60,000 nucleotides of DNA, taken from the NCBI RefSeq assembly GCF_002270355.1, contig NZ_NJFZ01000029.1:1-60000 (forward strand). Reading direction: 5' to 3'. Below the pieces are notes generated by a model, which made no database searches, had not been told where the DNA came from, and worked only from the letters and a program-made list of their open reading frames with translations. The translations under genes and the position numbers were made by a program. Each line of letters opens with the position of its first letter. Within the stretch, counting starts at the first letter, position 1. The DNA is from Flectobacillus sp. BAB-3569. Its GTDB lineage: Bacteria > Bacteroidota > Bacteroidia > Cytophagales > Spirosomataceae. Of the stretch, positions 1-60,000 are shown piece by piece.

Positions 1-84
1 CCTCTTTGCCTCTTTGCCTCTTTGCCTCTTTGCCTCTTTGCCTCTTTGCCTCTTTGCCTCTTTGCCTCTTTGCCTCTTTGCCTC
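1..84. repeat. Octanucleotide tandem array (CCTCTTTG)n
   Basis: About ten and a half perfect copies of the 8-base unit CCTCTTTG start at the window edge, so the array may be longer. It ends exactly at the stop codon of the pirin gene. The opposite strand reads CAAAGAGG, which resembles the GGCACAAAGAGG words scattered in other gaps here (8985, 9160, 11540, 15005, 40710, 48470-48659). A perfect 8-mer array should be prone to slippage. Downstream of a stop codon, copy-number change would not alter the protein. Confidence 0.95.
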
Positions 85-963
85 TTACAATGTCATTGGT
101 ACATCCATCAACAGGATTTCCGCATCTTGTGTTAGGGCTTTCAAAGCGATAGATTTTGTATTCCAGATACCCAAGCCATCACGTTGATTAACGGTTTGAC
201 CATCAATTTCAAAATCACCTTTTAAGATAAAAGCATACACCCCATTTCCTTCACGTTTGATGTCGTAGTTAGCGGTTGTGCCAGTATCAAAAGTACCAAT
301 ATTAAACCATGCATCCTGATGAATCCAAACACCTGCATCTTCTGGATTAGGAGAAAGGATTTGCTGTAAACGGTTGCGACGGTCGGCAATATCTAGAGAC
401 ATTTGGTCATAACGAGGCGTTACATTTTTCTTGTTAGGGAAAACCCAAATCTGTAAAAACTTCGTTTCTTTATCGCTGTTGCGGTTGTATTCGCTGTGAT
501 ATACACCTGTACCTGCACTCATTACCTGAATATCTCCTTTTTTGATAACAGCCACATTGTTCATGCTGTCTTTGTGCTCAAGATCACCCTCTAATGGAAT
601 TGAGATAATTTCCATGTTGTCATGTGGGTGCGTACCAAAGCCACGACCTGCTGCCACTTGGTCATCGTTTAATACACGCAATACACCAAAATGTACTCTT
701 TCAGGATTGTAGTAATTTGCGAAACTAAAAGTATGGTGACTTTTAAGCCATCCGTGATTGGCATAGCCGCGAGTATCGGCTTTATGCAATATTGTATTTG
801 CCATGATTTTTGTCTGAGGATTGGGTAAATGATTCAAACCGATTACTTCCAAAGGTTGCAATTCATCATTTTGATGATTGTTGAGTTCTTTTCCAATTAT
901 CTTAGAACTAACATACATGCCAGTTCCCAATATACCTTTCTTAAGAAATTCCTTGCGTTCCAT
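85..963 (-). CDS. Pirin family protein (YhhW-like quercetin 2,3-dioxygenase family)
   Basis: A 292-residue bicupin of the pirin family. Residues 54-292 align along their length with E. coli YhhW, from a KADTRGYANHGWL segment to the C-terminus. The four metal ligands are all present: His112 and His114 in THPH, and His156 and Glu158 in YHSEYN. YhhW-type pirins have quercetinase activity in vitro, but the physiological substrate is unknown. Unlike YhhW there is a leader of about 53 residues starting MERKEFLKKG, like the export leaders of Bacteroidota Tat substrates but with RK instead of RR, so export is uncertain. An upstream in-frame start at 1014 was rejected because MERKEFL is the usual leader form. 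The frameshifted Crp/Fnr gene lies upstream on the same strand. Confidence 0.85.
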   Translation of the reverse strand: MERKEFLKKGILGTGMYVSSKIIGKELNNHQNDELQPLEVIGLNHLPNPQTKIMANTILHKADTRGYANHGWLKSHHTFSFANYYNPERVHFGVLRVLNDDQVAAGRGFGTHPHDNMEIISIPLEGDLEHKDSMNNVAVIKKGDIQVMSAGTGVYHSEYNRNSDKETKFLQIWVFPNKKNVTPRYDQMSLDIADRRNRLQQILSPNPEDAGVWIHQDAWFNIGTFDTGTTANYDIKREGNGVYAFILKGDFEIDGQTVNQRDGLGIWNTKSIALKALTQDAEILLMDVPMTL

Positions 964-1111
964 CGTTGTAAATCGTTTTGTTAAATGAACAGTACAAAGA
1001 TGCACGAAGCGCAAGCCTCAAAACATTGAACTAGGACAAGAATTTTGGGATAATTTGAAGATTTGTTAATTTGAAGATTTGAAAATGGAGTTGTTTGTTT
1101 TTTTCTGTCAG

Positions 1112-1129
1112 GGGTGAATAAATTCACCC
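1112..1129. promoter_or_regulatory. Palindrome upstream of the pirin gene
   Basis: GGGTGAAT and ATTCACCC form perfect 8-base arms separated by two bases, about 150 bases before the pirin start. It could be an operator, perhaps for the neighbouring Crp/Fnr-type protein, or a small hairpin. No second copy was noticed. Confidence 0.3.
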
Positions 1130-1155
1130 ACTAATTATTGGACAAGTTATCGATT

Positions 1156-1205
1156 CAGTTTGAAAACTGTTTAGAAAGTAAGTCCAAGACTAAGTCTTGA
1201 ACTAG
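1156..1205 (-). repeat. Partial copy of the 94-bp inverted-repeat element
   Basis: Read on the minus strand, this half-copy follows the left part of the elements at 40806 and 43372: CTAGTTCAAGACTTAGTCTT, then GGACTTA and an AAACAGTTT stretch, with a few substitutions. The second arm is missing. It is the main recognisable content of the 319-base gap between the pirin and Crp/Fnr genes. The rest is AT-rich with a short repeated AATTTGAAGATTTG word near 1060. Confidence 0.75.
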
Positions 1206-1282
1206 GAGTTCCAAGTTTGTTCAGGAAGAAAAAAATGACCTGTGATTTTTTGCTTATAGCCTAATGCATACGGCTTTACAGC

Positions 1283-1884
1283 CTAAAACTGCTTTGCCAA
1301 TTTGGCACGGACTTTACTGAGAAATTCGGCCGAAATACCCAAATACGAAGCAATATAATGCTGAGGAACTCTCTGTGGAATACTTGGATAGCGATTGAGA
1401 AAATCAAGGTATTTTTCCATCGCTGGTTTGGCAATGGTATTAATTAATCTGTTTTGGGTAACAGACAAATTCCGTTGTACTAGCAAACGGAAAAATCGTT
1501 CGAACCGTGGAGCTTTTTCGAGAAGTGTTTCTTTGGTTTTATGGTCAAGGTATAAAATCTCACAAGTCTCAAGTGTTTCGATAAAGATATTGCTTGGAAC
1601 TTGTTCGTGAAAACTTGCAATGTCGCTTACCCACCAGCCTTCCACGGCAAATTGTAAGATTACCTCAGCCCCTTTGTCGTCTAAGTAATAGGTTCTTGCA
1701 CAGCCTTTTACGATAAATGCTTCAATATCACAAATATCCCCAGCCTTGAGAAGAAAGGTTTTTTTGGTACTTTTTTAAAAGCCAATATGTCATTCAAAAT
1801 GCTTAATTCTTCTGTTGAGAACGAAACATATTTGCTAATGGCCTGATGAATAATATCGTTGTATTGACTTGAGTAAGGTTGCAT
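1283..1884 (-). pseudogene. Crp/Fnr family transcriptional regulator, frameshifted
   Basis: Two overlapping frames together give a normal 200-residue Crp/Fnr protein. The first frame from ATG at 1884 reads MQPYSSQYNDIIHQ...FKKVPKK and then runs to an early stop. The second carries KAGDICDIEAFIVKGCART, the rest of the cNMP-binding barrel and a C-terminal helix-turn-helix (YIASYLGISAEFLSKVRAKL). The switch occurs at a run of seven A on the coding strand (1759-1765). Eight A would restore VPKKTFLLKAGD without a break. This could be a base-calling error, a phase-variable tract or a genuine pseudogene. The likely role is a regulator of the adjacent pirin or of oxidative or nutrient stress, as for many Bacteroidota Crp/Fnr proteins. 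That role is inference only. Confidence 0.8.
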
Positions 1885-1946
1885 AAGATACTATAATGAC
1901 GGGGTATCAACGTTTCACAAAGATAGAATTATTTCTGATAGGAGTC

Positions 1947-2732
1947 TTAAAATCCTTCAATCCTCCAAATACCTGCGGCATGAGTTTTGTTTTTCTCACC
2001 AGCTGGAGTAATAGCAAGACAGGTAGTTTTTATCGTTAGGCTTTCTGTAAATTGAAAAGTATTTGCAACTCCTTCTCTTATTAAATAACTCTTTTGAAAG
2101 CTGTTTAAGCTCCAATCATCTTGTATGGTGAATTGCTTAATTTTAGACTCTTCAACGCCGAAACTAAACAAGTCTTTATATAGCCCTGCTTCTTCCCATT
2201 TGTCAGTTTGAGGATACAGGTCAGTAGTATTCGCCGCAGCATATCGTGGTGGTATTAAGAATTTCGATTGATAGGAAATAACATTATTAGATTGCCCGAC
2301 AAAGTAGGTTTTAAACTCATCGTATTTTCCACAAATTAGAAAATAGGTATTTTTCCCCGTCCAAAGATTATAGTAGGCAAGTCTTATTATATCATCAAAT
2401 AGTCTCTGAGGTTCTTCTGTGTTAATGTTAGAGGTATCTTTCTTGGCAAGTTTAAATTCGAACACTTCTTCGATGTCGGACAAACCAGCATCTATTTCAT
2501 GTAAGTCTTTTTCATAAATAACTAAATCTATTTTCCTGCTTTTGAATAAAGGATGAAGTTTTTCTAGTGCCACACGTTCGATGTGAGTACCAAAGGCAGT
2601 AATGGTATCAGCAATGGGATAACGGAGACTTGCTTCGTGAATTAACTGTTCTCTACCAATTCGGAGTTGGTAGCCCATCCATAGACATATTGCATCCACG
2701 ATGGCATTTTCGCGAGTGTTATTGATGATCAT
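1947..2732 (-). CDS. Uncharacterised protein with PD-(D/E)XK-like nuclease signature
   Basis: A 261-residue protein I cannot assign to a named family. Residues 60-105 resemble a PD-(D/E)XK nuclease core: a strand with an acidic residue (KIDLVIYE), then about 20 residues later EEVFEFKLAKK, fitting D-x(n)-E-x-K. An alpha/beta segment follows (EPQRLFDDIIRLAYYNLW, then YFLICGKYDEF). The second half has no recognisable motif. The 91-residue gene at 2789-3064 precedes it by 56 bases on the same strand, so the two may be cotranscribed. Either a nuclease or a non-catalytic member of the fold is possible. The nuclease reading is inference from the motif alone. Confidence 0.55.
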   Translation of the reverse strand: MIINNTRENAIVDAICLWMGYQLRIGREQLIHEASLRYPIADTITAFGTHIERVALEKLHPLFKSRKIDLVIYEKDLHEIDAGLSDIEEVFEFKLAKKDTSNINTEEPQRLFDDIIRLAYYNLWTGKNTYFLICGKYDEFKTYFVGQSNNVISYQSKFLIPPRYAAANTTDLYPQTDKWEEAGLYKDLFSFGVEESKIKQFTIQDDWSLNSFQKSYLIREGVANTFQFTESLTIKTTCLAITPAGEKNKTHAAGIWRIEGF

Positions 2733-2788
2733 AATAGGGTAGAAATGAAGATTTCAAATAGAGTATTTGATTCACATTGAAAAGCTTC

Positions 2789-3064
2789 TTAGGCTTCTAG
2801 TTTATGTTTAGTAATGTCAAAATCTTCCTGACTCAGCTCATTGAGATGGTCACTGATAATAACACGCATCCATGGATTATCTAAATGAGCGTCTATAAGT
2901 TCATAGTAAGGTTTTGTTCCAACATATTGTTGAACAGCAAAGTCTAGTATCTTAGAGGGCTCTCCTGAACCTGTGTATAATAAGACAGCTATTTTACCAA
3001 TCTTTCCGTTGGGTGACTTAAAATCAGTTTCATTGATTTTTAAGCCAGGAATATTATTATTCAT
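2789..3064 (-). CDS. Small uncharacterised protein upstream of the PD-(D/E)XK-like gene
   Basis: A 91-residue cytosolic protein with no signal peptide or membrane segment. It begins MNNNIPGLKINETDFKSPNG and ends in an acidic and Lys-rich helix. I do not recognise the family. Its position 56 bases ahead of the 261-residue PD-(D/E)XK-like protein, on the same strand and set apart from the housekeeping gene at 3136, suggests a two-gene unit. A small partner or immunity-type protein is one possible reading, without direct evidence. Confidence 0.6.
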   Translation of the reverse strand: MNNNIPGLKINETDFKSPNGKIGKIAVLLYTGSGEPSKILDFAVQQYVGTKPYYELIDAHLDNPWMRVIISDHLNELSQEDFDITKHKLEA

Positions 3065-3135
3065 AAGTAGATGTATTTTTCTTGTAAAAGTAAAGATATG
3101 TTTTGTATAATGCTAAACTATTTGTAATCAAATGA

Positions 3136-4104
3136 TTATCTGTTATGGTTGTCCTTCACAAACTCCCAAGTTCGATAATCTCCCCAATAAATGCCATCTT
3201 GATTAGGTGCGTAAAAACCACAATGTCCGCCGTGAGCGGGATATTCACTGAAAAGGTAATCCGACTGTTTAGCTTTATCCAAAATCGCACAACTTTCTGA
3301 TAATACAGGGTCGTTAGCGGCATTTAGAATCAAAGAAGGAACCCTTATTTGGTCTACCACATGAATCGCACTACATGAATCATAATAGTCAGCGGCATTT
3401 TTGAGACCGTGCAAAGGTGCTATATATTCTCCTGTAAACTCGTCTAAGGTTTTGTATTTTTCAAATAATGAAAACCATTTTGGGGCAATTAACTCAGTTC
3501 TTTTTTGTAAAAAACGATGAAGTTTACTTTTAAAGCGATTCGCATAAAAGCCTTCAGCACCCATCGCATTTACACTCCCTTGAATATCGGTTGGTACAGA
3601 GATAGCTACAACTGATTTAATTTCTTGAGCTATGTTTGCGCCTTGCTCTCCAGCATATTTTAAGGATATATTTCCACCTTTGCTATATCCCACCAACGAG
3701 ATTTGTGTGTATTGTTGTACCGACAAACAATGATTGACCACGTATGCCAAATCTTGAGAATCGCCATGAGTAGTTAGGCGTTCCAAACGATTATTTTCAC
3801 CACTCAGCCCTCGGTGATTCCAGCAAACGGCATCCCAATGATTTTGATTGAATAGTTTGGCAGCTCCCAAGATATAAGGTCGTGTAGAGTTGCCCAGAAA
3901 TCCATGGGTAAAAATGACCAGCGATTTACTTGGGACAGTACTTTTACTCCAATCCAAATCCAGAAAATCCCCATCAGGCAATTCAATACGCTTACGTGTA
4001 TAATGCACTCCCTCAACCTTACGAAGCGTAGAAGGGTATATAGTCGAGAAATGTGGATTTTTCCAGATATGTTTTGCTTTGTAAGATGACTCGATTATGG
4101 GCAT
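3136..4104 (-). CDS. YheT family alpha/beta hydrolase
   Basis: A 322-residue alpha/beta hydrolase that follows E. coli YheT closely: RIELPDGDFLDLDWS at the front, an HRGLSGENNR loop, the nucleophile elbow GYSKGG with Ser141, the NAADYYDSCSA helix, the acid strand NAANDPVLSE, and the catalytic His in HGGHCGFY near the C-terminus. YheT-like proteins are short-chain ester hydrolases of unclear physiological role. The length is normal for the family. It stands alone between the unknown cassette and YigZ, all on the minus strand. Confidence 0.85.
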   Translation of the reverse strand: MPIIESSYKAKHIWKNPHFSTIYPSTLRKVEGVHYTRKRIELPDGDFLDLDWSKSTVPSKSLVIFTHGFLGNSTRPYILGAAKLFNQNHWDAVCWNHRGLSGENNRLERLTTHGDSQDLAYVVNHCLSVQQYTQISLVGYSKGGNISLKYAGEQGANIAQEIKSVVAISVPTDIQGSVNAMGAEGFYANRFKSKLHRFLQKRTELIAPKWFSLFEKYKTLDEFTGEYIAPLHGLKNAADYYDSCSAIHVVDQIRVPSLILNAANDPVLSESCAILDKAKQSDYLFSEYPAHGGHCGFYAPNQDGIYWGDYRTWEFVKDNHNR

Positions 4105-4159
4105 TTTGGGGATTGATGAGTTTTGAGTGCGGAGTGTTGAATTTAGTAATTGCTCATGT

Positions 4160-4238
4160 TTGAGGTATTAGCCTTGAGCTATCGGCAGTCAGTATAAAAC
4201 TTACCCGATTGCTGATAGCTCATGGCTGAAAGCTCTTC
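4160..4238. repeat. Degenerate intergenic repeat (CTGATAGCTCATGGCTGAAAGC type)
   Basis: The gap between yheT and yigZ carries words such as GAGCTATCGGCAGTCAG and GCTGATAGCTCATGGCTGAA. They recur in degenerate form at 9065, 9230, 10650, 11610, 31340-31410, 47125 and 57005. In several places the words face each other as imperfect inverted repeats. They are not part of any reading frame. Confidence 0.55.
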
Positions 4239-4239
4239 G

Positions 4240-4854
4240 TCAAACTGTAGCTATATGCTCAATCTCAATTGGTTCGATTTTTTCTAGTTTGCCAATGATT
4301 TGATTGGTCATATTTCTACGAAATTCTAGCTGTAAAGTACATTGATTATCAAAAAGTTGATTCTTGACTTTTAGCCCAAATTCCTTTACCACTTTCATTA
4401 CATCATTCATTTGAACAAACTCAAAACGTACTTCGTAGATTTCATTAACCGTCTTTTCAATGATTTCTGCTTCAGCTAATGCTTCTTGAGTAGCGGTTTT
4501 ATAGGCATTAATCAGACCCGGAACGCCTAATAAAGTGCCTCCAAAATAGCGAACAACCACTACCAAAATATTTGTTATGTCTTTTGACAATAATACGTTC
4601 AAAATAGGTTTTCCAGCCGAACCAGATGGTTCACCGTCGTCATTGACCCTAAAATTGGTTCGGTCTTGTCCCAAACGATAGGCATAGCAATGATGTACTG
4701 CTTTGAAGTGCTCCTTCTTGAGTTGGTCCACTAAATCTTTTACCTCTGACTCGTCTTCAATAGGATAGGCATAGGCAAAAAATTTACTGCCTTTATCTTT
4801 AAAAAGCCCTTCAGCCGAGCCTGTAATGGTTTTGTAAGTATCTTCAAATAACAT
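4240..4854 (-). CDS. yigZ: YigZ/IMPACT family protein
   Basis: A 204-residue member of the YigZ/IMPACT (UPF0029) family at normal full length. The N-terminal domain (about residues 15-120) shows the diagnostic segments KGSKFFAYAYPI, HHCYAYRLG, NDDGEPSGSAGKPIL and VVRYFGGTLLGVPGLI. The C-terminal half (about 135-204) has the ferredoxin-like fold region seen in bacterial YigZ. In eukaryotes IMPACT modulates the GCN2 stress response, while the bacterial function is not settled. It is monocistronic by spacing. Confidence 0.9.
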   Translation of the reverse strand: MLFEDTYKTITGSAEGLFKDKGSKFFAYAYPIEDESEVKDLVDQLKKEHFKAVHHCYAYRLGQDRTNFRVNDDGEPSGSAGKPILNVLLSKDITNILVVVVRYFGGTLLGVPGLINAYKTATQEALAEAEIIEKTVNEIYEVRFEFVQMNDVMKVVKEFGLKVKNQLFDNQCTLQLEFRRNMTNQIIGKLEKIEPIEIEHIATV

Positions 4855-5013
4855 AAAATCTCATTTTTGATAGTTGCATGGCTTTTGATAGCGCTGTGCA
4901 TAATATCTACAAATTTACTCAAGTAATTGGAGAAAATGATGCAAACAAGGATGATACGTGTTTGACTTCGTTGCTGAATAGTTGGGAGCTACAGCATAAA
5001 GGATAATTATGCG

Positions 5014-5021
5014 TAACTTTG
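5014..5021 (+). promoter_or_regulatory. Candidate -7 box upstream of the RqcH-like gene
   Basis: TAACTTTG matches the Bacteroidota -7 consensus TAnnTTTG, about 64 bases before the chosen start at 5085. No convincing TTTG -33 box lies 19-21 bases upstream. The box overlaps an earlier in-frame alternative start, which argues for the internal ATG. Confidence 0.4.
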
Positions 5022-5084
5022 TGTTTTGAGATTGAAACCCCATATCGTATCAAATATTCGATGGTACGATTAACAGATATTACA

Positions 5085-6662
5085 ATGCAAACGAATTATT
5101 ATTTTCTTCGACAGCTTTCGAAGCGATTGGAGGAGGAGTTGGTAGGTTTGGTATTTGCCGAATGTTTTTCGCAAGAAAAAGATGAGTTAGTACTAGGCTT
5201 TTGTACCGATGGAAAACAGTGGAGAAAAAAGCGTGATTTTTATATAAAAGCTGTCTTGCATCCCGATTTTGCCTGTTTGAATTTCCCTGATGATTTTCGT
5301 CGCGCTGGTCGAAATTCGGTGGATTTGTTTAAGGAAATCAATGGGTTAAGGGTTGAGAGAATTCAACAATTCTTGAACGAAAGGGCTTTTGCGCTGTATT
5401 TTGAAAACAATTTTACCCTGTTATTCAAAATGTATGGCAATCGCTCGAATATTGTCTTGTTTGAAGGTGACGAGGTCTTGGATTTGTTTCATAACAAATT
5501 GGTAGTCGATAATAACCTATCTCTCCAAACGCTCGACCGTCCTATCGATCAGAGTTTTGAGGCTTTTGTGGCGTCTAATGGACAACTCAATGCCATATTC
5601 CCAACTTTTGGAAAAGAAATCGTAAAGCTAATTCAGGGAAAAATTAAGGCTTTGGAACATCCCTCGCTCGAAGAGCAATGGGCCATTATCCAAGAAATCC
5701 TTAAAGAGTTAGAAGCTTCTCAGTTTTATATTAAGACCATTGATTACCAGCCTGTGCTGTCGATGGTACAAGAGGGTGGCGAATTGGTAAAAACCCTAAC
5801 AGACCCTATTTTAGCAAGTAATGAGCTTTACTATTCTTTTGCTAAAATCAATGTTTTTGACAAAGAGAAAGGGCAATGTATTCGTCATTTGCAAAAGCAG
5901 ATACTACGTACCCAAACCTATATTGATAAGTCTTATGCCCAGCTTTCGAGTTTGGAGGAGGATGTAAAGCACGAAGAAATTGCCAATATTATTATGGCCA
6001 ATTTGCATGCGATTCCAGACCGAACTGAAGTAATAGAATTATATGATTTTTATCGTGATAAGCCTATTAAAGTACGATTGAAACCAGATTTGACACCTCA
6101 AAAAAATGCAGAAAACTATTATCGAAAAGCCAAAAATGAAAAGATAGAAATCCAAAAGTTGATGGAGAATATCGAGGCCAAAGAGGAGTTGATGCAAGAA
6201 TTGCAGGGGCATATCAGCAAAGTGGAAGCAATAGAAAGTCTTCGAGAATTGCGAAAATACATTAAGAATCATGTTAGCGAGCAAAATGACAAACAAGTGC
6301 TAACGGTGCAGGATTTATTCAAATATGTGAATTATCAAGGCTGGGAAATCTTAATCGGGAAAAATGCCAGAAATAACGATTTACTTACTCAAAGATATGC
6401 CCGCAAAGAAGACCTATGGCTTCACGCACGTGATGTATCAGGTTCGCACGTGGTGATTCGTCGACAAGCAGGAAAGAAGTTTCCAGTAAATGTTATTGAA
6501 AAAGCAGCAGGTATTGCCGCCTATTATTCTAAGCGAAAAAATGATACACTTTGCCCAGTGATTGTTACACCCAAAAAATACGTTCGCAAAACCAAAGATT
6601 TGTTAGAAGGTCAGGTGATTGTGGATAAAGAAGAGGTTGTGTTGATTGAGCCAAGTTTGTAA
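5085..6662 (+). CDS. rqcH: RqcH/Rqc2-like NFACT family ribosome quality-control factor
   Basis: A 525-residue NFACT protein, often annotated as fibronectin-binding protein. The NFACT-N domain (about 1-210) opens MQTNYYFLRQLSKRLEEEL and contains the FKMYGNRSNIVLFEG segment. A helical coiled-coil middle follows (about 260-410). The NFACT-R domain is at the end (about 415-525) with ARKEDLWLHARDVSGSHVV and AAGIAAYYSKRK. In Bacillus, RqcH binds split 50S-nascent-chain complexes and directs alanine tailing. The same role is expected here. There is no NFACT-C domain, as in other bacteria. The start at 5085 gives the canonical N-terminus and lies after a -7 box. Earlier in-frame starts (5019, 5061) would add an unmatched leader. 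Confidence 0.85.
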   Translation: MQTNYYFLRQLSKRLEEELVGLVFAECFSQEKDELVLGFCTDGKQWRKKRDFYIKAVLHPDFACLNFPDDFRRAGRNSVDLFKEINGLRVERIQQFLNERAFALYFENNFTLLFKMYGNRSNIVLFEGDEVLDLFHNKLVVDNNLSLQTLDRPIDQSFEAFVASNGQLNAIFPTFGKEIVKLIQGKIKALEHPSLEEQWAIIQEILKELEASQFYIKTIDYQPVLSMVQEGGELVKTLTDPILASNELYYSFAKINVFDKEKGQCIRHLQKQILRTQTYIDKSYAQLSSLEEDVKHEEIANIIMANLHAIPDRTEVIELYDFYRDKPIKVRLKPDLTPQKNAENYYRKAKNEKIEIQKLMENIEAKEELMQELQGHISKVEAIESLRELRKYIKNHVSEQNDKQVLTVQDLFKYVNYQGWEILIGKNARNNDLLTQRYARKEDLWLHARDVSGSHVVIRRQAGKKFPVNVIEKAAGIAAYYSKRKNDTLCPVIVTPKKYVRKTKDLLEGQVIVDKEEVVLIEPSL

Positions 6663-6668
6663 TTACCC

Positions 6669-6696
6669 GTAGAGACGTAATACTTTACGTCTCAAG
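6669..6696. repeat. GAGACG palindromic intergenic repeat
   Basis: GAGACGTAA and TTACGTCTC form a perfect 9-base hairpin with a 4-base loop, beginning 10 bases after the rqcH stop. It belongs to the same family as the arms at 6796, 6912, 9498, 15061, 16362 and 35351. It may also act as a weak terminator, though no U-run follows. Confidence 0.7.
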
Positions 6697-6795
6697 TCCA
6701 GTTAGGCATAACATAGTAGTATCAAACATGAGTCATCCCTAATTTAGTGATTTAGCGATTGAATGAGTGATTAATTTAAAATTTGAATTCTGGCA

Positions 6796-6939
6796 GTAGA
6801 GACGCAATGATTGCGTCTTAAGCTGAGTAAAATCTAGCATAGTTTCATCAAAAAAGCGGTCGGAAAGTAATTTCCAACCGCTTTTTTGATGCAGCACAAA
6901 ATATGACTTGGCTTAAGACGTAAAGTATTACGTCTCTAC
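6796..6939. repeat. Composite intergenic repeat: two GAGACG arms around a GCGGTCG hairpin
   Basis: The element is symmetrical. The left arm (6796-6822) starts GTAGAGACGCAAT, and the right arm (6912-6939) ends TTACGTCTCTAC in inverse orientation. Between them at 6847-6890 is a long A/T-flanked hairpin with stem AAAAAAGCGGTCGGAAA. The hairpin followed by a right arm recurs at 9430-9525 and 16296-16386, and the hairpin alone at 35520-35557 and 49253-49296. No coding potential is visible. The central hairpin could terminate transcription in both directions. The rest of the 6663-7262 gap holds this element, the 6669 hairpin and the symporter promoter. Confidence 0.8.
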
Positions 6940-6996
6940 AAAAAATACAAAATGAGACATATCGTGCCTTGAATAAATTATTTTTTTATCAAAAAG

Positions 6997-7028
6997 TTGC
7001 AATTGTTGTATAGGTTCAAGTATTTTTG
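6997..7028 (+). promoter_or_regulatory. Promoter of the sodium/sugar symporter gene
   Basis: TTG at 6997-6999 and TATTTTTG at 7021-7028, 21 bases apart, match the Bacteroidota sigma-ABfr consensus TTG / TAnnTTTG. The implied 5' leader before the symporter start at 7263 is about 230 bases, long enough for post-transcriptional control. No strong hairpin was seen in it. Confidence 0.55.
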
Positions 7029-7262
7029 CCTTTATAGAACAGTGTAGAACTGTATAAGAGAATGTGCAATCATTTGAGCATCCAAAAAATTTGGATTATT
7101 CTTATAAAATCAGAATTAATTTTAAGTTTTTATAGCAATAGTAACATATGTATTCAGTAAATAAATACATATTGCCTTGTTTGTTTTGCCATTAAAATTG
7201 TAACTTTCAGATTCAAAATTTAATTTATCCCTGATTATAAACTATTCAAATCAATTCAACCC

Positions 7263-8936
7263 ATGCACAAAGGACTGGAACTTATTGATTATCTGGTATT
7301 TCTCATTTATTTCGTGGTAGTGGCTGGCTATGGCTACTGGATTTATCAAAAGAAAAAATCAAAAGAAGCATCTTCTACAGATTTCTTCTTAGCTGAAGGT
7401 TCGCTTACATGGTGGGCAATTGGAGCATCGATGATTGCTTCAAACATTTCGGCAGAACAGTTCATTGGTATGGCTGGTAACGGCTACAAAATGGGTTTGG
7501 CAATTTCGACGTATGAGTGGATGGCAGCTGCTACGCTTATAATCGTGGCGGTATTCTTTATGCCGATTTACTTGAAGAACAAAATTTTTACAATGCCACA
7601 ATTCCTGAAACAGCGCTATAACTCGACCGTAAGTACGGTTATGGCTATTTTCTGGTTGATTTTATATGTTGTAGTAAACCTTACTTCTATCCTATATCTT
7701 GGTGCATTGGCGGTTTCGACTATCTCGGGTCTTGACTTTACCTTGTGTATGTGGGGATTAGCCATTTTTGCGGTAATCATCACTTTGGGTGGTATGAAAG
7801 TAATTGGTTTTACAGACGTAATTCAGGTATTCTTCTTGATTTTGGGTGGTTTGTGTACTACATACTTGGCTTTGACTTTGGTGTCAGATCAGTTTGGTTC
7901 ACAAGGTGCAATGGAAGGTTTGAGTCATATTTTCAATAAGGCAGATGACCATTTCCACATGATTTTGAAAAGAGATAATCCAAACTTTACTTCTTTGCCA
8001 GGTTTGACAGTATTAGTAGGTGGTATGTGGATTGTAAACTTAAACTATTGGGGATGTAACCAGTATATTACACAGCGTGCGTTGGGTGCTTCGTTACCAG
8101 TAGCTCGTGAAGGTTTGTTGTTTGCAGGTTTCTTAAAATTATTGATGCCAATCATCGTAGTATTGCCGGGTATTGCGGCTTACGTATTGCACGCAAACGG
8201 TATGTTTCAACAAGAAATGCTTGGCGCAGATGGTACAGTAAATGCTGACCACGCTTATCCAGTATTGTTGAACTTGTTGACACCAGGTTTGAAAGGCCTA
8301 TCTTTTGCAGCCTTGACTGCGGCTATCGTAGCATCTTTGGCAGGTAAAGCGAACTCTATTTCGACGATTTTTACCCTAGATATTTATCAAAAATTCTTTA
8401 AAAAGGATGCTTCAGAAGAACAATTGGTAAAAACAGGTCGTATCGTGATTGTGGTAGCAATGGTGATTGCGATTTTGATTTCTCCATACTTGGGTATTGA
8501 TAAAAAAGGTGGTTTTGATTTTATCCAAGAAATGACGGGTTATGTATCTCCAGGTATCTTCGCGGTATTCTTGTTAGGTTTCTTCTGGAAACGTGCTAAC
8601 TCAGCTGGTGCGATGGCTGCAACAATTGGTTCAGTAGTAATTTCATTAGTATTGAAAGATTTGCCAGAAATGACTGGTATGTACGATACAGTGTTTTATT
8701 CATCATTCTTAGATGGCGAAGGACACCATATTATTCCATTCCTTGACCGCATGGGCTTAACATTCCTAATCTGTGTGTTGATGATGGTAGTATTAGGTTT
8801 GGCAGATTCATCAACCAAGAGCGGTGAAAAAGCCTTGCAGATTGATGCTTCTATGTTCAAAACAAACACAGCATTTGCGGTTGGTGCAACAGTAATTGTC
8901 GGTATTCTTGTGGTTCTTTACACAGTATTCTGGTAG
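7263..8936 (+). CDS. Sodium/sugar symporter of the SSS (vSGLT-like) family
   Basis: A 557-residue, highly hydrophobic protein that follows Vibrio vSGLT through most of its length and should have the family's 14 membrane helices. Sugar- and gate-region residues are conserved with an offset of three: Asn61, Ser63, Glu65 and Gln66 in NISAEQFIGM, and Glu85 in STYEWM. The VNLTSILYLGALA, GFTDVIQVFFLILGG and GMWIVNLNYWGCNQYI segments also match. It should carry a monosaccharide across the inner membrane with Na+. The exact sugar cannot be read. It stands alone, with its own promoter and a repeat-filled 666-base gap behind it. Confidence 0.9.
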   Translation: MHKGLELIDYLVFLIYFVVVAGYGYWIYQKKKSKEASSTDFFLAEGSLTWWAIGASMIASNISAEQFIGMAGNGYKMGLAISTYEWMAAATLIIVAVFFMPIYLKNKIFTMPQFLKQRYNSTVSTVMAIFWLILYVVVNLTSILYLGALAVSTISGLDFTLCMWGLAIFAVIITLGGMKVIGFTDVIQVFFLILGGLCTTYLALTLVSDQFGSQGAMEGLSHIFNKADDHFHMILKRDNPNFTSLPGLTVLVGGMWIVNLNYWGCNQYITQRALGASLPVAREGLLFAGFLKLLMPIIVVLPGIAAYVLHANGMFQQEMLGADGTVNADHAYPVLLNLLTPGLKGLSFAALTAAIVASLAGKANSISTIFTLDIYQKFFKKDASEEQLVKTGRIVIVVAMVIAILISPYLGIDKKGGFDFIQEMTGYVSPGIFAVFLLGFFWKRANSAGAMAATIGSVVISLVLKDLPEMTGMYDTVFYSSFLDGEGHHIIPFLDRMGLTFLICVLMMVVLGLADSSTKSGEKALQIDASMFKTNTAFAVGATVIVGILVVLYTVFW

Positions 8937-8962
8937 TTATGAAGCATGAATGCCGAATTAGA

Positions 8963-9115
8963 TTTAAGTTATGTGTTTTAGGGAACAGGCAATAGGCACG
9001 AGGCAAAGAGTGTTAACATGTTTTTTAGTAAGGCTAGATATGTTTTTGCCGAATGCCCATACCTGAAAGCCGAAAGCACAAAAATTAATTTTTATTTTGC
9101 GGACTAACTTAAGTA
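8963..9115. repeat. ~150-bp intergenic element with TTTAAGTTA ends, copy 1
   Basis: It begins TTTAAGTTATGTGTTTTAGG and ends GGACTAACTTAAG, so its ends are short inverted repeats. The inside holds GGCAATAGGCACGAGGCAAAG, then CTGAAAGCCGAAAGCACAAA. Two more copies lie at 9131-9294 (directly behind, same orientation) and 11496-11659. No reading frame is preserved. Confidence 0.7.
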
Positions 9116-9130
9116 ATCGAGCAGAATAAT

Positions 9131-9294
9131 ATTTAAGTTATGTGTTTAGGGACAAGGCAACAGGCACAAGGCACAGAGTGTTAAAATGTTTTTATTAACC
9201 ACAGCTATGCTTTTTTCCAAAGCCCACCGCCAAAAGCTGATACCTGAATGCCTGAGGCACAAAAATTAAATTCTATTTTGCCCACTAACTTATA
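9131..9294. repeat. ~160-bp intergenic element with TTTAAGTTA ends, copy 2
   Basis: A second, diverged copy of the 8963 element in tandem. It starts ATTTAAGTTATGTGTTTAGG, contains GGCAACAGGCACAAGGCACA, CCGCCAAAAGCTGATACCTG and GCACAAAAATTAAATTC, and ends GCCCACTAACTTAT. Together the two copies fill most of the gap downstream of the symporter. Confidence 0.7.
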
Positions 9295-9429
9295 TAAAAA
9301 TAACCTAGATAGAATCTTGCAGGATTAGGTTTGATAGATCGATGAGATAAAATATTCGTAATCAAAACTTATCAATTCTGCTCAAGTATTTCCGAAGTTT
9401 TTACACTAGGATGATTCTCTTGATTTTAT

Positions 9430-9525
9430 CCAAAAAGCGGTCGAAAATTATTTTTCGACCGCTTTTTGGGTTTTATAATGCTTGATATAGCATGGTTGAA
9501 GACGTAAAATGTGTTGCGTTTCTAC
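9430..9525. repeat. Composite repeat: GCGGTCG hairpin plus right arm
   Basis: A hairpin at 9430-9469 (CCAAAAAGCGGTCGAAAA facing TTTTCGACCGCTTTTTGG, perfect except at the loop) is followed, as at 6847 and 16296, by a right-hand arm at 9498-9525 containing GAAGACGTAAAA and TGCGTTTCTAC. At 9547-9567 a copy of the TAATCACTCATTC word follows. Confidence 0.7.
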
Positions 9526-9590
9526 AACAAGAATAAAAATTTAAAATAATCACTCATTCTCTCAATCGTAAATCACTAAATGTTTTGTTG

Positions 9591-9598
9591 TAATTTTG
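9591..9598 (+). promoter_or_regulatory. Candidate -7 box at the miaA start
   Basis: TAATTTTG fits the TAnnTTTG consensus and ends four bases before the miaA ATG at 9603. If used, transcription would start at or very near the start codon, giving a leaderless mRNA. No clear -33 TTTG is present at the expected distance. Confidence 0.35.
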
Positions 9599-9602
9599 TA
9601 GT

Positions 9603-10514
9603 ATGTCAAATTCGTCAAAATACTTAATTATCATTGCTGGACCAACTGCCGTTGGCAAAACAGATCTATGTGTCAGGCTTGCTAAACACTTCGATACAGA
9701 AGTGGTTTCGGCAGATTCTCGACAGTTTTATCAAGAATTAGCTATAGGAACGGCTAAGCCTACCTCCGAGGAAATGCAAGGGGTAAAACACCACTTTATC
9801 GACTCTCATAGTATTGCTGATTATTACTCCGTTGGCGACTACGAACGTGATTGTTTGGCGGTGTTGGACGAAATATTTATGCGTAAAGATGTAGCCATTT
9901 TGACAGGAGGGTCGGGGATGTTTATCAAAATCGTAACCGACGGACTCGACGAAATGCCCGAAGCAGATTTGGAGCTACGGGAATCATTAATGACACGTTT
10001 GGAGACCGAAGGACTGGATAGTTTGACAACTCAACTCCGAGAACTTGACCCCGTTTATTTTGAAGAAGTAGATCAACAGAATCCACAACGAATTGTGAGA
10101 GCGTTGGAGGTTTGCTTGGCTACGGGACAGCCTTTTTCGGCTTTTCGTAAAAAACAAAAAAAGGAAAGACCATTTGAATGTATCAAAATCGCACTCGAAC
10201 GACCACGGGAAGAATTATACGCTCGTATTGATTTACGAATGGATTTGATGCTGGCGCAAGGACTAGAAGAGGAGGCAAGAAGCGCTTTGCCATACCGAGA
10301 ACATTATGCCTTAAAAACAGTGGGCTACAAAGAGATTTATGAGCATTGGGATGGTCAGTATGATCGTGATGAAATGGTGCGTTTGCTTAAAAGAAATACT
10401 CGTCGCTATGCCAAACGCCAATTGACATGGTTTCGAAACCAAGATGATTTCCAATGGTTTGACCCCAAACAAGAAGCAGAAATAGTGAAATACATTGAAA
10501 ATGTAATGTTGTAA
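9603..10514 (+). CDS. miaA: tRNA dimethylallyltransferase MiaA
   Basis: A 303-residue MiaA of normal length. It has the P-loop GPTAVGKT (residues 13-20), the SADSRQFYQELAIGTAKP segment that binds the substrates, HHFIDSHSI, the LTGGSGMFIK loop, and the C-terminal TRRYAKRQLTWFRNQ motif. MiaA transfers a dimethylallyl group to N6 of A37 in tRNAs that read UNN codons. The gene stands alone between repeat-rich gaps. Confidence 0.95.
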   Translation: MSNSSKYLIIIAGPTAVGKTDLCVRLAKHFDTEVVSADSRQFYQELAIGTAKPTSEEMQGVKHHFIDSHSIADYYSVGDYERDCLAVLDEIFMRKDVAILTGGSGMFIKIVTDGLDEMPEADLELRESLMTRLETEGLDSLTTQLRELDPVYFEEVDQQNPQRIVRALEVCLATGQPFSAFRKKQKKERPFECIKIALERPREELYARIDLRMDLMLAQGLEEEARSALPYREHYALKTVGYKEIYEHWDGQYDRDEMVRLLKRNTRRYAKRQLTWFRNQDDFQWFDPKQEAEIVKYIENVML

Positions 10515-10878
10515 AAGGAAGTTATGATAATGGCATATTAGTTATCAGAGTTAAATCCTAATAAAGGAGAGACAATCAATATACCTGTGCCATACGATAG
10601 TAAGTAGCTGCCCAATAGCTGTAAACATATTTTGAGTGAAAATCCCGAAGGCTGAGTGCCAAAAGCTCAACGCCATCATAACAAATGTAGCGGCCTCTAT
10701 TAGAAGTCGCTACAAAAGAATCCTTAAACCAAAACTAAATTTAAAATTTTGAGCACCCAAACATTCAAATTTGTTTGAATGAGGACGCAATATCTTGACG
10801 AAAAGCCATAGCGATTTTGGTGAAATAGCATATTTACGCAAAACCATTAGGACTTCTCTAAAATCTTCTTTGTAAAAA
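10515..10878. other. Gap between convergent miaA and a small secreted protein
   Basis: No gene is visible in these 364 bases. There is a hairpin at 10686-10714 (TGTAGCG facing CGCTACA, with further partial pairing inside), which could end transcription from either side. A degenerate GAAGGCTGAGTGCCAAAAGC repeat word lies at about 10645-10665. Confidence 0.5.
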
Positions 10879-11112
10879 TTAACCTTTATTTTGTTGAAAA
10901 ACTGTACCTAAAACAGTAGCTCCAATCGCTACAAGCTTACTTTTTTCCTTAAGCTTAGCAATCGAAATGGTATTTTTTGTTTTAGTTTCTTTAGCAACCT
11001 TCTTTTCGGTCTTTTTAGGTGCTAAAAGGTTATGAGGAAATCCAATAGCTAACGACTCGAAATTAACCGAAGTTGCAATTACAAAAGAGGTCAATACTAT
11101 GAGCTTTTTCAT
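10879..11112 (-). CDS. Small Lys-rich secreted protein, unknown function
   Basis: A 77-residue protein with an N-terminal signal peptide (MKKLIVLTSFVIATSVNFES, probable cleavage after SLA). It has a strongly basic middle (PKKTEKKVAKETKTKNT) and a hydrophobic C-terminal stretch (LVAIGATVLGTVF). I do not recognise the family. It has no obvious operon partner. The signal peptide and balanced composition make it a likely real gene. Confidence 0.55.
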   Translation of the reverse strand: MKKLIVLTSFVIATSVNFESLAIGFPHNLLAPKKTEKKVAKETKTKNTISIAKLKEKSKLVAIGATVLGTVFQQNKG

Positions 11113-11495
11113 GTGACTTGTAAGTTTTTTTGTGCTTTGAATCGTTAGTCGCTCGCGGCGATTTTTAATTACAATTCAAAGTTATAGGTTTTGTATAGTA
11201 TTATGCAATACATAGTACCGTTTTTATTCCAGAAAACAGGATGAGTGGTAATCTGTTTGGATGAATGGTTGGCCTATTTGTCCATAAGATGCAGCTGGTA
11301 GAAGGAAAGTTGCAGGGCGGCCGAATTATTTTTTCAACTATTTTAAAAAAAGAAGTAAAATGGTGTCTTGTGTGTTGATTATCAGTTGTTTGTGGTTTTT
11401 CGAAAATGAAAAAACAATTGAATAGCGTAAAAATAGAGAAAGAGAAATATGATATCACCCCCAATCTTTGAGCAATAAGTGAGTGAGGACAATCA

Positions 11496-11659
11496 AATTT
11501 AAGTTGTTTGCCTTAGGCGCAACATTAGGCACAAGTCAACAGGCGCAAGGCAAAGAGTTTTAAATTGTTTCTTAATAATCAAAGATATGCTCTTGCCCAA
11601 AGACCATGGCTGAGAGCCGAAAGCTCAATAATTAAGTTTTACTTTGCCCACTAACTTAT
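11496..11659. repeat. ~160-bp intergenic element with TTTAAGTTA ends, copy 3
   Basis: Third copy of the 8963/9131 element. It begins AATTTAAGTTG, contains CAACAGGCGCAAGGCAAAGAG, GGCTGAGAGCCGAAAGCTCA and CTTTGCCCACTAACTTA, and ends at a TAACTTA end. It fills the second half of the 11113-11674 gap. The first half (11201-11464) shows only an implausible Phe- and Cys-rich frame. Confidence 0.65.
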
Positions 11660-11674
11660 CATTAAAATACCGCT

Positions 11675-12114
11675 TTATAAAAACTTCTGTAATAAAATTC
11701 GACTTTGCTCGATGGGCTCACGTTTTTCAAAATCTATTATATGAAAACCATTAGAAATACCAAAAATCTGCATGGCTTTCAAATAGTTTCTAGTTTTGAA
11801 GATAATGCTCGAATACCCTTCTTTTTTGCCCAATCTTCCATTTGATCTGCTAAATTCTTGGCAATTTTTTGTTTTCGATAGGCTGGCAAAACAGCACCCA
11901 TCCAGCTGTAAAATGAACCATCATTGTTTTTTTGATAGCCAGCTTTGAAGCCTACAGGCATGTCTTCGTCATAAGCCACAAGGATGAGGTGTTTTGGCGA
12001 ATGCTCAAAACGTTCTTGGTAAACTTCCTTGGCATAGAGATTTTCAAACTCAGGGATACCTGCCGAAATGCTTAAAATATCCTCTACGGATCCTTGTCGA
12101 TAAGATATTTGCAT
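11675..12114 (-). pseudogene. GNAT family N-acetyltransferase, frameshifted
   Basis: The first frame (MQISYRQGSVEDILS... onward from 12114) has a GNAT core with the acetyl-CoA loop region VLPAYRKQKIAKNLADQME, then stops early after ALSSKLETI. Adding one A to the run of four A at the coding-strand position near 11795-11798 yields SSKTRNYLKAMQIF and GISNGFHIIDFEKREPIEQ before a stop at 11675. Those are exactly the family's C-terminal RN..M..F..NGF elements, giving 146 residues in total. The split is therefore one missing base. The substrate is unknown. An upstream in-frame start at 12141 was rejected as a Lys-rich extension. Confidence 0.75.
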
Positions 12115-12417
12115 ATTTTTTAATTTTTTTTCGTGCCACAAAGATAATTTTCATCTGAGTTAAATACCATACTTCCAAATTTTAGGATAGCCTAAAATTT
12201 TTTAGACTTAGAAAAGTAATATTTTTTGACTTTTATTGCGTATATCATTTAGCGTTCAATCTGGTTAAAAATGTTTGGAAATTTGAATAATAGCCCCTAG
12301 ATTTCGAAAAATTCAATTCAACGACATTCCTGTCAATCATTTGACAATCTTTATTATATCCTAATGGAAAATTGGGGGTGAATGCTATTGCCCTTTTACA
12401 ACAAACTATTGTAAACT

Positions 12418-13944
12418 ATGCATGAATTACTCAAGTCGCTGGGTATTGCCCAGTTGAATCACGGTACAAGCACAGGACTCAAATCATGGTCGTCGGGCGA
12501 TACAGTGATTGATTCTTTTTCACCTGTTGATGCCGAACTGATAGCCCAAGTATATCAGACTACTCAAGAAGACTATGAGTTGGTTTTGAGCAAAGCACAA
12601 AATGCCGCTATTGAATGGCGTAATATCCCAGCCCCAAAGCGTGGCGAAATTGTACGCCAAATGGGAGAGGCTTTTCGCAAGCACAAAGAAAATTTGGGGA
12701 AATTAGTTTCTTACGAAATGGGCAAAAGCCTTCAAGAAGGCTTGGGCGAAGTCCAAGAAATTATCGACATCTGCGATTTTGCCGTTGGACTTTCTCGTCA
12801 GTTGTATGGACTGACCATGCATTCCGAGCGCCCCTCACATCGTATGTATGAGCAATGGCATCCACTTGGGATTGTAGGAATTATCTCTGCTTTTAACTTT
12901 CCAGTAGCCGTTTGGTCATGGAACGCCATGTTGGCATGGGTTTGTGGTAATGTTTGTATTTGGAAACCTTCCGAAAAAACGCCACTGACTGCTATTGCTT
13001 GTCAGCATATTATTTCGGAGGTATTACGTCAAAATCATCTTCCTGAAGGACTTTCCTCTATTATCACAGGCAAGGCACAGGTAGGAGATTGGTTGGTTTC
13101 GGACAAACGTGTAGCCTTGATTTCAGCCACGGGCTCTACTCGAATGGGACGTGCTGTGGGGATTAAAGTGGCGGAACGTTTTGGCAAATGTCTTCTGGAG
13201 TTAGGCGGAAATAATGCCATTATCATTACTGAAAATGCTGACTTAAACATCGCAATTCCTGCTGTGGTATTTGGTGCAGTAGGTACCGCTGGACAGCGTT
13301 GTACAAGCACACGTCGTTTGATTATTCGTGATTCTATTTATCAACAAGTAAAAAAACGATTGGTGAAGGCCTATGCCCAACTACGAATTGGAAATCCGCT
13401 TGATGCTAACAATCATGTTGGCCCGTTGATTGATAAAGATGCTGTAAAAGCCTATTTGTCTGCCGCGGTGCAAGTCGTAGAACAAGGCGGAAAAATGCTC
13501 ATCGATGCAGAGGTTTTGGAAGGTGCAGGCTTTGAATCAGAGTGTTATGTGCGTCCGTGTATCGCCGAAGCTAAACCCGATTTTGCCATAGTTCAACACG
13601 AAACATTTGCGCCAATTCTGTATTTATTGTCATATAGCACAATAGATGAGGCTATTGCGATTCAGAACAATGTGCCACAAGGACTTTCATCGGCAATTTT
13701 TACCCTAAATCTTCGTGAAGCCGAACAATTCCTATCACCAAATGGCTCAGATTGTGGTATTGCCAATGTTAATATTGGTACTTCAGGTGCCGAAATTGGA
13801 GGGGCTTTTGGTGGTGAAAAAGAAACAGGTGGAGGAAGAGAATCAGGCTCGGATGCTTGGAAATCCTATATGCGTCGTCAAACCAATACCATTAACTATG
13901 GAACAACATTGCCTTTGGCACAAGGAATAAAATTTGATTTTTAA
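12418..13944 (+). CDS. amaB: L-2-aminoadipate-6-semialdehyde dehydrogenase (ALDH7/antiquitin type)
   Basis: A 508-residue NAD-dependent aldehyde dehydrogenase. Catalytic Cys295 sits in GTAGQRCTSTRR and general base Glu261 in ELGGNN. The NAD-binding segments SAFNFPVAVWSWN and WKPSEKTPL and the SATGST loop are present. The length, the QRCTSTRRL signature and the EIGGAFGGEKETGGGRESGS region fit the ALDH7 (AmaB/Pcd/antiquitin) group, which oxidises 2-aminoadipate 6-semialdehyde to 2-aminoadipate in lysine breakdown. The following 2-oxoadipate dioxygenase and saccharopine-dehydrogenase-like genes support that substrate. Confidence 0.85.
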   Translation: MHELLKSLGIAQLNHGTSTGLKSWSSGDTVIDSFSPVDAELIAQVYQTTQEDYELVLSKAQNAAIEWRNIPAPKRGEIVRQMGEAFRKHKENLGKLVSYEMGKSLQEGLGEVQEIIDICDFAVGLSRQLYGLTMHSERPSHRMYEQWHPLGIVGIISAFNFPVAVWSWNAMLAWVCGNVCIWKPSEKTPLTAIACQHIISEVLRQNHLPEGLSSIITGKAQVGDWLVSDKRVALISATGSTRMGRAVGIKVAERFGKCLLELGGNNAIIITENADLNIAIPAVVFGAVGTAGQRCTSTRRLIIRDSIYQQVKKRLVKAYAQLRIGNPLDANNHVGPLIDKDAVKAYLSAAVQVVEQGGKMLIDAEVLEGAGFESECYVRPCIAEAKPDFAIVQHETFAPILYLLSYSTIDEAIAIQNNVPQGLSSAIFTLNLREAEQFLSPNGSDCGIANVNIGTSGAEIGGAFGGEKETGGGRESGSDAWKSYMRRQTNTINYGTTLPLAQGIKFDF

Positions 13945-14034
13945 ATGGGAAAATAACGATTGGGTTTTTAAAAGATAGAGACCTTCGTCCAGATTTTATA
14001 ACAAACTAATAAACAAATAACTAATTAAGCATTT

Positions 14035-14952
14035 ATGAAAAATCAAGAAGAAATAACTCAGGCGCTGATGGATCAGCTTTGGCAGAACTATTGTCAACGA
14101 GTGAGTTATGCACGTGCGTATGCCGACATGGTTTTGGCAAAAGGTGGTCAGGTGGTAAATGACCACTGTGCATTCCGTACATTTAATACTTTTACAGGAG
14201 AGCAAAAAGCAGGAATTGTAGCTATTTCAGAAGTATTAGAAAGTTTGGGTTATGTAAAAATTGCACCCTATTCTTTTCCTTCAAAGCATTTGAATTCATT
14301 TCATTATCAACATCCAACCAATATCAATTTTCCGAAATTCTTTGTAACTCAACTTGAGGTAGCAGAATTGCCTTCAGAAACACAAGCGCTGATTAATGAT
14401 GCAGTAGCTTCTGGCGAAGACGCGCTTTCGGGAGATGCTCGTAACTATTTGTCGGAGTTAGCACAAGCCAAAGAATTATCTGATGACAAGGCTGAAGTTC
14501 TGATCACTGCATTGGTGAAATTCTTTGGTCGTCCTTGGAAGCCTGCTAAAAAAAGCACGATTCTGGAAGTGAATAAGGTTTCTCAGTTTGCTGCATGGAC
14601 GCTGTTGCACGGTAATTCGGTAAACCACTTTACGGCTTATATCAATTATCAAAAAGTAGAGGGATGGGATGATATAGAGTCAACGATGAAAGCGCTGGAA
14701 GATGCAGGTATCCCAATCAAACCTGCTATTGAAGGTGCTAAGGGAAGCAAACTTCGTCAGAGTTCTACTCAAGCAGTTGACGAACTTTGTCCTGTGATAG
14801 AAGAGGATGGAAGCGAAGGGCAATTGCAGTGGTCGTATGCCTACTATGAACTAGCTGAGCGTAACTATATCGAACAAGATGGTCAACAAGTTTGGTTTGA
14901 CGGCTTTTTAGGCGAACAGGCTACGAATCTTTTTGAGATGACGAAGAGATAG
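14035..14952 (+). CDS. hglS: Short-form 2-oxoadipate dioxygenase/decarboxylase (HglS/DUF1338 family)
   Basis: A 305-residue DUF1338 protein. The first metal ligand His44 and substrate Arg48 appear as NDHCAFRTF, with the same spacing as His70/Arg74 of Pseudomonas HglS. The second ligand His198 is in VNHFTAYI. A C-terminal Glu in the YYELAERNYIEQDGQQ region is expected to complete the Fe(II) site. HglS converts 2-oxoadipate to D-2-hydroxyglutarate with release of CO2. This protein is about two-thirds the length of the proteobacterial enzyme, the usual short form in Bacteroidota. It follows amaB after 90 bases, and a lysine-catabolic operon is likely. Confidence 0.8.
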   Translation: MKNQEEITQALMDQLWQNYCQRVSYARAYADMVLAKGGQVVNDHCAFRTFNTFTGEQKAGIVAISEVLESLGYVKIAPYSFPSKHLNSFHYQHPTNINFPKFFVTQLEVAELPSETQALINDAVASGEDALSGDARNYLSELAQAKELSDDKAEVLITALVKFFGRPWKPAKKSTILEVNKVSQFAAWTLLHGNSVNHFTAYINYQKVEGWDDIESTMKALEDAGIPIKPAIEGAKGSKLRQSSTQAVDELCPVIEEDGSEGQLQWSYAYYELAERNYIEQDGQQVWFDGFLGEQATNLFEMTKR

Positions 14953-14955
14953 TTT

Positions 14956-15084
14956 TTTTAGGCACTAGGGGAGAGGGGTTAGGGTTGAGTTTTTTATTTA
15001 GGGAACAGGCACAAAGGCACAGAGTGGTTTTAGGCACTAGGGGAGAGGGTTTAGGGGATAGTAGAGACGCAATGCTTTTCGTCT
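14956..15084. repeat. Repeat cluster between hglS and the saccharopine-dehydrogenase-like gene
   Basis: The unit TTTTAGGCACTAGGGGAGAG occurs twice (14956-14984 and 15028-15056). Between the copies lies GGGAACAGGCACAAAGGCAC, a member of the dispersed GGCACAAAG family. At 15061-15084 there is a GTAGAGACGCAATGC arm. At 15118-15168 follows a CACAATTCATCATTCACAA type tract, also seen at 24715. Confidence 0.7.
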
Positions 15085-15201
15085 TGATTTCCTTGATAAA
15101 AGTGTTAGTAATCTAAAATTTACATTCACAATTCATCATTCACAACTCATCACTAATCCCTCTTTACTTATCCCCTTACCCCTTCTTTAAATTAATTTAC
15201 T

Positions 15202-16257
15202 ATGAAAAAAATACTTGTAATTGGAATGGGAAAAGTGGGCTCCTTGGTAGGGGTTTTACTTTCCAAAAGATTTGAAGTGACTGGTCTCGACAAAAACGGA
15301 CCAGCTACAGAAGTGGGTTTTCCAACAATCAAAGGAGATGTCACAGACCGTGCATTGCTCGAAAAATTGATACCAGATTTTGATGCAGTGGTATCTTGCA
15401 TGCCTTACAATCTGAATTTGGCCATAGCCGAAACGGCCTATCAATCAGGTAAACATTATTTTGACTTGACTGAGGATGTTCCTACGACGACTGCGATTCG
15501 TGCAATGGCAGCCCGTGGGAGTCGTGCGGTGTTGGCACCGCAATGCGGTTTGGCGCCAGGCTTTATTGGAATTGTGGGTGCTGACTTAGCCAATCGCTTT
15601 ACTCGCTTGAGAGATATTGAGCTACGAGTTGGTGCTTTGCCTAAATATCCTAATGGCTTATTGGGTTATTCATTTACATGGTCACCTGCTGGGGTAATCA
15701 ATGAGTATATCAACGACTGTGAGGTGATTCATAATGGTAAAGTAAAGCTTGTGCCAGCGCTCGATGGTCTCGAAACCATCAATATCGAAGGTATGGAATT
15801 TGAAGCTTTCAGTACTTCGGGTGGTTTGGGAACGATGTGCGAAACTTATGAAGGGAAGGTAGACACGCTTAATTACAAGACCATTCGCTATCCTGGGCAT
15901 GGTAAATTGATGCGTTTTTTATTGTATGAATTAATCTTGAAAGACCGTCGTGAGTTGATAGAAGAAATTCTTACAGAAGCAAAACCTCCTGTTCAGGAAG
16001 ATGTGGTATATGTCTATGCCGTAGTGGAAGGCTGGAAAAATGACCGCATCGAGCGTGAAGAGTTTTATCGTGCCTATTCACCAATCAAGATTGATGGGAA
16101 ACATTGGCGAGCGATTTCATGGACTACAGCAGCTTCGATTGTGGCGGTGGTAGAATTGGTAGCGGATGGCAAACTCCCTCAAACTGGTTTTATCAAACAA
16201 GAAGATATACCTCTAGCAGATTTGCTTGCTACAACTACTGGGCAGTATTTTAGCTAA
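15202..16257 (+). CDS. Saccharopine dehydrogenase-like / L-lysine 6-dehydrogenase-like oxidoreductase
   Basis: A 351-residue protein of the saccharopine dehydrogenase family. The N-terminal Rossmann domain has GMGKVG at residues 8-13 (MKKILVIGMGKVGSLVG). The LAPQCGLAPGFIGIVGADLA segment marks the family's catalytic domain. Bacterial L-lysine 6-dehydrogenase is built on this fold and is of similar size, and forms the semialdehyde that AmaB oxidises. A saccharopine-cleaving or reducing enzyme is the alternative. Its place after amaB and hglS suggests it feeds that route. The 250-base repeat-filled gap leaves open whether it shares their transcript. Confidence 0.75.
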   Translation: MKKILVIGMGKVGSLVGVLLSKRFEVTGLDKNGPATEVGFPTIKGDVTDRALLEKLIPDFDAVVSCMPYNLNLAIAETAYQSGKHYFDLTEDVPTTTAIRAMAARGSRAVLAPQCGLAPGFIGIVGADLANRFTRLRDIELRVGALPKYPNGLLGYSFTWSPAGVINEYINDCEVIHNGKVKLVPALDGLETINIEGMEFEAFSTSGGLGTMCETYEGKVDTLNYKTIRYPGHGKLMRFLLYELILKDRRELIEEILTEAKPPVQEDVVYVYAVVEGWKNDRIEREEFYRAYSPIKIDGKHWRAISWTTAASIVAVVELVADGKLPQTGFIKQEDIPLADLLATTTGQYFS

Positions 16258-16295
16258 GTATGAAATGAGAAGCTATGGTTGATCTCCAAGTTTTC

Positions 16296-16386
16296 ATCAA
16301 AAAGGGGGCGGAAAATATTTTCTGCTCCCTTTTTGATATTACTATGCTAGATATAACTCGGCTTAAGACGCAATCATTGCGTCTCT
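16296..16386. repeat. Composite repeat: hairpin plus GAGACG right arm
   Basis: A hairpin at 16296-16337 (ATCAAAAAGGGGGCGGAAAA facing TTTTCTGCTCCCTTTTTGAT) lies 39 bases after the stop and may terminate the lysine genes. It is followed by an arm at 16362-16386 reading CTTAAGACGCAATCATTGCG then TCTC. Hairpin and right arm keep the same order and similar spacing as at 6847-6939 and 9430-9525. The rest of the 16258-16647 gap is AT-rich, with no gene seen. Confidence 0.75.
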
Positions 16387-16647
16387 GCTGTTAAGATACA
16401 ATCAATTCACTTAAGTCACATGACCAAATTCTTCAATTCAATATCTACATTTTAAGAATTTTTAACAAACAGTGCAACCCTTCTTTTTGCCCTCCTGTCC
16501 TTATTATTGAATTCACAAATTAGTATAGCGATAAGCTATATTAATCAACATATATCTGTCCATCAGGAAAATCAGGTGTTTCCCTTTTCGGTATCTGGCC
16601 AGTTCTCGAAAAGTATATTCTGACTCTCCATTAGTCCATTATTAACT

Positions 16648-17820
16648 ATGAAAAAGTATCTTTTATTTTCAGCACTCATTAGTGCGTTTTTATTGGCAAG
16701 TTGTGAACCAGAACAAATTGCCGTTGATAATACTACCAACAATTCAACCGTAATTCCTTCAGCAGTACGTTTAGCTGTTAGTAACAATTTTCCACAGGCC
16801 GTTCAGGTAAGCTACTCAACACTTAGTCAAAACACAACCTATGGAGTAGATTTAAAAGTAAGTGGTAAAAGTATAGAGTTGACAATCACGGCTAATGGAA
16901 CTGTTTTGAGTTCATTTAGTCTTTCGGATGATACGACAAAGGTATCTTTGCCTGCCAATGTAACGACTTATCTCAATACCAATTATGCAGGGTATAAATT
17001 AGAAAGGGTAGCAGCCGGTAAAGACAAAGATGGCAACACCCTTTATAAAGTTTTGATAGAATGGAATGACCAGAAAGTTACAGTAGTATTTGATGCCAAT
17101 GGCGCTTTTGTTGCAGAGTTTAAAGAACCTAAGCGAGTAGGGCAAGTTAAGGGTAAGTTTAGAAAGTTTTATACCGTAACCTACGACCAGCTGCCAGCAA
17201 CCATTCAAACGCAACTAACAGGTTATACCTTTGTTAGAGCTGCTGCCAATGCCGATTCTACGGGTAATAAATTTTACTTTGTGCTTGCCAAAAAAGATAG
17301 CGTTTTCTATGAGTTTTCGTATGATAATGCAGGTAAATTATTGACCACTAAAACTTATGCTCCTAATATTCGTAAAATTGAAGATAAGAGTCTCAAGCAG
17401 TCTGAACTTCCTGCTAACATTGCAACTTATTTGAATGCAAATTATGCTTCTTGGAAATATGAAAAAGGTATCAAAATTATCAAAAATGGAGCGGTAGATT
17501 CTTACTATATTTCCTTATCAAGTGATAAGAAATTGGTATTTCTGACCTTTGACGCCTCGGGCAATTTAACAAAAACGGTTAGTGGAGAATTGAAACTTCC
17601 TAAATTTGAAGATGTTAAGCTAACTGCAGATGTATTGCCAGCTACTATCACGAGTTATCTCAATACAACCTATTCGGGCTGGTCGCTTGACAAGGCGATA
17701 GCATTCAAAATAGATGGTGTAATCGAATCTTATTACTTACATATCGTTGTGGGTACAAGTAAATATCATTTATATTTTGATAAAGATGGGAAATTTTTGG
17801 TGGCAAAAATTGATAAATAG
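16648..17820 (+). CDS. Lipoprotein with tandem PepSY-like domains
   Basis: A 390-residue lipoprotein (MKKYLLFSALISAFLLASC, lipobox Cys19). After the anchor come five repeats of a PepSY-like (DUF2874/BLIP-like) unit. Each begins with LP or IP followed by a helix ending in a Tyr- or Phe-rich turn: IPSAVRLAVSNNFPQA, LPANVTTYLNTNYAGYKLER, LPATIQTQLTGYTF, LPANIATYLNANYASWKYEK and LPATITSYLNTTYSGWSLDK. Each unit continues with strands ending VVFDANG or YFDKDGK. Such proteins are periplasmic or surface-bound in Bacteroidota and have no known activity. The next gene, a second lipoprotein, lies 104 bases downstream. Confidence 0.7.
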   Translation: MKKYLLFSALISAFLLASCEPEQIAVDNTTNNSTVIPSAVRLAVSNNFPQAVQVSYSTLSQNTTYGVDLKVSGKSIELTITANGTVLSSFSLSDDTTKVSLPANVTTYLNTNYAGYKLERVAAGKDKDGNTLYKVLIEWNDQKVTVVFDANGAFVAEFKEPKRVGQVKGKFRKFYTVTYDQLPATIQTQLTGYTFVRAAANADSTGNKFYFVLAKKDSVFYEFSYDNAGKLLTTKTYAPNIRKIEDKSLKQSELPANIATYLNANYASWKYEKGIKIIKNGAVDSYYISLSSDKKLVFLTFDASGNLTKTVSGELKLPKFEDVKLTADVLPATITSYLNTTYSGWSLDKAIAFKIDGVIESYYLHIVVGTSKYHLYFDKDGKFLVAKIDK

Positions 17821-17924
17821 ATAACTTAGCAGAAAGCTTTCTGCTTGAGTATTCAACCACATAAAATAAAGACAGACAACAAGGAAGATTTCAGCTTGCT
17901 AACGCTTTCTTGACATAAATCATA

Positions 17925-19229
17925 ATGAAGTTTTTTATAAAACATATTGCCATTTTACTCAGCGTAATGGGTTTATTGCTCGGGTGTGACGAAATCAAAA
18001 AAGATGTGGTTCCTGTCACGCCAGTCGATGCTCAACCTGCTCTGTGGGATATTCATACGCTTTACACTGCTCCATCGAATATGGTGACAATTAATGTCAA
18101 AGATTTTTTGAAAAATCTGACTGGTCATGCCATCAAAATCGAAAAAAACGGAGCGTTCGGAAAAGCGTATTTTACCACCAATGGCAAATTTATTGTGTAT
18201 GTACCCGACTCAACGGTATCGGACGCTACCGATATGCTGGTGTTGAGTGTGGTAAACTTAGATACCCAAAAACAAGTTAAAGATAGTATTTGGGTAAAAG
18301 TGACCAATAATTGGGATAAGGTTCCATGCAACGCAGGCGTTATGCCAGACCTGTTTCATTGTTTCAATAAAGGTACAGAATGTGTATTGGATGTCTTGAA
18401 AAATGATCGTTACTGTAATGCAATTTTAGATTCGGCAAGTCTTCAGATTGCTTTTGATCCACTTTTTGGGTCGGCTGTAGTCAAAAATAACCGAATTGTT
18501 TATACTCCCAAAAAAGACTACGACGGTTCTGATGTATTGTTCTATCGGGTCTGTTCGGCTGGCGCTCAGGGTATTTGTATGACAGCAGCAGTAAAATTAG
18601 ATGTAGAAGGTTCTTCGACTAGAACATGTACAACCAATCTATTACCCAATTATTACGTTATTCCAAGTAATAGCCCGAAGGTACAATTAGATATTTTGGC
18701 GAATGATAATTTGTGTTCAACTTATAATACCAATACACTCAAAATAACCAAATGGCCCAAATATGGTACCGCAAGTGTCAATAGCGGTAAAATTGATTAT
18801 GAGCCAGCATCATCAAGTTTTCCAGGATATTTAACGCAGATAGATGATTATTTAGAATATACACTTTCTGATAAATATGGTATTGCGTCACCAAGTGTAT
18901 GGGTAAAAGTAAGTTTAATTCGAGCTACCAGCTGTGATGCCAAATTTGATAATGGCGTAATGGAAGTTTCAGAAACCATTGTTCAAGCCACACCATTTGA
19001 AGTACCTTACCAACTTTATCTTTCATCTTGCGCCGAGATTAGCTCGATAAGCATCGCTGAGCAAGGTTCACATGGAACAGCGTATGTAAAAGGTACCAAA
19101 ATTTACTATCAAATTAGTGCTTGGGATAAGGACAAAGGAAAAGATCGAGACGATCAAATTAAAATAAAATTGACGACTACTCAAGGAAAAGAACTGAGTG
19201 CCAATTTTAAGATTAAAATCAAGAAATAA
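17925..19229 (+). CDS. Lipoprotein with Ig-like/cadherin-like repeats
   Basis: A 434-residue lipoprotein (MKFFIKHIAILLSVMGLLLG, then Cys21). The body has beta-sandwich repeats with the Y-x-P-x(n)-Y-x-G-x-D-x(3)-Y-x-V pattern of bacterial Ig-like (Big_9/cadherin_5-like) modules, for example TPKKDYDGSDVLFYRVCSA, and YEPASSS with DDYLEYTLSDKYG. Each module follows a VLDVLKND or LDILAND segment. Many paired Cys suggest disulfides. It is probably a surface or periplasmic adhesion-type protein. Function is unknown. Confidence 0.65.
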   Translation: MKFFIKHIAILLSVMGLLLGCDEIKKDVVPVTPVDAQPALWDIHTLYTAPSNMVTINVKDFLKNLTGHAIKIEKNGAFGKAYFTTNGKFIVYVPDSTVSDATDMLVLSVVNLDTQKQVKDSIWVKVTNNWDKVPCNAGVMPDLFHCFNKGTECVLDVLKNDRYCNAILDSASLQIAFDPLFGSAVVKNNRIVYTPKKDYDGSDVLFYRVCSAGAQGICMTAAVKLDVEGSSTRTCTTNLLPNYYVIPSNSPKVQLDILANDNLCSTYNTNTLKITKWPKYGTASVNSGKIDYEPASSSFPGYLTQIDDYLEYTLSDKYGIASPSVWVKVSLIRATSCDAKFDNGVMEVSETIVQATPFEVPYQLYLSSCAEISSISIAEQGSHGTAYVKGTKIYYQISAWDKDKGKDRDDQIKIKLTTTQGKELSANFKIKIKK

Positions 19230-19274
19230 AGAGGCATTTGGAATCATAAAGAATTATACAAGTGGTTTGAATGT

Positions 19275-19305
19275 AAAGGCTTTCCCGAATTTCGGGAGAG
19301 TCTTT
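19275..19305 (+). terminator. Rho-independent terminator after the Ig-like lipoprotein
   Basis: AAGGCTTTCCCGA pairs with TCGGGAGAGTCTT over 13 positions (two G-T wobbles) with a 4-base loop, ending in a short T-rich tract. It lies 45 bases after the stop codon. The remaining gap to 19664 is AT-rich and otherwise empty, except for the palindrome at 19628. Confidence 0.65.
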
Positions 19306-19627
19306 CTCGTAAAACTAATATTGTGATTGAGGTGGTTTTTCCCTTTTATATTTTCTGGAAAAGCGCAGTTACTTCGCCTATTGACTCAGCGTATGTGGAG
19401 GTATGATAGGTTATTAAAAATGAACAATTTAGAGTTTTGAAGGTTTGGTTTTATAAAATCATGCTGTTATTGAAAAGAAGTGCGAATGTAAGTTGTTAAG
19501 ATTCATATAAAAATTGTTTGTTTTAACGTGTAGATTGCAATTTAAAAGTAGTGTAAATCGGGTTTGAGGAATTCATTCTTTTGCATCAACTCTAAATTTT
19601 ACACTCACAATTCTACATTACCACTTA

Positions 19628-19641
19628 AGTGAGTACTCACT
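19628..19641. promoter_or_regulatory. Palindrome upstream of the ECF sigma gene
   Basis: AGTGAGTACTCACT is a perfect 14-base palindrome, 23 bases before the sigma factor start, and could be an operator or autoregulatory site. It lies at the end of a CACTCACAATTC-type repeat tract, so it may equally be part of a dispersed repeat. Confidence 0.3.
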
Positions 19642-19664
19642 CAATGAAACTAATTGCCAACTGA

Positions 19665-20219
19665 ATGATAAATGAACAGGATTTAGTCAGAGCCTGCCAG
19701 CGGAATGATCGCAAAGCCCAGACTGCCTTTTACAATATGTACAAGGGCAAGTTAATGGGTGTTTGTCGTCGTTATGCGCGTTCGAAAGAGGAGGCAGAAG
19801 ACATTTATCAAGAAGCATTTGTCAAGATTTTTAATAATATCAAGTCATTAGAAAAGCCAGAGGCTGTTGGCGCATGGGTACGTAAAACCGTGATCCATAC
19901 TGCTATTAACTATTATCATGCAAATTTAAAATTCCAACAAAATACAGATTATGAAACAGTTGTACTCAGCAATGATGATTACCCGAATATTTTAGCGACA
20001 CTCTCAAGCGAAGATTTACTAGCACTTATTCACCAACTACCCGATGGCTATCGCATGGTTTTTAACCTGTATGTCATTGATGGCTATAATCATAATGAGA
20101 TAGGGCAGATGCTTGGAATAAGTGAAAATACCTCCAAGTCGCAACTGTCTCGTGCAAAAGAGTTGCTCCGTAAACAACTAAAAAAACTGGGAATTGTCAG
20201 CTATGAACGCATCCAATAA
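19665..20219 (+). CDS. ECF RNA polymerase sigma factor
   Basis: A 184-residue sigma-70 family factor with region 2 (residues about 20-75: FYNMYKGKLMGVCRRYARSK then EEAEDIYQEAFVKIFNNI) and region 4 (about 125-175: LIHQLPDGYRMVFNLYVIDG, HNEIGQMLGISENTSKSQLS), with no region 1 or 3. The length is typical for Bacteroidota ECF factors. Its last 17 bases overlap the next gene, so the two are translationally coupled and the partner is the likely signalling or anti-sigma component. Confidence 0.9.
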   Translation: MINEQDLVRACQRNDRKAQTAFYNMYKGKLMGVCRRYARSKEEAEDIYQEAFVKIFNNIKSLEKPEAVGAWVRKTVIHTAINYYHANLKFQQNTDYETVVLSNDDYPNILATLSSEDLLALIHQLPDGYRMVFNLYVIDGYNHNEIGQMLGISENTSKSQLSRAKELLRKQLKKLGIVSYERIQ

Positions 20220-21603
20220 CGATATAGATCCCTTTGAAGATTTTTTCCACGATAGGTTCAATGATTTTGAATCTGACGTGGACGATGCGCTGTGGGCCAA
20301 AATAGAACCCCAGCTACCTTTACCTTCTTTCTCTCGACTGATGCTTTGGCATTTGGCAGCGGCAGTGGCGTTGCTACTGCTTTCGTTTGGGTTATTGCCA
20401 AGATTTGTTGACTCTTCAAATGTGGAGTTGAGTCATACAACAGCAGGTACATTGCGCCAAAATGAGGGAATTCAAGATGGGAAAAATACAAATGCTGAGT
20501 CAAAACAAACCTTTGACAAAAGCATACCCAATACCACTCGAGGTGCTGAGGTAAATCATAATAGTATCAATTCAGAAGCTTCAAAAGATCAAAAAGAGGA
20601 CGGTTTAGTGAAAAGCGAAAAAGCTAATGCTTCTTCAGAATCCTCTTCAGCAAGCTCAACTAGTAAAACTGATGAGCCTGCATTGAGCTCAAATATTGGC
20701 AAGAAAAACCTCACGAAATCTACAGATGAGATATCTTCTAAATCTTTGAGAAAAGCGAAAAAGAACTTGAATAAAAAAGTAGTGCCTTCTGGTCTATCTA
20801 CCGATGAATATGATAGAATTGTTCGTGCTACACAAAGTACAGGCGATTATTTGTCAACATCAGAAGAGGCATTGGAGCCTAATTTGGAGATTTTAGCCTC
20901 TAAAGAACCTGTTGATTTATCCGTAAAGTTTAACAAAGCAAGAATTAAGACACAGCAGCGCAAACCCAACCGATATTTTCAGCCAAGTAAACCTGTTTCC
21001 TTGTATTTTAGTGCGATGCCATTAGTCAATTACTACACAATAACACCAAATGGCTCAGATTCAAAATATGTGCATAATATCCAAGTAGATGACGATAATA
21101 GTCGCTTGGGTGTCTATCTTCAGGCAGGTTTGAAGTTTACTTTATCTGATAAATTCCAGTTGAAAACGGGTATTTCTTACACCAAATCTAGTCAGAGCAT
21201 TAGTTTTAAAGTTCGTACAGATTCGCTGGTGGTACGCAGTGTAGATAACCAAACAGAAGATGTGGCGTTTGAGGAGCAAAACAAAACCTATGCTTTATCG
21301 TCTCATTATCTTGGTACACGAGTAGACTTGGAATATACTTTTTTGAAAGGCGATGCCCTAAGTCATCACGTGTTGGTAGGTATGGAAGGAAATACTAGCT
21401 TGAATGGAACTGCGGCTGGCAAAATCAATAGCTTTTTGAATATTGGCTATGGTATAAGCCGTCAAGTAGGAGACAATGCTTATATTTTTATTGAGCCAAC
21501 CATGAGTATCGCTCTCAATCACCAATCGGATGCAAGCGCGCTTTTACTGGTAAGACCTAATAAGATTGGCTTTAATATTGGACTTAATTTTAAGATAAAA
21601 TAA
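20203..21603 (+). CDS. Membrane-anchored protein with C-terminal beta-barrel-like domain, sigma factor partner
   Basis: A 466-residue protein. Residues 1-45 are acidic and cytosolic (DPFEDFFHDRFNDFESDVDD). One membrane helix follows (about 50-67, LMLWHLAAAVALLLLSFGLL), then a long Ser/Lys/Glu-rich low-complexity linker (about 75-240). The C-terminal domain (about 265-466) has alternating strands like a small outer-membrane barrel (LGVYLQAGLKFTLSDKFQLK ... GFNIGLNFKIK). The short acidic N-terminus plus single helix is what an anti-sigma factor would look like. Starting at ATG 20203 it overlaps the sigma gene by 17 bases. It may link an envelope signal to the ECF factor, which is inference from order and architecture. 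Confidence 0.7.
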   Translation: MNASNNDIDPFEDFFHDRFNDFESDVDDALWAKIEPQLPLPSFSRLMLWHLAAAVALLLLSFGLLPRFVDSSNVELSHTTAGTLRQNEGIQDGKNTNAESKQTFDKSIPNTTRGAEVNHNSINSEASKDQKEDGLVKSEKANASSESSSASSTSKTDEPALSSNIGKKNLTKSTDEISSKSLRKAKKNLNKKVVPSGLSTDEYDRIVRATQSTGDYLSTSEEALEPNLEILASKEPVDLSVKFNKARIKTQQRKPNRYFQPSKPVSLYFSAMPLVNYYTITPNGSDSKYVHNIQVDDDNSRLGVYLQAGLKFTLSDKFQLKTGISYTKSSQSISFKVRTDSLVVRSVDNQTEDVAFEEQNKTYALSSHYLGTRVDLEYTFLKGDALSHHVLVGMEGNTSLNGTAAGKINSFLNIGYGISRQVGDNAYIFIEPTMSIALNHQSDASALLLVRPNKIGFNIGLNFKIK

Positions 21604-21639
21604 CAATCAGAGTGTGTTTAGCAAAGCACACTCTGATTG
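21604..21639. terminator. Bidirectional terminator between sigma operon and DinB-like gene
   Basis: CAATCAGAGTGTG and CACACTCTGATTG form a perfect 13-base stem around a 10-base loop, with A- and T-rich flanks on both sides. It sits exactly between two convergent genes. Confidence 0.85.
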
Positions 21640-22095
21640 TTAAATTGCCATCCCCAATTGCTTCAAGTGATGGTCTAAATGACAGACATAATCTTGTGCG
21701 ACTTCCCAAAGGGTAGGATAGGCATCAGGTACGGTTTCTTTGCTCCAATTAGTCAAAACTTGATATTTTTCTTCTGGTAAGTTGGCCAATATGCGTATCA
21801 AATGCTTATTGAGCAGTCGCCATAATTCTAATAAATCATCAGAAGGATAAGACTGATAATCTGCCGATTTTACCCAAATATTCTGCTCGTAAATAATCTG
21901 TGCTTTGGATTGGTACTGACCTACTACAAAACGACGGATGTTGTTTTGTGCCGAGTCAATCAAATGACCAAGTACTTCTTTCTTACTCCATTTTTCAGGT
22001 GAGCTTTTCAACGATAGTGATTCTTCAGATTGAGATTGCCAATAAGCACTCACAATGTCTATTCTATGACTCAGCGATTCTAGTAGTTCTTTCAT
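21640..22095 (-). CDS. DinB-like (DinB_2) family protein
   Basis: A 151-residue four-helix DinB/YfiT-type protein. His residues in KEVLGHLIDSAQNN (about residue 43) and in the C-terminal CHLDHHLKQLG supply the expected three-His metal site. The WSKKEVLGHLIDS start of helix 2 is typical. Members include thiol transferases and stress-induced proteins, and the substrate here is unknown. The ATG at 22095 gives the normal N-terminus. An earlier one at 22107 would add MFVY. Confidence 0.8.
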   Translation of the reverse strand: MKELLESLSHRIDIVSAYWQSQSEESLSLKSSPEKWSKKEVLGHLIDSAQNNIRRFVVGQYQSKAQIIYEQNIWVKSADYQSYPSDDLLELWRLLNKHLIRILANLPEEKYQVLTNWSKETVPDAYPTLWEVAQDYVCHLDHHLKQLGMAI

Positions 22096-22220
22096 GTATA
22101 CAAACAAGTTATGAGAGTATGAAAAAAGGATAATTACTCACACGTTTCGAAAAAGTTCAAACCGTTTCATTTTTCAAATTACCAAATTTTCAAATCAAAA
22201 ATACTTTTTCTAAGGTAACA

Positions 22221-22254
22221 AAAAAAAGACTACACTCACAGAGCATAGTCTTTT
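22221..22254 (-). terminator. Terminator of the nitroreductase gene
   Basis: On the minus strand AAAAGACTA and TAGTCTTTT pair around a 13-base loop and a run of seven T follows, 20 bases past the nitroreductase stop. Confidence 0.75.
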
Positions 22255-22275
22255 ATGGATAACCAGATAATCGTA

Positions 22276-22902
22276 TTAAATTTTTACAAATAACTTATCT
22301 GCTGTTCTTCTAACCTTTTTCGCTTTTACTAAAGGGTCATTTGCTTCATCGCGGTAACCCAAAGCTAAAATGGAAACGCTTTTTAAGCCTTTTTCTTTCA
22401 AACCTAAAATTTCGTCAACTGCCGCAGGATTAAAACCTTCCATTGGAGTGGCATCTACTTGCTCGTAAGCAGCAGCTACCAAGGCAGTACCCAATGCTAT
22501 ATATGTTTGGCGAGCAGTCCAGTTGAAGTTTTCTTCAGCCGAACGACTCAAAATTCCACCAAAATTTGCTCTAAAACCAGCTAACGACTCTACAGAAATA
22601 CCACGTTCTTCTGCAATTTGAACCATATAACTATCTACTTGTGCTTCAGTAACATTGTCCCAAGCAGCAAAAACCAAAATATGTGAAGCTTCTACAATTT
22701 GTGGTTGATTGTATGCCGCTGGTTGAATTTGTTTGCGCAATTCAGGATTTTCAATAACAAATACTGTATATGGTTGAAGCCCCATCGAAGATGCCGACAA
22801 ACGGATAGCCTCTAAAATATGGTCGATTTTTTCTTCAGGAACGGTAGCTCCTGTCATTCTTTTGGTTGCGTAGCGCCAATTCAATTTCTCTAATAATTCC
22901 AT
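22276..22902 (-). CDS. Nitroreductase family NAD(P)H-dependent flavin oxidoreductase
   Basis: A 208-residue NfsB-like nitroreductase. FMN-binding residues are expected in WRYATKRMTGATVPEE (Arg10 and Lys14 region), RLSASSMGLQPYTVFVIE and the later LGTALVAAAYEQVDATPMEG. The C-terminus LGYRDEANDPLVKAKKVRR is typical of the NfsB/YfkO-like group. It reduces nitro compounds or quinones in vitro, and the natural substrate is unknown. A perfect palindrome lies in its upstream region (22938-22957). It is probably transcribed alone, with its own terminator. Confidence 0.85.
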   Translation of the reverse strand: MELLEKLNWRYATKRMTGATVPEEKIDHILEAIRLSASSMGLQPYTVFVIENPELRKQIQPAAYNQPQIVEASHILVFAAWDNVTEAQVDSYMVQIAEERGISVESLAGFRANFGGILSRSAEENFNWTARQTYIALGTALVAAAYEQVDATPMEGFNPAAVDEILGLKEKGLKSVSILALGYRDEANDPLVKAKKVRRTADKLFVKI

Positions 22903-22937
22903 GAGTTTGGTCAGATAAAATATTTAATGTAACGATG

Positions 22938-22957
22938 TTTAATGTATATACATTAAA
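22938..22957. promoter_or_regulatory. 20-base perfect palindrome upstream of nitroreductase
   Basis: TTTAATGTATATACATTAAA is a perfect palindrome 36 bases before the nitroreductase start. A further half-site, TTTAATGTAA, lies at 22923-22932. Dimeric repressors of the MarR or HxlR type commonly bind such sites next to nitroreductases. No regulator gene lies adjacent. Confidence 0.55.
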
Positions 22958-23062
22958 TAAACCAAAGGCTATGAAAAAAAGTTTCAGGGAAAGAGAAAAT
23001 GTTAATTTTTTTGGAAAATATTATTGGAAAGAGAAAATTATAGCCAGAAGAAAGGCTTTTGT

Positions 23063-23530
23063 TTATGTGTGACTTTTTGAATAAGATTCGAGTCGTTGCA
23101 TAGCTTGTTTGCGAACACTATTTTGTAAAAAACTTGACCAACCCAAAAGTTTTCCTTTTAGTCCTAAGGATTGACTGGCCCATTTGTAAAAATTAAAATG
23201 GTCATTTTGTTGATAGATTTTGTTTTCTGAGAATGAAAAGGTAGATGTGATGGTATTTACAACAGGCAATCCTGTACTTCCAAAAGTGTAAGAAGCCCTC
23301 CATGTAGCTTCTACCTTGTTTTTATGAGTACGAACTTTCAACAGTTCAATTTTCATATCAGAGCCTCGTTCTATCAGCATACGCCACATATCCATAACAA
23401 ATGGCTGTTTTAGATAAAAAATGGGGTCTTTGAAGGTGGCTTTAGGATGATAGCAAGCTTCCATGCTTTGGGTATCTTTTTGGGCGAAGGCATGGTAAAA
23501 GTTAGTGATTAATTCTTCTTGTGTTGTCAT
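23063..23530 (-). CDS. NTF2-like/SnoaL-like protein
   Basis: A 155-residue NTF2-like fold protein: the N-terminal helix TTQEELITNFYHAFAQKDTQ, then ACYHPKATFKDPIFYLK, and the later sheet with VEATWRASYTFG and QQNDHFNFYKWASQSLG. Such proteins can be isomerases, polyketide cyclases or non-enzymatic. The Bacteroidota versions are uncharacterised. The start at 23530 is preferred over 23596 because it gives the standard MTTQEEL beginning. Confidence 0.75.
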   Translation of the reverse strand: MTTQEELITNFYHAFAQKDTQSMEACYHPKATFKDPIFYLKQPFVMDMWRMLIERGSDMKIELLKVRTHKNKVEATWRASYTFGSTGLPVVNTITSTFSFSENKIYQQNDHFNFYKWASQSLGLKGKLLGWSSFLQNSVRKQAMQRLESYSKSHT

Positions 23531-23664
23531 TTGGGGTTGGTATTTAACAGTATAGCAATGTGTTGGTTCGGAAAAAGTAATTAAAGATATAGCCAAGAGA
23601 ACTATCTAACTACAAAAGTGTTATTTTAACATCAATTTGAAAATAAAACATCCATTTTTTTATT

Positions 23665-24543
23665 ATGCGGAAAATCACTCTAATACTATTACTAGCATCT
23701 TTTGCTTTTGGCTTTGTTGCTGACAAGCCAGCTTATTTAATTTATACTGGACAATTAAAGTCTAGTTCTTATGAAAAACTGATTTCTGACGCAAAGGAGG
23801 CTGATATTGTGTTCTTTGGTGAACTTCATGACAACCCAATTGCTCACTGGTTAGAGCTACAAGTTACTAAAGACTTATATACGGAAAAAGGGGGTAAGTT
23901 GGTTTTAGGTGCCGAAATGTTTGAGGCAGATAATCAGGTTGTTCTTGATGAATACCTGAAAGGAATTATTACAGGAAAGCAGTTTGAGACTGAAGCTAAA
24001 ATGTGGCAAAATTATGCTACAGATTATAAGCCAATGGTCGATTTTGCCCAAAAAAACAAGATTCCTTTCGTGGCAACCAACATTCCACGACGCTACGCAA
24101 GCTTAGTTTCAAAAGGAGGCTTAGAAGCACTTAATCAGTTGAGTGAAGAAGGAAAAAAAAGTGTAGCACCACTCCCAATCACGGTCGATTTGAGCCTGCC
24201 AGGCTATGCTGAGATGATGAAAATGGGAGGGATGCACGGCATGGGAGGAAGTACCATTTCTGCCGAAAATATTGCTAAGGCTCAAGCAAGTAAAGATGCA
24301 ACCATGGCACATTTTATTTTGAAGAACTGGTCGGAAGGCAAGGCGTTTTTACACTTTAATGGCAGTTACCACTCCAACAACTTTGAAGGAATTATTTGGT
24401 ATTTGAAAAAGGCAAACCCAGCCTTGAAAATTGTCACAATCAACACTGTAGAGGAGGCTGACATCAAAGAACCTAATACCAAGCATAAAGGCTCTGCCAG
24501 CTTCGTAGTAGCGATTCCAAGCGATATGATTAAATCTTATTAG
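23665..24543 (+). CDS. chaN: ChaN family protein (haem-associated, iron-regulated type)
   Basis: A 292-residue exported protein (signal peptide MRKITLILLLASFAFGFVA). It matches the ChaN/PhuW family: IVFFGELHDNPIAHWLELQV near residue 50, LGAEMFEADNQ, ATNIPRRYASLVSKGGLEAL and HFNGSYHSNNFEGIIWYL. ChaN of Campylobacter binds haem and interacts with the TonB-dependent uptake system. The exact role here is unknown. A Met/Gly-rich loop (about 178-193) is unusual and might bind metal. Confidence 0.8.
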   Translation: MRKITLILLLASFAFGFVADKPAYLIYTGQLKSSSYEKLISDAKEADIVFFGELHDNPIAHWLELQVTKDLYTEKGGKLVLGAEMFEADNQVVLDEYLKGIITGKQFETEAKMWQNYATDYKPMVDFAQKNKIPFVATNIPRRYASLVSKGGLEALNQLSEEGKKSVAPLPITVDLSLPGYAEMMKMGGMHGMGGSTISAENIAKAQASKDATMAHFILKNWSEGKAFLHFNGSYHSNNFEGIIWYLKKANPALKIVTINTVEEADIKEPNTKHKGSASFVVAIPSDMIKSY

Positions 24544-24579
24544 TTGCGAGGGCTTAGATTAGAAAAACTGTCTATTTCG

Positions 24580-24747
24580 GATATCGGATGTTGGATTTCG
24601 GAAGTTTAATCTTTTATGTTTTGTAAAAAATAGAGGTATTTTACTTTATTTCCGAAATCAGAAATCCCCAATCTGGAATAGTTGAAAATCCTTTGTGCTG
24701 TACTAATTCACCACTCACAATTCATCATTAATTCCTAGTCCCCGCTC
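24580..24747. repeat. Short degenerate repeats before the 189-residue protein
   Basis: The gap holds imperfect inverted words around TTTCGGATATCGGATGTTGG and TTCCGAAATCAGAAATCC (about 24578-24680). After them, at 24711-24735, comes a CACTCACAATTCATCATTAA tract like that at 15120-15150. Confidence 0.45.
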
Positions 24748-25317
24748 ATGCAAGATATTGAACCCTTTTATCAATGGGAAAGTCATTATGTGGCATCAAA
24801 AGACCCTCGTTCTCCCTTTTATGGAAGGTTGTATAATACTTCCATGTACGAAAATGATATTTATGGTTATTATATTCATCCATTTTGGGATGAGTTTGAA
24901 TCTCCCACTTTATATTGTAAAATCCTTTTTGCCGATTATAATCGACAGTTTGTAATTATTGAGATGTTTGGTGAATGGAATGATACGCTCCACAACGATA
25001 TTATGTGGTTTAAGCGCAATGTAATCGACCACTTGATTGGACAAGGAATTAATCAGTTTATTCTGATAGGAGAGAATATACTCAATTTTCATGGCTCAAC
25101 CGATGACGATTATTACGCCGAATGGTTTGAGGAAGTAGAGGACGGTTGGATTGCAGCTTGTAATTTTAGAGATTTTATCCAGAAAGAATGGACCAAATAT
25201 CACCTTGACTATTATATCAATTTTGGAGGTACCTTAGATGTGGTCAATTGGCGCACTTTACAACCTGTAGTACTTTTTGAAGTCATCAAAAGACTCATGG
25301 TGAGAAGATTGAACTAA
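24748..25317 (+). CDS. Conserved hypothetical protein, unknown function
   Basis: A 189-residue cytosolic protein, very rich in aromatic and acidic residues (YHLDYYINFGGTLD, DDDYYAEWFEEVEDGW). It has no signal peptide or membrane segment. I do not recognise the domain. Regular alternation of strands and helices suggests a folded alpha/beta protein. It appears to be monocistronic. Confidence 0.65.
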   Translation: MQDIEPFYQWESHYVASKDPRSPFYGRLYNTSMYENDIYGYYIHPFWDEFESPTLYCKILFADYNRQFVIIEMFGEWNDTLHNDIMWFKRNVIDHLIGQGINQFILIGENILNFHGSTDDDYYAEWFEEVEDGWIAACNFRDFIQKEWTKYHLDYYINFGGTLDVVNWRTLQPVVLFEVIKRLMVRRLN

Positions 25318-25480
25318 TGCTTTTTTGTTATAAAAATATCGAAAAAAGGTATTTTTTATTATAAATTAAAATTTAGAGTTTTGTCTTTCGAAATAAACAA
25401 ATCAATACTGTAAGTATAATAAAGTATTGATTATTTGGAGTTTAGAAGGTTAACGAAATAGAATTTAAAGTTTGAGCCAA

Positions 25481-26041
25481 ATGTCAATCGTATTCACTAC
25501 CATCACAAGCGAAGAAGAAGTAAATCAGGTATTAGATTTACAACAACAAAATCTCAACAAGAACATTTCAGACGATGTGGCTAATAGTCAAGGATTTGTA
25601 ACTGTTCAGCATAATTTTGATTTACTATCAAGAATGAATGCCGCCGAACCTCAAATCATTGCCAAAGATGGAGATAAAGTAGTGGGTTATGCATTGGTTA
25701 TGCCCACGAGCTTTAGGTATGATATTCCTGTGCTTATGGCAATGTTCGATATGTTGGACGAACTCAACTACCAAGGTAAGCCAGTAAAAGAATACAAATA
25801 CTATGCAATGGGGCAAATTTGTGTAGCCGAAGGGTATCGTGGACAAGGTATTTTTGATGGAATGTATGCCTTACACAAAGAGCGATTATCTGGTAAATAT
25901 GACCTTTGTATTACCGAAGTTGCCAAGAGAAATACTCGCTCATTAGCGGCTCATGCTCGTGTAGGATTTGAGATTATTCACGAATATTTTGATACCACGC
26001 ATCCAGAATTATGGGAGGTGGTTTTGTTGGACTTACGATAG
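25481..26041 (+). CDS. GNAT family N-acetyltransferase
   Basis: A 186-residue GNAT protein. Motif A is QICVAEGYRGQGIFDGMYAL (residues about 113-132), with RGQG contacting acetyl-CoA, followed by LCITEVAKRNTRSLAAHARV and GFEIIHEYFD. The acceptor cannot be read. The ATG at 25481 is used because the in-frame upstream start is a TTG. Confidence 0.85.
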   Translation: MSIVFTTITSEEEVNQVLDLQQQNLNKNISDDVANSQGFVTVQHNFDLLSRMNAAEPQIIAKDGDKVVGYALVMPTSFRYDIPVLMAMFDMLDELNYQGKPVKEYKYYAMGQICVAEGYRGQGIFDGMYALHKERLSGKYDLCITEVAKRNTRSLAAHARVGFEIIHEYFDTTHPELWEVVLLDLR

Positions 26042-26051
26042 GCTATTGAAT

Positions 26052-26101
26052 GATTGAGCGAATGAGTGATTATTTTAAAGTAATCACTCATTCGCTCAAT
26101 C
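26052..26101. repeat. Perfect 21-base inverted repeat of the TAATCACTCATTC family
   Basis: The arms at 26052-26072 and 26081-26101 (right arm starts TAATCACTCATTCGCTCAAT) are exact reverse complements around an 8-base loop. The site lies between convergent genes and could serve as a bidirectional terminator. Related single words occur at 6762-6779, 9547-9568, 35584-35600 and 49310-49330. Confidence 0.85.
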
Positions 26102-26114
26102 TCCACTCACTCAA

Positions 26115-27287
26115 TTATTCAATAATGTGTCCTACAAACTGGGCCGTATTATTAATAATTTTTCCTCCTTTTCTGAAGCCTAATCCGCAAGCTTCTCCAG
26201 CAAAAAATACACCTGCTTGGTAATAACTCCCTTCTGAATCTTGCAAGAAATCTACGTACTCTTGGTAAACTTTATTCTGTTCAAAATATTCCCCTTCTGT
26301 TTCCGAAACGGCATTTCCTGCGGTATCCAAGATTTTAACATTAGCGCCTTCACGTCCGAAAAGGACTTTTTCGACAGAAGTTTTATTGACTAATGGTGTT
26401 GACGCTGTTTCTAAAAGAAGTGGATGATTTGGGAATAATTGCCACAAAACTTTCAAAATACCTTTTGATTGGAAAAGAAGCGTATAAGCAGGATTTAACA
26501 CAATTGTTTTATCATTTGTGACTAAATCTGTTAAAATCTGAGTTAATTCTGGCTCGTCCCAGCCTATGTATTCCCAAGGTACAAGCTTAAACCAAAAATC
26601 ATAGCGTGTAAAACTGCCATCGTTGGAGCTTTGTTTGTAGATACCTTCCTCGCTCGAAAACTCTGTATTTTCAATATATTCAAAAGCGACTTCAAAGCCA
26701 GCTTCACGGGCAGCTTCGCCCAAAACCTGCATATTGGTATCGTCTTCTGGGTATCCTTCCATCGTTGAAATCAATAACGTTGGTTCATGCTTAGGGTTTT
26801 GCTTGCGCATTTCACTAAACTGTGCCACTAATGACTCGTACAAGGTATTAAACTGAAGAGTTTCGTCCAGACGATTGGCTTTTAGCGATGCCCACTGCAC
26901 AACGGCTGTTTCGGGGATACACGTAGCTGTATCGGCATTAAATTCAATGAGTTTGATAGGTTTGCCATTGAGCCCCCCTGCCAAATCGAAACGCCCATAG
27001 ATATGCCAATGACGGTCATTTTCCCAAGAATACTTTACTAATTCGACAAGATTTTCAGAAATACCTAATTCGGCAAATTTGTGTTGGTCAATTACATGCT
27101 GGGCGGCCTCAATGTACATTTCATATAGTTCATTGGCTGCGGCATAATACTTTTCGGCTTCAGCTTCAGAAACTACGACTACTTGGTTGGTCAAATAACT
27201 TTGGGTATCTTCTCCAAGCATCCAGTACCAGTCGGCATTTCGAAGGGCAGGCTCAGGAGAATTACTTAAACTTTTTAAATGAATCAT
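26115..27287 (-). CDS. ygiC: Glutathionylspermidine synthase family protein (YgiC/YjfC-like)
   Basis: A 390-residue ATP-grasp protein matching E. coli YgiC over its full length (386 residues there). The shared segments are WHIYGRFDLA, LIEFNADTATCIPETA, LFKLVPWEY-like KLVPWEYIGW, LWQLFPNHPLLL, and the ATP-binding FGREGANVKI near residue 310. The E. coli amidase partner domain of GspSA is absent, as in YgiC and YjfC. It should make an amide bond at the expense of ATP, with the substrate not established. It lies 35 bases behind a YgiB-like lipoprotein on the same strand, mirroring the ygiBC operon. Confidence 0.85.
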   Translation of the reverse strand: MIHLKSLSNSPEPALRNADWYWMLGEDTQSYLTNQVVVVSEAEAEKYYAAANELYEMYIEAAQHVIDQHKFAELGISENLVELVKYSWENDRHWHIYGRFDLAGGLNGKPIKLIEFNADTATCIPETAVVQWASLKANRLDETLQFNTLYESLVAQFSEMRKQNPKHEPTLLISTMEGYPEDDTNMQVLGEAAREAGFEVAFEYIENTEFSSEEGIYKQSSNDGSFTRYDFWFKLVPWEYIGWDEPELTQILTDLVTNDKTIVLNPAYTLLFQSKGILKVLWQLFPNHPLLLETASTPLVNKTSVEKVLFGREGANVKILDTAGNAVSETEGEYFEQNKVYQEYVDFLQDSEGSYYQAGVFFAGEACGLGFRKGGKIINNTAQFVGHIIE

Positions 27288-27322
27288 AAATTTTGAAATT
27301 GGGTGAAATAAAATCGTGTAGG

Positions 27323-27997
27323 CTACCCATGAAAGCCTCCATGCGAGCTACTACGGAAAAAACCAGATCGCCCACCAAGTGGTCTACTAAAAGTGGTACG
27401 AGATGTATTGATAGAATGATGTACTTGCTGTGAGCTATTATATACTTGTTGGCTTACATAATAACGACGCCAAAGACTACTTCCAGAGTGATAACGATGT
27501 CGGTTGGTGGTATCTTTAGGAGTTGAATTTGAGCTAAATCCATTGCTCGACAAATCAGGTCGATAGTTCGAGTAGCTAGGACTCAAGGTTTTTCCTAGAA
27601 AATATCCCATTCCACCATACAGCAAGGCATTCGACAAACTTGAGCTTTGACCTATATGCTGTGGATGTCTGGCTACATCTTGGTCGATTAGTGCTTTTAC
27701 AGCTCTTGGCGATAAAGTATCTTGTTTACCATCCAGATAAGTAACATATGCTACTGAGCTATCAGCATCAGTTTCAATTTCTTTCGTTATTTTAAAAACG
27801 CCTTTACTGGTTTCTGATATATATGTTTTTACACCTTTTTTATAAACTTCTACCTCTTCATAGTCTCCATCATCGTTTTGATTACTCGAACAACTTTGTA
27901 ATAAAACCGCTGGTCCGAATAAACTCAAAGCGATTGTACTTCCTATAGTAATGTCTTTCACCTTCTTGATAAAAGCATGTTGTTTAGACGGGGTCAT
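27323..27997 (-). CDS. YgiB-like lipoprotein paired with the YgiC-like enzyme
   Basis: A 224-residue lipoprotein with a basic N-terminus, a hydrophobic segment and lipobox LLQSC (Cys36). The middle contains GGMGYFLGKTLSPS and the tail is Ser/Gly/Arg-rich (RPLGGRSGFFRSSSHGGFHG). This is the same overall plan as YgiB (DUF1190), which has a lipobox, a short Gly-rich segment and a Gly/Ser/Arg tail. Sequence identity is low, so membership is inferred from position and architecture. It is cotranscribed with ygiC by spacing. Confidence 0.6.
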   Translation of the reverse strand: MTPSKQHAFIKKVKDITIGSTIALSLFGPAVLLQSCSSNQNDDGDYEEVEVYKKGVKTYISETSKGVFKITKEIETDADSSVAYVTYLDGKQDTLSPRAVKALIDQDVARHPQHIGQSSSLSNALLYGGMGYFLGKTLSPSYSNYRPDLSSNGFSSNSTPKDTTNRHRYHSGSSLWRRYYVSQQVYNSSQQVHHSINTSRTTFSRPLGGRSGFFRSSSHGGFHG

Positions 27998-28234
27998 CTG
28001 AAATGTTGGTTTAATGGTTGTCAGTATATATTCAAAGTTAGGACTAAAAATGGAGTTACACTAAAATCTTTGAAGAATGGTTTTATGGCTTAAAGGAGCG
28101 GTTGTTTTTCGATGAAATTTCATAATTAACGAGTGTTTCTTGGCAAATTTACTATTCATGTAAAGAAAATGCCCATCTATTCAACAAAAACATCCATTCA
28201 AGAGGTAAGTCGGGTTTACTAAAATTGTGTACTC

Positions 28235-28242
28235 TACCTTTG
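28235..28242 (+). promoter_or_regulatory. Candidate -7 box ahead of the structured RNA
   Basis: TACCTTTG matches TAnnTTTG. A start about 7-10 bases further would begin a transcript roughly 90 bases long ending at the U-run at 28334-28339. No convincing -33 box is visible. Confidence 0.35.
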
Positions 28243-28269
28243 TAAAGTTGTTTAGGCTATGACAACCCT

Positions 28270-28339
28270 CCAACGGTCTACAAACATCATTTGATTTATG
28301 TGGCGGCATAAATTAGGTTGATGAGACCGTTGGTTTTTT
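28270..28339 (+). ncRNA. Candidate small structured RNA or leader attenuator with terminator
   Basis: Three nested helices can form. The outer is CCAACGGTCT with AGACCGTTGG (28270-28279 / 28324-28333, 10 perfect pairs). The middle is CATCA with TGATG (28285-28289 / 28319-28323). The inner is ATTTATG with CATAAAT (28294-28300 / 28307-28313) around the loop TGGCGG. Six U follow directly. The stem starts about 28 bases after a TACCTTTG box and ends 38 bases before the trypsin-like gene. It could be an independent small RNA or an attenuator for that gene. It fits no RNA family I recognise. The rest of the 27998-28376 gap is featureless. Confidence 0.6.
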
Positions 28340-28376
28340 CCTAAGTATTTTACTTGATAAAAGTCTGTTTAAAATC

Positions 28377-29405
28377 ATGATCAACCTCAGAAGATTTTTA
28401 GGTCTATCACTTGCTTCTCTTGTGCTATTCAGCTGTAGTAAAAATAATGATGTAGCTCCCAACACAGATGGATCAACCCCAACGAATGTTCCAACTACCT
28501 TTGGCGTTCGTCATGATATACCTTTATCAAAGTATGAAACCATTGCTACCAATCAAGCACCATTTAATACTTCTGACTATCCTGATTTTACCCCAGTAGT
28601 ATTCATCAATGCAGATCATGGCGAGGCGAGTGGCACTTGCACAGGAACGCTTATTGGTTCACAATGGGTATTGTCGGCAGGTCATTGTTTTTTTGATCCT
28701 GCTAAAGATACGGCGCCAACAAGCATTGATAAGCTCAGTATATTGGTAGGAGCAGACCCTAATAATCCAATCGAAACACGTAGGGTTTCGGCTTTATATA
28801 TAGCGCCAAGCTGGTTAGATGGCGGTGATTTTTATAAATATGGAAATGACATTGCGTTAATAAAACTTGCCTCGCCAATAACATCTGTAACCCCTGCTGC
28901 TGTGAATTTTACGATGGATGCAGAGACTATCGGAAGTACCGTATGGTATGCAGGTTATGGAGACTATAGTGCCCAAGCTGGACAAGACGCTAGCAAGCGT
29001 TCAAAAAAACATGCATTAGAAAATATCTTGGATCGTCGCATGGGAGGACTTACTCATGTAATCAATGGTGTGAATAATGAAGGAGGAACGTTGGCGTTTG
29101 ATTTTGATGATCCATCAGGAATAATTAACACACTAGGAGATAGCTATGCCAATGACCAAGAAAAAGCCTTGGGCTCAGGTACAAGTACCAACAAGGCTTT
29201 GGACTGGGAAGCGACTACCGTACAAGGCGATAGCGGAGGCCCATTGTTGATGAAAATTAATTTTAAATGGACCGTCATTGGTGTACTGAATGGAGGAGTT
29301 ACAGAACCGCTTGTTGGCTTGAAAGATGGTGCCTATGGTGATATCAGCACCTTCACCAGAACGGCTTCTTTCCGCACATGGATTCAAGATACAATGAAAA
29401 AGTAG
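28377..29405 (+). CDS. Trypsin-like serine protease, lipoprotein
   Basis: A 342-residue S1-family protease with a lipobox (LVLFSC, Cys21). The catalytic triad is visible: His in VLSAGHCFF (about residue 102), Asp in YGNDIALIKL (about 160), and Ser in QGDSGGPLLM (about 285). Cys in GTCTGT and in GHC could form the usual disulfide near the His. It should be anchored in the outer membrane or the periplasm and cleave exported proteins. A structured RNA with a terminator lies just upstream and may control its expression. Confidence 0.85.
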   Translation: MINLRRFLGLSLASLVLFSCSKNNDVAPNTDGSTPTNVPTTFGVRHDIPLSKYETIATNQAPFNTSDYPDFTPVVFINADHGEASGTCTGTLIGSQWVLSAGHCFFDPAKDTAPTSIDKLSILVGADPNNPIETRRVSALYIAPSWLDGGDFYKYGNDIALIKLASPITSVTPAAVNFTMDAETIGSTVWYAGYGDYSAQAGQDASKRSKKHALENILDRRMGGLTHVINGVNNEGGTLAFDFDDPSGIINTLGDSYANDQEKALGSGTSTNKALDWEATTVQGDSGGPLLMKINFKWTVIGVLNGGVTEPLVGLKDGAYGDISTFTRTASFRTWIQDTMKK

Positions 29406-29490
29406 CGTACCTATTACGGTGATAAATCAGTATTTACACAACATACCCATTATACACAACTTATTTTTTTACCTATTAAGTCGAATATTT

Positions 29491-29841
29491 ATGAATATTG
29501 AGAACTTTTGCACAGCTGAACACGGATATTTGGAATTTAGATTTCAAAGAATTAAAATTCCAATTTCTCAAATTATAATGCTGCAAGCAGATTGCAACTA
29601 TACCCATGTGTATCTTAAAGATGGGAAACACTATCTCTTTGCTCGAACTATCAAGTTTTTTGAGTATATGCTCAAAGAGTATAATTTTGAGAGAATTCAT
29701 AAAACCTACATGATTAATTGCTCTCATATAAGGAATTATGATTCAAAAAGTCAAAACCTGATTTTGAGTGATAACCTGAAAGCAACTATTTCACGACGTC
29801 GAAAATGCCAATTGCGAGGACAAATCTCATGTCTGAACTAA
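29491..29841 (+). CDS. Stand-alone LytTR DNA-binding domain protein
   Basis: A 116-residue protein consisting almost only of a LytTR domain: RIKIPISQIIMLQADCNYTH, VYLKDGKHYLFARTIKFFEY and FERIHKTYMINCSHIRNY, ending with a basic tail. There is no receiver domain, so it is not a classical response regulator. It lies 85 bases after the protease gene on the same strand and may regulate it. The ATG at 29491 is preferred, since the longer frame from 29419 relies on a GTG start. Confidence 0.8.
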   Translation: MNIENFCTAEHGYLEFRFQRIKIPISQIIMLQADCNYTHVYLKDGKHYLFARTIKFFEYMLKEYNFERIHKTYMINCSHIRNYDSKSQNLILSDNLKATISRRRKCQLRGQISCLN

Positions 29842-29880
29842 GTTCCTAAATATCTAACAGTATTTTCTTGAACCATTATA

Positions 29881-29919
29881 AAAGCGAAATCCCACTCAAA
29901 AGGTGGGATTTCGCTTTTT
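29881..29919. terminator. Bidirectional terminator between LytTR and GFO/IDH genes
   Basis: AAAGCGAAATCCCAC pairs with GTGGGATTTCGCTTT over 14-15 positions around a short A-rich loop, with runs of A and T on both sides. It lies between convergent genes. Confidence 0.9.
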
Positions 29920-29941
29920 ACCAGTATGATAAAGTCAAATC

Positions 29942-31279
29942 TTAGTATTTGAAGATTTTTGACCCAGCCATTACATTTTGAGTTTTTGCGTCAAACGTTA
30001 CTCTTTCGCCAGTACGATATGCTGCGTTAGCCATGATACAAGCAATTGAGTGTTGGTAACCTGCTTCGATTGGCGCATTTGGCGTTTTGCGAGAACGTAC
30101 ACATTCCATCCAGTTACGGATATGGTTTGATGTCAAAGCATCATAACCTGTGTTTGCGTTAGTTTCAATCTTAGTTACTTCGCTCAATGAAAGTTCAGGC
30201 AACAAGTTTGCTTTCATACCCATTTCTGCAGCTTCTCTTGCTGACAAACCACCACGAGGAGAGATTTTATTAGTTTCCAAGTTCAATTCACCACCGTTTG
30301 AGTAGTAAATTTCTTTGGTCCCACCTGCAGAGTTTGAGAAACGGCTTGTAAACTGTACTTGGAAGCCTTTGTTTTTGTCATTATCTGGGCCGTAATCAAA
30401 TACTACTGTCATAGTATCTGCATTTTTACGACCATCGTTCCACTGATAAATACCACCGTTGGCTACAGCACTACGTGGATGTTCCAAGCCTGTAAACCAG
30501 TGTACCGTGTCAATTTGGTGGCTCATCCATTGTCCAGGAATACCTGAAGAATAAGGCCAGAACAAACGGTATTCTAAGTATTTGCGTGGGTCAAATGAAT
30601 CAGCAGGACGGTTGATTAAGAAACGTTTCCAGTCGATATCCGACTCTTTTAAGATAGAAGTTAACTGAGGACGTCTCCAACGACCAGGCTGGTTCACGTT
30701 CCACATCAATTCTACCATTTTGATATCACCAAATTTTCCTGACTTGATATAATCCTCAGCCGCAAAGTAGTTTTGTCCACTACGACGTTGAGAACCAATT
30801 TGTACGATTTTTCCAGAGCTTTTTACGGCTTTCAATACCGCACGAGCATCATCCATCGTCTCTGCAAGTGGTTTTTCGGTATAAGTATCACAACCTGCTT
30901 GTACTGCTTCAATAGTGTGGATTGCGTGCTGGAAGTCAGCCGTAGAGATAAATACTGCATCTACTGCTTTGGCTGCATATAGCTCATCGTTATTGCGATA
31001 GGTGGTAATAGAGTTACCTAATTCTTTTTCCAAGAAAGCTTTTCCTTCTTCACGGCGACGATTCCAAAGGTCAGACACAGCTACCATTTCAAAGTTCATT
31101 TCTTTCATGAATGCTTTGAACGGAGGTACGTGTGAAGAACGGAAACGGTCAGAATAGCCAACACATCCTACACGGACACGGTCGTTGGCTCCTATAATTT
31201 TTGAGTATGATTTTGGACTAAAAGCCAAAGCACCTAAAGATGCAATAGCCGATTTTTTAACAAAGTCTCTTCTTTCCAT
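29942..31279 (-). CDS. GFO/IDH/MocA family oxidoreductase with Tat-type leader
   Basis: A 445-residue protein with a Bacteroidota Tat-type leader (MERRDFVKKSAIASLGALAF), so it is probably exported folded with its cofactor. The Rossmann domain has VRVGCVGYSDRFRS, VSDLWNRRREE and the family's EKPLAETMDDA with the conserved Lys. The C-terminal domain carries DIDWKRFLINRPA and GQWMSHQIDTVHWF, the latter with the HxxD-type motif of sugar-acting members. With the DUF1080 gene behind it at 31411, it suggests periplasmic oxidation of glycosides at C3. The exact sugar is unknown. Confidence 0.85.
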   Translation of the reverse strand: MERRDFVKKSAIASLGALAFSPKSYSKIIGANDRVRVGCVGYSDRFRSSHVPPFKAFMKEMNFEMVAVSDLWNRRREEGKAFLEKELGNSITTYRNNDELYAAKAVDAVFISTADFQHAIHTIEAVQAGCDTYTEKPLAETMDDARAVLKAVKSSGKIVQIGSQRRSGQNYFAAEDYIKSGKFGDIKMVELMWNVNQPGRWRRPQLTSILKESDIDWKRFLINRPADSFDPRKYLEYRLFWPYSSGIPGQWMSHQIDTVHWFTGLEHPRSAVANGGIYQWNDGRKNADTMTVVFDYGPDNDKNKGFQVQFTSRFSNSAGGTKEIYYSNGGELNLETNKISPRGGLSAREAAEMGMKANLLPELSLSEVTKIETNANTGYDALTSNHIRNWMECVRSRKTPNAPIEAGYQHSIACIMANAAYRTGERVTFDAKTQNVMAGSKIFKY

Positions 31280-31315
31280 GATAAACAGTGAGTTTGAAAT
31301 GATTAGTTACTAGGT

Positions 31316-31412
31316 AAAATTTGGAGGTAAATGTTTGGAGCTATCAGCAAATAGCTGTCGGCTTTCGGAAAAGTTAAAATCCGATTGCTGAATGCTGATA
31401 GCCGTTTGCTTT
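31316..31412. repeat. Degenerate intergenic repeat between the GFO/IDH and DUF1080 genes
   Basis: Words like CTATCAGCAAATAGCTGTCGG and GCTGAATGCTGATAGCCGTT face each other as imperfect inverted repeats, similar to those at 4160-4238. They fill much of the short gap, which does not separate the two genes' likely shared transcription. Confidence 0.45.
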
Positions 31413-32775
31413 AGTTTATTGTTCTAATCTTTAGATTTCTGAACGATACGTTGTCGCCGTGGTCTTGGAGGAGTATATTTCCTGTTTTGCCCATGCCAAA
31501 GCCGTCGTATTTGGCGTATTTGCTACGTGCTACAAGCGCTTTGAAAATGTTACTTCCTCTTTCATATTCTACCACTTTAAAGCCATTGAGCCAGTGTTGA
31601 ACAATATTGTTTGGATATACAATGATACGACCTTGGTTCCAATCTCCAATTTTTCTTTGGAAACGTTTGTCTGGTTTATAAGAAGGAATCAAGTCATACA
31701 AGCTACCCAAGGTACGGTTACCCACTGCACCCATTTTAGCATCTGGATGTTTTTCATCATCTAATACTTGAAACTCCAGACCCACGCCAGATTTACCATT
31801 TGAATCGAAGTCTTCGTTTACAAAATATTTTACCCCAGCATTAGCACCATCTGACAATTTAAACTCAAATGTTAGTTCGAATGCCCCGTACTGTTCGGTT
31901 GCCACGATGTCGTTGCCTGTTTCAGAGCCATCAGAAGGACTTACATTAATAGCACCATCAATTACTTTCCAGTGAATAGTTGGCATTTTATCTTGGTGAA
32001 CACCTCTCCAACCTGTAAAGTCTTTACCGTTGAAAAGCAATTTAAATCCTTGTGATTTTTCTTGCTCCGAAAGGGTATTGAGGGTAAGGTTTATAACAGG
32101 AGTACTGTCTGCTGGATGAGGATGAATATCTGCACCTGTTTGAATACGGATATTTCTCCAACGAATTTGCTGTCCAGGCGCTTGGTCTTTACCGATAGAG
32201 TGTACTTGCAAAGCAATAAATCCTTTGTCTGTTACATCATCAATCAAACAAGCTACTGGAATATCGTTAATCCAAGTACGAATAACATTGCCAATTGCCT
32301 CAACACGGTATTTGTTCCATTGTCCTCCACGTTTGAAAGCTTTTTGTCCCGCAGGGTTAATATTTGGAATATATAGCCAATCGCGACGACCTTCATCATA
32401 TAAACCTCCCGACCATGCACGGTCTGATGGGTCAACTTCCATTTGATAACCATGGACACGACCGTTTTGATAATCAGGTTTCGACAAACTTCTGAACTGG
32501 ATACCTGAGTTCATGCCTTCAGCTACGTTAAGTTCTACCTCGAAAACAAAATCACCATATTCTTTTTCTGTACACAAAAAGGAGTTGGGAGTTCCTGAAA
32601 CCGTTGTGCCCACGATTTCACCGTTTTTAACTTCATATTTAGCTTGCCCACCAAGTTGTTTCCAACCTTTCAAGGTTTTGCCATCAAATAATGAAGTCCA
32701 TTTTTCTTTTTGGGCATTAGCTGTAAAAGTGAGCGCACATACCAAAAGACATCCGTTAATAAACTTTTGTACCAT
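31411..32775 (-). CDS. Exported tandem DUF1080 protein (3-keto-glycoside hydrolase family)
   Basis: A 454-residue exported protein (signal peptide MVQKFINGCLLVCALTFTAN, cleavage after ANA). Two DUF1080 domains follow: residues about 22-210, starting WTSLFDGKTLKGWKQLGG, and about 240-454, starting FKLLFNGKDFTGWRGVH. Both keep the jelly-roll motifs FEVELNVAEGMNSGIQFRS and FEFKLSDGANAGVKYFVNED. DUF1080 proteins include 3-keto-disaccharide hydrolases. The neighbouring GFO/IDH/MocA enzyme could make the 3-keto substrate. The ATG at 32775 gives a signal peptide, so a longer frame from 32832 was rejected. Confidence 0.85.
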   Translation of the reverse strand: MVQKFINGCLLVCALTFTANAQKEKWTSLFDGKTLKGWKQLGGQAKYEVKNGEIVGTTVSGTPNSFLCTEKEYGDFVFEVELNVAEGMNSGIQFRSLSKPDYQNGRVHGYQMEVDPSDRAWSGGLYDEGRRDWLYIPNINPAGQKAFKRGGQWNKYRVEAIGNVIRTWINDIPVACLIDDVTDKGFIALQVHSIGKDQAPGQQIRWRNIRIQTGADIHPHPADSTPVINLTLNTLSEQEKSQGFKLLFNGKDFTGWRGVHQDKMPTIHWKVIDGAINVSPSDGSETGNDIVATEQYGAFELTFEFKLSDGANAGVKYFVNEDFDSNGKSGVGLEFQVLDDEKHPDAKMGAVGNRTLGSLYDLIPSYKPDKRFQRKIGDWNQGRIIVYPNNIVQHWLNGFKVVEYERGSNIFKALVARSKYAKYDGFGMGKTGNILLQDHGDNVSFRNLKIRTIN

Positions 32776-32942
32776 AGAATTTTTTAAATAGATAGTTTTA
32801 TACAAAAGTCTGGGATGTTTTTTTTTACTCAAAATGAGTATTTAAAAAGAGACGATTTAAGGTATGCTTCCGACATAAAGCAGGATAATACCATATAAGC
32901 TAGTAGAGAGTATGCAGTGTAAAACCTAATTTTAGTAATAAC

Positions 32943-32996
32943 GTGAACAGGCAAGGAGGCTCAAAGTGATTGTGTTAACACTCTTTGCCTGTTCAC
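32943..32996. repeat. GGCACAAAG-family inverted repeat
   Basis: GTGAACAGGCAAGGAG and CTCTTTGCCTGTTCAC pair almost perfectly around a 22-base loop containing CTCAAAGTGA. It lies 7 bases from the 3' end of the PfkB kinase gene, so it may terminate that minus-strand gene. The words belong to the dispersed AGGCAAAGAG family. Confidence 0.65.
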
Positions 32997-33003
32997 TTTG
33001 TTA

Positions 33004-33933
33004 CTAATCAACATAAAGTAATGCTTTGTCGACTTGGGCAGGGAGTGGTCCTTTGGTGACTAATTTGAGTGCTGCCAAGTTTGCACCCGCTTGTGAGCAA
33101 ACTGCTGGTGTTTTTCCTTCGCTAAAGGCTGTTAAAAATCCTGCCCAATAGGCATCTCCCGCACCCGTAGCATCTATAACTTCGATAGGTTTTACACCCA
33201 CTGTAATTTTTTCTTTTCCTTTATTATAAGAAATAACAGAGCCATCGCCACCTTTTGTCAAACAAATAAGGTCGGCGCCCATAGCATGAAAATCTGCTAA
33301 AATTTGTTCCTCTGTTACTCTTTTACCGTATAATCTTTCAGCGTCGTCTTCACTGAGTTTTACAAGTCCATCTTGGCCACAATATGCTGAAATAACTTTC
33401 CACGCTTGTTCTCTATCTGGCCAGATTTGAGGCGCATAATTACAGTCGATGCTAACACGGCAACCCAAGGCATTGGCACGCTTAGCGGCATCTACAATCG
33501 TACTTTGAGCAGGTTCTTGACTCAAGGCAAAGCAAGTAGTATGGAATACCGCTGACTCAGCCAGAAGTTCGTCAGAAATATGCTGAGGTTGCAACATGCG
33601 GTCGGCGGTGCGATATGCGATAAAATCGGGAGTGCCTTTTGTTCGAGATACCACAACGATACTCGTAGGCTGAAATGAGTCGACAGCAATGTGCTGTGTG
33701 TCGATACCAGTTTTTGCTACTTCGTCACGTAAAAAAACGCCTAGATTATCATTTCCAATACAAGAAATTAAGGCGACTGGTTGTCCCAAACGAGCCATGT
33801 TAGCGGCCATGTTGGCAGGACTACCCCCTTGAAAGCGTTCAAATTCAGGTGTTTCTAATATGCTAGAGGCTAATTCTGTTCCGATGAGGTCAACCAATAG
33901 TTCGCCTACCGAAAGTAGTACGTATTTTTTCAT
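33004..33933 (-). CDS. PfkB family carbohydrate kinase
   Basis: A 309-residue ribokinase/fructokinase-type kinase. The N-terminal GGSPANMAANMARLGQ and IGNDNLGVFLRDEV are the PfkB signature 1 region. VIDATGAGDAYWAGFLTA (about 253-270) holds the catalytic Asp and anion hole. FRTPDFIAYRTADRM-like DFIAYRTADRML fits a fructokinase, but the sugar cannot be fixed. A ROK-type or nucleoside kinase is excluded by these motifs. It may phosphorylate sugars released by the nearby DUF1080 system. Confidence 0.85.
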   Translation of the reverse strand: MKKYVLLSVGELLVDLIGTELASSILETPEFERFQGGSPANMAANMARLGQPVALISCIGNDNLGVFLRDEVAKTGIDTQHIAVDSFQPTSIVVVSRTKGTPDFIAYRTADRMLQPQHISDELLAESAVFHTTCFALSQEPAQSTIVDAAKRANALGCRVSIDCNYAPQIWPDREQAWKVISAYCGQDGLVKLSEDDAERLYGKRVTEEQILADFHAMGADLICLTKGGDGSVISYNKGKEKITVGVKPIEVIDATGAGDAYWAGFLTAFSEGKTPAVCSQAGANLAALKLVTKGPLPAQVDKALLYVD

Positions 33934-34028
33934 GATATAAAAATGGTTTTATGATTTGTGATGCAAATTAAAGATTTATTCCAAAGAATTTTATAGTTTA
34001 AATAAACAAACTAATTTCCTGAAAAGAT

Positions 34029-35282
34029 ATGTACAAAACACTACCTCTCATTACAATATTCTTATTTCATCTTGCTTTTGTCTCGTTTTCGTCAAATACT
34101 ACTCCTCAAAAGCAAAAAAGTACGATCAAAAAAGTTTCGGATGATGAAGCGCTCAGAAAGAAAGCCGATGCTTTGGCTCACCGTTTTGTGATTGTGGATG
34201 GTCACGTAGACTTGCCGTATCGTTTGCATGCCAAAATGGAGGACGTTTCAGTACAGACTTCGGGTGGCGATTTTGACTATGTTCGCGCTAAAAGAGGAGG
34301 TTTGACAGCGCCTTTTATGTCGATATATGTACCTGCTGATTTACAGAAAAGAAAAGGTTTTTCGAAAGCTTTAGCGGATTCGTTGATTGATTTGGTAGAA
34401 AACTTAACCAAAACCTATCCCGATAAATTTGCCTTAGCAAAAAGTCCAGCTGACATTTTGCAAAACTTCAAAAAAGGCTTGATTTCTTTGCCTATGGGTA
34501 TGGAGAACGGCTCGCCAGTAGAGAGTAATCTTGAAAACTTCAAACATTTCTACGACCGTGGTGTACGCTACATTACGCTGTGCCACGGCGAAGATAATTT
34601 TATTTGTGACACTTCTTATGATACCACTCGCACTTGGGGCGGTCTGAGCCCGATTGGTCGTCAGGTGGTACGCGAAATGAATCGTTTGGGTATCATGCTC
34701 GATTGTTCACATATCTCCGATGATACTTTCGAACAAGTGGTGGCTTTGTCTAAAGCCCCTGTTATTGCTTCACATTCATCTTGTCGCAGTTTTACCCCAG
34801 GTTTTATTCGGAATGCTCCCGATGTTTTGATTCAAAAAATGGCCAAAAAAGGAGGAGTTATCATGATTAATTTTAGCTCTATGTTTCTGGATTCAGCTTC
34901 AAACAAAGCCTACGAACTCAAACGCAATGCTATAAAAGCTTTTCAGAAAAGTAAAAACCTTTCTGCGGATGCACCAGAAGTACAGGCTTTTGAAAAAGAA
35001 TACGTGGCTAAGTACCCAACTCCGCTAACTACTGTAGAGCGAGTGGCTGATCATATAGATCATGTCGTAAAAATTGCAGGCATCGACCACGTAGGACTAG
35101 GTTCGGATTTTGATGGGGTAGGACCCACACTTCCAGATGGTCTCAAAGACTGTTCAGAAATACCGAATTTGATTTATATTTTGCTTAAAAGGGGCTATTC
35201 AGAAAAAGCTATCGAAAAGATTTGTTACAAAAACTTGTTCAGAGTGTGGAATCAGGTGGATAAGGTGGCGGAGAGGAAGTAG
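34029..35282 (+). CDS. Membrane dipeptidase (M19, renal dipeptidase family)
   Basis: A 417-residue exported M19 dipeptidase (signal peptide MYKTLPLITIFLFHLAFVSF). Zinc ligands and pocket residues are seen in VDGHVDLPYRLH (HxD near residue 57), MGMENGSPVESNLE (bridging Glu), DCSHISDDTFEQ, ASHSSCRSF and GLGSDFDGVG. It hydrolyses dipeptides, probably including murein or D-amino-acid-containing ones, in the periplasm. It has no same-strand partner. Confidence 0.9.
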   Translation: MYKTLPLITIFLFHLAFVSFSSNTTPQKQKSTIKKVSDDEALRKKADALAHRFVIVDGHVDLPYRLHAKMEDVSVQTSGGDFDYVRAKRGGLTAPFMSIYVPADLQKRKGFSKALADSLIDLVENLTKTYPDKFALAKSPADILQNFKKGLISLPMGMENGSPVESNLENFKHFYDRGVRYITLCHGEDNFICDTSYDTTRTWGGLSPIGRQVVREMNRLGIMLDCSHISDDTFEQVVALSKAPVIASHSSCRSFTPGFIRNAPDVLIQKMAKKGGVIMINFSSMFLDSASNKAYELKRNAIKAFQKSKNLSADAPEVQAFEKEYVAKYPTPLTTVERVADHIDHVVKIAGIDHVGLGSDFDGVGPTLPDGLKDCSEIPNLIYILLKRGYSEKAIEKICYKNLFRVWNQVDKVAERK

Positions 35283-35350
35283 AGAGTCTGAATATGAACG
35301 TTCTCAATTTTATTAGCGTATGAAAGACTATTTTTAATCTAGATTTAGCA

Positions 35351-35376
35351 GTAGAGACACAATGCTTTGCGTCTAA
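35351..35376. repeat. GAGACG arm of the composite repeat family
   Basis: GTAGAGACACAATGCTTTGC followed by GTCT forms a short imperfect hairpin, as at 6669 and 15061. Confidence 0.55.
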
Positions 35377-35519
35377 AGATATGTCAATGTCATCCCAAAT
35401 TTTGAGATTTCTTCATAAAGTATTTTGTTCTTGAATGTCAACATTCAACCTTTAGACCATTGAGCTTTAGATAGTGCTAAAATTTTCTGTGATGATAAGG
35501 GATTTTGTGTCGGTTCATT

Positions 35520-35557
35520 AAAACGGCGTTCGAAATGAGTTTTTCGAACGCCGTTTT
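35520..35557. repeat. Hairpin of the composite repeat family / putative terminator
   Basis: AAAACGGCGTTCGAAA pairs with TTTCGAACGCCGTTTT around a 6-base loop. The gap 35283-35635 lies between convergent genes and holds only this hairpin, the 35351 arm and a weak TAATCACTCAGTC word at 35586. Confidence 0.75.
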
Positions 35558-35635
35558 GATAACACTATCTATCATTTATATTACGATAATCACTCAGTCA
35601 ACAATCACGTAATTAGGAATGATTTATCCGTGTAC

Positions 35636-36322
35636 TTATACAGGAATAGCATTTCTTCTATCTTTTACCAGCAGAGGTATATATTTATTTTTAATCTGTA
35701 TGTCCCCTAATCCTAGTCTTTGGTATATATTTCCACCTATACCAGGGATAACTTCGTCCTCATCCGAAATTTCATCATCGATGGCAAAATAGATATATTC
35801 AAACTTTTTACTTATAGAAGATTCAAATTCTTTATTAAGAGAATTCTCTGCTGATTTGAACATAACAGGAGCAACTATGAAGATTTTATCTGGATTAATT
35901 TGATTAATAAGAAACATCAAATTTGTTCGCACAACACATGAAGTATAAATAATCGATTTACAAATTATTAAGGTCTTACAGTTTGAAATTTCTTCGATAT
36001 AAGACTTCACAATTGGAGCTATTGTGAGTTCTCTATCATTGTCAACTTTTGCTCGTAAGTTCCAAAATACAGCCAAATTGATATTGGTATTCCATAAAGT
36101 CTGTAGTATTCCTTTGCCAAGCCAATCTGCATCTTCAGAGGTACAGGCAAGTACTATTTTTTCAGAAGAAGTAATTTTGGGATTAATATGTAAAGCCAGC
36201 TTTCTACCTAAAATACTTAGAGCATTCGCATAAATCTCTGCACGAGTTTGCTTATCAGCTAATAGAGAAAGATTAGCCTGAATTTCTTCATCTTGTTGGG
36301 CAAAAATTGTATATTCTCTCAT
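35636..36322 (-). CDS. Uracil phosphoribosyltransferase-like protein with degenerate PRPP loop
   Basis: A 228-residue protein that follows the layout of uracil phosphoribosyltransferase (Upp) from end to end. LADKQTRAEIYANALSILGR matches the N-terminal helix (LRDKxT...), and IVLACTSEDADWLGKGIL the VVPILRAGLGMVDG strand and turn. FAIDDEISDEDEVIPGIG then RLGLG matches ASIDxxLNEHGYIIPGLGDA...FGT. But the Upp PRPP-binding loop DPMLATGGS is replaced by ICKSIIYTSCVVRTN, so PRTase activity is doubtful. It starts 5 bases after the nuclease-like gene and is likely cotranscribed with it. The motif comparison is by eye and the sensor or effector role is inference. Confidence 0.6.
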   Translation of the reverse strand: MREYTIFAQQDEEIQANLSLLADKQTRAEIYANALSILGRKLALHINPKITSSEKIVLACTSEDADWLGKGILQTLWNTNINLAVFWNLRAKVDNDRELTIAPIVKSYIEEISNCKTLIICKSIIYTSCVVRTNLMFLINQINPDKIFIVAPVMFKSAENSLNKEFESSISKKFEYIYFAIDDEISDEDEVIPGIGGNIYQRLGLGDIQIKNKYIPLLVKDRRNAIPV

Positions 36323-36327
36323 GGGAT

Positions 36328-37197
36328 TTATGCAATAATAGTTTCTAAGGCTTCAAAACTGCTAGGCTTTTGGATCACAATCTCAATTTCAATTTCTTCA
36401 AAATCAGGACTTCCGATTGGAAATGGAATGATACCAGTATCGGTATTTTTAAACTTCCATGTTAAATAGTTATTGTGAACAATGTAGCTAAAATTAGGAA
36501 TTAAATCTAAAATCAATTGTATTTCTTTCGACAAATAAAAAATCTCTCTAGGTCTGATAAATGATAGTGACATCTTTTCTAAGTGAGCATATATGACTTC
36601 AAGCGATATATCTTTTTTATTACAACCGTTCCAAACACCTAAGATGGCAGTTGCCAAGGCTTCCAATTTATCTATGGAGGGTGAACTAATGGCGATTAGC
36701 TTTTCTAGCTCTTGTCTAAAATCTAGATGCTGGCTAACTAAATTATGAATACTATCTGAATATGGGAAATATCCAACTTCAGTGTGCTGACGTAAGCTTT
36801 TGGGAAGTGATTGAGTTAAAATCAGTTGTAAGGACACAGAATTTACGATAAGTAATAATCTGAACTTGGAGTCTTGTTCTTTTTCAATTCGTTTCTGATT
36901 TAAAAAGTCATAGCATAAGCTTTTTTGCTTATTTCCATGTTCCCATTTTAACGATTTGCTATTCTTGATTTGATAAAACTCTTTGTTGCCTTCCTCTAAA
37001 ATAATTAGTAAGTCATCTACAAATGCCTCAACTTGGGATGAGAAAACTACTTGTGCTTTCGATTCTGAATATGAGTTTAGGTATTCTGTAATTTTGAAAA
37101 TGGCAAAGTGATTTTCAAATCTATTGCCCTTTTCATTATTAGCTCCTCCTTTCAGTTTATGGCTAAGATATTGTTTCTTTTTAGATGTAGTGCTCAT
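36328..37197 (-). CDS. Putative Mrr/DUF4297-like (PD-(D/E)XK) nuclease
   Basis: A 289-residue protein with a restriction-endonuclease-like N-terminus: GNRFENHFAIFKITEYLN (Glu28), an acidic pair FVDDLLIILEE (Asp61/Asp62), and the QxK motif EFYQIKNSKSLKW (Gln76, Lys78). This is the pattern of Mrr- and DUF4297/Cap4-type nucleases in defence and restriction systems. Residues 120-289 show no familiar domain. The next gene, 5 bases downstream, is a degenerate Upp-like protein. Together they look like a small defence or conflict cassette. This is inference, since no classical restriction or defence marker is adjacent. Confidence 0.55.
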   Translation of the reverse strand: MSTTSKKKQYLSHKLKGGANNEKGNRFENHFAIFKITEYLNSYSESKAQVVFSSQVEAFVDDLLIILEEGNKEFYQIKNSKSLKWEHGNKQKSLCYDFLNQKRIEKEQDSKFRLLLIVNSVSLQLILTQSLPKSLRQHTEVGYFPYSDSIHNLVSQHLDFRQELEKLIAISSPSIDKLEALATAILGVWNGCNKKDISLEVIYAHLEKMSLSFIRPREIFYLSKEIQLILDLIPNFSYIVHNNYLTWKFKNTDTGIIPFPIGSPDFEEIEIEIVIQKPSSFEALETIIA

Positions 37198-37326
37198 GGT
37201 ATCCTTAGATGTGGTTGTATAAAGTAAAGTTAAACGAATAATATTACTTTAAAAAATAGAGTCCTATATTTTAGCTCCCCATTCATCCACCTTTTCGACC
37301 GCTCTCCATTTGGCTTTGTTTTATGC

Positions 37327-37358
37327 TTGACTTTTTAATTTTAAATGTCCTATATTTG
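37327..37358 (+). promoter_or_regulatory. Promoter of the DoxX-ABC-GntR operon
   Basis: TTG at 37327-37329 and TATATTTG at 37351-37358, 21 bases apart, fit the Bacteroidota consensus. The start of transcription would fall inside the palindromic operator at 37359-37384, so a bound repressor would block it directly. Confidence 0.65.
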
Positions 37359-37384
37359 TAGTGTACTATTTAACTAATACACTA
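37359..37384. promoter_or_regulatory. Candidate GntR/YtrA operator
   Basis: TAGTGTA and TACACTA are perfect 7-base inverted arms with a 12-base spacer. The site lies between the -7 box and the ATG at 37386. GntR-family operators are commonly of the GTnTAnAC type, and the operon encodes a YtrA-like GntR protein at 39673, which makes autoregulation likely. Confidence 0.6.
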
Positions 37385-37385
37385 A

Positions 37386-37988
37386 ATGAAGTTTATTCTG
37401 ACGCAGCGATGGATTGTAGGGTGTATTCGATTTTGGTTGGGTTTTATCTTGCTGAGTGCAGGGGTTACCAAAATGTTACACGGCAATTTTATCCAACTCA
37501 TTGGTCCTCCTTGGTTGATTGAGGTACTAGCCAAACATCAATTGGGTTTGTTTGCCGAGTTTATTGCCATTAGTCAAATCATCATCGGCTTTTGTTTGCT
37601 CGTCAAGCGATTTGCAACCTTAGGGGCAGTTATGGCTATTCCGATGTTTCTGAATATTCTGATGGTGACTATTTCACAAGACTGGCGAGGAACACCTTAT
37701 GTGGTAGGGTTCTTTTTGGCTTGTAATATTTACCTTTTGATATGGGATTTTGATAAACTCAAATTTTTGCTCACCGATCAGGAGGAGGCGATTCCGAAGG
37801 GAGGAATTATTAGAAAAGACCTACAAATAGACTTGCTATATCTCATTGGTTTGGTGCCCATATTACTGGCAGTGTTGATGGCCATGCCTTTGAGAGCTTC
37901 TCAGATACTTGCATTTGGAGGTCTGGCTTGGTGGGCTGGTGTGTACGTTTGGCAATTGATTAAAAAACAAAAAAATATTCATAAATAA
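37386..37988 (+). CDS. DoxX-like integral membrane protein
   Basis: A 200-residue protein with four or more membrane helices (FWLGFILLSAGVTKMLHG; FAEFIAISQIIIGFCLLV; LGAVMAIPMFLNILMVTI; LLYLIGLVPILLAVLMA). The F-x-GFxLLSAG and Lys/Met-His-Gly pattern is that of the DoxX/MauE-like superfamily. Function is unknown. It is the first gene of the operon, directly behind the promoter and operator, with 32 bases to the ABC ATPase. Confidence 0.7.
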   Translation: MKFILTQRWIVGCIRFWLGFILLSAGVTKMLHGNFIQLIGPPWLIEVLAKHQLGLFAEFIAISQIIIGFCLLVKRFATLGAVMAIPMFLNILMVTISQDWRGTPYVVGFFLACNIYLLIWDFDKLKFLLTDQEEAIPKGGIIRKDLQIDLLYLIGLVPILLAVLMAMPLRASQILAFGGLAWWAGVYVWQLIKKQKNIHK

Positions 37989-38020
37989 GAAATCTTCACA
38001 TCAACCTCAAAACTCAAAAT

Positions 38021-38854
38021 ATGGTTTCAATTCATAATTTAGGATTTGGTTATAGCAAGAAAAAGCCTGTATTTGAAGGGCTCAATCTTGAACTCCAAGC
38101 AGGCAATGTCTACGGATTACTTGGGCGTAATGGCGCAGGGAAATCCAGCCTACTGCGTAATATCGCGGGTTTACTTACACCTACATCAGGGCAATGTACC
38201 GTCAATGGGCATACGCCACATTTGCGACAACCGAAGTTTTTGCAAGAGTTATTTTTCTTACCAGAAGAACTACATATTCCACCCATCAGCATGAAGGAAT
38301 TTGTGTCGGTGTATGCAGTATTTTACCCAAATTTTTCCCAAAACCAATTAACCGAATATCTCAAGGAGTTTGAGGTGGATAGTTCGGCACGACTTACCGA
38401 ATTGTCGTTGGGACAAAAGAAAAAGGCCTTGATTAGTTTTGCGTTGGCTACCAATACGCCTTTGTTGATTATGGACGAACCTACCAATGGCTTGGATATC
38501 CCGTCGAAAAGTCAGTTTCGAAAAATCATTGCTTCTTCGATTACCAATGAAAGAGTTATTCTGATTTCGACGCACCAAGTACGTGACCTTGAATCTTTGA
38601 TTGACCCGATTATTATCATGGATAACCGAGAAGTTTTGCTCAATGCAGGTACCGATGTGATAGCTGAAAAGCTTTCTTTCAAAACCGTTCAGCAAGTGAC
38701 TAATCATGAAAAAGTCCTTTATTCTGAGCATTCTATCAGAGGATTTGGTATTGTGATTCCAAACGAAGATGAGTCATATACCAAAGTGGATTTGGAGTTG
38801 TTGTTCAATGCAGCTTTAGAGAAGCCACAGGTAATCAAGCAATTATTTAACTAA
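38021..38854 (+). CDS. ABC transporter ATP-binding protein (YtrB-like)
   Basis: A 277-residue ABC ATPase: Walker A GLLGRNGAGKSSLLRNIAGL (about residues 33-52), signature LSLGQKKKA, Walker B LLIMDEPTNGLD, and the H-loop STHQVRDLE. The short C-terminal extension is typical of the exporter type regulated by GntR/YtrA proteins. It pairs with the permease at 38883. The substrate is unknown, and such systems often respond to cell-wall or peptide stress. Confidence 0.85.
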   Translation: MVSIHNLGFGYSKKKPVFEGLNLELQAGNVYGLLGRNGAGKSSLLRNIAGLLTPTSGQCTVNGHTPHLRQPKFLQELFFLPEELHIPPISMKEFVSVYAVFYPNFSQNQLTEYLKEFEVDSSARLTELSLGQKKKALISFALATNTPLLIMDEPTNGLDIPSKSQFRKIIASSITNERVILISTHQVRDLESLIDPIIIMDNREVLLNAGTDVIAEKLSFKTVQQVTNHEKVLYSEHSIRGFGIVIPNEDESYTKVDLELLFNAALEKPQVIKQLFN

Positions 38855-38882
38855 ACTTGGAAAAACTTTTTAGATAGAAAAC

Positions 38883-39668
38883 ATGAATCAAACATTAGAT
38901 ATACAAAGATTAGGGTGGTTAATCAAACGCATTTGGGTCGAGAACCGAAAGCTGTTTGGCATGACCTACGTTGTAATGGTACTGTTGTGTATTGCAGCTT
39001 ATTATTTAGGACGTGATGCGGGTGGCGCTATTGTGGATAGAGACATCAGATTTGGAAGCTTGATTGTCGGAATGTTTGGGCTAGGAGTATTGTTTGCCAA
39101 CTATATTTTCAGAGATTTTTCTCATACACCTTCTACGATGAGTTATTTGTTGCTTCCTGCATCGCATTTAGAAAAATTCTTGAGTGGACTTTTTTATGTG
39201 TTTATTGTTTATCCGATTGTCATTATTTCAACACATTCATTGATTGATTATGCTGCATTCGAAATCATAAAGTTTTCTTATCCAGATACTCCTATGGAAA
39301 GGACGATTATTTCCTATTCAGAGCTTTTTGAAACATACTTTACTGTTCAGGATACAATGTTTTTCAATGGTGTTACAATACTGACAAACTTCTGGACTTT
39401 CACGATTATGGGGACTTTGTTTTTTCAACGATTGTCTTTGATTAAAACAGGATTTTTAGGGTTTTCGAGTATTGCCATCATTGCCTTATTGGAATACTTA
39501 ATGTTCCATTACATCATCGGCGATTTGAATAATAATATCTCATTTAATACTGAGAAAGACTCGTTTTTAACAGTCTATATCACCTTAGGTATCGTTCTGA
39601 TTCGCTTTATTCTACCTCTGTTTTGGTTGTTGATTGCATATTTAAAGTTAAAGGAAAAGGAGGTTTAA
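38883..39668 (+). CDS. ABC transporter permease-like membrane protein
   Basis: A 261-residue protein with about six membrane helices (FGMTYVVMVLLCIAAYYLG; FGSLIVGMFGLGVLFANYIF; FYVFIVYPIVIIST; and others through LILPLFWLLIAYL-like ILPLFWLLIAYLKLKEK). It is an ABC-2-type export permease by position, behind the ATPase and four bases ahead of the GntR gene. No substrate signature is visible. Confidence 0.7.
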   Translation: MNQTLDIQRLGWLIKRIWVENRKLFGMTYVVMVLLCIAAYYLGRDAGGAIVDRDIRFGSLIVGMFGLGVLFANYIFRDFSHTPSTMSYLLLPASHLEKFLSGLFYVFIVYPIVIISTHSLIDYAAFEIIKFSYPDTPMERTIISYSELFETYFTVQDTMFFNGVTILTNFWTFTIMGTLFFQRLSLIKTGFLGFSSIAIIALLEYLMFHYIIGDLNNNISFNTEKDSFLTVYITLGIVLIRFILPLFWLLIAYLKLKEKEV

Positions 39669-39672
39669 CATC

Positions 39673-40041
39673 ATGGAATTTAGAGAAAACCAAGCCATAT
39701 ATCTCCAAATAGCAGAGCTAATTTGTGAGAGAATACTGCTCAAACAATGGGCATCAGAAGATAAAGTTCCTTCTGTCAGAGAACTTGCCGTTCAATTAGA
39801 AGTTAATCCCAACACAGTTATGAGAACGTATGATTTTTTAGAACAAAAAGGTATCATTTTTACCAAAAGAGGCATGGGCTTTTTTGTATCAACCGATGCA
39901 CACGATAAAGTGACGGAGTTTCGACGTGAAGAGTTTTTACAAAATGAATTACCTCAGTTCTTCAAAGCCATTCACTTATTGGGAATCGACTTTTCAGAAT
40001 TACAAAATAGATTTGAAGCTTTTAAAACCGAAAATTATTAA
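39673..40041 (+). CDS. GntR family regulator, YtrA subfamily
   Basis: A 122-residue protein: the winged helix-turn-helix of GntR (residues about 7-75: AIYLQIAELICERILLKQWA, KVPSVRELAVQLEVNPNTVM, YDFLEQKGIIFTKRGMGFFV) followed by only a short C-terminal helical region, the YtrA form. It probably represses its own operon through the TAGTGTA-TACACTA site at 37359-37384. Four bases separate it from the permease and three from the next gene. Confidence 0.9.
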   Translation: MEFRENQAIYLQIAELICERILLKQWASEDKVPSVRELAVQLEVNPNTVMRTYDFLEQKGIIFTKRGMGFFVSTDAHDKVTEFRREEFLQNELPQFFKAIHLLGIDFSELQNRFEAFKTENY

Positions 40042-40044
40042 TCT

Positions 40045-40689
40045 ATGAAGACATCCAACAAACTCCTTGTGACAATGGTAGCCTTGGTCATCATAGGGTT
40101 ACTAAGTTTTAATATCACTTTAAAGGGCAAATTAGTTGAGTACAGGGAAACTCACAAGAATATGAAGTTAGTTTTAAAGCCATTCAAGTATTTAACACTT
40201 CGTTCAAAAGCTAGTAATTATGTAAATGTGGATATTGCCCAAAATCCAGAATATGCTTTGTTAAGTGCTAAGGAAGGTATTACACAAAAATATGTTGGTG
40301 ATACACTGGTGCTAGAACTCAACGAATCCGTAGATTATATGCAATTACAGTTGCCAAGAGTTTTAGGTATCAATGTGACAAGTGGAGATGCTATCCAAAT
40401 TAACATAGGCAATACCTTTAAAGTGGATAGTCTATGGATAAGATCACAAATTTCTAGCACGACACTTGAATTAAGTGGTATCGAAACTGCCAATTTGGAT
40501 TTATATTCTTCTCAGTCCTTAATCGTGAATTTAGACCGTATAAAAGCTGATCGTTTAGCAATAAATGGAGGAAGAAATAGTGAGCTAAGAATAAAAGACA
40601 CGAAAGTTCAACCGAATCAGTTGATCTTGAGCGACAGTATTGCTGTACAGGTTTTGGGTAAAGATGCGATGAAGATATTGAATAAATAA
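40045..40689 (+). CDS. Membrane-anchored beta-helix (DUF2807-like) protein
   Basis: A 214-residue protein with an N-terminal membrane anchor or signal (LLVTMVALVIIGLLSFNITL) and a body of short repeating strands (LDLYSSQSLIVNLDRIKADR), reminiscent of DUF2807 head-GIN beta-helices. It is the last gene of the GntR operon and may sense or tolerate envelope stress. I am not sure of the domain assignment. Confidence 0.6.
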   Translation: MKTSNKLLVTMVALVIIGLLSFNITLKGKLVEYRETHKNMKLVLKPFKYLTLRSKASNYVNVDIAQNPEYALLSAKEGITQKYVGDTLVLELNESVDYMQLQLPRVLGINVTSGDAIQINIGNTFKVDSLWIRSQISSTTLELSGIETANLDLYSSQSLIVNLDRIKADRLAINGGRNSELRIKDTKVQPNQLILSDSIAVQVLGKDAMKILNK

Positions 40690-40702
40690 GGAGTAATAAT
40701 GT

Positions 40703-40743
40703 AAAAAGGCACAAAGAGGATTTAGCTTCTTTGTGCCTTTTTT
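40703..40743 (+). terminator. Terminator of the GntR-ABC operon
   Basis: AAAAAGGCACAAAG pairs with CTTTGTGCCTTTTTT around a loop with GATTTAGC, ending in a run of T, 14 bases past the operon. The stem belongs to the dispersed GGCACAAAG words, a case of a repeat acting as a terminator. Confidence 0.85.
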
Positions 40744-40747
40744 AGTT

Positions 40748-40800
40748 AATTTCTTAGTGTCTCGAAGTTTACTTTTATCAGCATTGTTCTTGTTTTGATA
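40748..40800 (-). other. Remnant of a small membrane-protein gene
   Basis: On the minus strand, GATAAAAGTAAACTTCGAGA followed by CACTAAGAAATTAA matches the 3' end of the small gene at 43188-43357 (GGTAAAAGTAAAATTCTAGA, then CACTAAGAAATTAG). It has no start and no upstream coding part, so it is a duplication remnant next to the 94-bp element. Confidence 0.6.
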
Positions 40801-40805
40801 AACTC

Positions 40806-40899
40806 CTAGTTCAAGACTTAGTCTTGGACTTATTTTTTAAACAGTTTATAAACTGAAACAAACGCCAGTCCGAGACTAAGTCTCGAACTAGTGAGGTAT
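40806..40899. repeat. 94-bp inverted-repeat element, copy A
   Basis: Base for base identical to 43372-43465. The ends CTAGTTC(A/G)AGACTTAGTC are inverted repeats of about 25 bases with paired substitutions. Each arm is itself palindromic (AAGACTTAGTCTT; GAGACTAAGTCTC). The centre reads AAACAGTTTATAAACTG. It lies just downstream of the small membrane protein at 40926. No transposase is encoded. Confidence 0.9.
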
Positions 40900-40925
40900 A
40901 ACCTTCATTCCCAAAGAGACTAAAC

Positions 40926-41099
40926 TTATTTTTGCTTTTTTACTTTGGTAGTAATTACAAAAACAACAACAACGACTAAGAACCCAATTAGAGCTGGAAA
41001 TTGAAATAGTTCATCGGGACTGAATTTATTATTTTTAAATCCTAAGTAAATTAGAAACATAATCATACTTATTCCTAAAAGAGGTATTCCATTTTTCAT
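40926..41099 (-). CDS. Small two-helix membrane protein (57 aa)
   Basis: A 57-residue frame with an ATG at 41099 and two hydrophobic segments (IPLLGISMIMFLIYLG; FPALIGFLVVVVFVITT) and a Lys-rich tail. Similar plan and size to the small gene at 43188-43357, with which it probably shares origin. No function is known. The plausible membrane topology, the Lys tail and the clustered relatives support a real gene. Confidence 0.5.
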   Translation of the reverse strand: MKNGIPLLGISMIMFLIYLGFKNNKFSPDELFQFPALIGFLVVVVVFVITTKVKKQK

Positions 41100-41223
41100 A
41101 AGGCTTTAATAATTAAATAGTTAGACAAGGGGGCTCACGAAAAGAAGCTACTTTCATCTTTTTTACCTTAAACGATACCATTTAAGGTAATTAAAATCAG
41201 ATAGGAGATATACAATTAACGTA

Positions 41224-41754
41224 TCACTTTTTATCAGTTTCTCGGAAAATATATACCGTTAGTACTCCAGTCATAAATCCTCCTACAAACCAAAGTGATT
41301 TAGATAAACTCGTGAAGGGTGAAAGCTTTTGAAATGAAAAAGTAGCATCGGAACTTGATGCCATATAGAAGGCGATTACGAACCATAATAGGGCAGTTGG
41401 AAATTTGAATTTCATGGTGTAAAACCACTTGCCTTCAGTGTTATAAAGTATTCTTCTCAGTTCTGGAATGATGAGAGAATCTTCTTCACTATATGTCGGG
41501 CTTGATATTTTGTTGACAGAAAACGATTTTACTTTACCATTCCCATCAATGGTAAAATAAAAAAATGCTGCCCATCCATTGCAATGAAGACTATCATAAT
41601 CTGATTTCCCTCGAACGCCTCTGTTAATAAGATCGGTAAATGTTGCCTTTCTATGCGCTCGATCATATACCCAAAGTTTAGGTTTTCGAGTATCAATCAG
41701 AGAGCATGAACCTAAATATAAGCTCAAAAAGCTAATTATTACAATGCGTAACAT
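41224..41754 (-). CDS. Lipoprotein related to the tandem secreted paralogues
   Basis: A 176-residue protein with a lipobox (SLYLGSC, Cys17). It resembles the two following genes in plan: a conserved central FTIDGNGKVKSFSVNK-type strand pair, IIPELRRILYNTEGKW, and a hydrophobic FPTALLWFVIAF block. Unlike them it ends in a likely membrane helix (SLWFVGGFMTGVLTVYIF). Function is unknown. Confidence 0.6.
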   Translation of the reverse strand: MLRIVIISFLSLYLGSCSLIDTRKPKLWVYDRAHRKATFTDLINRGVRGKSDYDSLHCNGWAAFFYFTIDGNGKVKSFSVNKISSPTYSEEDSLIIPELRRILYNTEGKWFYTMKFKFPTALLWFVIAFYMASSSDATFSFQKLSPFTSLSKSLWFVGGFMTGVLTVYIFRETDKK

Positions 41755-41783
41755 TGATTTTGTGGTAGATTTTCATTTATTAG

Positions 41784-42367
41784 TTAACGATCCATTTGTC
41801 CCACTGAGATTGGATTTAGTGTCATCCCAACAAATTTTATTGCAGAAGCCCTAAAGTCTACCGATTTATAAACGGAAGAATCTACTGGAGATTCATGCTT
41901 TTGAAATGTAATCAATGATAGAAAATCAATAGCAGTTCTCATACCCAAGGCATCAGGTTCCATTATTTCTGTAGCATTTAATGGAATACAATCTCGTCTT
42001 TTCATGACGATTCTAATTGGAAGTAAAAAGACTAATGAAGGATTTGCTTTTTTGCAGTTCTTAATACTCCATATTGATTCCGTGTTGATAAGCGATTTTC
42101 TTACCAAACTCATGATTGTTGTATCGACCAAGTTCTTGGAAAATTGGAGCGTTTTAATTTTACCATTTCTTCTATCAAGCTCAAATCTAGCAGAAAATAT
42201 AAACTCTGCACATTTCCTATAATGAGACTGATTAACCAATTTCAGTAGTTCTAACCATATTTTCTCCTCTGGTTGGAGTTTTGACTTAGACACAGTGAGT
42301 TCTTGCGCTAGTAAAGTAGAACAAGCCATAAGTTTCAATAGCACAATTAGAGATATGGTTTTTTCAT
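41784..42367 (-). pseudogene. Secreted paralogue 2, frameshifted in its signal peptide
   Basis: The readable frame (from about 42344) begins MLLKLMACSTLLAQELTVSKSKLQPE, matching the paralogue at 42508-43092. The paralogue's start MKIIISLIVLLKL is encoded here by ATG at 42367 followed by AAAAAA CC. With seven A instead of six the frame reads MKKTISLIVLLKLMACSTLLA and the protein is 194 residues, exactly the paralogue's length. So one base is missing at 42359-42364. The body has FSARFELDRRNGKIKTLQFS and NPSLVFLLPIRI. Function is unknown. Confidence 0.7.
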
Positions 42368-42507
42368 CGGGTTAATGTTTCGGTAGATTGGACTTTGGTG
42401 TATGTGTTTGATAATGAATATTTTTCATTGTTTGTGTTTTCGTTTAGCTGTCATTGGAGCGAAGAATAGCACTTAGGAAATGATTTCGTTAAAGATTATA
42501 GATGAAC

Positions 42508-43092
42508 CTATTTGTATTTAACTCCACATACTATAGGGTTAAGTGTCATACCTACAAATTTAACATTGGGAACCCTAAATATATCTTCTTTGTAAACCGC
42601 AGAATCTGTTGCATATTCGGTTTTTGGAAAGGTGATCATGGACTTAAAATCCAATGATTCTCTAACACCTGACATATCTTCAAAATTGGATGAAGGAATA
42701 TGGTTACAGGCTCCTTCCTCCTTATGTATACCTATACTAATAGGGAGTAAAAAAAGTAAGGAAGGGTTATTTTTTTTACAATTCTTAAGAATCCATATTG
42801 ACTCCTTATTGTAGAGAGCCTTCCTAACAGAACTGATTATTGCAGTATCAAGTAAGTTCTCCGAGAACTTGAGATTTTTGAAGCGCCCTGATTTTTTATC
42901 AAGTTCAAACTTAATAGAAAACATATATGAACCACACTTTTTAAAATTTGCTCTGTCGAGTACCCTCCATAATTCAAATTGAATTTCTAGCTCTGGCTGA
43001 AGTTTTGACTTAGACATGGGAAGTTCTTGTGCTAGTAAAGTAGAACAAACAGTTAGTTTCAATAGCACAATCAGAGATATGATTATTTTCAT
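42508..43092 (-). CDS. Secreted paralogue 1, unknown function
   Basis: A 194-residue exported protein (signal peptide MKIIISLIVLLKLTVCSTLLA). It is a close relative of the gene at 41784-42367, with shared SKSKLQPE, FELDKKSGRFKNLKFSENLL, NCKKNNPSLLFLLPISI and the ending VKFVGMTLNPI. The upstream regions of the two (GTTAATGTTTC, GTAGATTGGA and so on) are alike as well, so the duplication included the promoter. Function is unknown. Confidence 0.65.
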   Translation of the reverse strand: MKIIISLIVLLKLTVCSTLLAQELPMSKSKLQPELEIQFELWRVLDRANFKKCGSYMFSIKFELDKKSGRFKNLKFSENLLDTAIISSVRKALYNKESIWILKNCKKNNPSLLFLLPISIGIHKEEGACNHIPSSNFEDMSGVRESLDFKSMITFPKTEYATDSAVYKEDIFRVPNVKFVGMTLNPIVCGVKYK

Positions 43093-43187
43093 TGAGTTAA
43101 TGTTTCAGTAGATTGGATTTAGGTGTATATATCTGATAATGAATACTTTATTGTTGAGTGTTTTTGTTTCTCCTTCTTTGTTTCTTT

Positions 43188-43357
43188 TTATTCTAATTTC
43201 TTAGTGTCTAGAATTTTACTTTTACCAGTAAGGTAGCAAACCAGACCGAATAAAATGACATAAATCTCAAGCTCATAGATTTTGAAAAAAATAAAATAAC
43301 CATTAGAAGACCAACGGTGAAGCTTGCTACTTTGTAGAATTGATGTTTATTGTTCAT
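43188..43357 (-). pseudogene. Small two-helix membrane protein, frameshifted
   Basis: Reading from ATG 43357 gives MNNKHQFYKVASFTVGLLMV and then an off-frame tail to a TAG at 43208. If the run of seven T on the coding strand (43284-43290) had eight, the frame would continue FFFKIYELEIYVILFGLVCY and then LTGKSKILDTKKLE to a TAA at 43188, 56 residues with two hydrophobic segments. That reading resembles a real protein and matches the remnant at 40748-40800. The other possibility is real loss of the frame. Confidence 0.5.
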
Positions 43358-43371
43358 GTTTTGATGAATTA

Positions 43372-43465
43372 CTAGTTCAAGACTTAGTCTTGGACTTATT
43401 TTTTAAACAGTTTATAAACTGAAACAAACGCCAGTCCGAGACTAAGTCTCGAACTAGTGAGGTAT
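43372..43465. repeat. 94-bp inverted-repeat element, copy B
   Basis: Identical to 40806-40899. It overlaps the 3' end of the small gene at 43377-43616 and supplies its last codons and stop. The few bases to its left (TGTTCATGTTTTGATGAATT) resemble those left of copy A (TGTTCTTGTTTTGATAAACT), so the duplicated block is somewhat larger than the element. Confidence 0.9.
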
Positions 43466-43616
43466 TCTGAGAACCTTTTGTATGCTCTTTTATTTTATGA
43501 AAAAACAGTGCATACAAAATAGCTATACCACCAACTGCCGTTGATAGGACTTCTATCAAAATCATGAGCTTACTTCGATTTATTCTCATTGCGTGAATAG
43601 AAAGATTTGTATTCAT
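43377..43616 (-). CDS. Small membrane protein whose end is encoded by the 94-bp element
   Basis: A 79-residue frame: a basic N-terminus, one membrane helix (LMILIEVLSTAVGGIAILYALFF), then KIKEHTKGSQNTS. From about residue 51 the codons lie within the 94-bp element at 43372-43465, so the last ~28 residues (LVRDLVSDWRLF...) come from repeat DNA. Either the element inserted near the 3' end and replaced the original tail, or this is a chance frame. Confidence 0.4.
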   Translation of the reverse strand: MNTNLSIHAMRINRSKLMILIEVLSTAVGGIAILYALFFHKIKEHTKGSQNTSLVRDLVSDWRLFQFINCLKNKSKTKS

Positions 43617-43947
43617 TAAATGAACATCAACTTTCGGATATACGATGAATAAATAACTTCTTTTAACTAGCTGAAGGTATTGAAAATAAATAGCTTAGTC
43701 AATCATTAAACATCAATAAATAAAAAATTAAGTAAAAGCATATCCTTGGTCAATATCACATCACATGATTATTTCGTTATGTAAACCCTGTAAGGTATAG
43801 AGTCGTATAGATAAAGACTTGTTTTTACAACCTTTTCTCAACATCTTACATTCAAATATCCCAACCCGATGGTGCATTTTGTGAAAGGCATTTTCCAAAA
43901 ACAAACTTATCTTGTAAATTGCACCAAATACCATAACGAAGACCGAA
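43617..43947. other. Gap before the PASTA gene
   Basis: In these 331 AT-rich bases I see no convincing gene or repeat. A 64-residue minus-strand frame across it overlaps the PASTA start and has no recognisable content. Confidence 0.5.
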
Positions 43948-44721
43948 ATGATCAAAATTCCAACAAATTCTAAAAAAGACGTCTATACTCACGCAGCCAT
44001 TATTGTATGCCTATTAATGGTCTTATTTTTTGGATTTTTCTTTATTTACCTTCCTTGGAGTACCAATCACGGCGAAACGATTACTGTTCCTAGCTTGAAA
44101 GGCTTGACAATGGAGGAGGCCGAAGACCTATTGGATGAAAGAAATTTGGACTACGAAGTGACCGATAGTACTTTTACGCCAGGTAAAAAACCGCTTACGG
44201 TACTTTCTCAGTATCCGCTCGAAAACTCTAAGGTAAAACAAGGACGAAAAATTTATTTGACCATCAATACCGAAACGGCTCCAATGATTAAGCTTCCAAA
44301 ACTGACCGAAATGTCAGTGCGAAGTGCCGAACAACAGTTGTTGATTGCTGGTTTGCTCAAACCTTCACTTGAATACCAAAACGATATTCGTGAAAATGAG
44401 GTACTCGAAGTAAAATATCAAGGTACGAAAATTGATGCTGGAACGTTAATTGCAAAAGGTTCGAAGGTTACGCTCATCGTGGGCAATGGCACAGGTAATG
44501 TCGAGTTAGAGATTCCTTGTTTAATAGGCAAACCGCTCGATGAAGCTATTATCATAATTTCTGGTTCTGGTTTACAAAAAGGAACCGTTATTTATGACCC
44601 AGATTCTACCGAACCAGCAGGCACAGTGATTCGTCAAAATCCTGCTTGTGAAGATGGCAAAATTAAAGCTGGCGAAATGATTGACCTTTGGGTAGCGGGT
44701 AATCCTCCGTCAGGAGAATAA
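43948..44721 (+). CDS. Membrane-anchored triple PASTA domain protein
   Basis: A 257-residue protein with one N-terminal membrane helix (about 15-35: HAAIIVCLLMVLFFGFFFIY) and three PASTA domains: ITVPSLKGLTMEEAEDLLDE, IKLPKLTEMSVRSAEQQLLI and LEIPCLIGKPLDEAIIIISG, each starting with the P-x-L/x-G pattern and ending in a beta-hairpin. PASTA domains bind uncrosslinked muropeptides. No kinase domain is present, unlike PknB-type proteins, so its role in the envelope is unknown. It lies 30 bases ahead of a T9SS cargo gene. Confidence 0.85.
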   Translation: MIKIPTNSKKDVYTHAAIIVCLLMVLFFGFFFIYLPWSTNHGETITVPSLKGLTMEEAEDLLDERNLDYEVTDSTFTPGKKPLTVLSQYPLENSKVKQGRKIYLTINTETAPMIKLPKLTEMSVRSAEQQLLIAGLLKPSLEYQNDIRENEVLEVKYQGTKIDAGTLIAKGSKVTLIVGNGTGNVELEIPCLIGKPLDEAIIIISGSGLQKGTVIYDPDSTEPAGTVIRQNPACEDGKIKAGEMIDLWVAGNPPSGE

Positions 44722-44751
44722 TCCGAACAATAGGTATTTAATAAAGTTCAA

Positions 44752-46659
44752 ATGAAAAACATTTCTTCTTACACTTTTATAGGTTCTAAGAAGCCTTTCT
44801 GCGGAAAGGGTAAAAAAGGGTGGTTAATTTTTTTACCACTCTTTTTTATTGCTCAATTCCGTACCTTGGCTCAAATACAAACGATTCCACTTGGCACTCC
44901 TGTTACACCTAGTGCTGCAAGAGTAGCTGCTACCAACGCAGTGAAGCTCCCATTCTTTGACGATTTTTCGTTTGGACTCAAACTCAATACCAATAATTGG
45001 CTGAGTTCGGGAGGTACTTTGGTCAACAATGATTATGCGACAAATCATCCTACCATCAATATGCTTACTTTTGATGGACTCAAAGCAGATGGTACGCCTT
45101 ATAATTTTGTCAATAGTTTGGCTGAAGGACCTACCGATACCCTTACGTCTCAAGTATTGGATTTGTCCAATTATTTGCCTGCTGATTCTCTGTATTTGAG
45201 TTTCTTCTGGCAAAATAGCTCTTTGGGTGATAAGCCCAATACCAATGATTCTTTGAGAGTACAGTTTTTAACCAATGGTGGTATTTGGCAAACGGTCTGG
45301 GTCATGAAAGGAGATCAAGAAGTAGCCAATTTCCAACAAGTATTGATTCCGATTCGAGCACGCAATTTGTATTTTCATAATCAATTTCAGTTTAGATTTC
45401 AAAGTTTTGGTCGCCAGTCTGGACAGTTTGATATTTGGAATATCGACTATATTTATTTGAATACTAAGCGAAATCAAAACGATAAATACTATGCGGATTT
45501 GGCGGTAAGACGAAATATGCCATCGTTGCTCAAACGTTACCGAGCCATGCCCGTAAGGCAGTTTATGCGTCGCCCAACACAGGAGCTAAATGATTCCTTG
45601 AGTACAGATGTCGTGTATTTGAACCAAACGGCGGTCAACAACTTTTTTGATTATGATTTTACGGTAAAAGATTTACTGACCAATACAACGCTACAAAAAT
45701 CTGCTCAGACCAATGTGGTGATTAGTCCTAATCTAGCGGGTTTATCCAGTGTGAAAATTGCACAAAAACTAGCTACAACCTTAAGCCAACTAAGTAATGA
45801 CAAATACAGTTTACAAAGTACATTTGCGCTAAAAACTACCGACGACGGTGTTATTATCAATAGAAAGCAAAATGATACCATTCGTATAACAACGGAGTTT
45901 TCGGACTATTATGCCTATGACGACGGTACAGCCGAGGCGGGAGCGTATTTAGGTAAAGGCTTTGGACGCATAGCCGCGCAGTTTACCAATAATTCCAATG
46001 ATGTGGTTTCGGGTGTTCGTATCAATCTCTTACCTATGTTGACCAATCTTGAGGGTAATGCAATCACGATTCAGATTATGGAAAATGACAAAGGAAAACC
46101 CGGTAATGTGATTCGTTCATTGTATAGCAAAGTATCGTATAGCAAAGTTGTGAATGGCTTTATTGAATATACTTTTGACCCCGTTGCCGTAAAAGATACT
46201 TTCTATATTGGTGTTTTACAGTATACCGATGGTGAACCTTTGGTTATTGGTTTAGATAAAAACTCTTCACAGTTTTCTTCAAAATATTTTTATAATTTGG
46301 GTACGCAATGGGTAAATCTTGCCACCCAAACCAATAATGCCGACTTTAAAGCCGCAAATGGCGCTTTGATGATGCGACCAATCATGGGGGGAACGGTGAA
46401 GGACGTTATTTTAGGAACAGAAAAAGATATTCAAGACCAACAATTGGTGGTATTCCCCAATCCTGCAAAGGATTATGTTTCATGGAACGATCCAACTTTA
46501 CGCAATATCGAACTTATCGATTTTCAGGGTCAAAGTATTTTGAAACAAAGAGTTTCCGAAAGCAGAGTTTCAGTCGAAAATCTTAATTCGGGCATATATT
46601 TATTGTTACTCTCAGACGAACGTAATACATTTGTTCGCAAAATCAGTATCGTTCGTTAA
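44752..46659 (+). CDS. Secreted protein with type IX sorting domain
   Basis: A 635-residue protein with a signal peptide after a basic start (WLIFLPLFFIAQFRTLAQ) and a C-terminal type A T9SS sorting domain (about 560-635: LVVFPNPAKDYVSWNDPT, ... FQGQSILKQRV ... LNSGIYLLLLSDERNTFVRK). The long middle is beta-rich with no enzyme motif I recognise. The tail directs it across the outer membrane via the T9SS, which implies that the organism has that system. Confidence 0.8.
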   Translation: MKNISSYTFIGSKKPFCGKGKKGWLIFLPLFFIAQFRTLAQIQTIPLGTPVTPSAARVAATNAVKLPFFDDFSFGLKLNTNNWLSSGGTLVNNDYATNHPTINMLTFDGLKADGTPYNFVNSLAEGPTDTLTSQVLDLSNYLPADSLYLSFFWQNSSLGDKPNTNDSLRVQFLTNGGIWQTVWVMKGDQEVANFQQVLIPIRARNLYFHNQFQFRFQSFGRQSGQFDIWNIDYIYLNTKRNQNDKYYADLAVRRNMPSLLKRYRAMPVRQFMRRPTQELNDSLSTDVVYLNQTAVNNFFDYDFTVKDLLTNTTLQKSAQTNVVISPNLAGLSSVKIAQKLATTLSQLSNDKYSLQSTFALKTTDDGVIINRKQNDTIRITTEFSDYYAYDDGTAEAGAYLGKGFGRIAAQFTNNSNDVVSGVRINLLPMLTNLEGNAITIQIMENDKGKPGNVIRSLYSKVSYSKVVNGFIEYTFDPVAVKDTFYIGVLQYTDGEPLVIGLDKNSSQFSSKYFYNLGTQWVNLATQTNNADFKAANGALMMRPIMGGTVKDVILGTEKDIQDQQLVVFPNPAKDYVSWNDPTLRNIELIDFQGQSILKQRVSESRVSVENLNSGIYLLLLSDERNTFVRKISIVR

Positions 46660-46692
46660 ATGGTGACCTCAACGAAGTAAACAGAATAAAAC

Positions 46693-46989
46693 ATGGATAT
46701 TACAGTAGAAGAATTAAAACAACGCCTAGATGCTGGCGAAGAATTCAACTTTCTTGATGTAAGAGAAGAATACGAATACGAAGAAGATAACTTGGGCGCT
46801 TTGTTGATTCCAGTAGGTGAATTGCCAGACCGTTTGTATGAAATCCAAGGCTGGAAAGATCAAGAAGTAGTGGTTCACTGTCGCTCTGGCGCGCGTTCAG
46901 GACGTGCAAAAGCGTTTTTAGAAACCCAAGGATTTACGAATGTCAGAAACGTATTGGGCGGAATCATGGCATATAACGAATTAGACTAG
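46693..46989 (+). CDS. Rhodanese-like protein 1
   Basis: A 98-residue single-domain rhodanese: DITVEELKQRLDAGEEFNFL, DVREEYEYEEDNLGALLIPV and the active-site loop VVHCRSGARSGRAKA with Cys64. Single-domain rhodaneses carry persulfide sulfur. The substrate is unknown. A second rhodanese follows after a terminator. Confidence 0.9.
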   Translation: MDITVEELKQRLDAGEEFNFLDVREEYEYEEDNLGALLIPVGELPDRLYEIQGWKDQEVVVHCRSGARSGRAKAFLETQGFTNVRNVLGGIMAYNELD

Positions 46990-47005
46990 TTGTTGAAAAG
47001 ACATG

Positions 47006-47045
47006 AATTAAAATGGTTCGGGCGAAAGTCTGAACCATTTTAATT
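47006..47045 (+). terminator. Terminator after rhodanese 1
   Basis: ATTAAAATGGTTC pairs with GAACCATTTTAAT around a 12-base loop, ending in T, 17 bases past the stop. It separates the two rhodaneses. Confidence 0.8.
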
Positions 47046-47159
47046 TTGATGAAATAAAATACGATTAATTAGGCTACTAATTGGACGAGTTTCTTGAGTG
47101 TAGAATAGATTTTTCTTTTATTCGAATGCCGATAACTGACCGCCCAAAGCCCCACTATT

Positions 47160-47447
47160 ATGATTGATATTTCAGCAGAAGAATTTAAAAATCGACTTCC
47201 CGAGCTTCAAATCGTAGATATTCGTACCGAAGCAGAGGTGCTAGATTTTGATTTGGGTGGATTGCATTTACCCTTTGATGAACTATTAGAAAAGCTTGAT
47301 ATGATAGATTTTTTGAAAAATCAGGAATTTGTCATCATTTGCTACACAGGACTTCAAAGTAAAGTAGCAGCTACAATCCTCAGAAAAAGAGGCTTCGAAG
47401 AGGTACGCAATCTCACAGGTGGTATAGAGGCGTTTCTGAGTCTTTAA
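47160..47447 (+). CDS. Rhodanese-like protein 2
   Basis: A 95-residue rhodanese domain: IDISAEEFKNRLPELQIVDI then RTEAEVLDFDLGGLHLPFDE, with an active-site loop VIICYTGLQSKVAATILRKR. The Cys is retained but the loop lacks the basic residues of the first protein (CRSGARSG), so specificity may differ. It is probably a diverged paralogue of the 46693 gene. Confidence 0.8.
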   Translation: MIDISAEEFKNRLPELQIVDIRTEAEVLDFDLGGLHLPFDELLEKLDMIDFLKNQEFVIICYTGLQSKVAATILRKRGFEEVRNLTGGIEAFLSL

Positions 47448-47613
47448 TCCATTTAGAAATTAAAAATTGACTCGCAGAGCAAGTGCTATTTAATTTTTAA
47501 ACTCAAAACACATCATTCTTAACTCAGTACTCCTAACTTATTCTTAGAAAAGTTTTAAATTTGGGTTTCAGATACACAACGAATTCCATTTAAACAATAA
47601 TCCAATAAACCGA

Positions 47614-48462
47614 ATGTTAGCATATATAGATTGGTTCACAAGTTCTGATATTTTCACATTTCCCGAATCTTTACCTTTAATAGGTGGCTTACCTGTGCGA
47701 TGGTATGGTGTGATGTTTGCCACAGCTTTTTTATTAGGCTATCAAGTTATTTCATATTTTTTCAAAAAAGAAGGTCGCCCACTCGAACAAGCCGATGAGT
47801 TATTGCTGTATGCAATGATCGCCACTGTGCTTGGCGCTCGAATGGGACATTATTTCTTTTATGAATATCCAACTTTATTGAGTAACCCCGGTCATTTCTT
47901 CTGGTCAATGATTCGTCCACCTTATGCAGGTTTGGCTAGTCATGGGGCTGCTATAGGCTTATTTTTAGCCTTCTATTTGTATGTTCGCAAGCACAAAGAT
48001 ATTAGCTATTTGTACGTAACTGACCGTGTTGTACCTACAGTTGCCTTGGGTGGAGCTTGTATTCGTATTGGTAATTTGATGAATTCTGAAATTGTAGGTA
48101 AAGAAACTGATGTGCCTTGGGCATTCAAATTTTACAATGACCCCTCTCTCAATCACGACTATTTTGCGGTAGTGCCTCGTCACCCAGCGCAATTATATGA
48201 AGCACTTTCTTGTATTGTCTTATTTGTTATCCTTTTTATGATTTGGAATAAAAAGAAAGAAAAAACACAAGAAGGCTTAATGACGGGAGTGTTCATGGTA
48301 GTCTTGTTTGTTCTTCGTTTCTTGTATGAGTTCCTTAAAGAAAACCAAGTTAGTTTCGAAGATAACATGAGTTTTAATATGGGACAATGGTTGAGTATTC
48401 CAGCTATTTTGTTTGGACTAGGAGTACTTTGGTATTCGTTTAAGAATAAGAAGGCTGTTTAG
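47614..48462 (+). CDS. lgt: Prolipoprotein diacylglyceryl transferase Lgt
   Basis: A 282-residue polytopic membrane protein. The Lgt signature appears as GGLPVRWYGVMFATAFLLGY, GLASHGAAIGLFLAF (His of the essential HG segment), and GACIRIGNLMNSEIVGKETD (with the conserved Arg and Glu), then RHPAQLYEALSC. Lgt moves a diacylglyceryl group from phosphatidylglycerol to the lipobox Cys of preprolipoproteins, several of which are encoded in this window. A repeat array starts 8 bases after its stop. Confidence 0.95.
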   Translation: MLAYIDWFTSSDIFTFPESLPLIGGLPVRWYGVMFATAFLLGYQVISYFFKKEGRPLEQADELLLYAMIATVLGARMGHYFFYEYPTLLSNPGHFFWSMIRPPYAGLASHGAAIGLFLAFYLYVRKHKDISYLYVTDRVVPTVALGGACIRIGNLMNSEIVGKETDVPWAFKFYNDPSLNHDYFAVVPRHPAQLYEALSCIVLFVILFMIWNKKKEKTQEGLMTGVFMVVLFVLRFLYEFLKENQVSFEDNMSFNMGQWLSIPAILFGLGVLWYSFKNKKAV

Positions 48463-48469
48463 GAGAAAA

Positions 48470-48659
48470 GGCACAAAGTAGCAAAGGCACAGAGGGACAA
48501 AGGGTGAATTGAGGCACAAAGTGATAAAGGCACAAAGGCACAAAGTGCGAATTGAGGCACAAAGTGGAATTATTCAAAATCTTCACTTTGTGCCTATGTG
48601 CCTTTGTGCCTGTTCCCTCTTCGCCCTTTGTGCCTGTTCCCTCTTCACACCTGTTCACT
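48470..48659. repeat. GGCACAAAG repeat cluster after lgt
   Basis: GGCACAAAG/T words (48470, 48487, 48513, 48529, 48537, 48556 and so on) are followed from about 48582 by their inverse, CACTTTGTGCC and CCTTTGTGCCTGTTCCCTCT, repeated. The first half and the second half could pair into a large imperfect hairpin. Related words are found in many other gaps. Confidence 0.85.
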
Positions 48660-48771
48660 TTTTTGTGACATTTATTTGATTTTTGCGTAACATAAGTGCT
48701 TGATTTATCAGTAGATAAATTGTAAATTGATTGAAAATAACTTCAACTTATCACCCAAACACAAATCACTC

Positions 48772-49203
48772 ATGGAAAATAATCAAACTGAACCTACTCC
48801 AAAAGGACAAATTGAAGAATTAAAAGATGCAGCTGTAGACAAAATTGAGGACTTAGCTGCAACAGCAGGTGAGAAAATCAAAGAAGTTACAGGAGTAGAT
48901 GTAAAAGCAAAAGCTGAAGAATTAGCGTCTGAAGCAGGTGCAAAACTCGAGGAACTTGCAGATGCAGCAGATGATAAAATTGAAGAAGTATCAGCAGTAG
49001 TTTCAGAAAAAATTGATGCTGTCGAAGATAAAATTGAAGAACTAATTGGTGGTGACTTAGGCGAAAAAGCGGAAGAGTTAAAAGCCCAAGCCGAAGAAAA
49101 ACTAGAGGATATTCAAGAAGCTGCCGCTGAAAAAGTTGAAGAAGCAAAAGAAGCTGCTTCTGGCTTGTGGTCAAAAATTAAAGGAGCGTTTGGAGGAAAT
49201 TAA
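48772..49203 (+). CDS. Amphipathic helix-repeat protein (YtxH/apolipoprotein-like)
   Basis: A 143-residue, highly acidic and Ala/Glu/Lys-rich protein made almost entirely of amphipathic helices in 11-residue-type repeats (KIEDLAATAGEKIKEVTG, AKAEELASEAGAKLEELADA, EKAEELKAQAEEKLEDIQEA). It ends SGLWSKIKGAFGGN, a C-terminal tail often seen in membrane-associated YtxH-like proteins. It has no signal peptide. Possibly a stress or envelope-associated protein. The ATG at 48772 is preferred, as an upstream in-frame start at 48727 would add 15 residues in a repeat-adjacent leader. Confidence 0.7.
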   Translation: MENNQTEPTPKGQIEELKDAAVDKIEDLAATAGEKIKEVTGVDVKAKAEELASEAGAKLEELADAADDKIEEVSAVVSEKIDAVEDKIEELIGGDLGEKAEELKAQAEEKLEDIQEAAAEKVEEAKEAASGLWSKIKGAFGGN

Positions 49204-49252
49204 TCATTTGTCGTTCCAAGATTTGGAATGAATATCAGTATCCAAATATTCA

Positions 49253-49296
49253 TCAAAAAAAGCGGTCGAAAAGTAATTTTCGACCGCTTTTTTTGA
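49253..49296. terminator. Bidirectional terminator / hairpin of the GCGGTCG family
   Basis: Seven A, GCGGTCGAAAA, then TTTTCGACCGC and seven T form a near-perfect stem between convergent genes. The core is the same as the repeat hairpins at 6847 and 9430, but no GAGACG arm is adjacent. Confidence 0.85.
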
Positions 49297-49342
49297 ATAC
49301 TGAAAAAATATCACTCATTCACTAAATCATAACTCATTATGT

Positions 49343-50548
49343 CTATTGTGGATAAACACTGTCTGTTTTGAGCTTTACAATACTTCCTGTTTTTAGAATA
49401 CGTTTGGCTCTCAAATATCTTTTGACATTGTATTCGTCGAAATTAGGTGCCGAATTACTCACGCTTCCTATGCGTACTTTGTCGGAGGCATGGATAAACT
49501 GATTATTTCCAATCCACATGCCTACATGCACCACACGTTCAGAACCATCTTCTCGTTTTTCACCAAAGAATAGCAAATCTCCTTCTTTCAAATTGCTCCA
49601 AACCCCTGATTTATCAATCGTTTCTCCTACCATTACTTGCTGCGATGCATCACGTGGTAATAAGATGCCATTTAGGAAATAGATAGTTTTGGTAAAACCA
49701 CTACAGTCAACACCTTTAAACGAAGTACCTCCCCACAAATAAGGCACACCCATCAAACGCTTGGATGTATTTACCAAGGCGTCTTCGGTGGCAGTGGTTG
49801 TGCTCACCCAATGCTTGACTAAATCCGCTTCTTTCGTAGATATGTATCCCAAACGATTATCGGGTAATACTACTTCGTAATAGCCATTTTTCTCTGCTTT
49901 CAATTCTGTCACACAACCAGCTACAATATCCGAAACGGGTAAGGAGTTGCCATTTGCTTCGCTGTAAACAGTGCCAAATGAGTTGGTATAAATCACTTTA
50001 CTTTTTTCTTTCCAAGTAGTCAACTGTTCGGTAGTAATGGTAGTTATAGCGCCACGGTCAACCCATGCAATATAGTGATCGGGTGTTTGTACCAAAAGCC
50101 AACCATTATCCTCTCTATCCAAAATACGCACTGGTGTACCCATCAAGGCTTGCGATGCCATTTCGCCCGAATGACGCGGACTGTATCTAAGATTACAAAC
50201 AGAAACCTCCACCAAGCCCCATACTTTTTCGCCCAACTCTACAGCAGGAAGTGTACGAATTTGATCAACAATTTCGAGTTTTTCATTTTTTAGTCTTTCT
50301 AATAAAAAGCTTTTAGCACCAATAAGATTGGTCTTTCCCGTCAAAATCAATTGGTTTTTTTGACGATAAGCATCTATTTGAAAAATAGCAGTTCTTTTAT
50401 CGGGAGCAAAGCGGTGACTGAATTGATCAATGACTTGTGTAATAGAAGAGTCGGCCTTTGTACGTTTTGCATTATTGTTTTTTCCTGGGTTTAACCACGT
50501 TGAGCCTAACAGCACAACCCAAGAAAATAGAATTAGTAATAGCTTCAT
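49343..50548 (-). CDS. Exported NlpC/P60 (C40) peptidase with SH3-like domains
   Basis: A 401-residue exported protein (signal peptide MKLLLILFSWVVLLGSTWLN). SH3b-like modules occupy about 100-245 (CNLRYSPRHSGEMASQALMG, GWLLVQTPDHYIAWVDRGAI). The NlpC/P60 domain occupies about 260-390, with catalytic Cys in KGVDCSGFTKTIYF, His in VVHVGMWIG and a third polar residue His in QFIHASD. The plan equals that of gamma-D-glutamyl-L-diamino acid endopeptidases (YkfC/dipeptidyl-peptidase VI). It starts a run of four minus-strand genes for murein-peptide use. Confidence 0.85.
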   Translation of the reverse strand: MKLLLILFSWVVLLGSTWLNPGKNNNAKRTKADSSITQVIDQFSHRFAPDKRTAIFQIDAYRQKNQLILTGKTNLIGAKSFLLERLKNEKLEIVDQIRTLPAVELGEKVWGLVEVSVCNLRYSPRHSGEMASQALMGTPVRILDREDNGWLLVQTPDHYIAWVDRGAITTITTEQLTTWKEKSKVIYTNSFGTVYSEANGNSLPVSDIVAGCVTELKAEKNGYYEVVLPDNRLGYISTKEADLVKHWVSTTTATEDALVNTSKRLMGVPYLWGGTSFKGVDCSGFTKTIYFLNGILLPRDASQQVMVGETIDKSGVWSNLKEGDLLFFGEKREDGSERVVHVGMWIGNNQFIHASDKVRIGSVSNSAPNFDEYNVKRYLRAKRILKTGSIVKLKTDSVYPQ

Positions 50549-50608
50549 AATAAAAATTAGGGTTTAAGACGCCCTCTTCAACCCACAAAAACTATGCCGA
50601 GCAAAGAC

Positions 50609-51859
50609 TTATTTATCATACTGAAACTTAAACTTGCTCAAGTTGGGAAGGTGTTTTTTAGGTCTATTGGACTCGTATTGATATACAAGCTCTCCTAAGT
50701 TTTTCATAAAAGGGAAACCAATGGTATCGTAGTCATACTTGCTATCGTTGAAAATTTGGTCTTCATTGCATAAAATCACAGCTGATAACATAAACTCGAT
50801 TCCTTTTTCAAAATCAACGATATAGGCATTGTCTAACAAAAAGCCATAAGCATCGCCTACTTTGTTGAAAATGCGAATATTGGGATTAATCACAGCATCT
50901 TTTTGTCCTCCATACATCAGAAATTTACAATATGCTGGCCAGTAATCAGGGAGACTGTAGGTAGGATATTTGCTTTCAGTCGGCATTTGAGACATATATT
51001 TATGTAAAAACTGATAATCTTCAGAAGCCAAATCAAAGCGTTGTTCTTTGGGAACAGCATTGGGGAAAATAATCGAGCGTAATAGCTGTTGTTGTTCGAT
51101 TAAAGGGAAAAAGTTCTTTTGAGTAAAATCAAAAGGCTCATTTATCGTAGCATCTCCTTTAATGTATCCTTTTCCCAATTTGATAGGTTCAACTGGAAAA
51201 TATTCCTTCGATGCGGTAATCATTGGCTGTTCATAAACCACTTGACCATTTTCTTTGAAGCTAATAGGATTAGTTCTTTTATTCTGCTCAACACTCATAC
51301 CAACCTCCAAGCGATGGACAATTCGGGTATCTTTCAAGCCTTTTGTTCGTAAACGATCATTAAATCCCTCTTGTCCCATAAATTCATATAGGCGATTGAA
51401 GGCATCATTATCCGATACCATTAAGATTTTTTTGGCATAATGAGCTACCGAAGCCATGCCATTGGCAGAAGTGCTATCTCCTGTCACAGGGGTATGACGT
51501 TCGTATTCAGCACCCGTAAACATGGGAGTATCTTTGCTAAGCCCTTTTTTGTTGAGCTGATTGATTTTTTCTAAAGCCAATACACAGGCAGGAAGTTTTA
51601 CCGTACTAGCAGGATAAAAATATTCTTGAGGATTTAGCCTAAAGCCATAAGTCCTGAAGCTCGGACGGTTTAGGACATCTCTATCTATTTGGGTGTAGAC
51701 AATTTGAACCCGAAGTCTATCAGCATTATCAAGAATAAATTGAAATTTTTCTGGTTGAGATTTCATCAACTCAGGTAGTAACTGAAAATCTATTTTTTGA
51801 GCATAAAGCTGTGTTGACATTGCCAAGATTGTCAAGAAGATTATAAGTGTTCTTTTCAT
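50609..51859 (-). CDS. Exported serine hydrolase (beta-lactamase class A-like fold)
   Basis: A 416-residue exported protein (signal peptide MKRTLIIFLTILAMSTQLYA). The active-site SxxK appears as YPASTVKLPACVLAL, and a SDN motif as MVSDNDAFNRLYEF. This puts it in the class A beta-lactamase-like/D-peptidase superfamily. The length exceeds a true beta-lactamase (~290), and the setting next to murein-peptide genes favours a peptidoglycan peptidase or related hydrolase over antibiotic resistance. The ATG at 51859 gives the signal peptide. Confidence 0.75.
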   Translation of the reverse strand: MKRTLIIFLTILAMSTQLYAQKIDFQLLPELMKSQPEKFQFILDNADRLRVQIVYTQIDRDVLNRPSFRTYGFRLNPQEYFYPASTVKLPACVLALEKINQLNKKGLSKDTPMFTGAEYERHTPVTGDSTSANGMASVAHYAKKILMVSDNDAFNRLYEFMGQEGFNDRLRTKGLKDTRIVHRLEVGMSVEQNKRTNPISFKENGQVVYEQPMITASKEYFPVEPIKLGKGYIKGDATINEPFDFTQKNFFPLIEQQQLLRSIIFPNAVPKEQRFDLASEDYQFLHKYMSQMPTESKYPTYSLPDYWPAYCKFLMYGGQKDAVINPNIRIFNKVGDAYGFLLDNAYIVDFEKGIEFMLSAVILCNEDQIFNDSKYDYDTIGFPFMKNLGELVYQYESNRPKKHLPNLSKFKFQYDK

Positions 51860-52036
51860 CTGTTCAAATGGTTCAAATATCAATTGAGAGTGCAAGCAGT
51901 ATTTAGTTATGGTCATAGAGGTGTACAAAAGAGTTATCCTAAGTCATGAGCTCGTAGCAGCAATCATGAATCTTTTATACACCTCCATATAGTGTTTTAC
52001 AATTTTTCCCGATAATACAGTTTTCTTTTGAAATCC

Positions 52037-53095
52037 TTATCCTGTTATTTTAGCAAATTGGTTGCACAATTGAGCTAAATACAAAAGTTCGTCCTCATTG
52101 TGCATCGCACTAATCACCAAACGGCTCACGGGTTTGTCATGTACCGTAGGATAAGGGAAGCAAGATGTCATGACTCCATGGTTTTTCAAAAAGTCGTGTA
52201 ATCCTTCTCGGTGGGTACAAAAGGCAGGGTAATTTTTGATAGTATCCAAGTAATCTACTTCAAGGTTTTCTGTAAAATATTGGATATTCTTTTGGAGCTT
52301 TTCTTTTTGCTCATAATACAATCCTGTACTAAGCATAAAGGCATCCAATAGGGCAGGCATCATGGGTGAGGCTCCCGCAAACATAGGCGTGTGGCGGAGA
52401 TGATTGATAATTTCGGGTTTACCCAAAATCACACCACCAGTCATACCCATAGCCTTGTTAAGCGAGCCTGTCACAATTAAATGAATATTATCGTTAAAGT
52501 CTGGTTCAAAACCCAAAAAGTCCGCTACATGTTGAATACCCAAGCTATGCGAAGCATCAATTACAACGACGATTTCTTTATTTTTGGGTAAAGTTTTAAT
52601 CCAACTAAAATCAAAGTCTTCGACATACGGCGAGCCTACTGAGTCAGAACAAATTACAATTTTTTCAGCAAGATTTTTCGAAATATTTTCTGAAATCGTA
52701 CTCGCCCATTCTTCATAAGAATCAATTGGCAAGTGCTTGTGGTGTGGCCAAAGAGCAGGGTGTGTTTTGGGTGCTATTTCAACATGATATTCCAAGCTTT
52801 GATAATACGATACCGTCACCTGTCCCGCCGACATACCCGAAGCAACCGTCAATGCGGCAGGTGCACCAAAAAATTGGGCTAAAGCTTGCTCGGCCTCTTC
52901 GTAGATAGAAAGACGAACATTATTGTTTCTTGAACTTCCCCACGAACTTCCCCACTGAACCAAAGATTCAATCAGATTTCGTTTGAAAGTAGGATGCTGT
53001 GCAATTCCCAAATAGGCCGTACCACTAAACCAATAATAATCTTGGTCTATCGTTTGGAGCGTATTACTTGGTATTTTGGATGAATAAAAAATCAT
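52037..53095 (-). CDS. PLP-dependent aminotransferase class I/II-fold enzyme
   Basis: A 352-residue fold-type I PLP enzyme, most like the alpha-oxoamine synthase group. The Schiff-base Lys lies in VTGSLNKAMGMTGGVILG. VVVIDASHSLGIQHVADFLG supplies the cofactor-binding Asp and His, and the front has VASGMSAGQVTV. The substrate is not evident. In its place between a serine hydrolase and a dipeptide epimerase it could act on D-amino acids or on murein-derived amino acids. That role is inference. Confidence 0.7.
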   Translation of the reverse strand: MIFYSSKIPSNTLQTIDQDYYWFSGTAYLGIAQHPTFKRNLIESLVQWGSSWGSSRNNNVRLSIYEEAEQALAQFFGAPAALTVASGMSAGQVTVSYYQSLEYHVEIAPKTHPALWPHHKHLPIDSYEEWASTISENISKNLAEKIVICSDSVGSPYVEDFDFSWIKTLPKNKEIVVVIDASHSLGIQHVADFLGFEPDFNDNIHLIVTGSLNKAMGMTGGVILGKPEIINHLRHTPMFAGASPMMPALLDAFMLSTGLYYEQKEKLQKNIQYFTENLEVDYLDTIKNYPAFCTHREGLHDFLKNHGVMTSCFPYPTVHDKPVSRLVISAMHNEDELLYLAQLCNQFAKITG

Positions 53096-53220
53096 GATTT
53101 TACTTTGGATAAAACGTAATTAAGAGAGTGTTTACAAGTCAACTTTATAATACGAATATGTTTAAATTTTATAAATTATTACTAATGAGAAAGTTTGTAA
53201 TTGTTTTTCGAAATCCTACT

Positions 53221-53350
53221 GTTTGAGCCGCAGGCGAGGTGGTTCGCCACTCCGATTAGAATTTCTTGACTTTCTTTTGCGGCCGCCGCGCGGTTACTTT
53301 TCTTGTGTTAGACGGGCACGCCTAGTGAAGAAAAGTAAGGTGTGGCGAAG
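53221..53350. repeat. GC-rich hairpin island, possible structured RNA or mobile-element remnant
   Basis: The gap 53096-53473 has a distinctly GC-rich block in AT-rich surroundings. It holds a small hairpin with a UUCG loop, GTGG-TTCG-CCAC (53239-53250). It also holds inverted arms TTACTTTTCTT (53294-53304) and AAGAAAAGTAA (53328-53338) around GACGGGCACGCC. A CGGCCGCCGCGCGG run lies just before. It carries no reading frame. The rest of the gap is plain. Confidence 0.45.
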
Positions 53351-53473
53351 AGAAAATTTGTTTTTCTGATACGTGCCAAATAAAATTTTTACACATACTC
53401 TAAGAATTTGGAACATGTACGTTTAATTTTTATAGCCTATTGCTCAAAGCATTAAAGCTTAATGCAGCCAAAA

Positions 53474-54487
53474 TCATTTTAAATTGGCGCCAGTTCCATT
53501 TTCATTAGCATAAATCACTTTACCATAATCAATGACAACTCCTGTTGAGATTTGATCATCAACCAACAAGATGCCGTCCATATCAACATAATCCAATAAT
53601 GGCAACAGCTGAGCAATAGCCGAGCAACCTACATTCGATTCGGTCATACAGCCTACCATCACTTTCAAACCCAACTTTTTGGCATGAGCAATCATACGCA
53701 GGGCAGGAGTGAGACCACCGCATTTCATCAACTTAATATTTACACCATGAAAAAAGCCATAACATCTCGCAACGTCTTCTTCTACAATACAACTTTCGTC
53801 AGCAATAATCGGGAGTACTGATTCTGCAAATACCTTTTTCATTCCTTCCCAGTTATCTGCTTTCATCTGTTGTTCGATAAACTCAACACCCAAATCCTTT
53901 AAGGCAATCGCATTTTGAATCGTCTCTTCTACGCTCCACGCCGTATTGGCGTCTACTCTAAACACTGCGTCTGTATGCTTGCGCAACTCTTGTACAATCT
54001 TGATATCTTCTTTGGTGCCTAATTTGATTTTATATAATGGGAAAGGCACTTCTTGCATTTTGTCCACCATTTTCTCCAAAGTATCAATACCTATAGTATA
54101 GTCGGTAATAGGATTATTGCTAGGGTCTAGTCCCCAGGCTTTGTATAGAGGCAACCCTTTTTTCTTTGCCCAAAGGTCATTAGCCGCAATATCCAAAGCA
54201 CATAATGCAAAAGGATGTTCATCCTTTAAATAAGGAAATACATCTTCCCAAAATTGTTTTGGGTCTTGCAAATCATAGCTCTCAACAAAGTCTCTCACTG
54301 ATTCCAATTGAGCAGTCATTTTTTCCATAGTCACGCCATAATATGGCGTTTCTGTAGCCTCACCAAATCCTCTAAAATCGCCATCTTGTAGTTCGACAAT
54401 CAAAGTTGGTTGTATATCTCTCGACTCATGAGTGATAGTAAATGTATGTTTTAGGGGTAATTGGAAAGTGTGAAGTACTAGTTTCAT
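53474..54487 (-). CDS. Dipeptide epimerase (L-Ala-D/L-Glu type), enolase superfamily
   Basis: A 337-residue enolase-superfamily protein. The catalytic Lys pair is in YKIKLGTKED (KxK), and metal ligands are the Asp of FRVDANTAW, the Glu of EFIEQQMKA and the Asp of IIADESC. The second base Lys is in VNIKLMKCGG. This matches dipeptide epimerases (YkfB/YcjG) that turn L-Ala-D-Glu from murein into L-Ala-L-Glu. It is in the group with the NlpC/P60 endopeptidase, as in the Bacillus ykf cluster. ATG at 54487 is used, since upstream only a TTG is in frame. Confidence 0.85.
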   Translation of the reverse strand: MKLVLHTFQLPLKHTFTITHESRDIQPTLIVELQDGDFRGFGEATETPYYGVTMEKMTAQLESVRDFVESYDLQDPKQFWEDVFPYLKDEHPFALCALDIAANDLWAKKKGLPLYKAWGLDPSNNPITDYTIGIDTLEKMVDKMQEVPFPLYKIKLGTKEDIKIVQELRKHTDAVFRVDANTAWSVEETIQNAIALKDLGVEFIEQQMKADNWEGMKKVFAESVLPIIADESCIVEEDVARCYGFFHGVNIKLMKCGGLTPALRMIAHAKKLGLKVMVGCMTESNVGCSAIAQLLPLLDYVDMDGILLVDDQISTGVVIDYGKVIYANENGTGANLK

Positions 54488-54580
54488 AATCAAAAAATTG
54501 GGTTGAATGAAGTATGTTATATCTTAAAGTACAAGAGCAATAAGCGCAGTAGCCTATTGCTCTTATGAGAAAAATTCAAT

Positions 54581-55789
54581 TTAACGAAAACGTACGAAAT
54601 TTACTATTTCTCCAATTTCAAAATGAGATTTTTCAGACGACAGTTCTACAAATCCATCACAGTTGGTCAAATTGGCAAAGTCTGCCGAGCCACTGCCCTC
54701 AAACGGAATAGCCAACATTTTCCCATTTTCAAAATATACCTGTGCTGGTGCAAAATACGTAAGCGCTGGCTTGAAAAACACCTCTTTTGCCAAACTCACT
54801 TGCTCTACTCTAGGTTTTTGCTGTGCAATTACGGGTAAAGCATATTTACAAAAGCACAAGAAAGTAGAAACAGGATTGCCTGGAAGAGCAAAAACCAATT
54901 TTGTGCCTTCGCTATGTTCAATATCCTTTACTCCAAACCAAAATGGTTTTCCTGGCTTTTGGGCTACTTTATGAAAACATTTTTTTACACCTAATTGAGC
55001 TAGTATCTCAGGAACATAATCTTTCTTTCCTGCTGAAACACCACCGCTTAGCAAAATGACGTCATGCTCTTCTAAAATTTGAGTTAGCTTTTCTGTTAAT
55101 ACATCAGGGTCGTCGGTCAAATGAAACAATTGCGCTTCGATGTTCCAAGTTTGTAAAGCCGCTGCCAACATATAAGAGTTTGACATACGAATTTGATGGC
55201 TTTCGGGCTTTACCGAAATATCTACTAATTCGTCACCCGTCGAAATCACCGCCACTTTAGGCGATGCTACTACCTGTACCTCTTGCTTACCGACTGATGC
55301 CATTACGGCAATTTCGGCTGGACTAATTCTGATACCTGCTTCTAATAGCGTTTGTCCAGCGATTTTGTCAGAACCTTGTCGGTGTACATTTTGCCCACGA
55401 GTAATTTCTTCAAATGGAGTCGTAATTTTAGCTACTTTTTTCCCCTCTATTTCTTCTATAAGGATGTCCTCATACCGTACCACCGTATCGCAACCCAAAG
55501 GCAAAATGGCTCCTGTCATGATTTCGATACAAGCCTGAGTATTTTGAAGCTGTTTTTGTGTTTCACCAGCAAACTGAATTTGCTCGACCAAGATTGCTGC
55601 TGGATTAATACCTTCAAAAGCAAAAGCAATACCATCCATCGCTACCCGATTAAAAGGAGGGAAGTCTCGGTCAGCCGTAATGCTTTCGGCTAATATTCTG
55701 CCTCTTGAACTCAGTAACGCTACTTTTTCGTTTTGCTGAGGAAATGTATATTGTTGAATAATCTGGTAAGCCTCTTGTGATGTTATCAT
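54581..55789 (-). CDS. moeA: Molybdopterin molybdenumtransferase MoeA
   Basis: A 402-residue MoeA. Typical segments: DRDFPPFNRVAMDGIAF near residue 45, the IMTGAILPLGCDTVVRYED region, VAVISTGDELVD, LLSGGVSAGKKDYVPEIL and the ALPGNPVSTFLCFCKYALPV loop. MoeA inserts molybdate into adenylylated molybdopterin. It is divergent from moaC and mobA, with about 120 bases between the starts. Confidence 0.95.
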   Translation of the reverse strand: MITSQEAYQIIQQYTFPQQNEKVALLSSRGRILAESITADRDFPPFNRVAMDGIAFAFEGINPAAILVEQIQFAGETQKQLQNTQACIEIMTGAILPLGCDTVVRYEDILIEEIEGKKVAKITTPFEEITRGQNVHRQGSDKIAGQTLLEAGIRISPAEIAVMASVGKQEVQVVASPKVAVISTGDELVDISVKPESHQIRMSNSYMLAAALQTWNIEAQLFHLTDDPDVLTEKLTQILEEHDVILLSGGVSAGKKDYVPEILAQLGVKKCFHKVAQKPGKPFWFGVKDIEHSEGTKLVFALPGNPVSTFLCFCKYALPVIAQQKPRVEQVSLAKEVFFKPALTYFAPAQVYFENGKMLAIPFEGSGSADFANLTNCDGFVELSSEKSHFEIGEIVNFVRFR

Positions 55790-55908
55790 AACTTTGAGAA
55801 CGTTTTTAGCTTTTTTTCTTTTTATGATAAAACTTGAAAAGACAAATTTCTACAATTTACCTCACCTTTTGCGGAGGCGTCCTGTATTTTTGTAAAAAAC
55901 ATAGCGCA

Positions 55909-56400
55909 ATGACTCAAGAACAATCAGAAAATAAAGACTTTTCACATTTAGATACTCAGCATAACCCTTCTATGGTGGATGTTTCGGGCAAAACTATTAC
56001 CAAACGTACCGCAACGGCCAGAAGTATTATAGCGCTCACGCCCGAAATTGTGGCGCAATTTGTCAATGGCGATATTCAAACTAAAAAAGGGGCGGTTTTT
56101 CAGACAGCTATTATTGCTGGTACAATGGGAGCAAAAAAGACATCAGATTTAATTCCTCTATGTCATCCACTAGGATTGGATTCATGTAAATTCAATATCG
56201 AATTACAAGGCAACGAGGTGATCATTGATTGCACATGCTCATTAACTGCCAAAACTGGTGTCGAAATGGAAGCTCTTACAGGTGCAACCATTGCCGCATT
56301 GACCGTATATGATATGTGTAAAGCTTTTTCCCATGATTTAGTGATTAAAGAAACCAAACTCTTGTCAAAAACTGGAGGGAAAAGCGATTATAAAGCCTAA
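55909..56400 (+). CDS. moaC: Cyclic pyranopterin monophosphate synthase MoaC
   Basis: A 163-residue MoaC, normal for the family (about 160). It contains SMVDVSGKTITKRTATA, the KKTSDLIPLCHPLGLDSCKF active-site segment and GVEMEALTGATIAALTVYDMCKA. It converts cyclic 3',8-cH2GTP to cPMP in molybdopterin biosynthesis. Start at 55909 chosen because an earlier in-frame start would add a non-conserved hydrophobic leader. Its stop overlaps the mobA start by one base (TAATG). Confidence 0.95.
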   Translation: MTQEQSENKDFSHLDTQHNPSMVDVSGKTITKRTATARSIIALTPEIVAQFVNGDIQTKKGAVFQTAIIAGTMGAKKTSDLIPLCHPLGLDSCKFNIELQGNEVIIDCTCSLTAKTGVEMEALTGATIAALTVYDMCKAFSHDLVIKETKLLSKTGGKSDYKA

Positions 56401-56954
56401 TGAATGGATTGATACTTTCGGGAGGACAAAGTTCTCGTATGGGTCGTGAAAAACGATTGATTCAATATCATGGGAAAACTCAAGAGGCTTATCTGTTTGA
56501 GTTATTAGGGAAGTTTTGTGAAAAAGTCTTTGTTTCATTGAATACCAACCAGCATAGCGACTATCCTTATATATATGATGCCTATCATGAATTGAATAGT
56601 CCATTGGTGGGTATTCTTTCTGCTTTTCAGCACGAGCCCGAACAAGCTTGGCTGGTGGTGGCATGTGACATGCCTTTTGTTACTCATGAAACGATTCAAT
56701 ATCTGATTGAGGCTAGAGATATATCTCAAAAAGCTACAGCTTTTCAAAATCCTGATGAGTTTTTTCCTGAACCACTCATTACCATATATGAACCGAGTAT
56801 TTTTTCAGACTTATTACAGGCCTATGAGCAAGGAAGAAAATCGGCTATGCGAGTATTATCTCAGCAACCGATTAAGTTGATTCAGGCTCCTAATCCACAA
56901 ATGCTAAAAAGCATTAATACGCCAGCAGAATATGAGGAGGCTATCAGGAAGTAA
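56400..56954 (+). CDS. mobA: Molybdenum cofactor guanylyltransferase MobA
   Basis: A 184-residue nucleotidyltransferase. GLILSGGQSSRMGREKRLI is the MobA P-loop-like motif, with the VVACDMPFVTHETIQYL segment (metal-binding Asp) and FFPEPLITIYEPSIF. It should add GMP to molybdopterin. It is translationally coupled to moaC by a one-base overlap. Confidence 0.85.
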   Translation: MNGLILSGGQSSRMGREKRLIQYHGKTQEAYLFELLGKFCEKVFVSLNTNQHSDYPYIYDAYHELNSPLVGILSAFQHEPEQAWLVVACDMPFVTHETIQYLIEARDISQKATAFQNPDEFFPEPLITIYEPSIFSDLLQAYEQGRKSAMRVLSQQPIKLIQAPNPQMLKSINTPAEYEEAIRK

Positions 56955-57061
56955 TAGTCTAGATTAATTCCTCATGACAAAATGAAAACATTTTTGCCTA
57001 ATGCCAATGGCTGACGGCTTAAAGCGCTTTAATTATACATCCGAAATCCGCATTCGAATTT

Positions 57062-57724
57062 ATGTCATCTCATCATATTATACGTGACGAACAAGAACCT
57101 GCCTTAATTATTGCTAACGGCGAAGCTTGTAGTCAAGAGTTACTTGGACAGTTGCTGGAATGGTCACCACTTATTGTCGTACTTGATTCTGCCATTCACC
57201 GAGTTCTTGAATTAGGAATAAAAGTAGACGTATTGCTCGGTGATTTTGATCGCGAGTTAGATACTGACGCCATTCGTTCTGCCCAGTATCCGATTGAAAT
57301 CGTCCACACGCCCGATCAAGAAAAGCATGATTTAGAAAAAGCTTTTGAATATTTGATTGCACGAGGTTTTCCTGCCGCCAATGTCGTATGGGCCACTGGT
57401 CGCCGTGCCGATCATACGATGACGAATATTACGAACGTTGTCCGCTTTAGAGATCAGCTCAAAATTGTCATGATTGATGATTACTCTAAAATATATCTCT
57501 TGCCCTATCAATTTGAGAAGTGGTATACAAAAGGTACACCTATCTCTTTGATTCCAATAGGTGATGTACAAGGTATTCAAACATCAGGCTTAAAGTATAA
57601 TCTATTTGATGAATCGCTTACCTTAGGCTATCGAACAGGTTCAAGTAACGAAGCCGAACAAGATGGATTCGTAAAGATCTCCTATAAAAAAGGGGATTTA
57701 CTGATGATGGAGTGTACGGATTAA
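57062..57724 (+). CDS. thiN: Thiamine pyrophosphokinase
   Basis: A 220-residue TPK-like protein. The Asp-rich site is VLLGDFDRELD, with the HTPDQEKHDLEKA and WATGRRADHTMTNI motifs in the usual order, then a C-terminal beta domain (ISLIPIGDVQGIQTSGLKYN). It makes thiamine diphosphate from thiamine and ATP. It follows mobA after 107 bases. A separate promoter is possible. Confidence 0.85.
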   Translation: MSSHHIIRDEQEPALIIANGEACSQELLGQLLEWSPLIVVLDSAIHRVLELGIKVDVLLGDFDRELDTDAIRSAQYPIEIVHTPDQEKHDLEKAFEYLIARGFPAANVVWATGRRADHTMTNITNVVRFRDQLKIVMIDDYSKIYLLPYQFEKWYTKGTPISLIPIGDVQGIQTSGLKYNLFDESLTLGYRTGSSNEAEQDGFVKISYKKGDLLMMECTD

Positions 57725-57728
57725 AAAA

Positions 57729-57755
57729 GGCTTTAAGATAAAACCATCCTAAAGC
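57729..57755 (-). terminator. Terminator of the 32-residue minus-strand peptide gene
   Basis: On the minus strand GGCTTTA and TAAAGCC pair around a loop containing GATGGTTTTATC, followed by a run of T, just past the stop of the small gene at 57772. This supports that the peptide gene is transcribed. It lies close to the thiN stop as well. Confidence 0.6.
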
Positions 57756-57771
57756 CCATTGCTTATACAAA

Positions 57772-57870
57772 TTAAGATCTAAACTGATCATCATTACTAG
57801 TCCTTCTTTTGAAGGAATACAAAACACCTGAAGCCAAAATGGCCAAAACAATAACATAAAGTGTTCTCAT
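57772..57870 (-). CDS. Small single-helix membrane peptide (32 aa)
   Basis: A 32-residue frame: one membrane helix from the start (TLYVIVLAILASGVLYSF) and a charged tail KRRTSNDDQFRS. A terminator lies directly behind it. There is no recognisable family. It is shorter than most gene callers accept, and the terminator and ordered composition are the only support. Confidence 0.35.
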   Translation of the reverse strand: MRTLYVIVLAILASGVLYSFKRRTSNDDQFRS

Positions 57871-58277
57871 AGCATTAACTGGTTATTTCAGATGCACTAA
57901 TAGTACATCGGAGGTGTTACAAATAGTTATGGTGAATTGTCAGAAAATTAACGAGTAGTAGCTAGGGATATTTTATGTTTATTACTAAATATTACAATAT
58001 AAATACGTAAAAGTCAATAGTTTAGATTGCTATCGCAGGAATTTTATTTTGTGGTAAATCAAATTAGTGATAAGTGCTTGAGTTTGATTAAGTATTTTCA
58101 CTTATTGCAGTAGGTAAGTCCATAAAATTATACATTCCTTATTCTTTTCTTATAAACTCATACAGTTGAATAATCACAAGGATTTGTTGCGGATAAAGTC
58201 TAACTTTGCGGAAAATTTGGAATCTATAGAAACACAAACGGTCTTTCACTGTTTGCTCATAATTACTTAAGCACAAA
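57871..58277. other. Gap before tyrS
   Basis: These 407 bases are AT-rich with no gene. There is a short inverted repeat GATGCAC/GTACATC near 57892-57910. A TAACTTTG -7-like box lies at 58201-58208, about 70 bases before the tyrS start, without a good -33 box. Confidence 0.4.
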
Positions 58278-59582
58278 ATGCACAAGAATTTTATTGAAGA
58301 ATTGCGTTGGAGAGGTATGCTCCACGACATGATGCCCGGAACAGAAGAACAACTTACAAAAGAAATGACAACCGCTTATATCGGTTTCGATCCAACGGCA
58401 TCTTCTTTACATATTGGTAATCTCGCTACAATCATGTTATTGAAACACTTCCAGCTTTGCGGTCACAAACCGATTGCTTTGGTGGGCGGTGCAACTGGTA
58501 TGATTGGCGATCCTTCGTTCAAAGCAGCAGAACGCTCTTTCTTATCTGAAGAAACTTTGCGTTTCAACCAAGAGGGAATCCGTAAGCAATTATCTAAATT
58601 CTTAGATTTTGATTGTGGCGACAACTCTGCCGAATTAGTAAATAACTATGATTGGTTCAAGAATTTCTCTTTTCTAGAGTTTTTGAGAGAAGCAGGAAAA
58701 TATCTTAGCGTAAATTATATGATGTCGAAAGACTCTGTAAAGAAACGTTTAGAAACAGGTATTTCATTTACAGAGTTCTCTTACCAGTTATTACAAGGAT
58801 ACGATTTCTATTGGTTATACAAAAATAATGGTGTTCGTCTCCAAATGGGTGGTTCTGACCAATGGGGTAACATTACAACAGGTACAGAAATCATTCGTAG
58901 AAAAGAAGGTGGTTCTGAAGAAGTAGAATTTAATAGAGCTTTTGCCTTAACTACACCGCTTGTAACCAAAGCAGATGGTACCAAGTTTGGTAAATCAGAA
59001 TCAGGAAACGTTTGGCTCGATGCAAGCATGACAAGTCCTTACGAATTCTACCAATTTTGGTTAAATGCTGCCGATGCCGATAGTCACCGCCTATTGAGAG
59101 TATTTACATTACTTTCACGTGAAGAAATCACTGCTATCGAAGAAGAACACGCTGCTGCACCACACTTGCGTATTATGCAAAAAGCTTTGGCAAAAGACGT
59201 GACTTGCCGTGTTCACTCTGAAGAAGCTTATAATATAGCAGTAAAGGCTTCAGAAATTCTTTATGGAAAAGGGACAGTCGATGCTTTACAAGGAATGAGC
59301 GATCAGGATATTCTTTCTGTATTTGCAGGCGTGCCTCAAACAATCATCACACGTGGAGATTACGAGGCTTGTACCAACATTACAGATTTAGTATCAACTG
59401 TAACCAATGGAGAGGTATATGCTTCAAAAGGAGAAGCTCGTCGTGCTATTCAAGGAAATGCTTTAAGTGTAAACAAGTCAAAAGTGTCAGATCCTAATCA
59501 TCCGATTGATTTTACTTTGCTTAATAATAAGTATCTATTATTAGGAAAAGGTAAAAAGAATCACCTTTTGATTGTTGAATAA
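58278..59582 (+). CDS. tyrS: Tyrosyl-tRNA synthetase
   Basis: A 434-residue class I synthetase. The HIGH motif is [11 protein letters not shown], and the class I loop is [13 protein letters not shown]. Tyr- and ATP-binding segments include [14 protein letters not shown] and [14 protein letters not shown]-terminal S4-like domain ends with [20 protein letters not shown]. The length is normal for bacterial TyrRS. It is monocistronic, with its own terminator. Confidence 0.95.
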
Positions 59583-59601
59583 AAGAAATATCAATAAAAT
59601 G

Positions 59602-59634
59602 AATCCTCAGCTTTAATAAAGTTGAGGATTTTTT
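59602..59634 (+). terminator. Terminator of tyrS
   Basis: AATCCTCAGCTTT and AAAGTTGAGGATT pair around a 3-base loop (one G-T wobble), then a run of T, 20 bases past the stop. Confidence 0.9.
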
Positions 59635-59770
59635 ATAACTATTTTGTTAATTAATTGCACAAAGTGTTTCAGATCTAGAAATGTTGAATAGTTTTGCTAG
59701 AAAATTATGTTATTTACTTCTTTTGTTATCAGCGACTTACAAAAAACTTTTAAAAATAGTTCAAAAAAGG

Positions 59771-59820
59771 TTTGGATAGTATGGAATAAAGTGGGAATTT
59801 TGCACTCCCAAACGACGGGA
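59771..59820 (+). promoter_or_regulatory. Tandem promoter P1 and first leader, probably of an rRNA operon
   Basis: TTTG at 59771-59774 and GAATTTTG at 59795-59802 are 20 bases apart. The start site is followed by GCACTCCCAAACGACGGGAA, whose TCCC and GGGA can pair. The -7 is imperfect in its first base. The identical module recurs 118 bases later. Confidence 0.65.
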
Positions 59821-59888
59821 AAGGAGTTGTAGCGAAGAAGATAGGATGTGAATTTCGAAAATAAATTTCAAAAATATTTTCAAAAATA

Positions 59889-59940
59889 TTTGGAAGTTAA
59901 AAATAAAGCTACTAATTTTGCACTCCCAAACAACGGGAAG
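59889..59940 (+). promoter_or_regulatory. Tandem promoter P2 and second leader, probably of an rRNA operon
   Basis: TTTG at 59889-59892 and TAATTTTG at 59913-59920, 20 bases apart, match the consensus fully. The leader GCACTCCCAAACAACGGGAA repeats that of P1 with one substitution. No gene starts before the window end, so a strongly expressed unit, most likely rRNA, should lie immediately downstream. Confidence 0.7.
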
Positions 59941-60000
59941 CGGTTAAATCGAAAGGGATTTGACGACAATTTTTGAGATAATGTACTGACGATAAGTTGG

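Follow-up and report, generated by a model that had tools for sequence, protein, structure and literature searches.

The Locus and Its Chromosomal Site

Two genes on the minus strand are the subject of this analysis of a 60,000-nucleotide stretch of Flectobacillus sp. BAB-3569 DNA, referred to throughout as the window. Gene A lies upstream of gene B. The original prediction had described two genes 5 bases apart, and both open reading frames (ORFs) were confirmed at the coordinates given for them. The features of the locus are listed below in window coordinates, each with its basis.

36328–37197, minus strand: gene A, 289 amino acids (ORF call)
35636–36322, minus strand: gene B, 228 amino acids (ORF call)
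36323–36327, minus strand: intergenic gap of 5 bases between A and B (ORF coordinates)
36964–37116, minus strand: putative nuclease motif of A, E28...D61-D62...Q76-x-K78 (alignment of 29 A sequences)
36125–36136, minus strand: B residues 63–66, E-D-A-D, at the position of the Upp PPi loop, which reads R-A-S in the Upp of the same genome (placed by hand from predicted secondary structure)
35936–35959, minus strand: B residues 122–129, KSIIYTSC, at the position of the Upp PRPP loop, DPMLATGK (alignment with Upp; same placement against a PDB UPRTase)
35735–35746, minus strand: B residues 193–196, P-G-I-G, the retained uracil-hood motif (alignment of 37 B sequences)
35285–37274, no strand: 1990-bp block with the A–B pair (comparison with the same-genus genome G001)
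35517–35560, no strand: 19-nt inverted repeat with a 6-nt loop downstream of B, a possible terminator (repeat search)

The inverted repeat was not recovered by a terminator scan, and Rfam gave no match at 35000–37700. Around the pair lie a dipeptidase gene (Peptidase_M19), a sugar-kinase-like gene, a small membrane protein with no Pfam match, and an ABC transporter; the sugar kinase and the transporter were named by eye from their ORFs. Among the ORFs at 30000–43000, neither a defense gene nor a CD-NTase gene was recognized by eye. Farther along, at 41784–43092, two adjacent minus-strand ORFs of 186 and 194 amino acids look alike by eye and are perhaps a tandem duplication.

Comparison with G001 defines the limits of the pair. 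At the corresponding site in that genome (L120, 1492–2461), a 970-bp block takes the place of the 1990-bp A–B block. The flanks on the two sides are 92% and 90% identical, and the two blocks share no similarity. The G001 block encodes a PIN-domain protein and a weakly RelB-like antitoxin, the latter matched below the Pfam cut-off. The A–B pair is thus a self-contained cassette, at a site held in G001 by a toxin–antitoxin (TA) module. The chromosomal site at 35285–37274 looks like an exchange slot for TA-type modules, with the PIN/RelB-like module as its occupant in G001.

Gene A Resembles Cap4/DUF4297 Nucleases

The product of gene A is built from an N-terminal PD-(D/E)xK nuclease domain of the Cap4/DUF4297 type (about residues 16–125) and a C-terminal part (about residues 175–250) that is judged winged-helix-like from its predicted secondary structure, a helix-helix-helix-hairpin arrangement across residues 175–249. 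A nuclease pattern of this type had been proposed from the window alone, and the residues named at the time are all found at the numbers assigned to them. In the alignment, which counts the window copy among its 29 sequences, D61, D62, Q76, and K78 never vary, and E28 is kept in 28, the exception being L035, where the start lies in another frame. From the alignment, E28, D61, D62, Q76, and K78 would constitute a PD-(D/E)xK center of the Q-x-K type.

The predicted structure contains the expected nuclease core. An AlphaFold model of A (pLDDT 88.7, pTM 0.76, from a 26-sequence alignment) finds its best PDB matches by Foldseek in the Cap4 structures 6wam (E 7.4e-5) and 6wan (E 8.9e-5), with TM scores by query length of 0.39 and 0.38, respectively, and of 0.29 for 6wam by target length. 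These two are the sole matches at E<=0.001; R.BspD6I, LmuA, and HerA-DUF (9c1m_G, E 0.031) are weaker. At the level of sequence, Pfam Cap4_nuclease (PF14130) matches A at E 3.6e-4, below its curated cut-off, and reaches E<=0.01 in only 2 of the 29 A members. It is the only Pfam family in the result, from which a SAVED domain is absent, and a search of PDB sequences with the A profile gave no match below E 0.37. The model and the conserved residues place A in the Cap4/DUF4297 class, and A would be expected to cut DNA.

The C-terminal part of A also bears a weak profile resemblance to repeats in a cyanobacterial NYN-domain protein (best repeat i-E 1.1e-4). This protein (L130, 40–2049, in genome G858) has 669 amino acids, an NYN match, and C-terminal repeats weakly like the C-terminal domain of A; as judged from the profiles, the two are possibly of the same winged-helix type. 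NYN proteins such as this one are known to carry OST-HTH/LOTUS winged helices, for which there was no Pfam hit here.

Gene B Has a UPRTase Fold with Rewritten Loops

Gene B had been read as a protein with the layout of the uracil phosphoribosyltransferase (UPRTase) Upp that lacks the PRPP loop, and structure prediction agrees on both counts. The AlphaFold model (pLDDT 91.7, pTM 0.90, from a 33-sequence alignment) has the UPRTase 3dmp_C as its best PDB match (E 2.1e-10), and 21 of the first 26 rows of matches are titled UPRTase, with TM scores by query length of 0.61–0.72. The other five (1v9s three times, 2e55, and 7rh8, which is Fur1p) we take to be UPRTases as well; rank 27 is a hypoxanthine-guanine enzyme. 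Similarity to phosphoribosyltransferases (PRTases) had been proposed as a check on the assignment, and it is found in the fold, with sequence matches that stay below curated cut-offs. Pfam UPRTase matches B at E 0.003, below its cut-off, and matches 7 of the 37 B members at E<=0.01. The B profile finds the Sulfolobus solfataricus UPRTase at E 3.5e-4 (best domain i-E 0.02). Alignment of the profile with the Upp of the same genome by hhalign gives a probability of 5% (E 0.0077), and BLASTP between these two proteins aligns only 17 residues. Given such sequence matches, the PRTase link of B rests on the fold. No family in the searched libraries, PADLOC and NCBIfam included, matched B above cut-off.

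B was rejected as a housekeeping Upp, since the genome has its own upp with a DPMLATGK loop at G000:C120:90286-90897. A weak UPRTase match with two internal stop codons lies at G000:C10:8268-8573 and is perhaps a frame or model artifact.

The loops that carry out PRPP chemistry in Upp have been rewritten in B. Alignment with the Upp of the same genome (P0009) shows the PRPP loop, DPMLATG[GK], replaced by KSII-x-x-x-C, in which K122, S123, I125, and C129 are present in 37 of 37 sequences. The R-A-S of the Upp PPi loop becomes E63-D64-A65, between a strand at 56–61 and a helix at 62–75, a placement made by hand from the predicted secondary structure because MAFFT shifts the Upp row at this point; E63, D64, and D66 are likewise found in all 37. 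The hood motif, P193-G194-x-G196, retains P193, G194, and G196 in every sequence. The Asp that follows the hood in Upp is Gly in 36 of the 37, and the one exception, L036, runs off its contig.

With Glu and Lys in place of the PPi-loop Arg and the PRPP-loop Asp in 37 of 37 sequences, PRPP chemistry has very probably been lost, and B is very probably not a PRTase. PyrR, a UPRTase homolog that became an RNA-binding regulator, offers a precedent for such repurposing. The pocket loops of B are still under strict constraint, and a salt bridge between E63 and K122 that closes the old active site could be one reading of it. The original prediction had offered B as a sensor of PRPP or pyrimidines, or as an inhibitor. 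A PRPP sensor is unlikely, because the rewriting extends to the PPi loop (E63 in 37 of 37) and, in 36 of 37 sequences, Gly has taken the place of the Asp that Upp has behind the hood; the pyrimidine sensor is unproven, and the part that gains ground is the inhibitor, through the pattern of gene loss described below.

Constraint of this kind would also be expected if B had become a new enzyme, with a pocket of E63, D64, D66, K122, and D182 that acts on a nucleobase, a nucleoside, or another metabolite and so makes or removes a signal for A. The pocket-loop residues are invariant in the manner of catalytic ones (37 of 37), the uracil-hood motif has been kept, and B is conserved even as an orphan. 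However, B falls into no searched family above cut-off, and the invariant positions could equally be structural, as in the E63–K122 salt bridge, which leaves a new enzymatic activity an unlikely explanation.

Distribution and Pairing

With B as query plus two exact peptide patterns, a scan of 84,980 species genomes found 37 loci. By this design the scan cannot find A without B, and the 37 are a lower bound. The loci come from Bacteroidota, Cyanobacteria, Pseudomonadota, and one metagenome-assembled genome (MAG) labeled Paceibacterota. Two cyanobacterial plasmids add two loci, for 39 besides the window.

Whether the two genes stay neighbors in other genomes had been named as a check on the pairing, and they do. 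Directly upstream of B and on the same strand, A is near full length in 29 of the 39 loci (in one of these, L035, it is split over two frames), partial in 4, and absent in 6. The partial copies lie near a contig end (L014) or across contig ends (L015), lack the N-terminal half in frame (L039), or carry an internal deletion (L021). The loci with no A upstream are L006, L012, L030, L036, and the B remnants L040 and L041.

Two of these loci deserve separate mention. The L015 pair spans the ends of a 9535-bp contig of a Beijerinckiaceae MAG, which suggests a small circular plasmid. In L035, from the MAG labeled Paceibacterota, B is 98% identical to that of Paraburkholderia locus L033, and the contig is probably misbinned.

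Of the 31 locus rows that have both genes, 19 show a 4-base overlap; in this set the window copy is included, one same-genus locus appears twice, and start codons were chosen by script. The distances between A sequences and between B sequences correlate at r 0.93 across 27 loci (L002 and L035 excluded), a value that none of 2000 shuffles equaled, although such a correlation is expected for any linked genes too. Pairing of A with B is far above chance. The view that the two are chance neighbors with unrelated functions could draw on the Pfam matches being below cut-offs, but it is extremely improbable when 33 of 39 loci, from at least three phyla, have A immediately upstream of B (a partial A in 4) and so many rows show a 4-bp overlap.

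The pair is rare. Among 395 Bacteroidota genomes, A and B are both present in one, the genome of the window itself; among 386 Cyanobacteria, A is intact in six and B in nine, with one further weak match in G563 (E 1.7e-4). Phage records and viral contigs, the latter searched by pattern scans, yielded no relative of B, and a pattern scan of viral contigs likewise found no relative of A. A distant DNA search, not a protein search, with the Marinobacter pair found no relative in E. coli genomes. A 6.7-kb stretch of the 10-kb plasmid L003 has, besides the pair, annotated genes for a replication protein, an HTH protein, and hypothetical proteins.

Defense Genes in the Neighborhood

The relatives of the pair sit among defense genes more than control loci do, and the window copy has not been seen to. 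At E<=1e-10, 167 PADLOC families were matched by 127 neighbors of the pair versus 14 by 128 control proteins. The figure of 167 is inflated by redundant models, 67 of which are matched by a single type I specificity gene. The neighbors are the nearest 127 of 220 proteins within 4.5 kb of the pair, and the controls come from 15 of 20 chosen places, fixed in position on contig 1, in the same set of genomes. The original prediction had noted that the pair was not flanked by known defense genes. That stands for the window copy, as judged by eye, and does not extend to its relatives, some of which do adjoin such genes.

Druantia-like helicases adjoin the pair at L004, L013, and L073. L028 has a type III restriction enzyme as neighbor, of which the model matches two of the 127 neighbors, and a type IIG-like enzyme, an HmaB-like methylase, and a type II methylase are found at L024, L011, and L073, respectively. 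Type I specificity genes lie near L012, L036, and L074, and the orphan B of L012, L036, and G588 adjoins type I restriction–modification (R-M) genes. No third gene recurs, the commonest Pfam families being found in 5 of the 127 neighbors, and of eight large neighbors scanned singly, the two at L015 and L018 had no match.

The Druantia-like helicases have 1700–1780 amino acids and occur on either side of the pair in cyanobacterial loci (L004, 6780–11897; L013, 1843–7182; L073, 3–5282). At L012, L036, L030, and L074, an orphan B adjoins a TA- or antitoxin-like gene (PIN, DUF3368, or HicB-like), and at three of these four, type I restriction–modification genes lie beside it.

These neighborhoods bear on the idea of a restriction-type system, in which A would cut marked or unmarked foreign DNA, B would be the specificity or DNA-reading subunit, and the pairs near R-M genes would be accessories of those systems. 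R-M or methylase genes near L004, L011, L012, L024, L028, L036, L073, and L074 fit the idea, as does the winged-helix resemblance in the C-terminal part of A. It is nevertheless distinctly improbable, with neither a methylase nor any third gene recurring among the neighbors, the pair alone making up the 1990-bp block, and only replication, HTH, and hypothetical genes accompanying it in the L003 plasmid stretch.

One-Sided Gene Loss and Selection on Gene B

Searches led by the nuclease found 11 distinct genomes with an intact A, and an intact B adjoins it in all 11. One came from the 395 Bacteroidota, six from the 386 Cyanobacteria, and ten from 156 genomes in one cyanobacterial order (those six included). 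Three of them (G000, G453, and G464) were search centers known to hold the pair, and without them the count is 8 of 8. A further search with the nuclease covered 22 genomes that had been reached through B loci; 18 of these have A, and the result was not counted as independent.

The opposite state occurs in several forms. An intact B lies beside a truncated A in G518 and G700, beside an A that contains stop codons and changes of frame in G896, and beside an A with an internal deletion in L021. In G518, an ORF that looks transposase-like by eye separates the A pieces. The B genes of G518 and G700 are identical over 243 codons, so their loss of A is probably one event. Genome-wide searches found no A for L006, L012, and G588, nor was one found on the contigs of L030 and L036. 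In the 386-genome sample, an intact B with a broken or missing A is found in three genomes versus none for the reverse, too few for a firm test. The A of L007 was considered as a broken copy and rejected, because the flagged TAG seems, as judged from the ORF, to precede the start codon. G596 has a lone fragment of A and no B match.

L012 and L036 are collinear, with 88.6% identity along a 1278-bp stretch that reaches from the PIN module across most of B, so their orphan state probably predates their split; G588, with similar type I R-M flanks, may share the same event. Between these two orphans, B has evolved under purifying selection, with a dN/dS of 0.134 at a dS of 0.46 over 190 codons. For comparison, where both copies have A, the dN/dS of B is 0.062 (L007–L008), 0.122 (L028–L029), 0.131 (window–L005), 0.164 (G907–G931), and 0.191 (L013–L032). 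Where A is broken, the value is 0.29 at a dS of 0.15 for G700 against L013, above the paired range of 0.06–0.19, and 0.174 for G896 against G907. Constraint may be relaxed in G700, and with these last two values, constraint on B after the loss of A is not proven everywhere. The pattern of loss looks like an antidote that outlives its toxin, or like a B with a second role, and the purifying selection on orphan B could reflect a function unrelated to A.

The main rival to a TA-like model is that B is an activator or scaffold, an oligomeric UPRTase fold that joins Cap4-type nuclease domains and activates them on meeting its trigger, in the way of HerA with DUF4297, with A inactive alone. In work on HerA–DUF4297, a HerA ATPase motor activates a nuclease that is inactive alone, and this nuclease class needs partner-driven dimerization (PMC11291478, PMC12198126); such logic is opposite to that of a toxin held in check, and it counts against the TA-like reading. 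The tight coupling and coinheritance of A and B would also follow from activation, and abpA and abpB likewise overlap by 4 nt. A pure activator should decay without its nuclease, however, and the orphan B of L012 and L036 is under purifying selection without A. An inactive A would, moreover, permit loss of B at least transiently, and an intact A without B is found in none of the 11 genomes. On balance, activation by B is doubtful.

A Candidate Toxin–Antitoxin-Like Module

The best explanation, with a probability of roughly 0.5, is that the pair is a TA-like or abortive-infection module, probably antiphage, that stands alone and moves horizontally, and in which B neutralizes A and may sense the trigger. 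The toxic effector would be A, a Cap4/DUF4297-type DNase with a winged-helix-like tail. B would be a former uracil phosphoribosyltransferase without PRPP chemistry that now binds and restrains A. Through its remodeled pocket, or through its oligomeric state, B probably detects a change tied to phage or damage, and this would free or assemble the nuclease. We infer from the combined evidence that A cuts DNA, that B binds and neutralizes A, and that phage infection is the trigger.

Support for the TA-like reading comes from the invariant motifs, the coupling and coinheritance of the genes, the one-sided loss of A, selection on orphan B, the site swap with a PIN TA module, and the defense genes near relatives. 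The gene-loss pattern is what favors B as an inhibitor or antitoxin over B as a sensor alone. Against a TA or antiphage role stand the window copy, beside which no defense gene was seen, and the phage and viral records, with no B relative. The toxin-first gene order also counts against it, as this is not the commonest layout of TA systems. A more specific version is tentative: a dead UPRTase with charge-swapped loops (R to E, D to K) would hold a Cap4-type DNase inactive until a nucleobase- or nucleotide-like phage signal in its pocket releases it. If this version were true, the pair would represent a new defense family and a new antitoxin class, and in the orphans B would be an antidote that has been kept or a regulator that neighboring restriction systems have captured. 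Given the natural orphans and the TA/cassette site swap, the inhibitor hypothesis lends itself to direct testing.

Comparison with Known Systems

The pair had been proposed as one with no described counterpart, and literature searches surfaced none among the open-licence papers listed. The pair has a fair chance of being a new defense family. A PRTase is among the domains of validated E. coli systems listed in a figure legend of the DefensePredictor report (PMC13092281), and the system that bears it may be related to the A–B pair.

Among systems with a Cap4-like nuclease, HerA–DUF4297 also combines an N-terminal domain of this kind with a second protein, and its structure is one of the weaker PDB matches of A (9c1m_G). 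Its partner HerA is an ATPase, in contrast to the UPRTase fold found here. The AbpAB system of E. coli is similar in its Cap4-domain nuclease with Asp and Gln-x-Lys and in its two-gene operon with a 4-nt overlap. Asp45, Gln58, and Lys60 of AbpA match Cap4 catalytic positions, and Q58A or K60A abolishes defense (PMC10732053). The same source gives AbpA 538 amino acids with a HamA-like part and AbpB a helicase domain, whereas B has a UPRTase fold. The CBASS effector Cap4 supplies the best structural matches of A (6wam and 6wan), but A has 289 amino acids and no SAVED match in Pfam, and B has a UPRTase fold rather than that of a nucleotidyltransferase.

Among systems with a PRTase fold, Upp shares with B the fold and the PG-x-G hood motif and differs from it in the PPi-loop Arg and the PRPP-loop Asp, which are Glu and Lys in B. 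Type III-A retrons also place a PRTase fold in a conflict system, and the PADLOC model weakly matches B (E 0.0047). The one retron PRTase examined, at L095, keeps an acidic PRPP loop, unlike B, and has an RT adjoining. L095 is a type III-A-like retron whose PRTase has a C-terminal extension. Membership of the pair in this group was rejected, as the PADLOC model is unspecific (at E<=0.001 it has matches in 58 of 178 Bacteroidota genomes) and this contig lacks an RT; the genome has two RT matches, both on other contigs.

Type II TA systems resemble the pair in their coupled genes, one-sided loss (few independent events here), orphan second gene, plasmid carriage, and the exchange with a PIN TA module. 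Most known type II antitoxins are small proteins that bind DNA or are partly disordered, and the partner here differs in having a UPRTase fold. Cap4-type nucleases are known defense effectors, with cyclic nucleotides, ATPases, and helicases as the control schemes in the work cited here. The effector class and the two-gene layout are already known; the UPRTase-fold partner matches no PADLOC or NCBIfam family above cut-off. A partner with the fold of a metabolic enzyme, present across three or more phyla, would bring a new principle of control to these nucleases.
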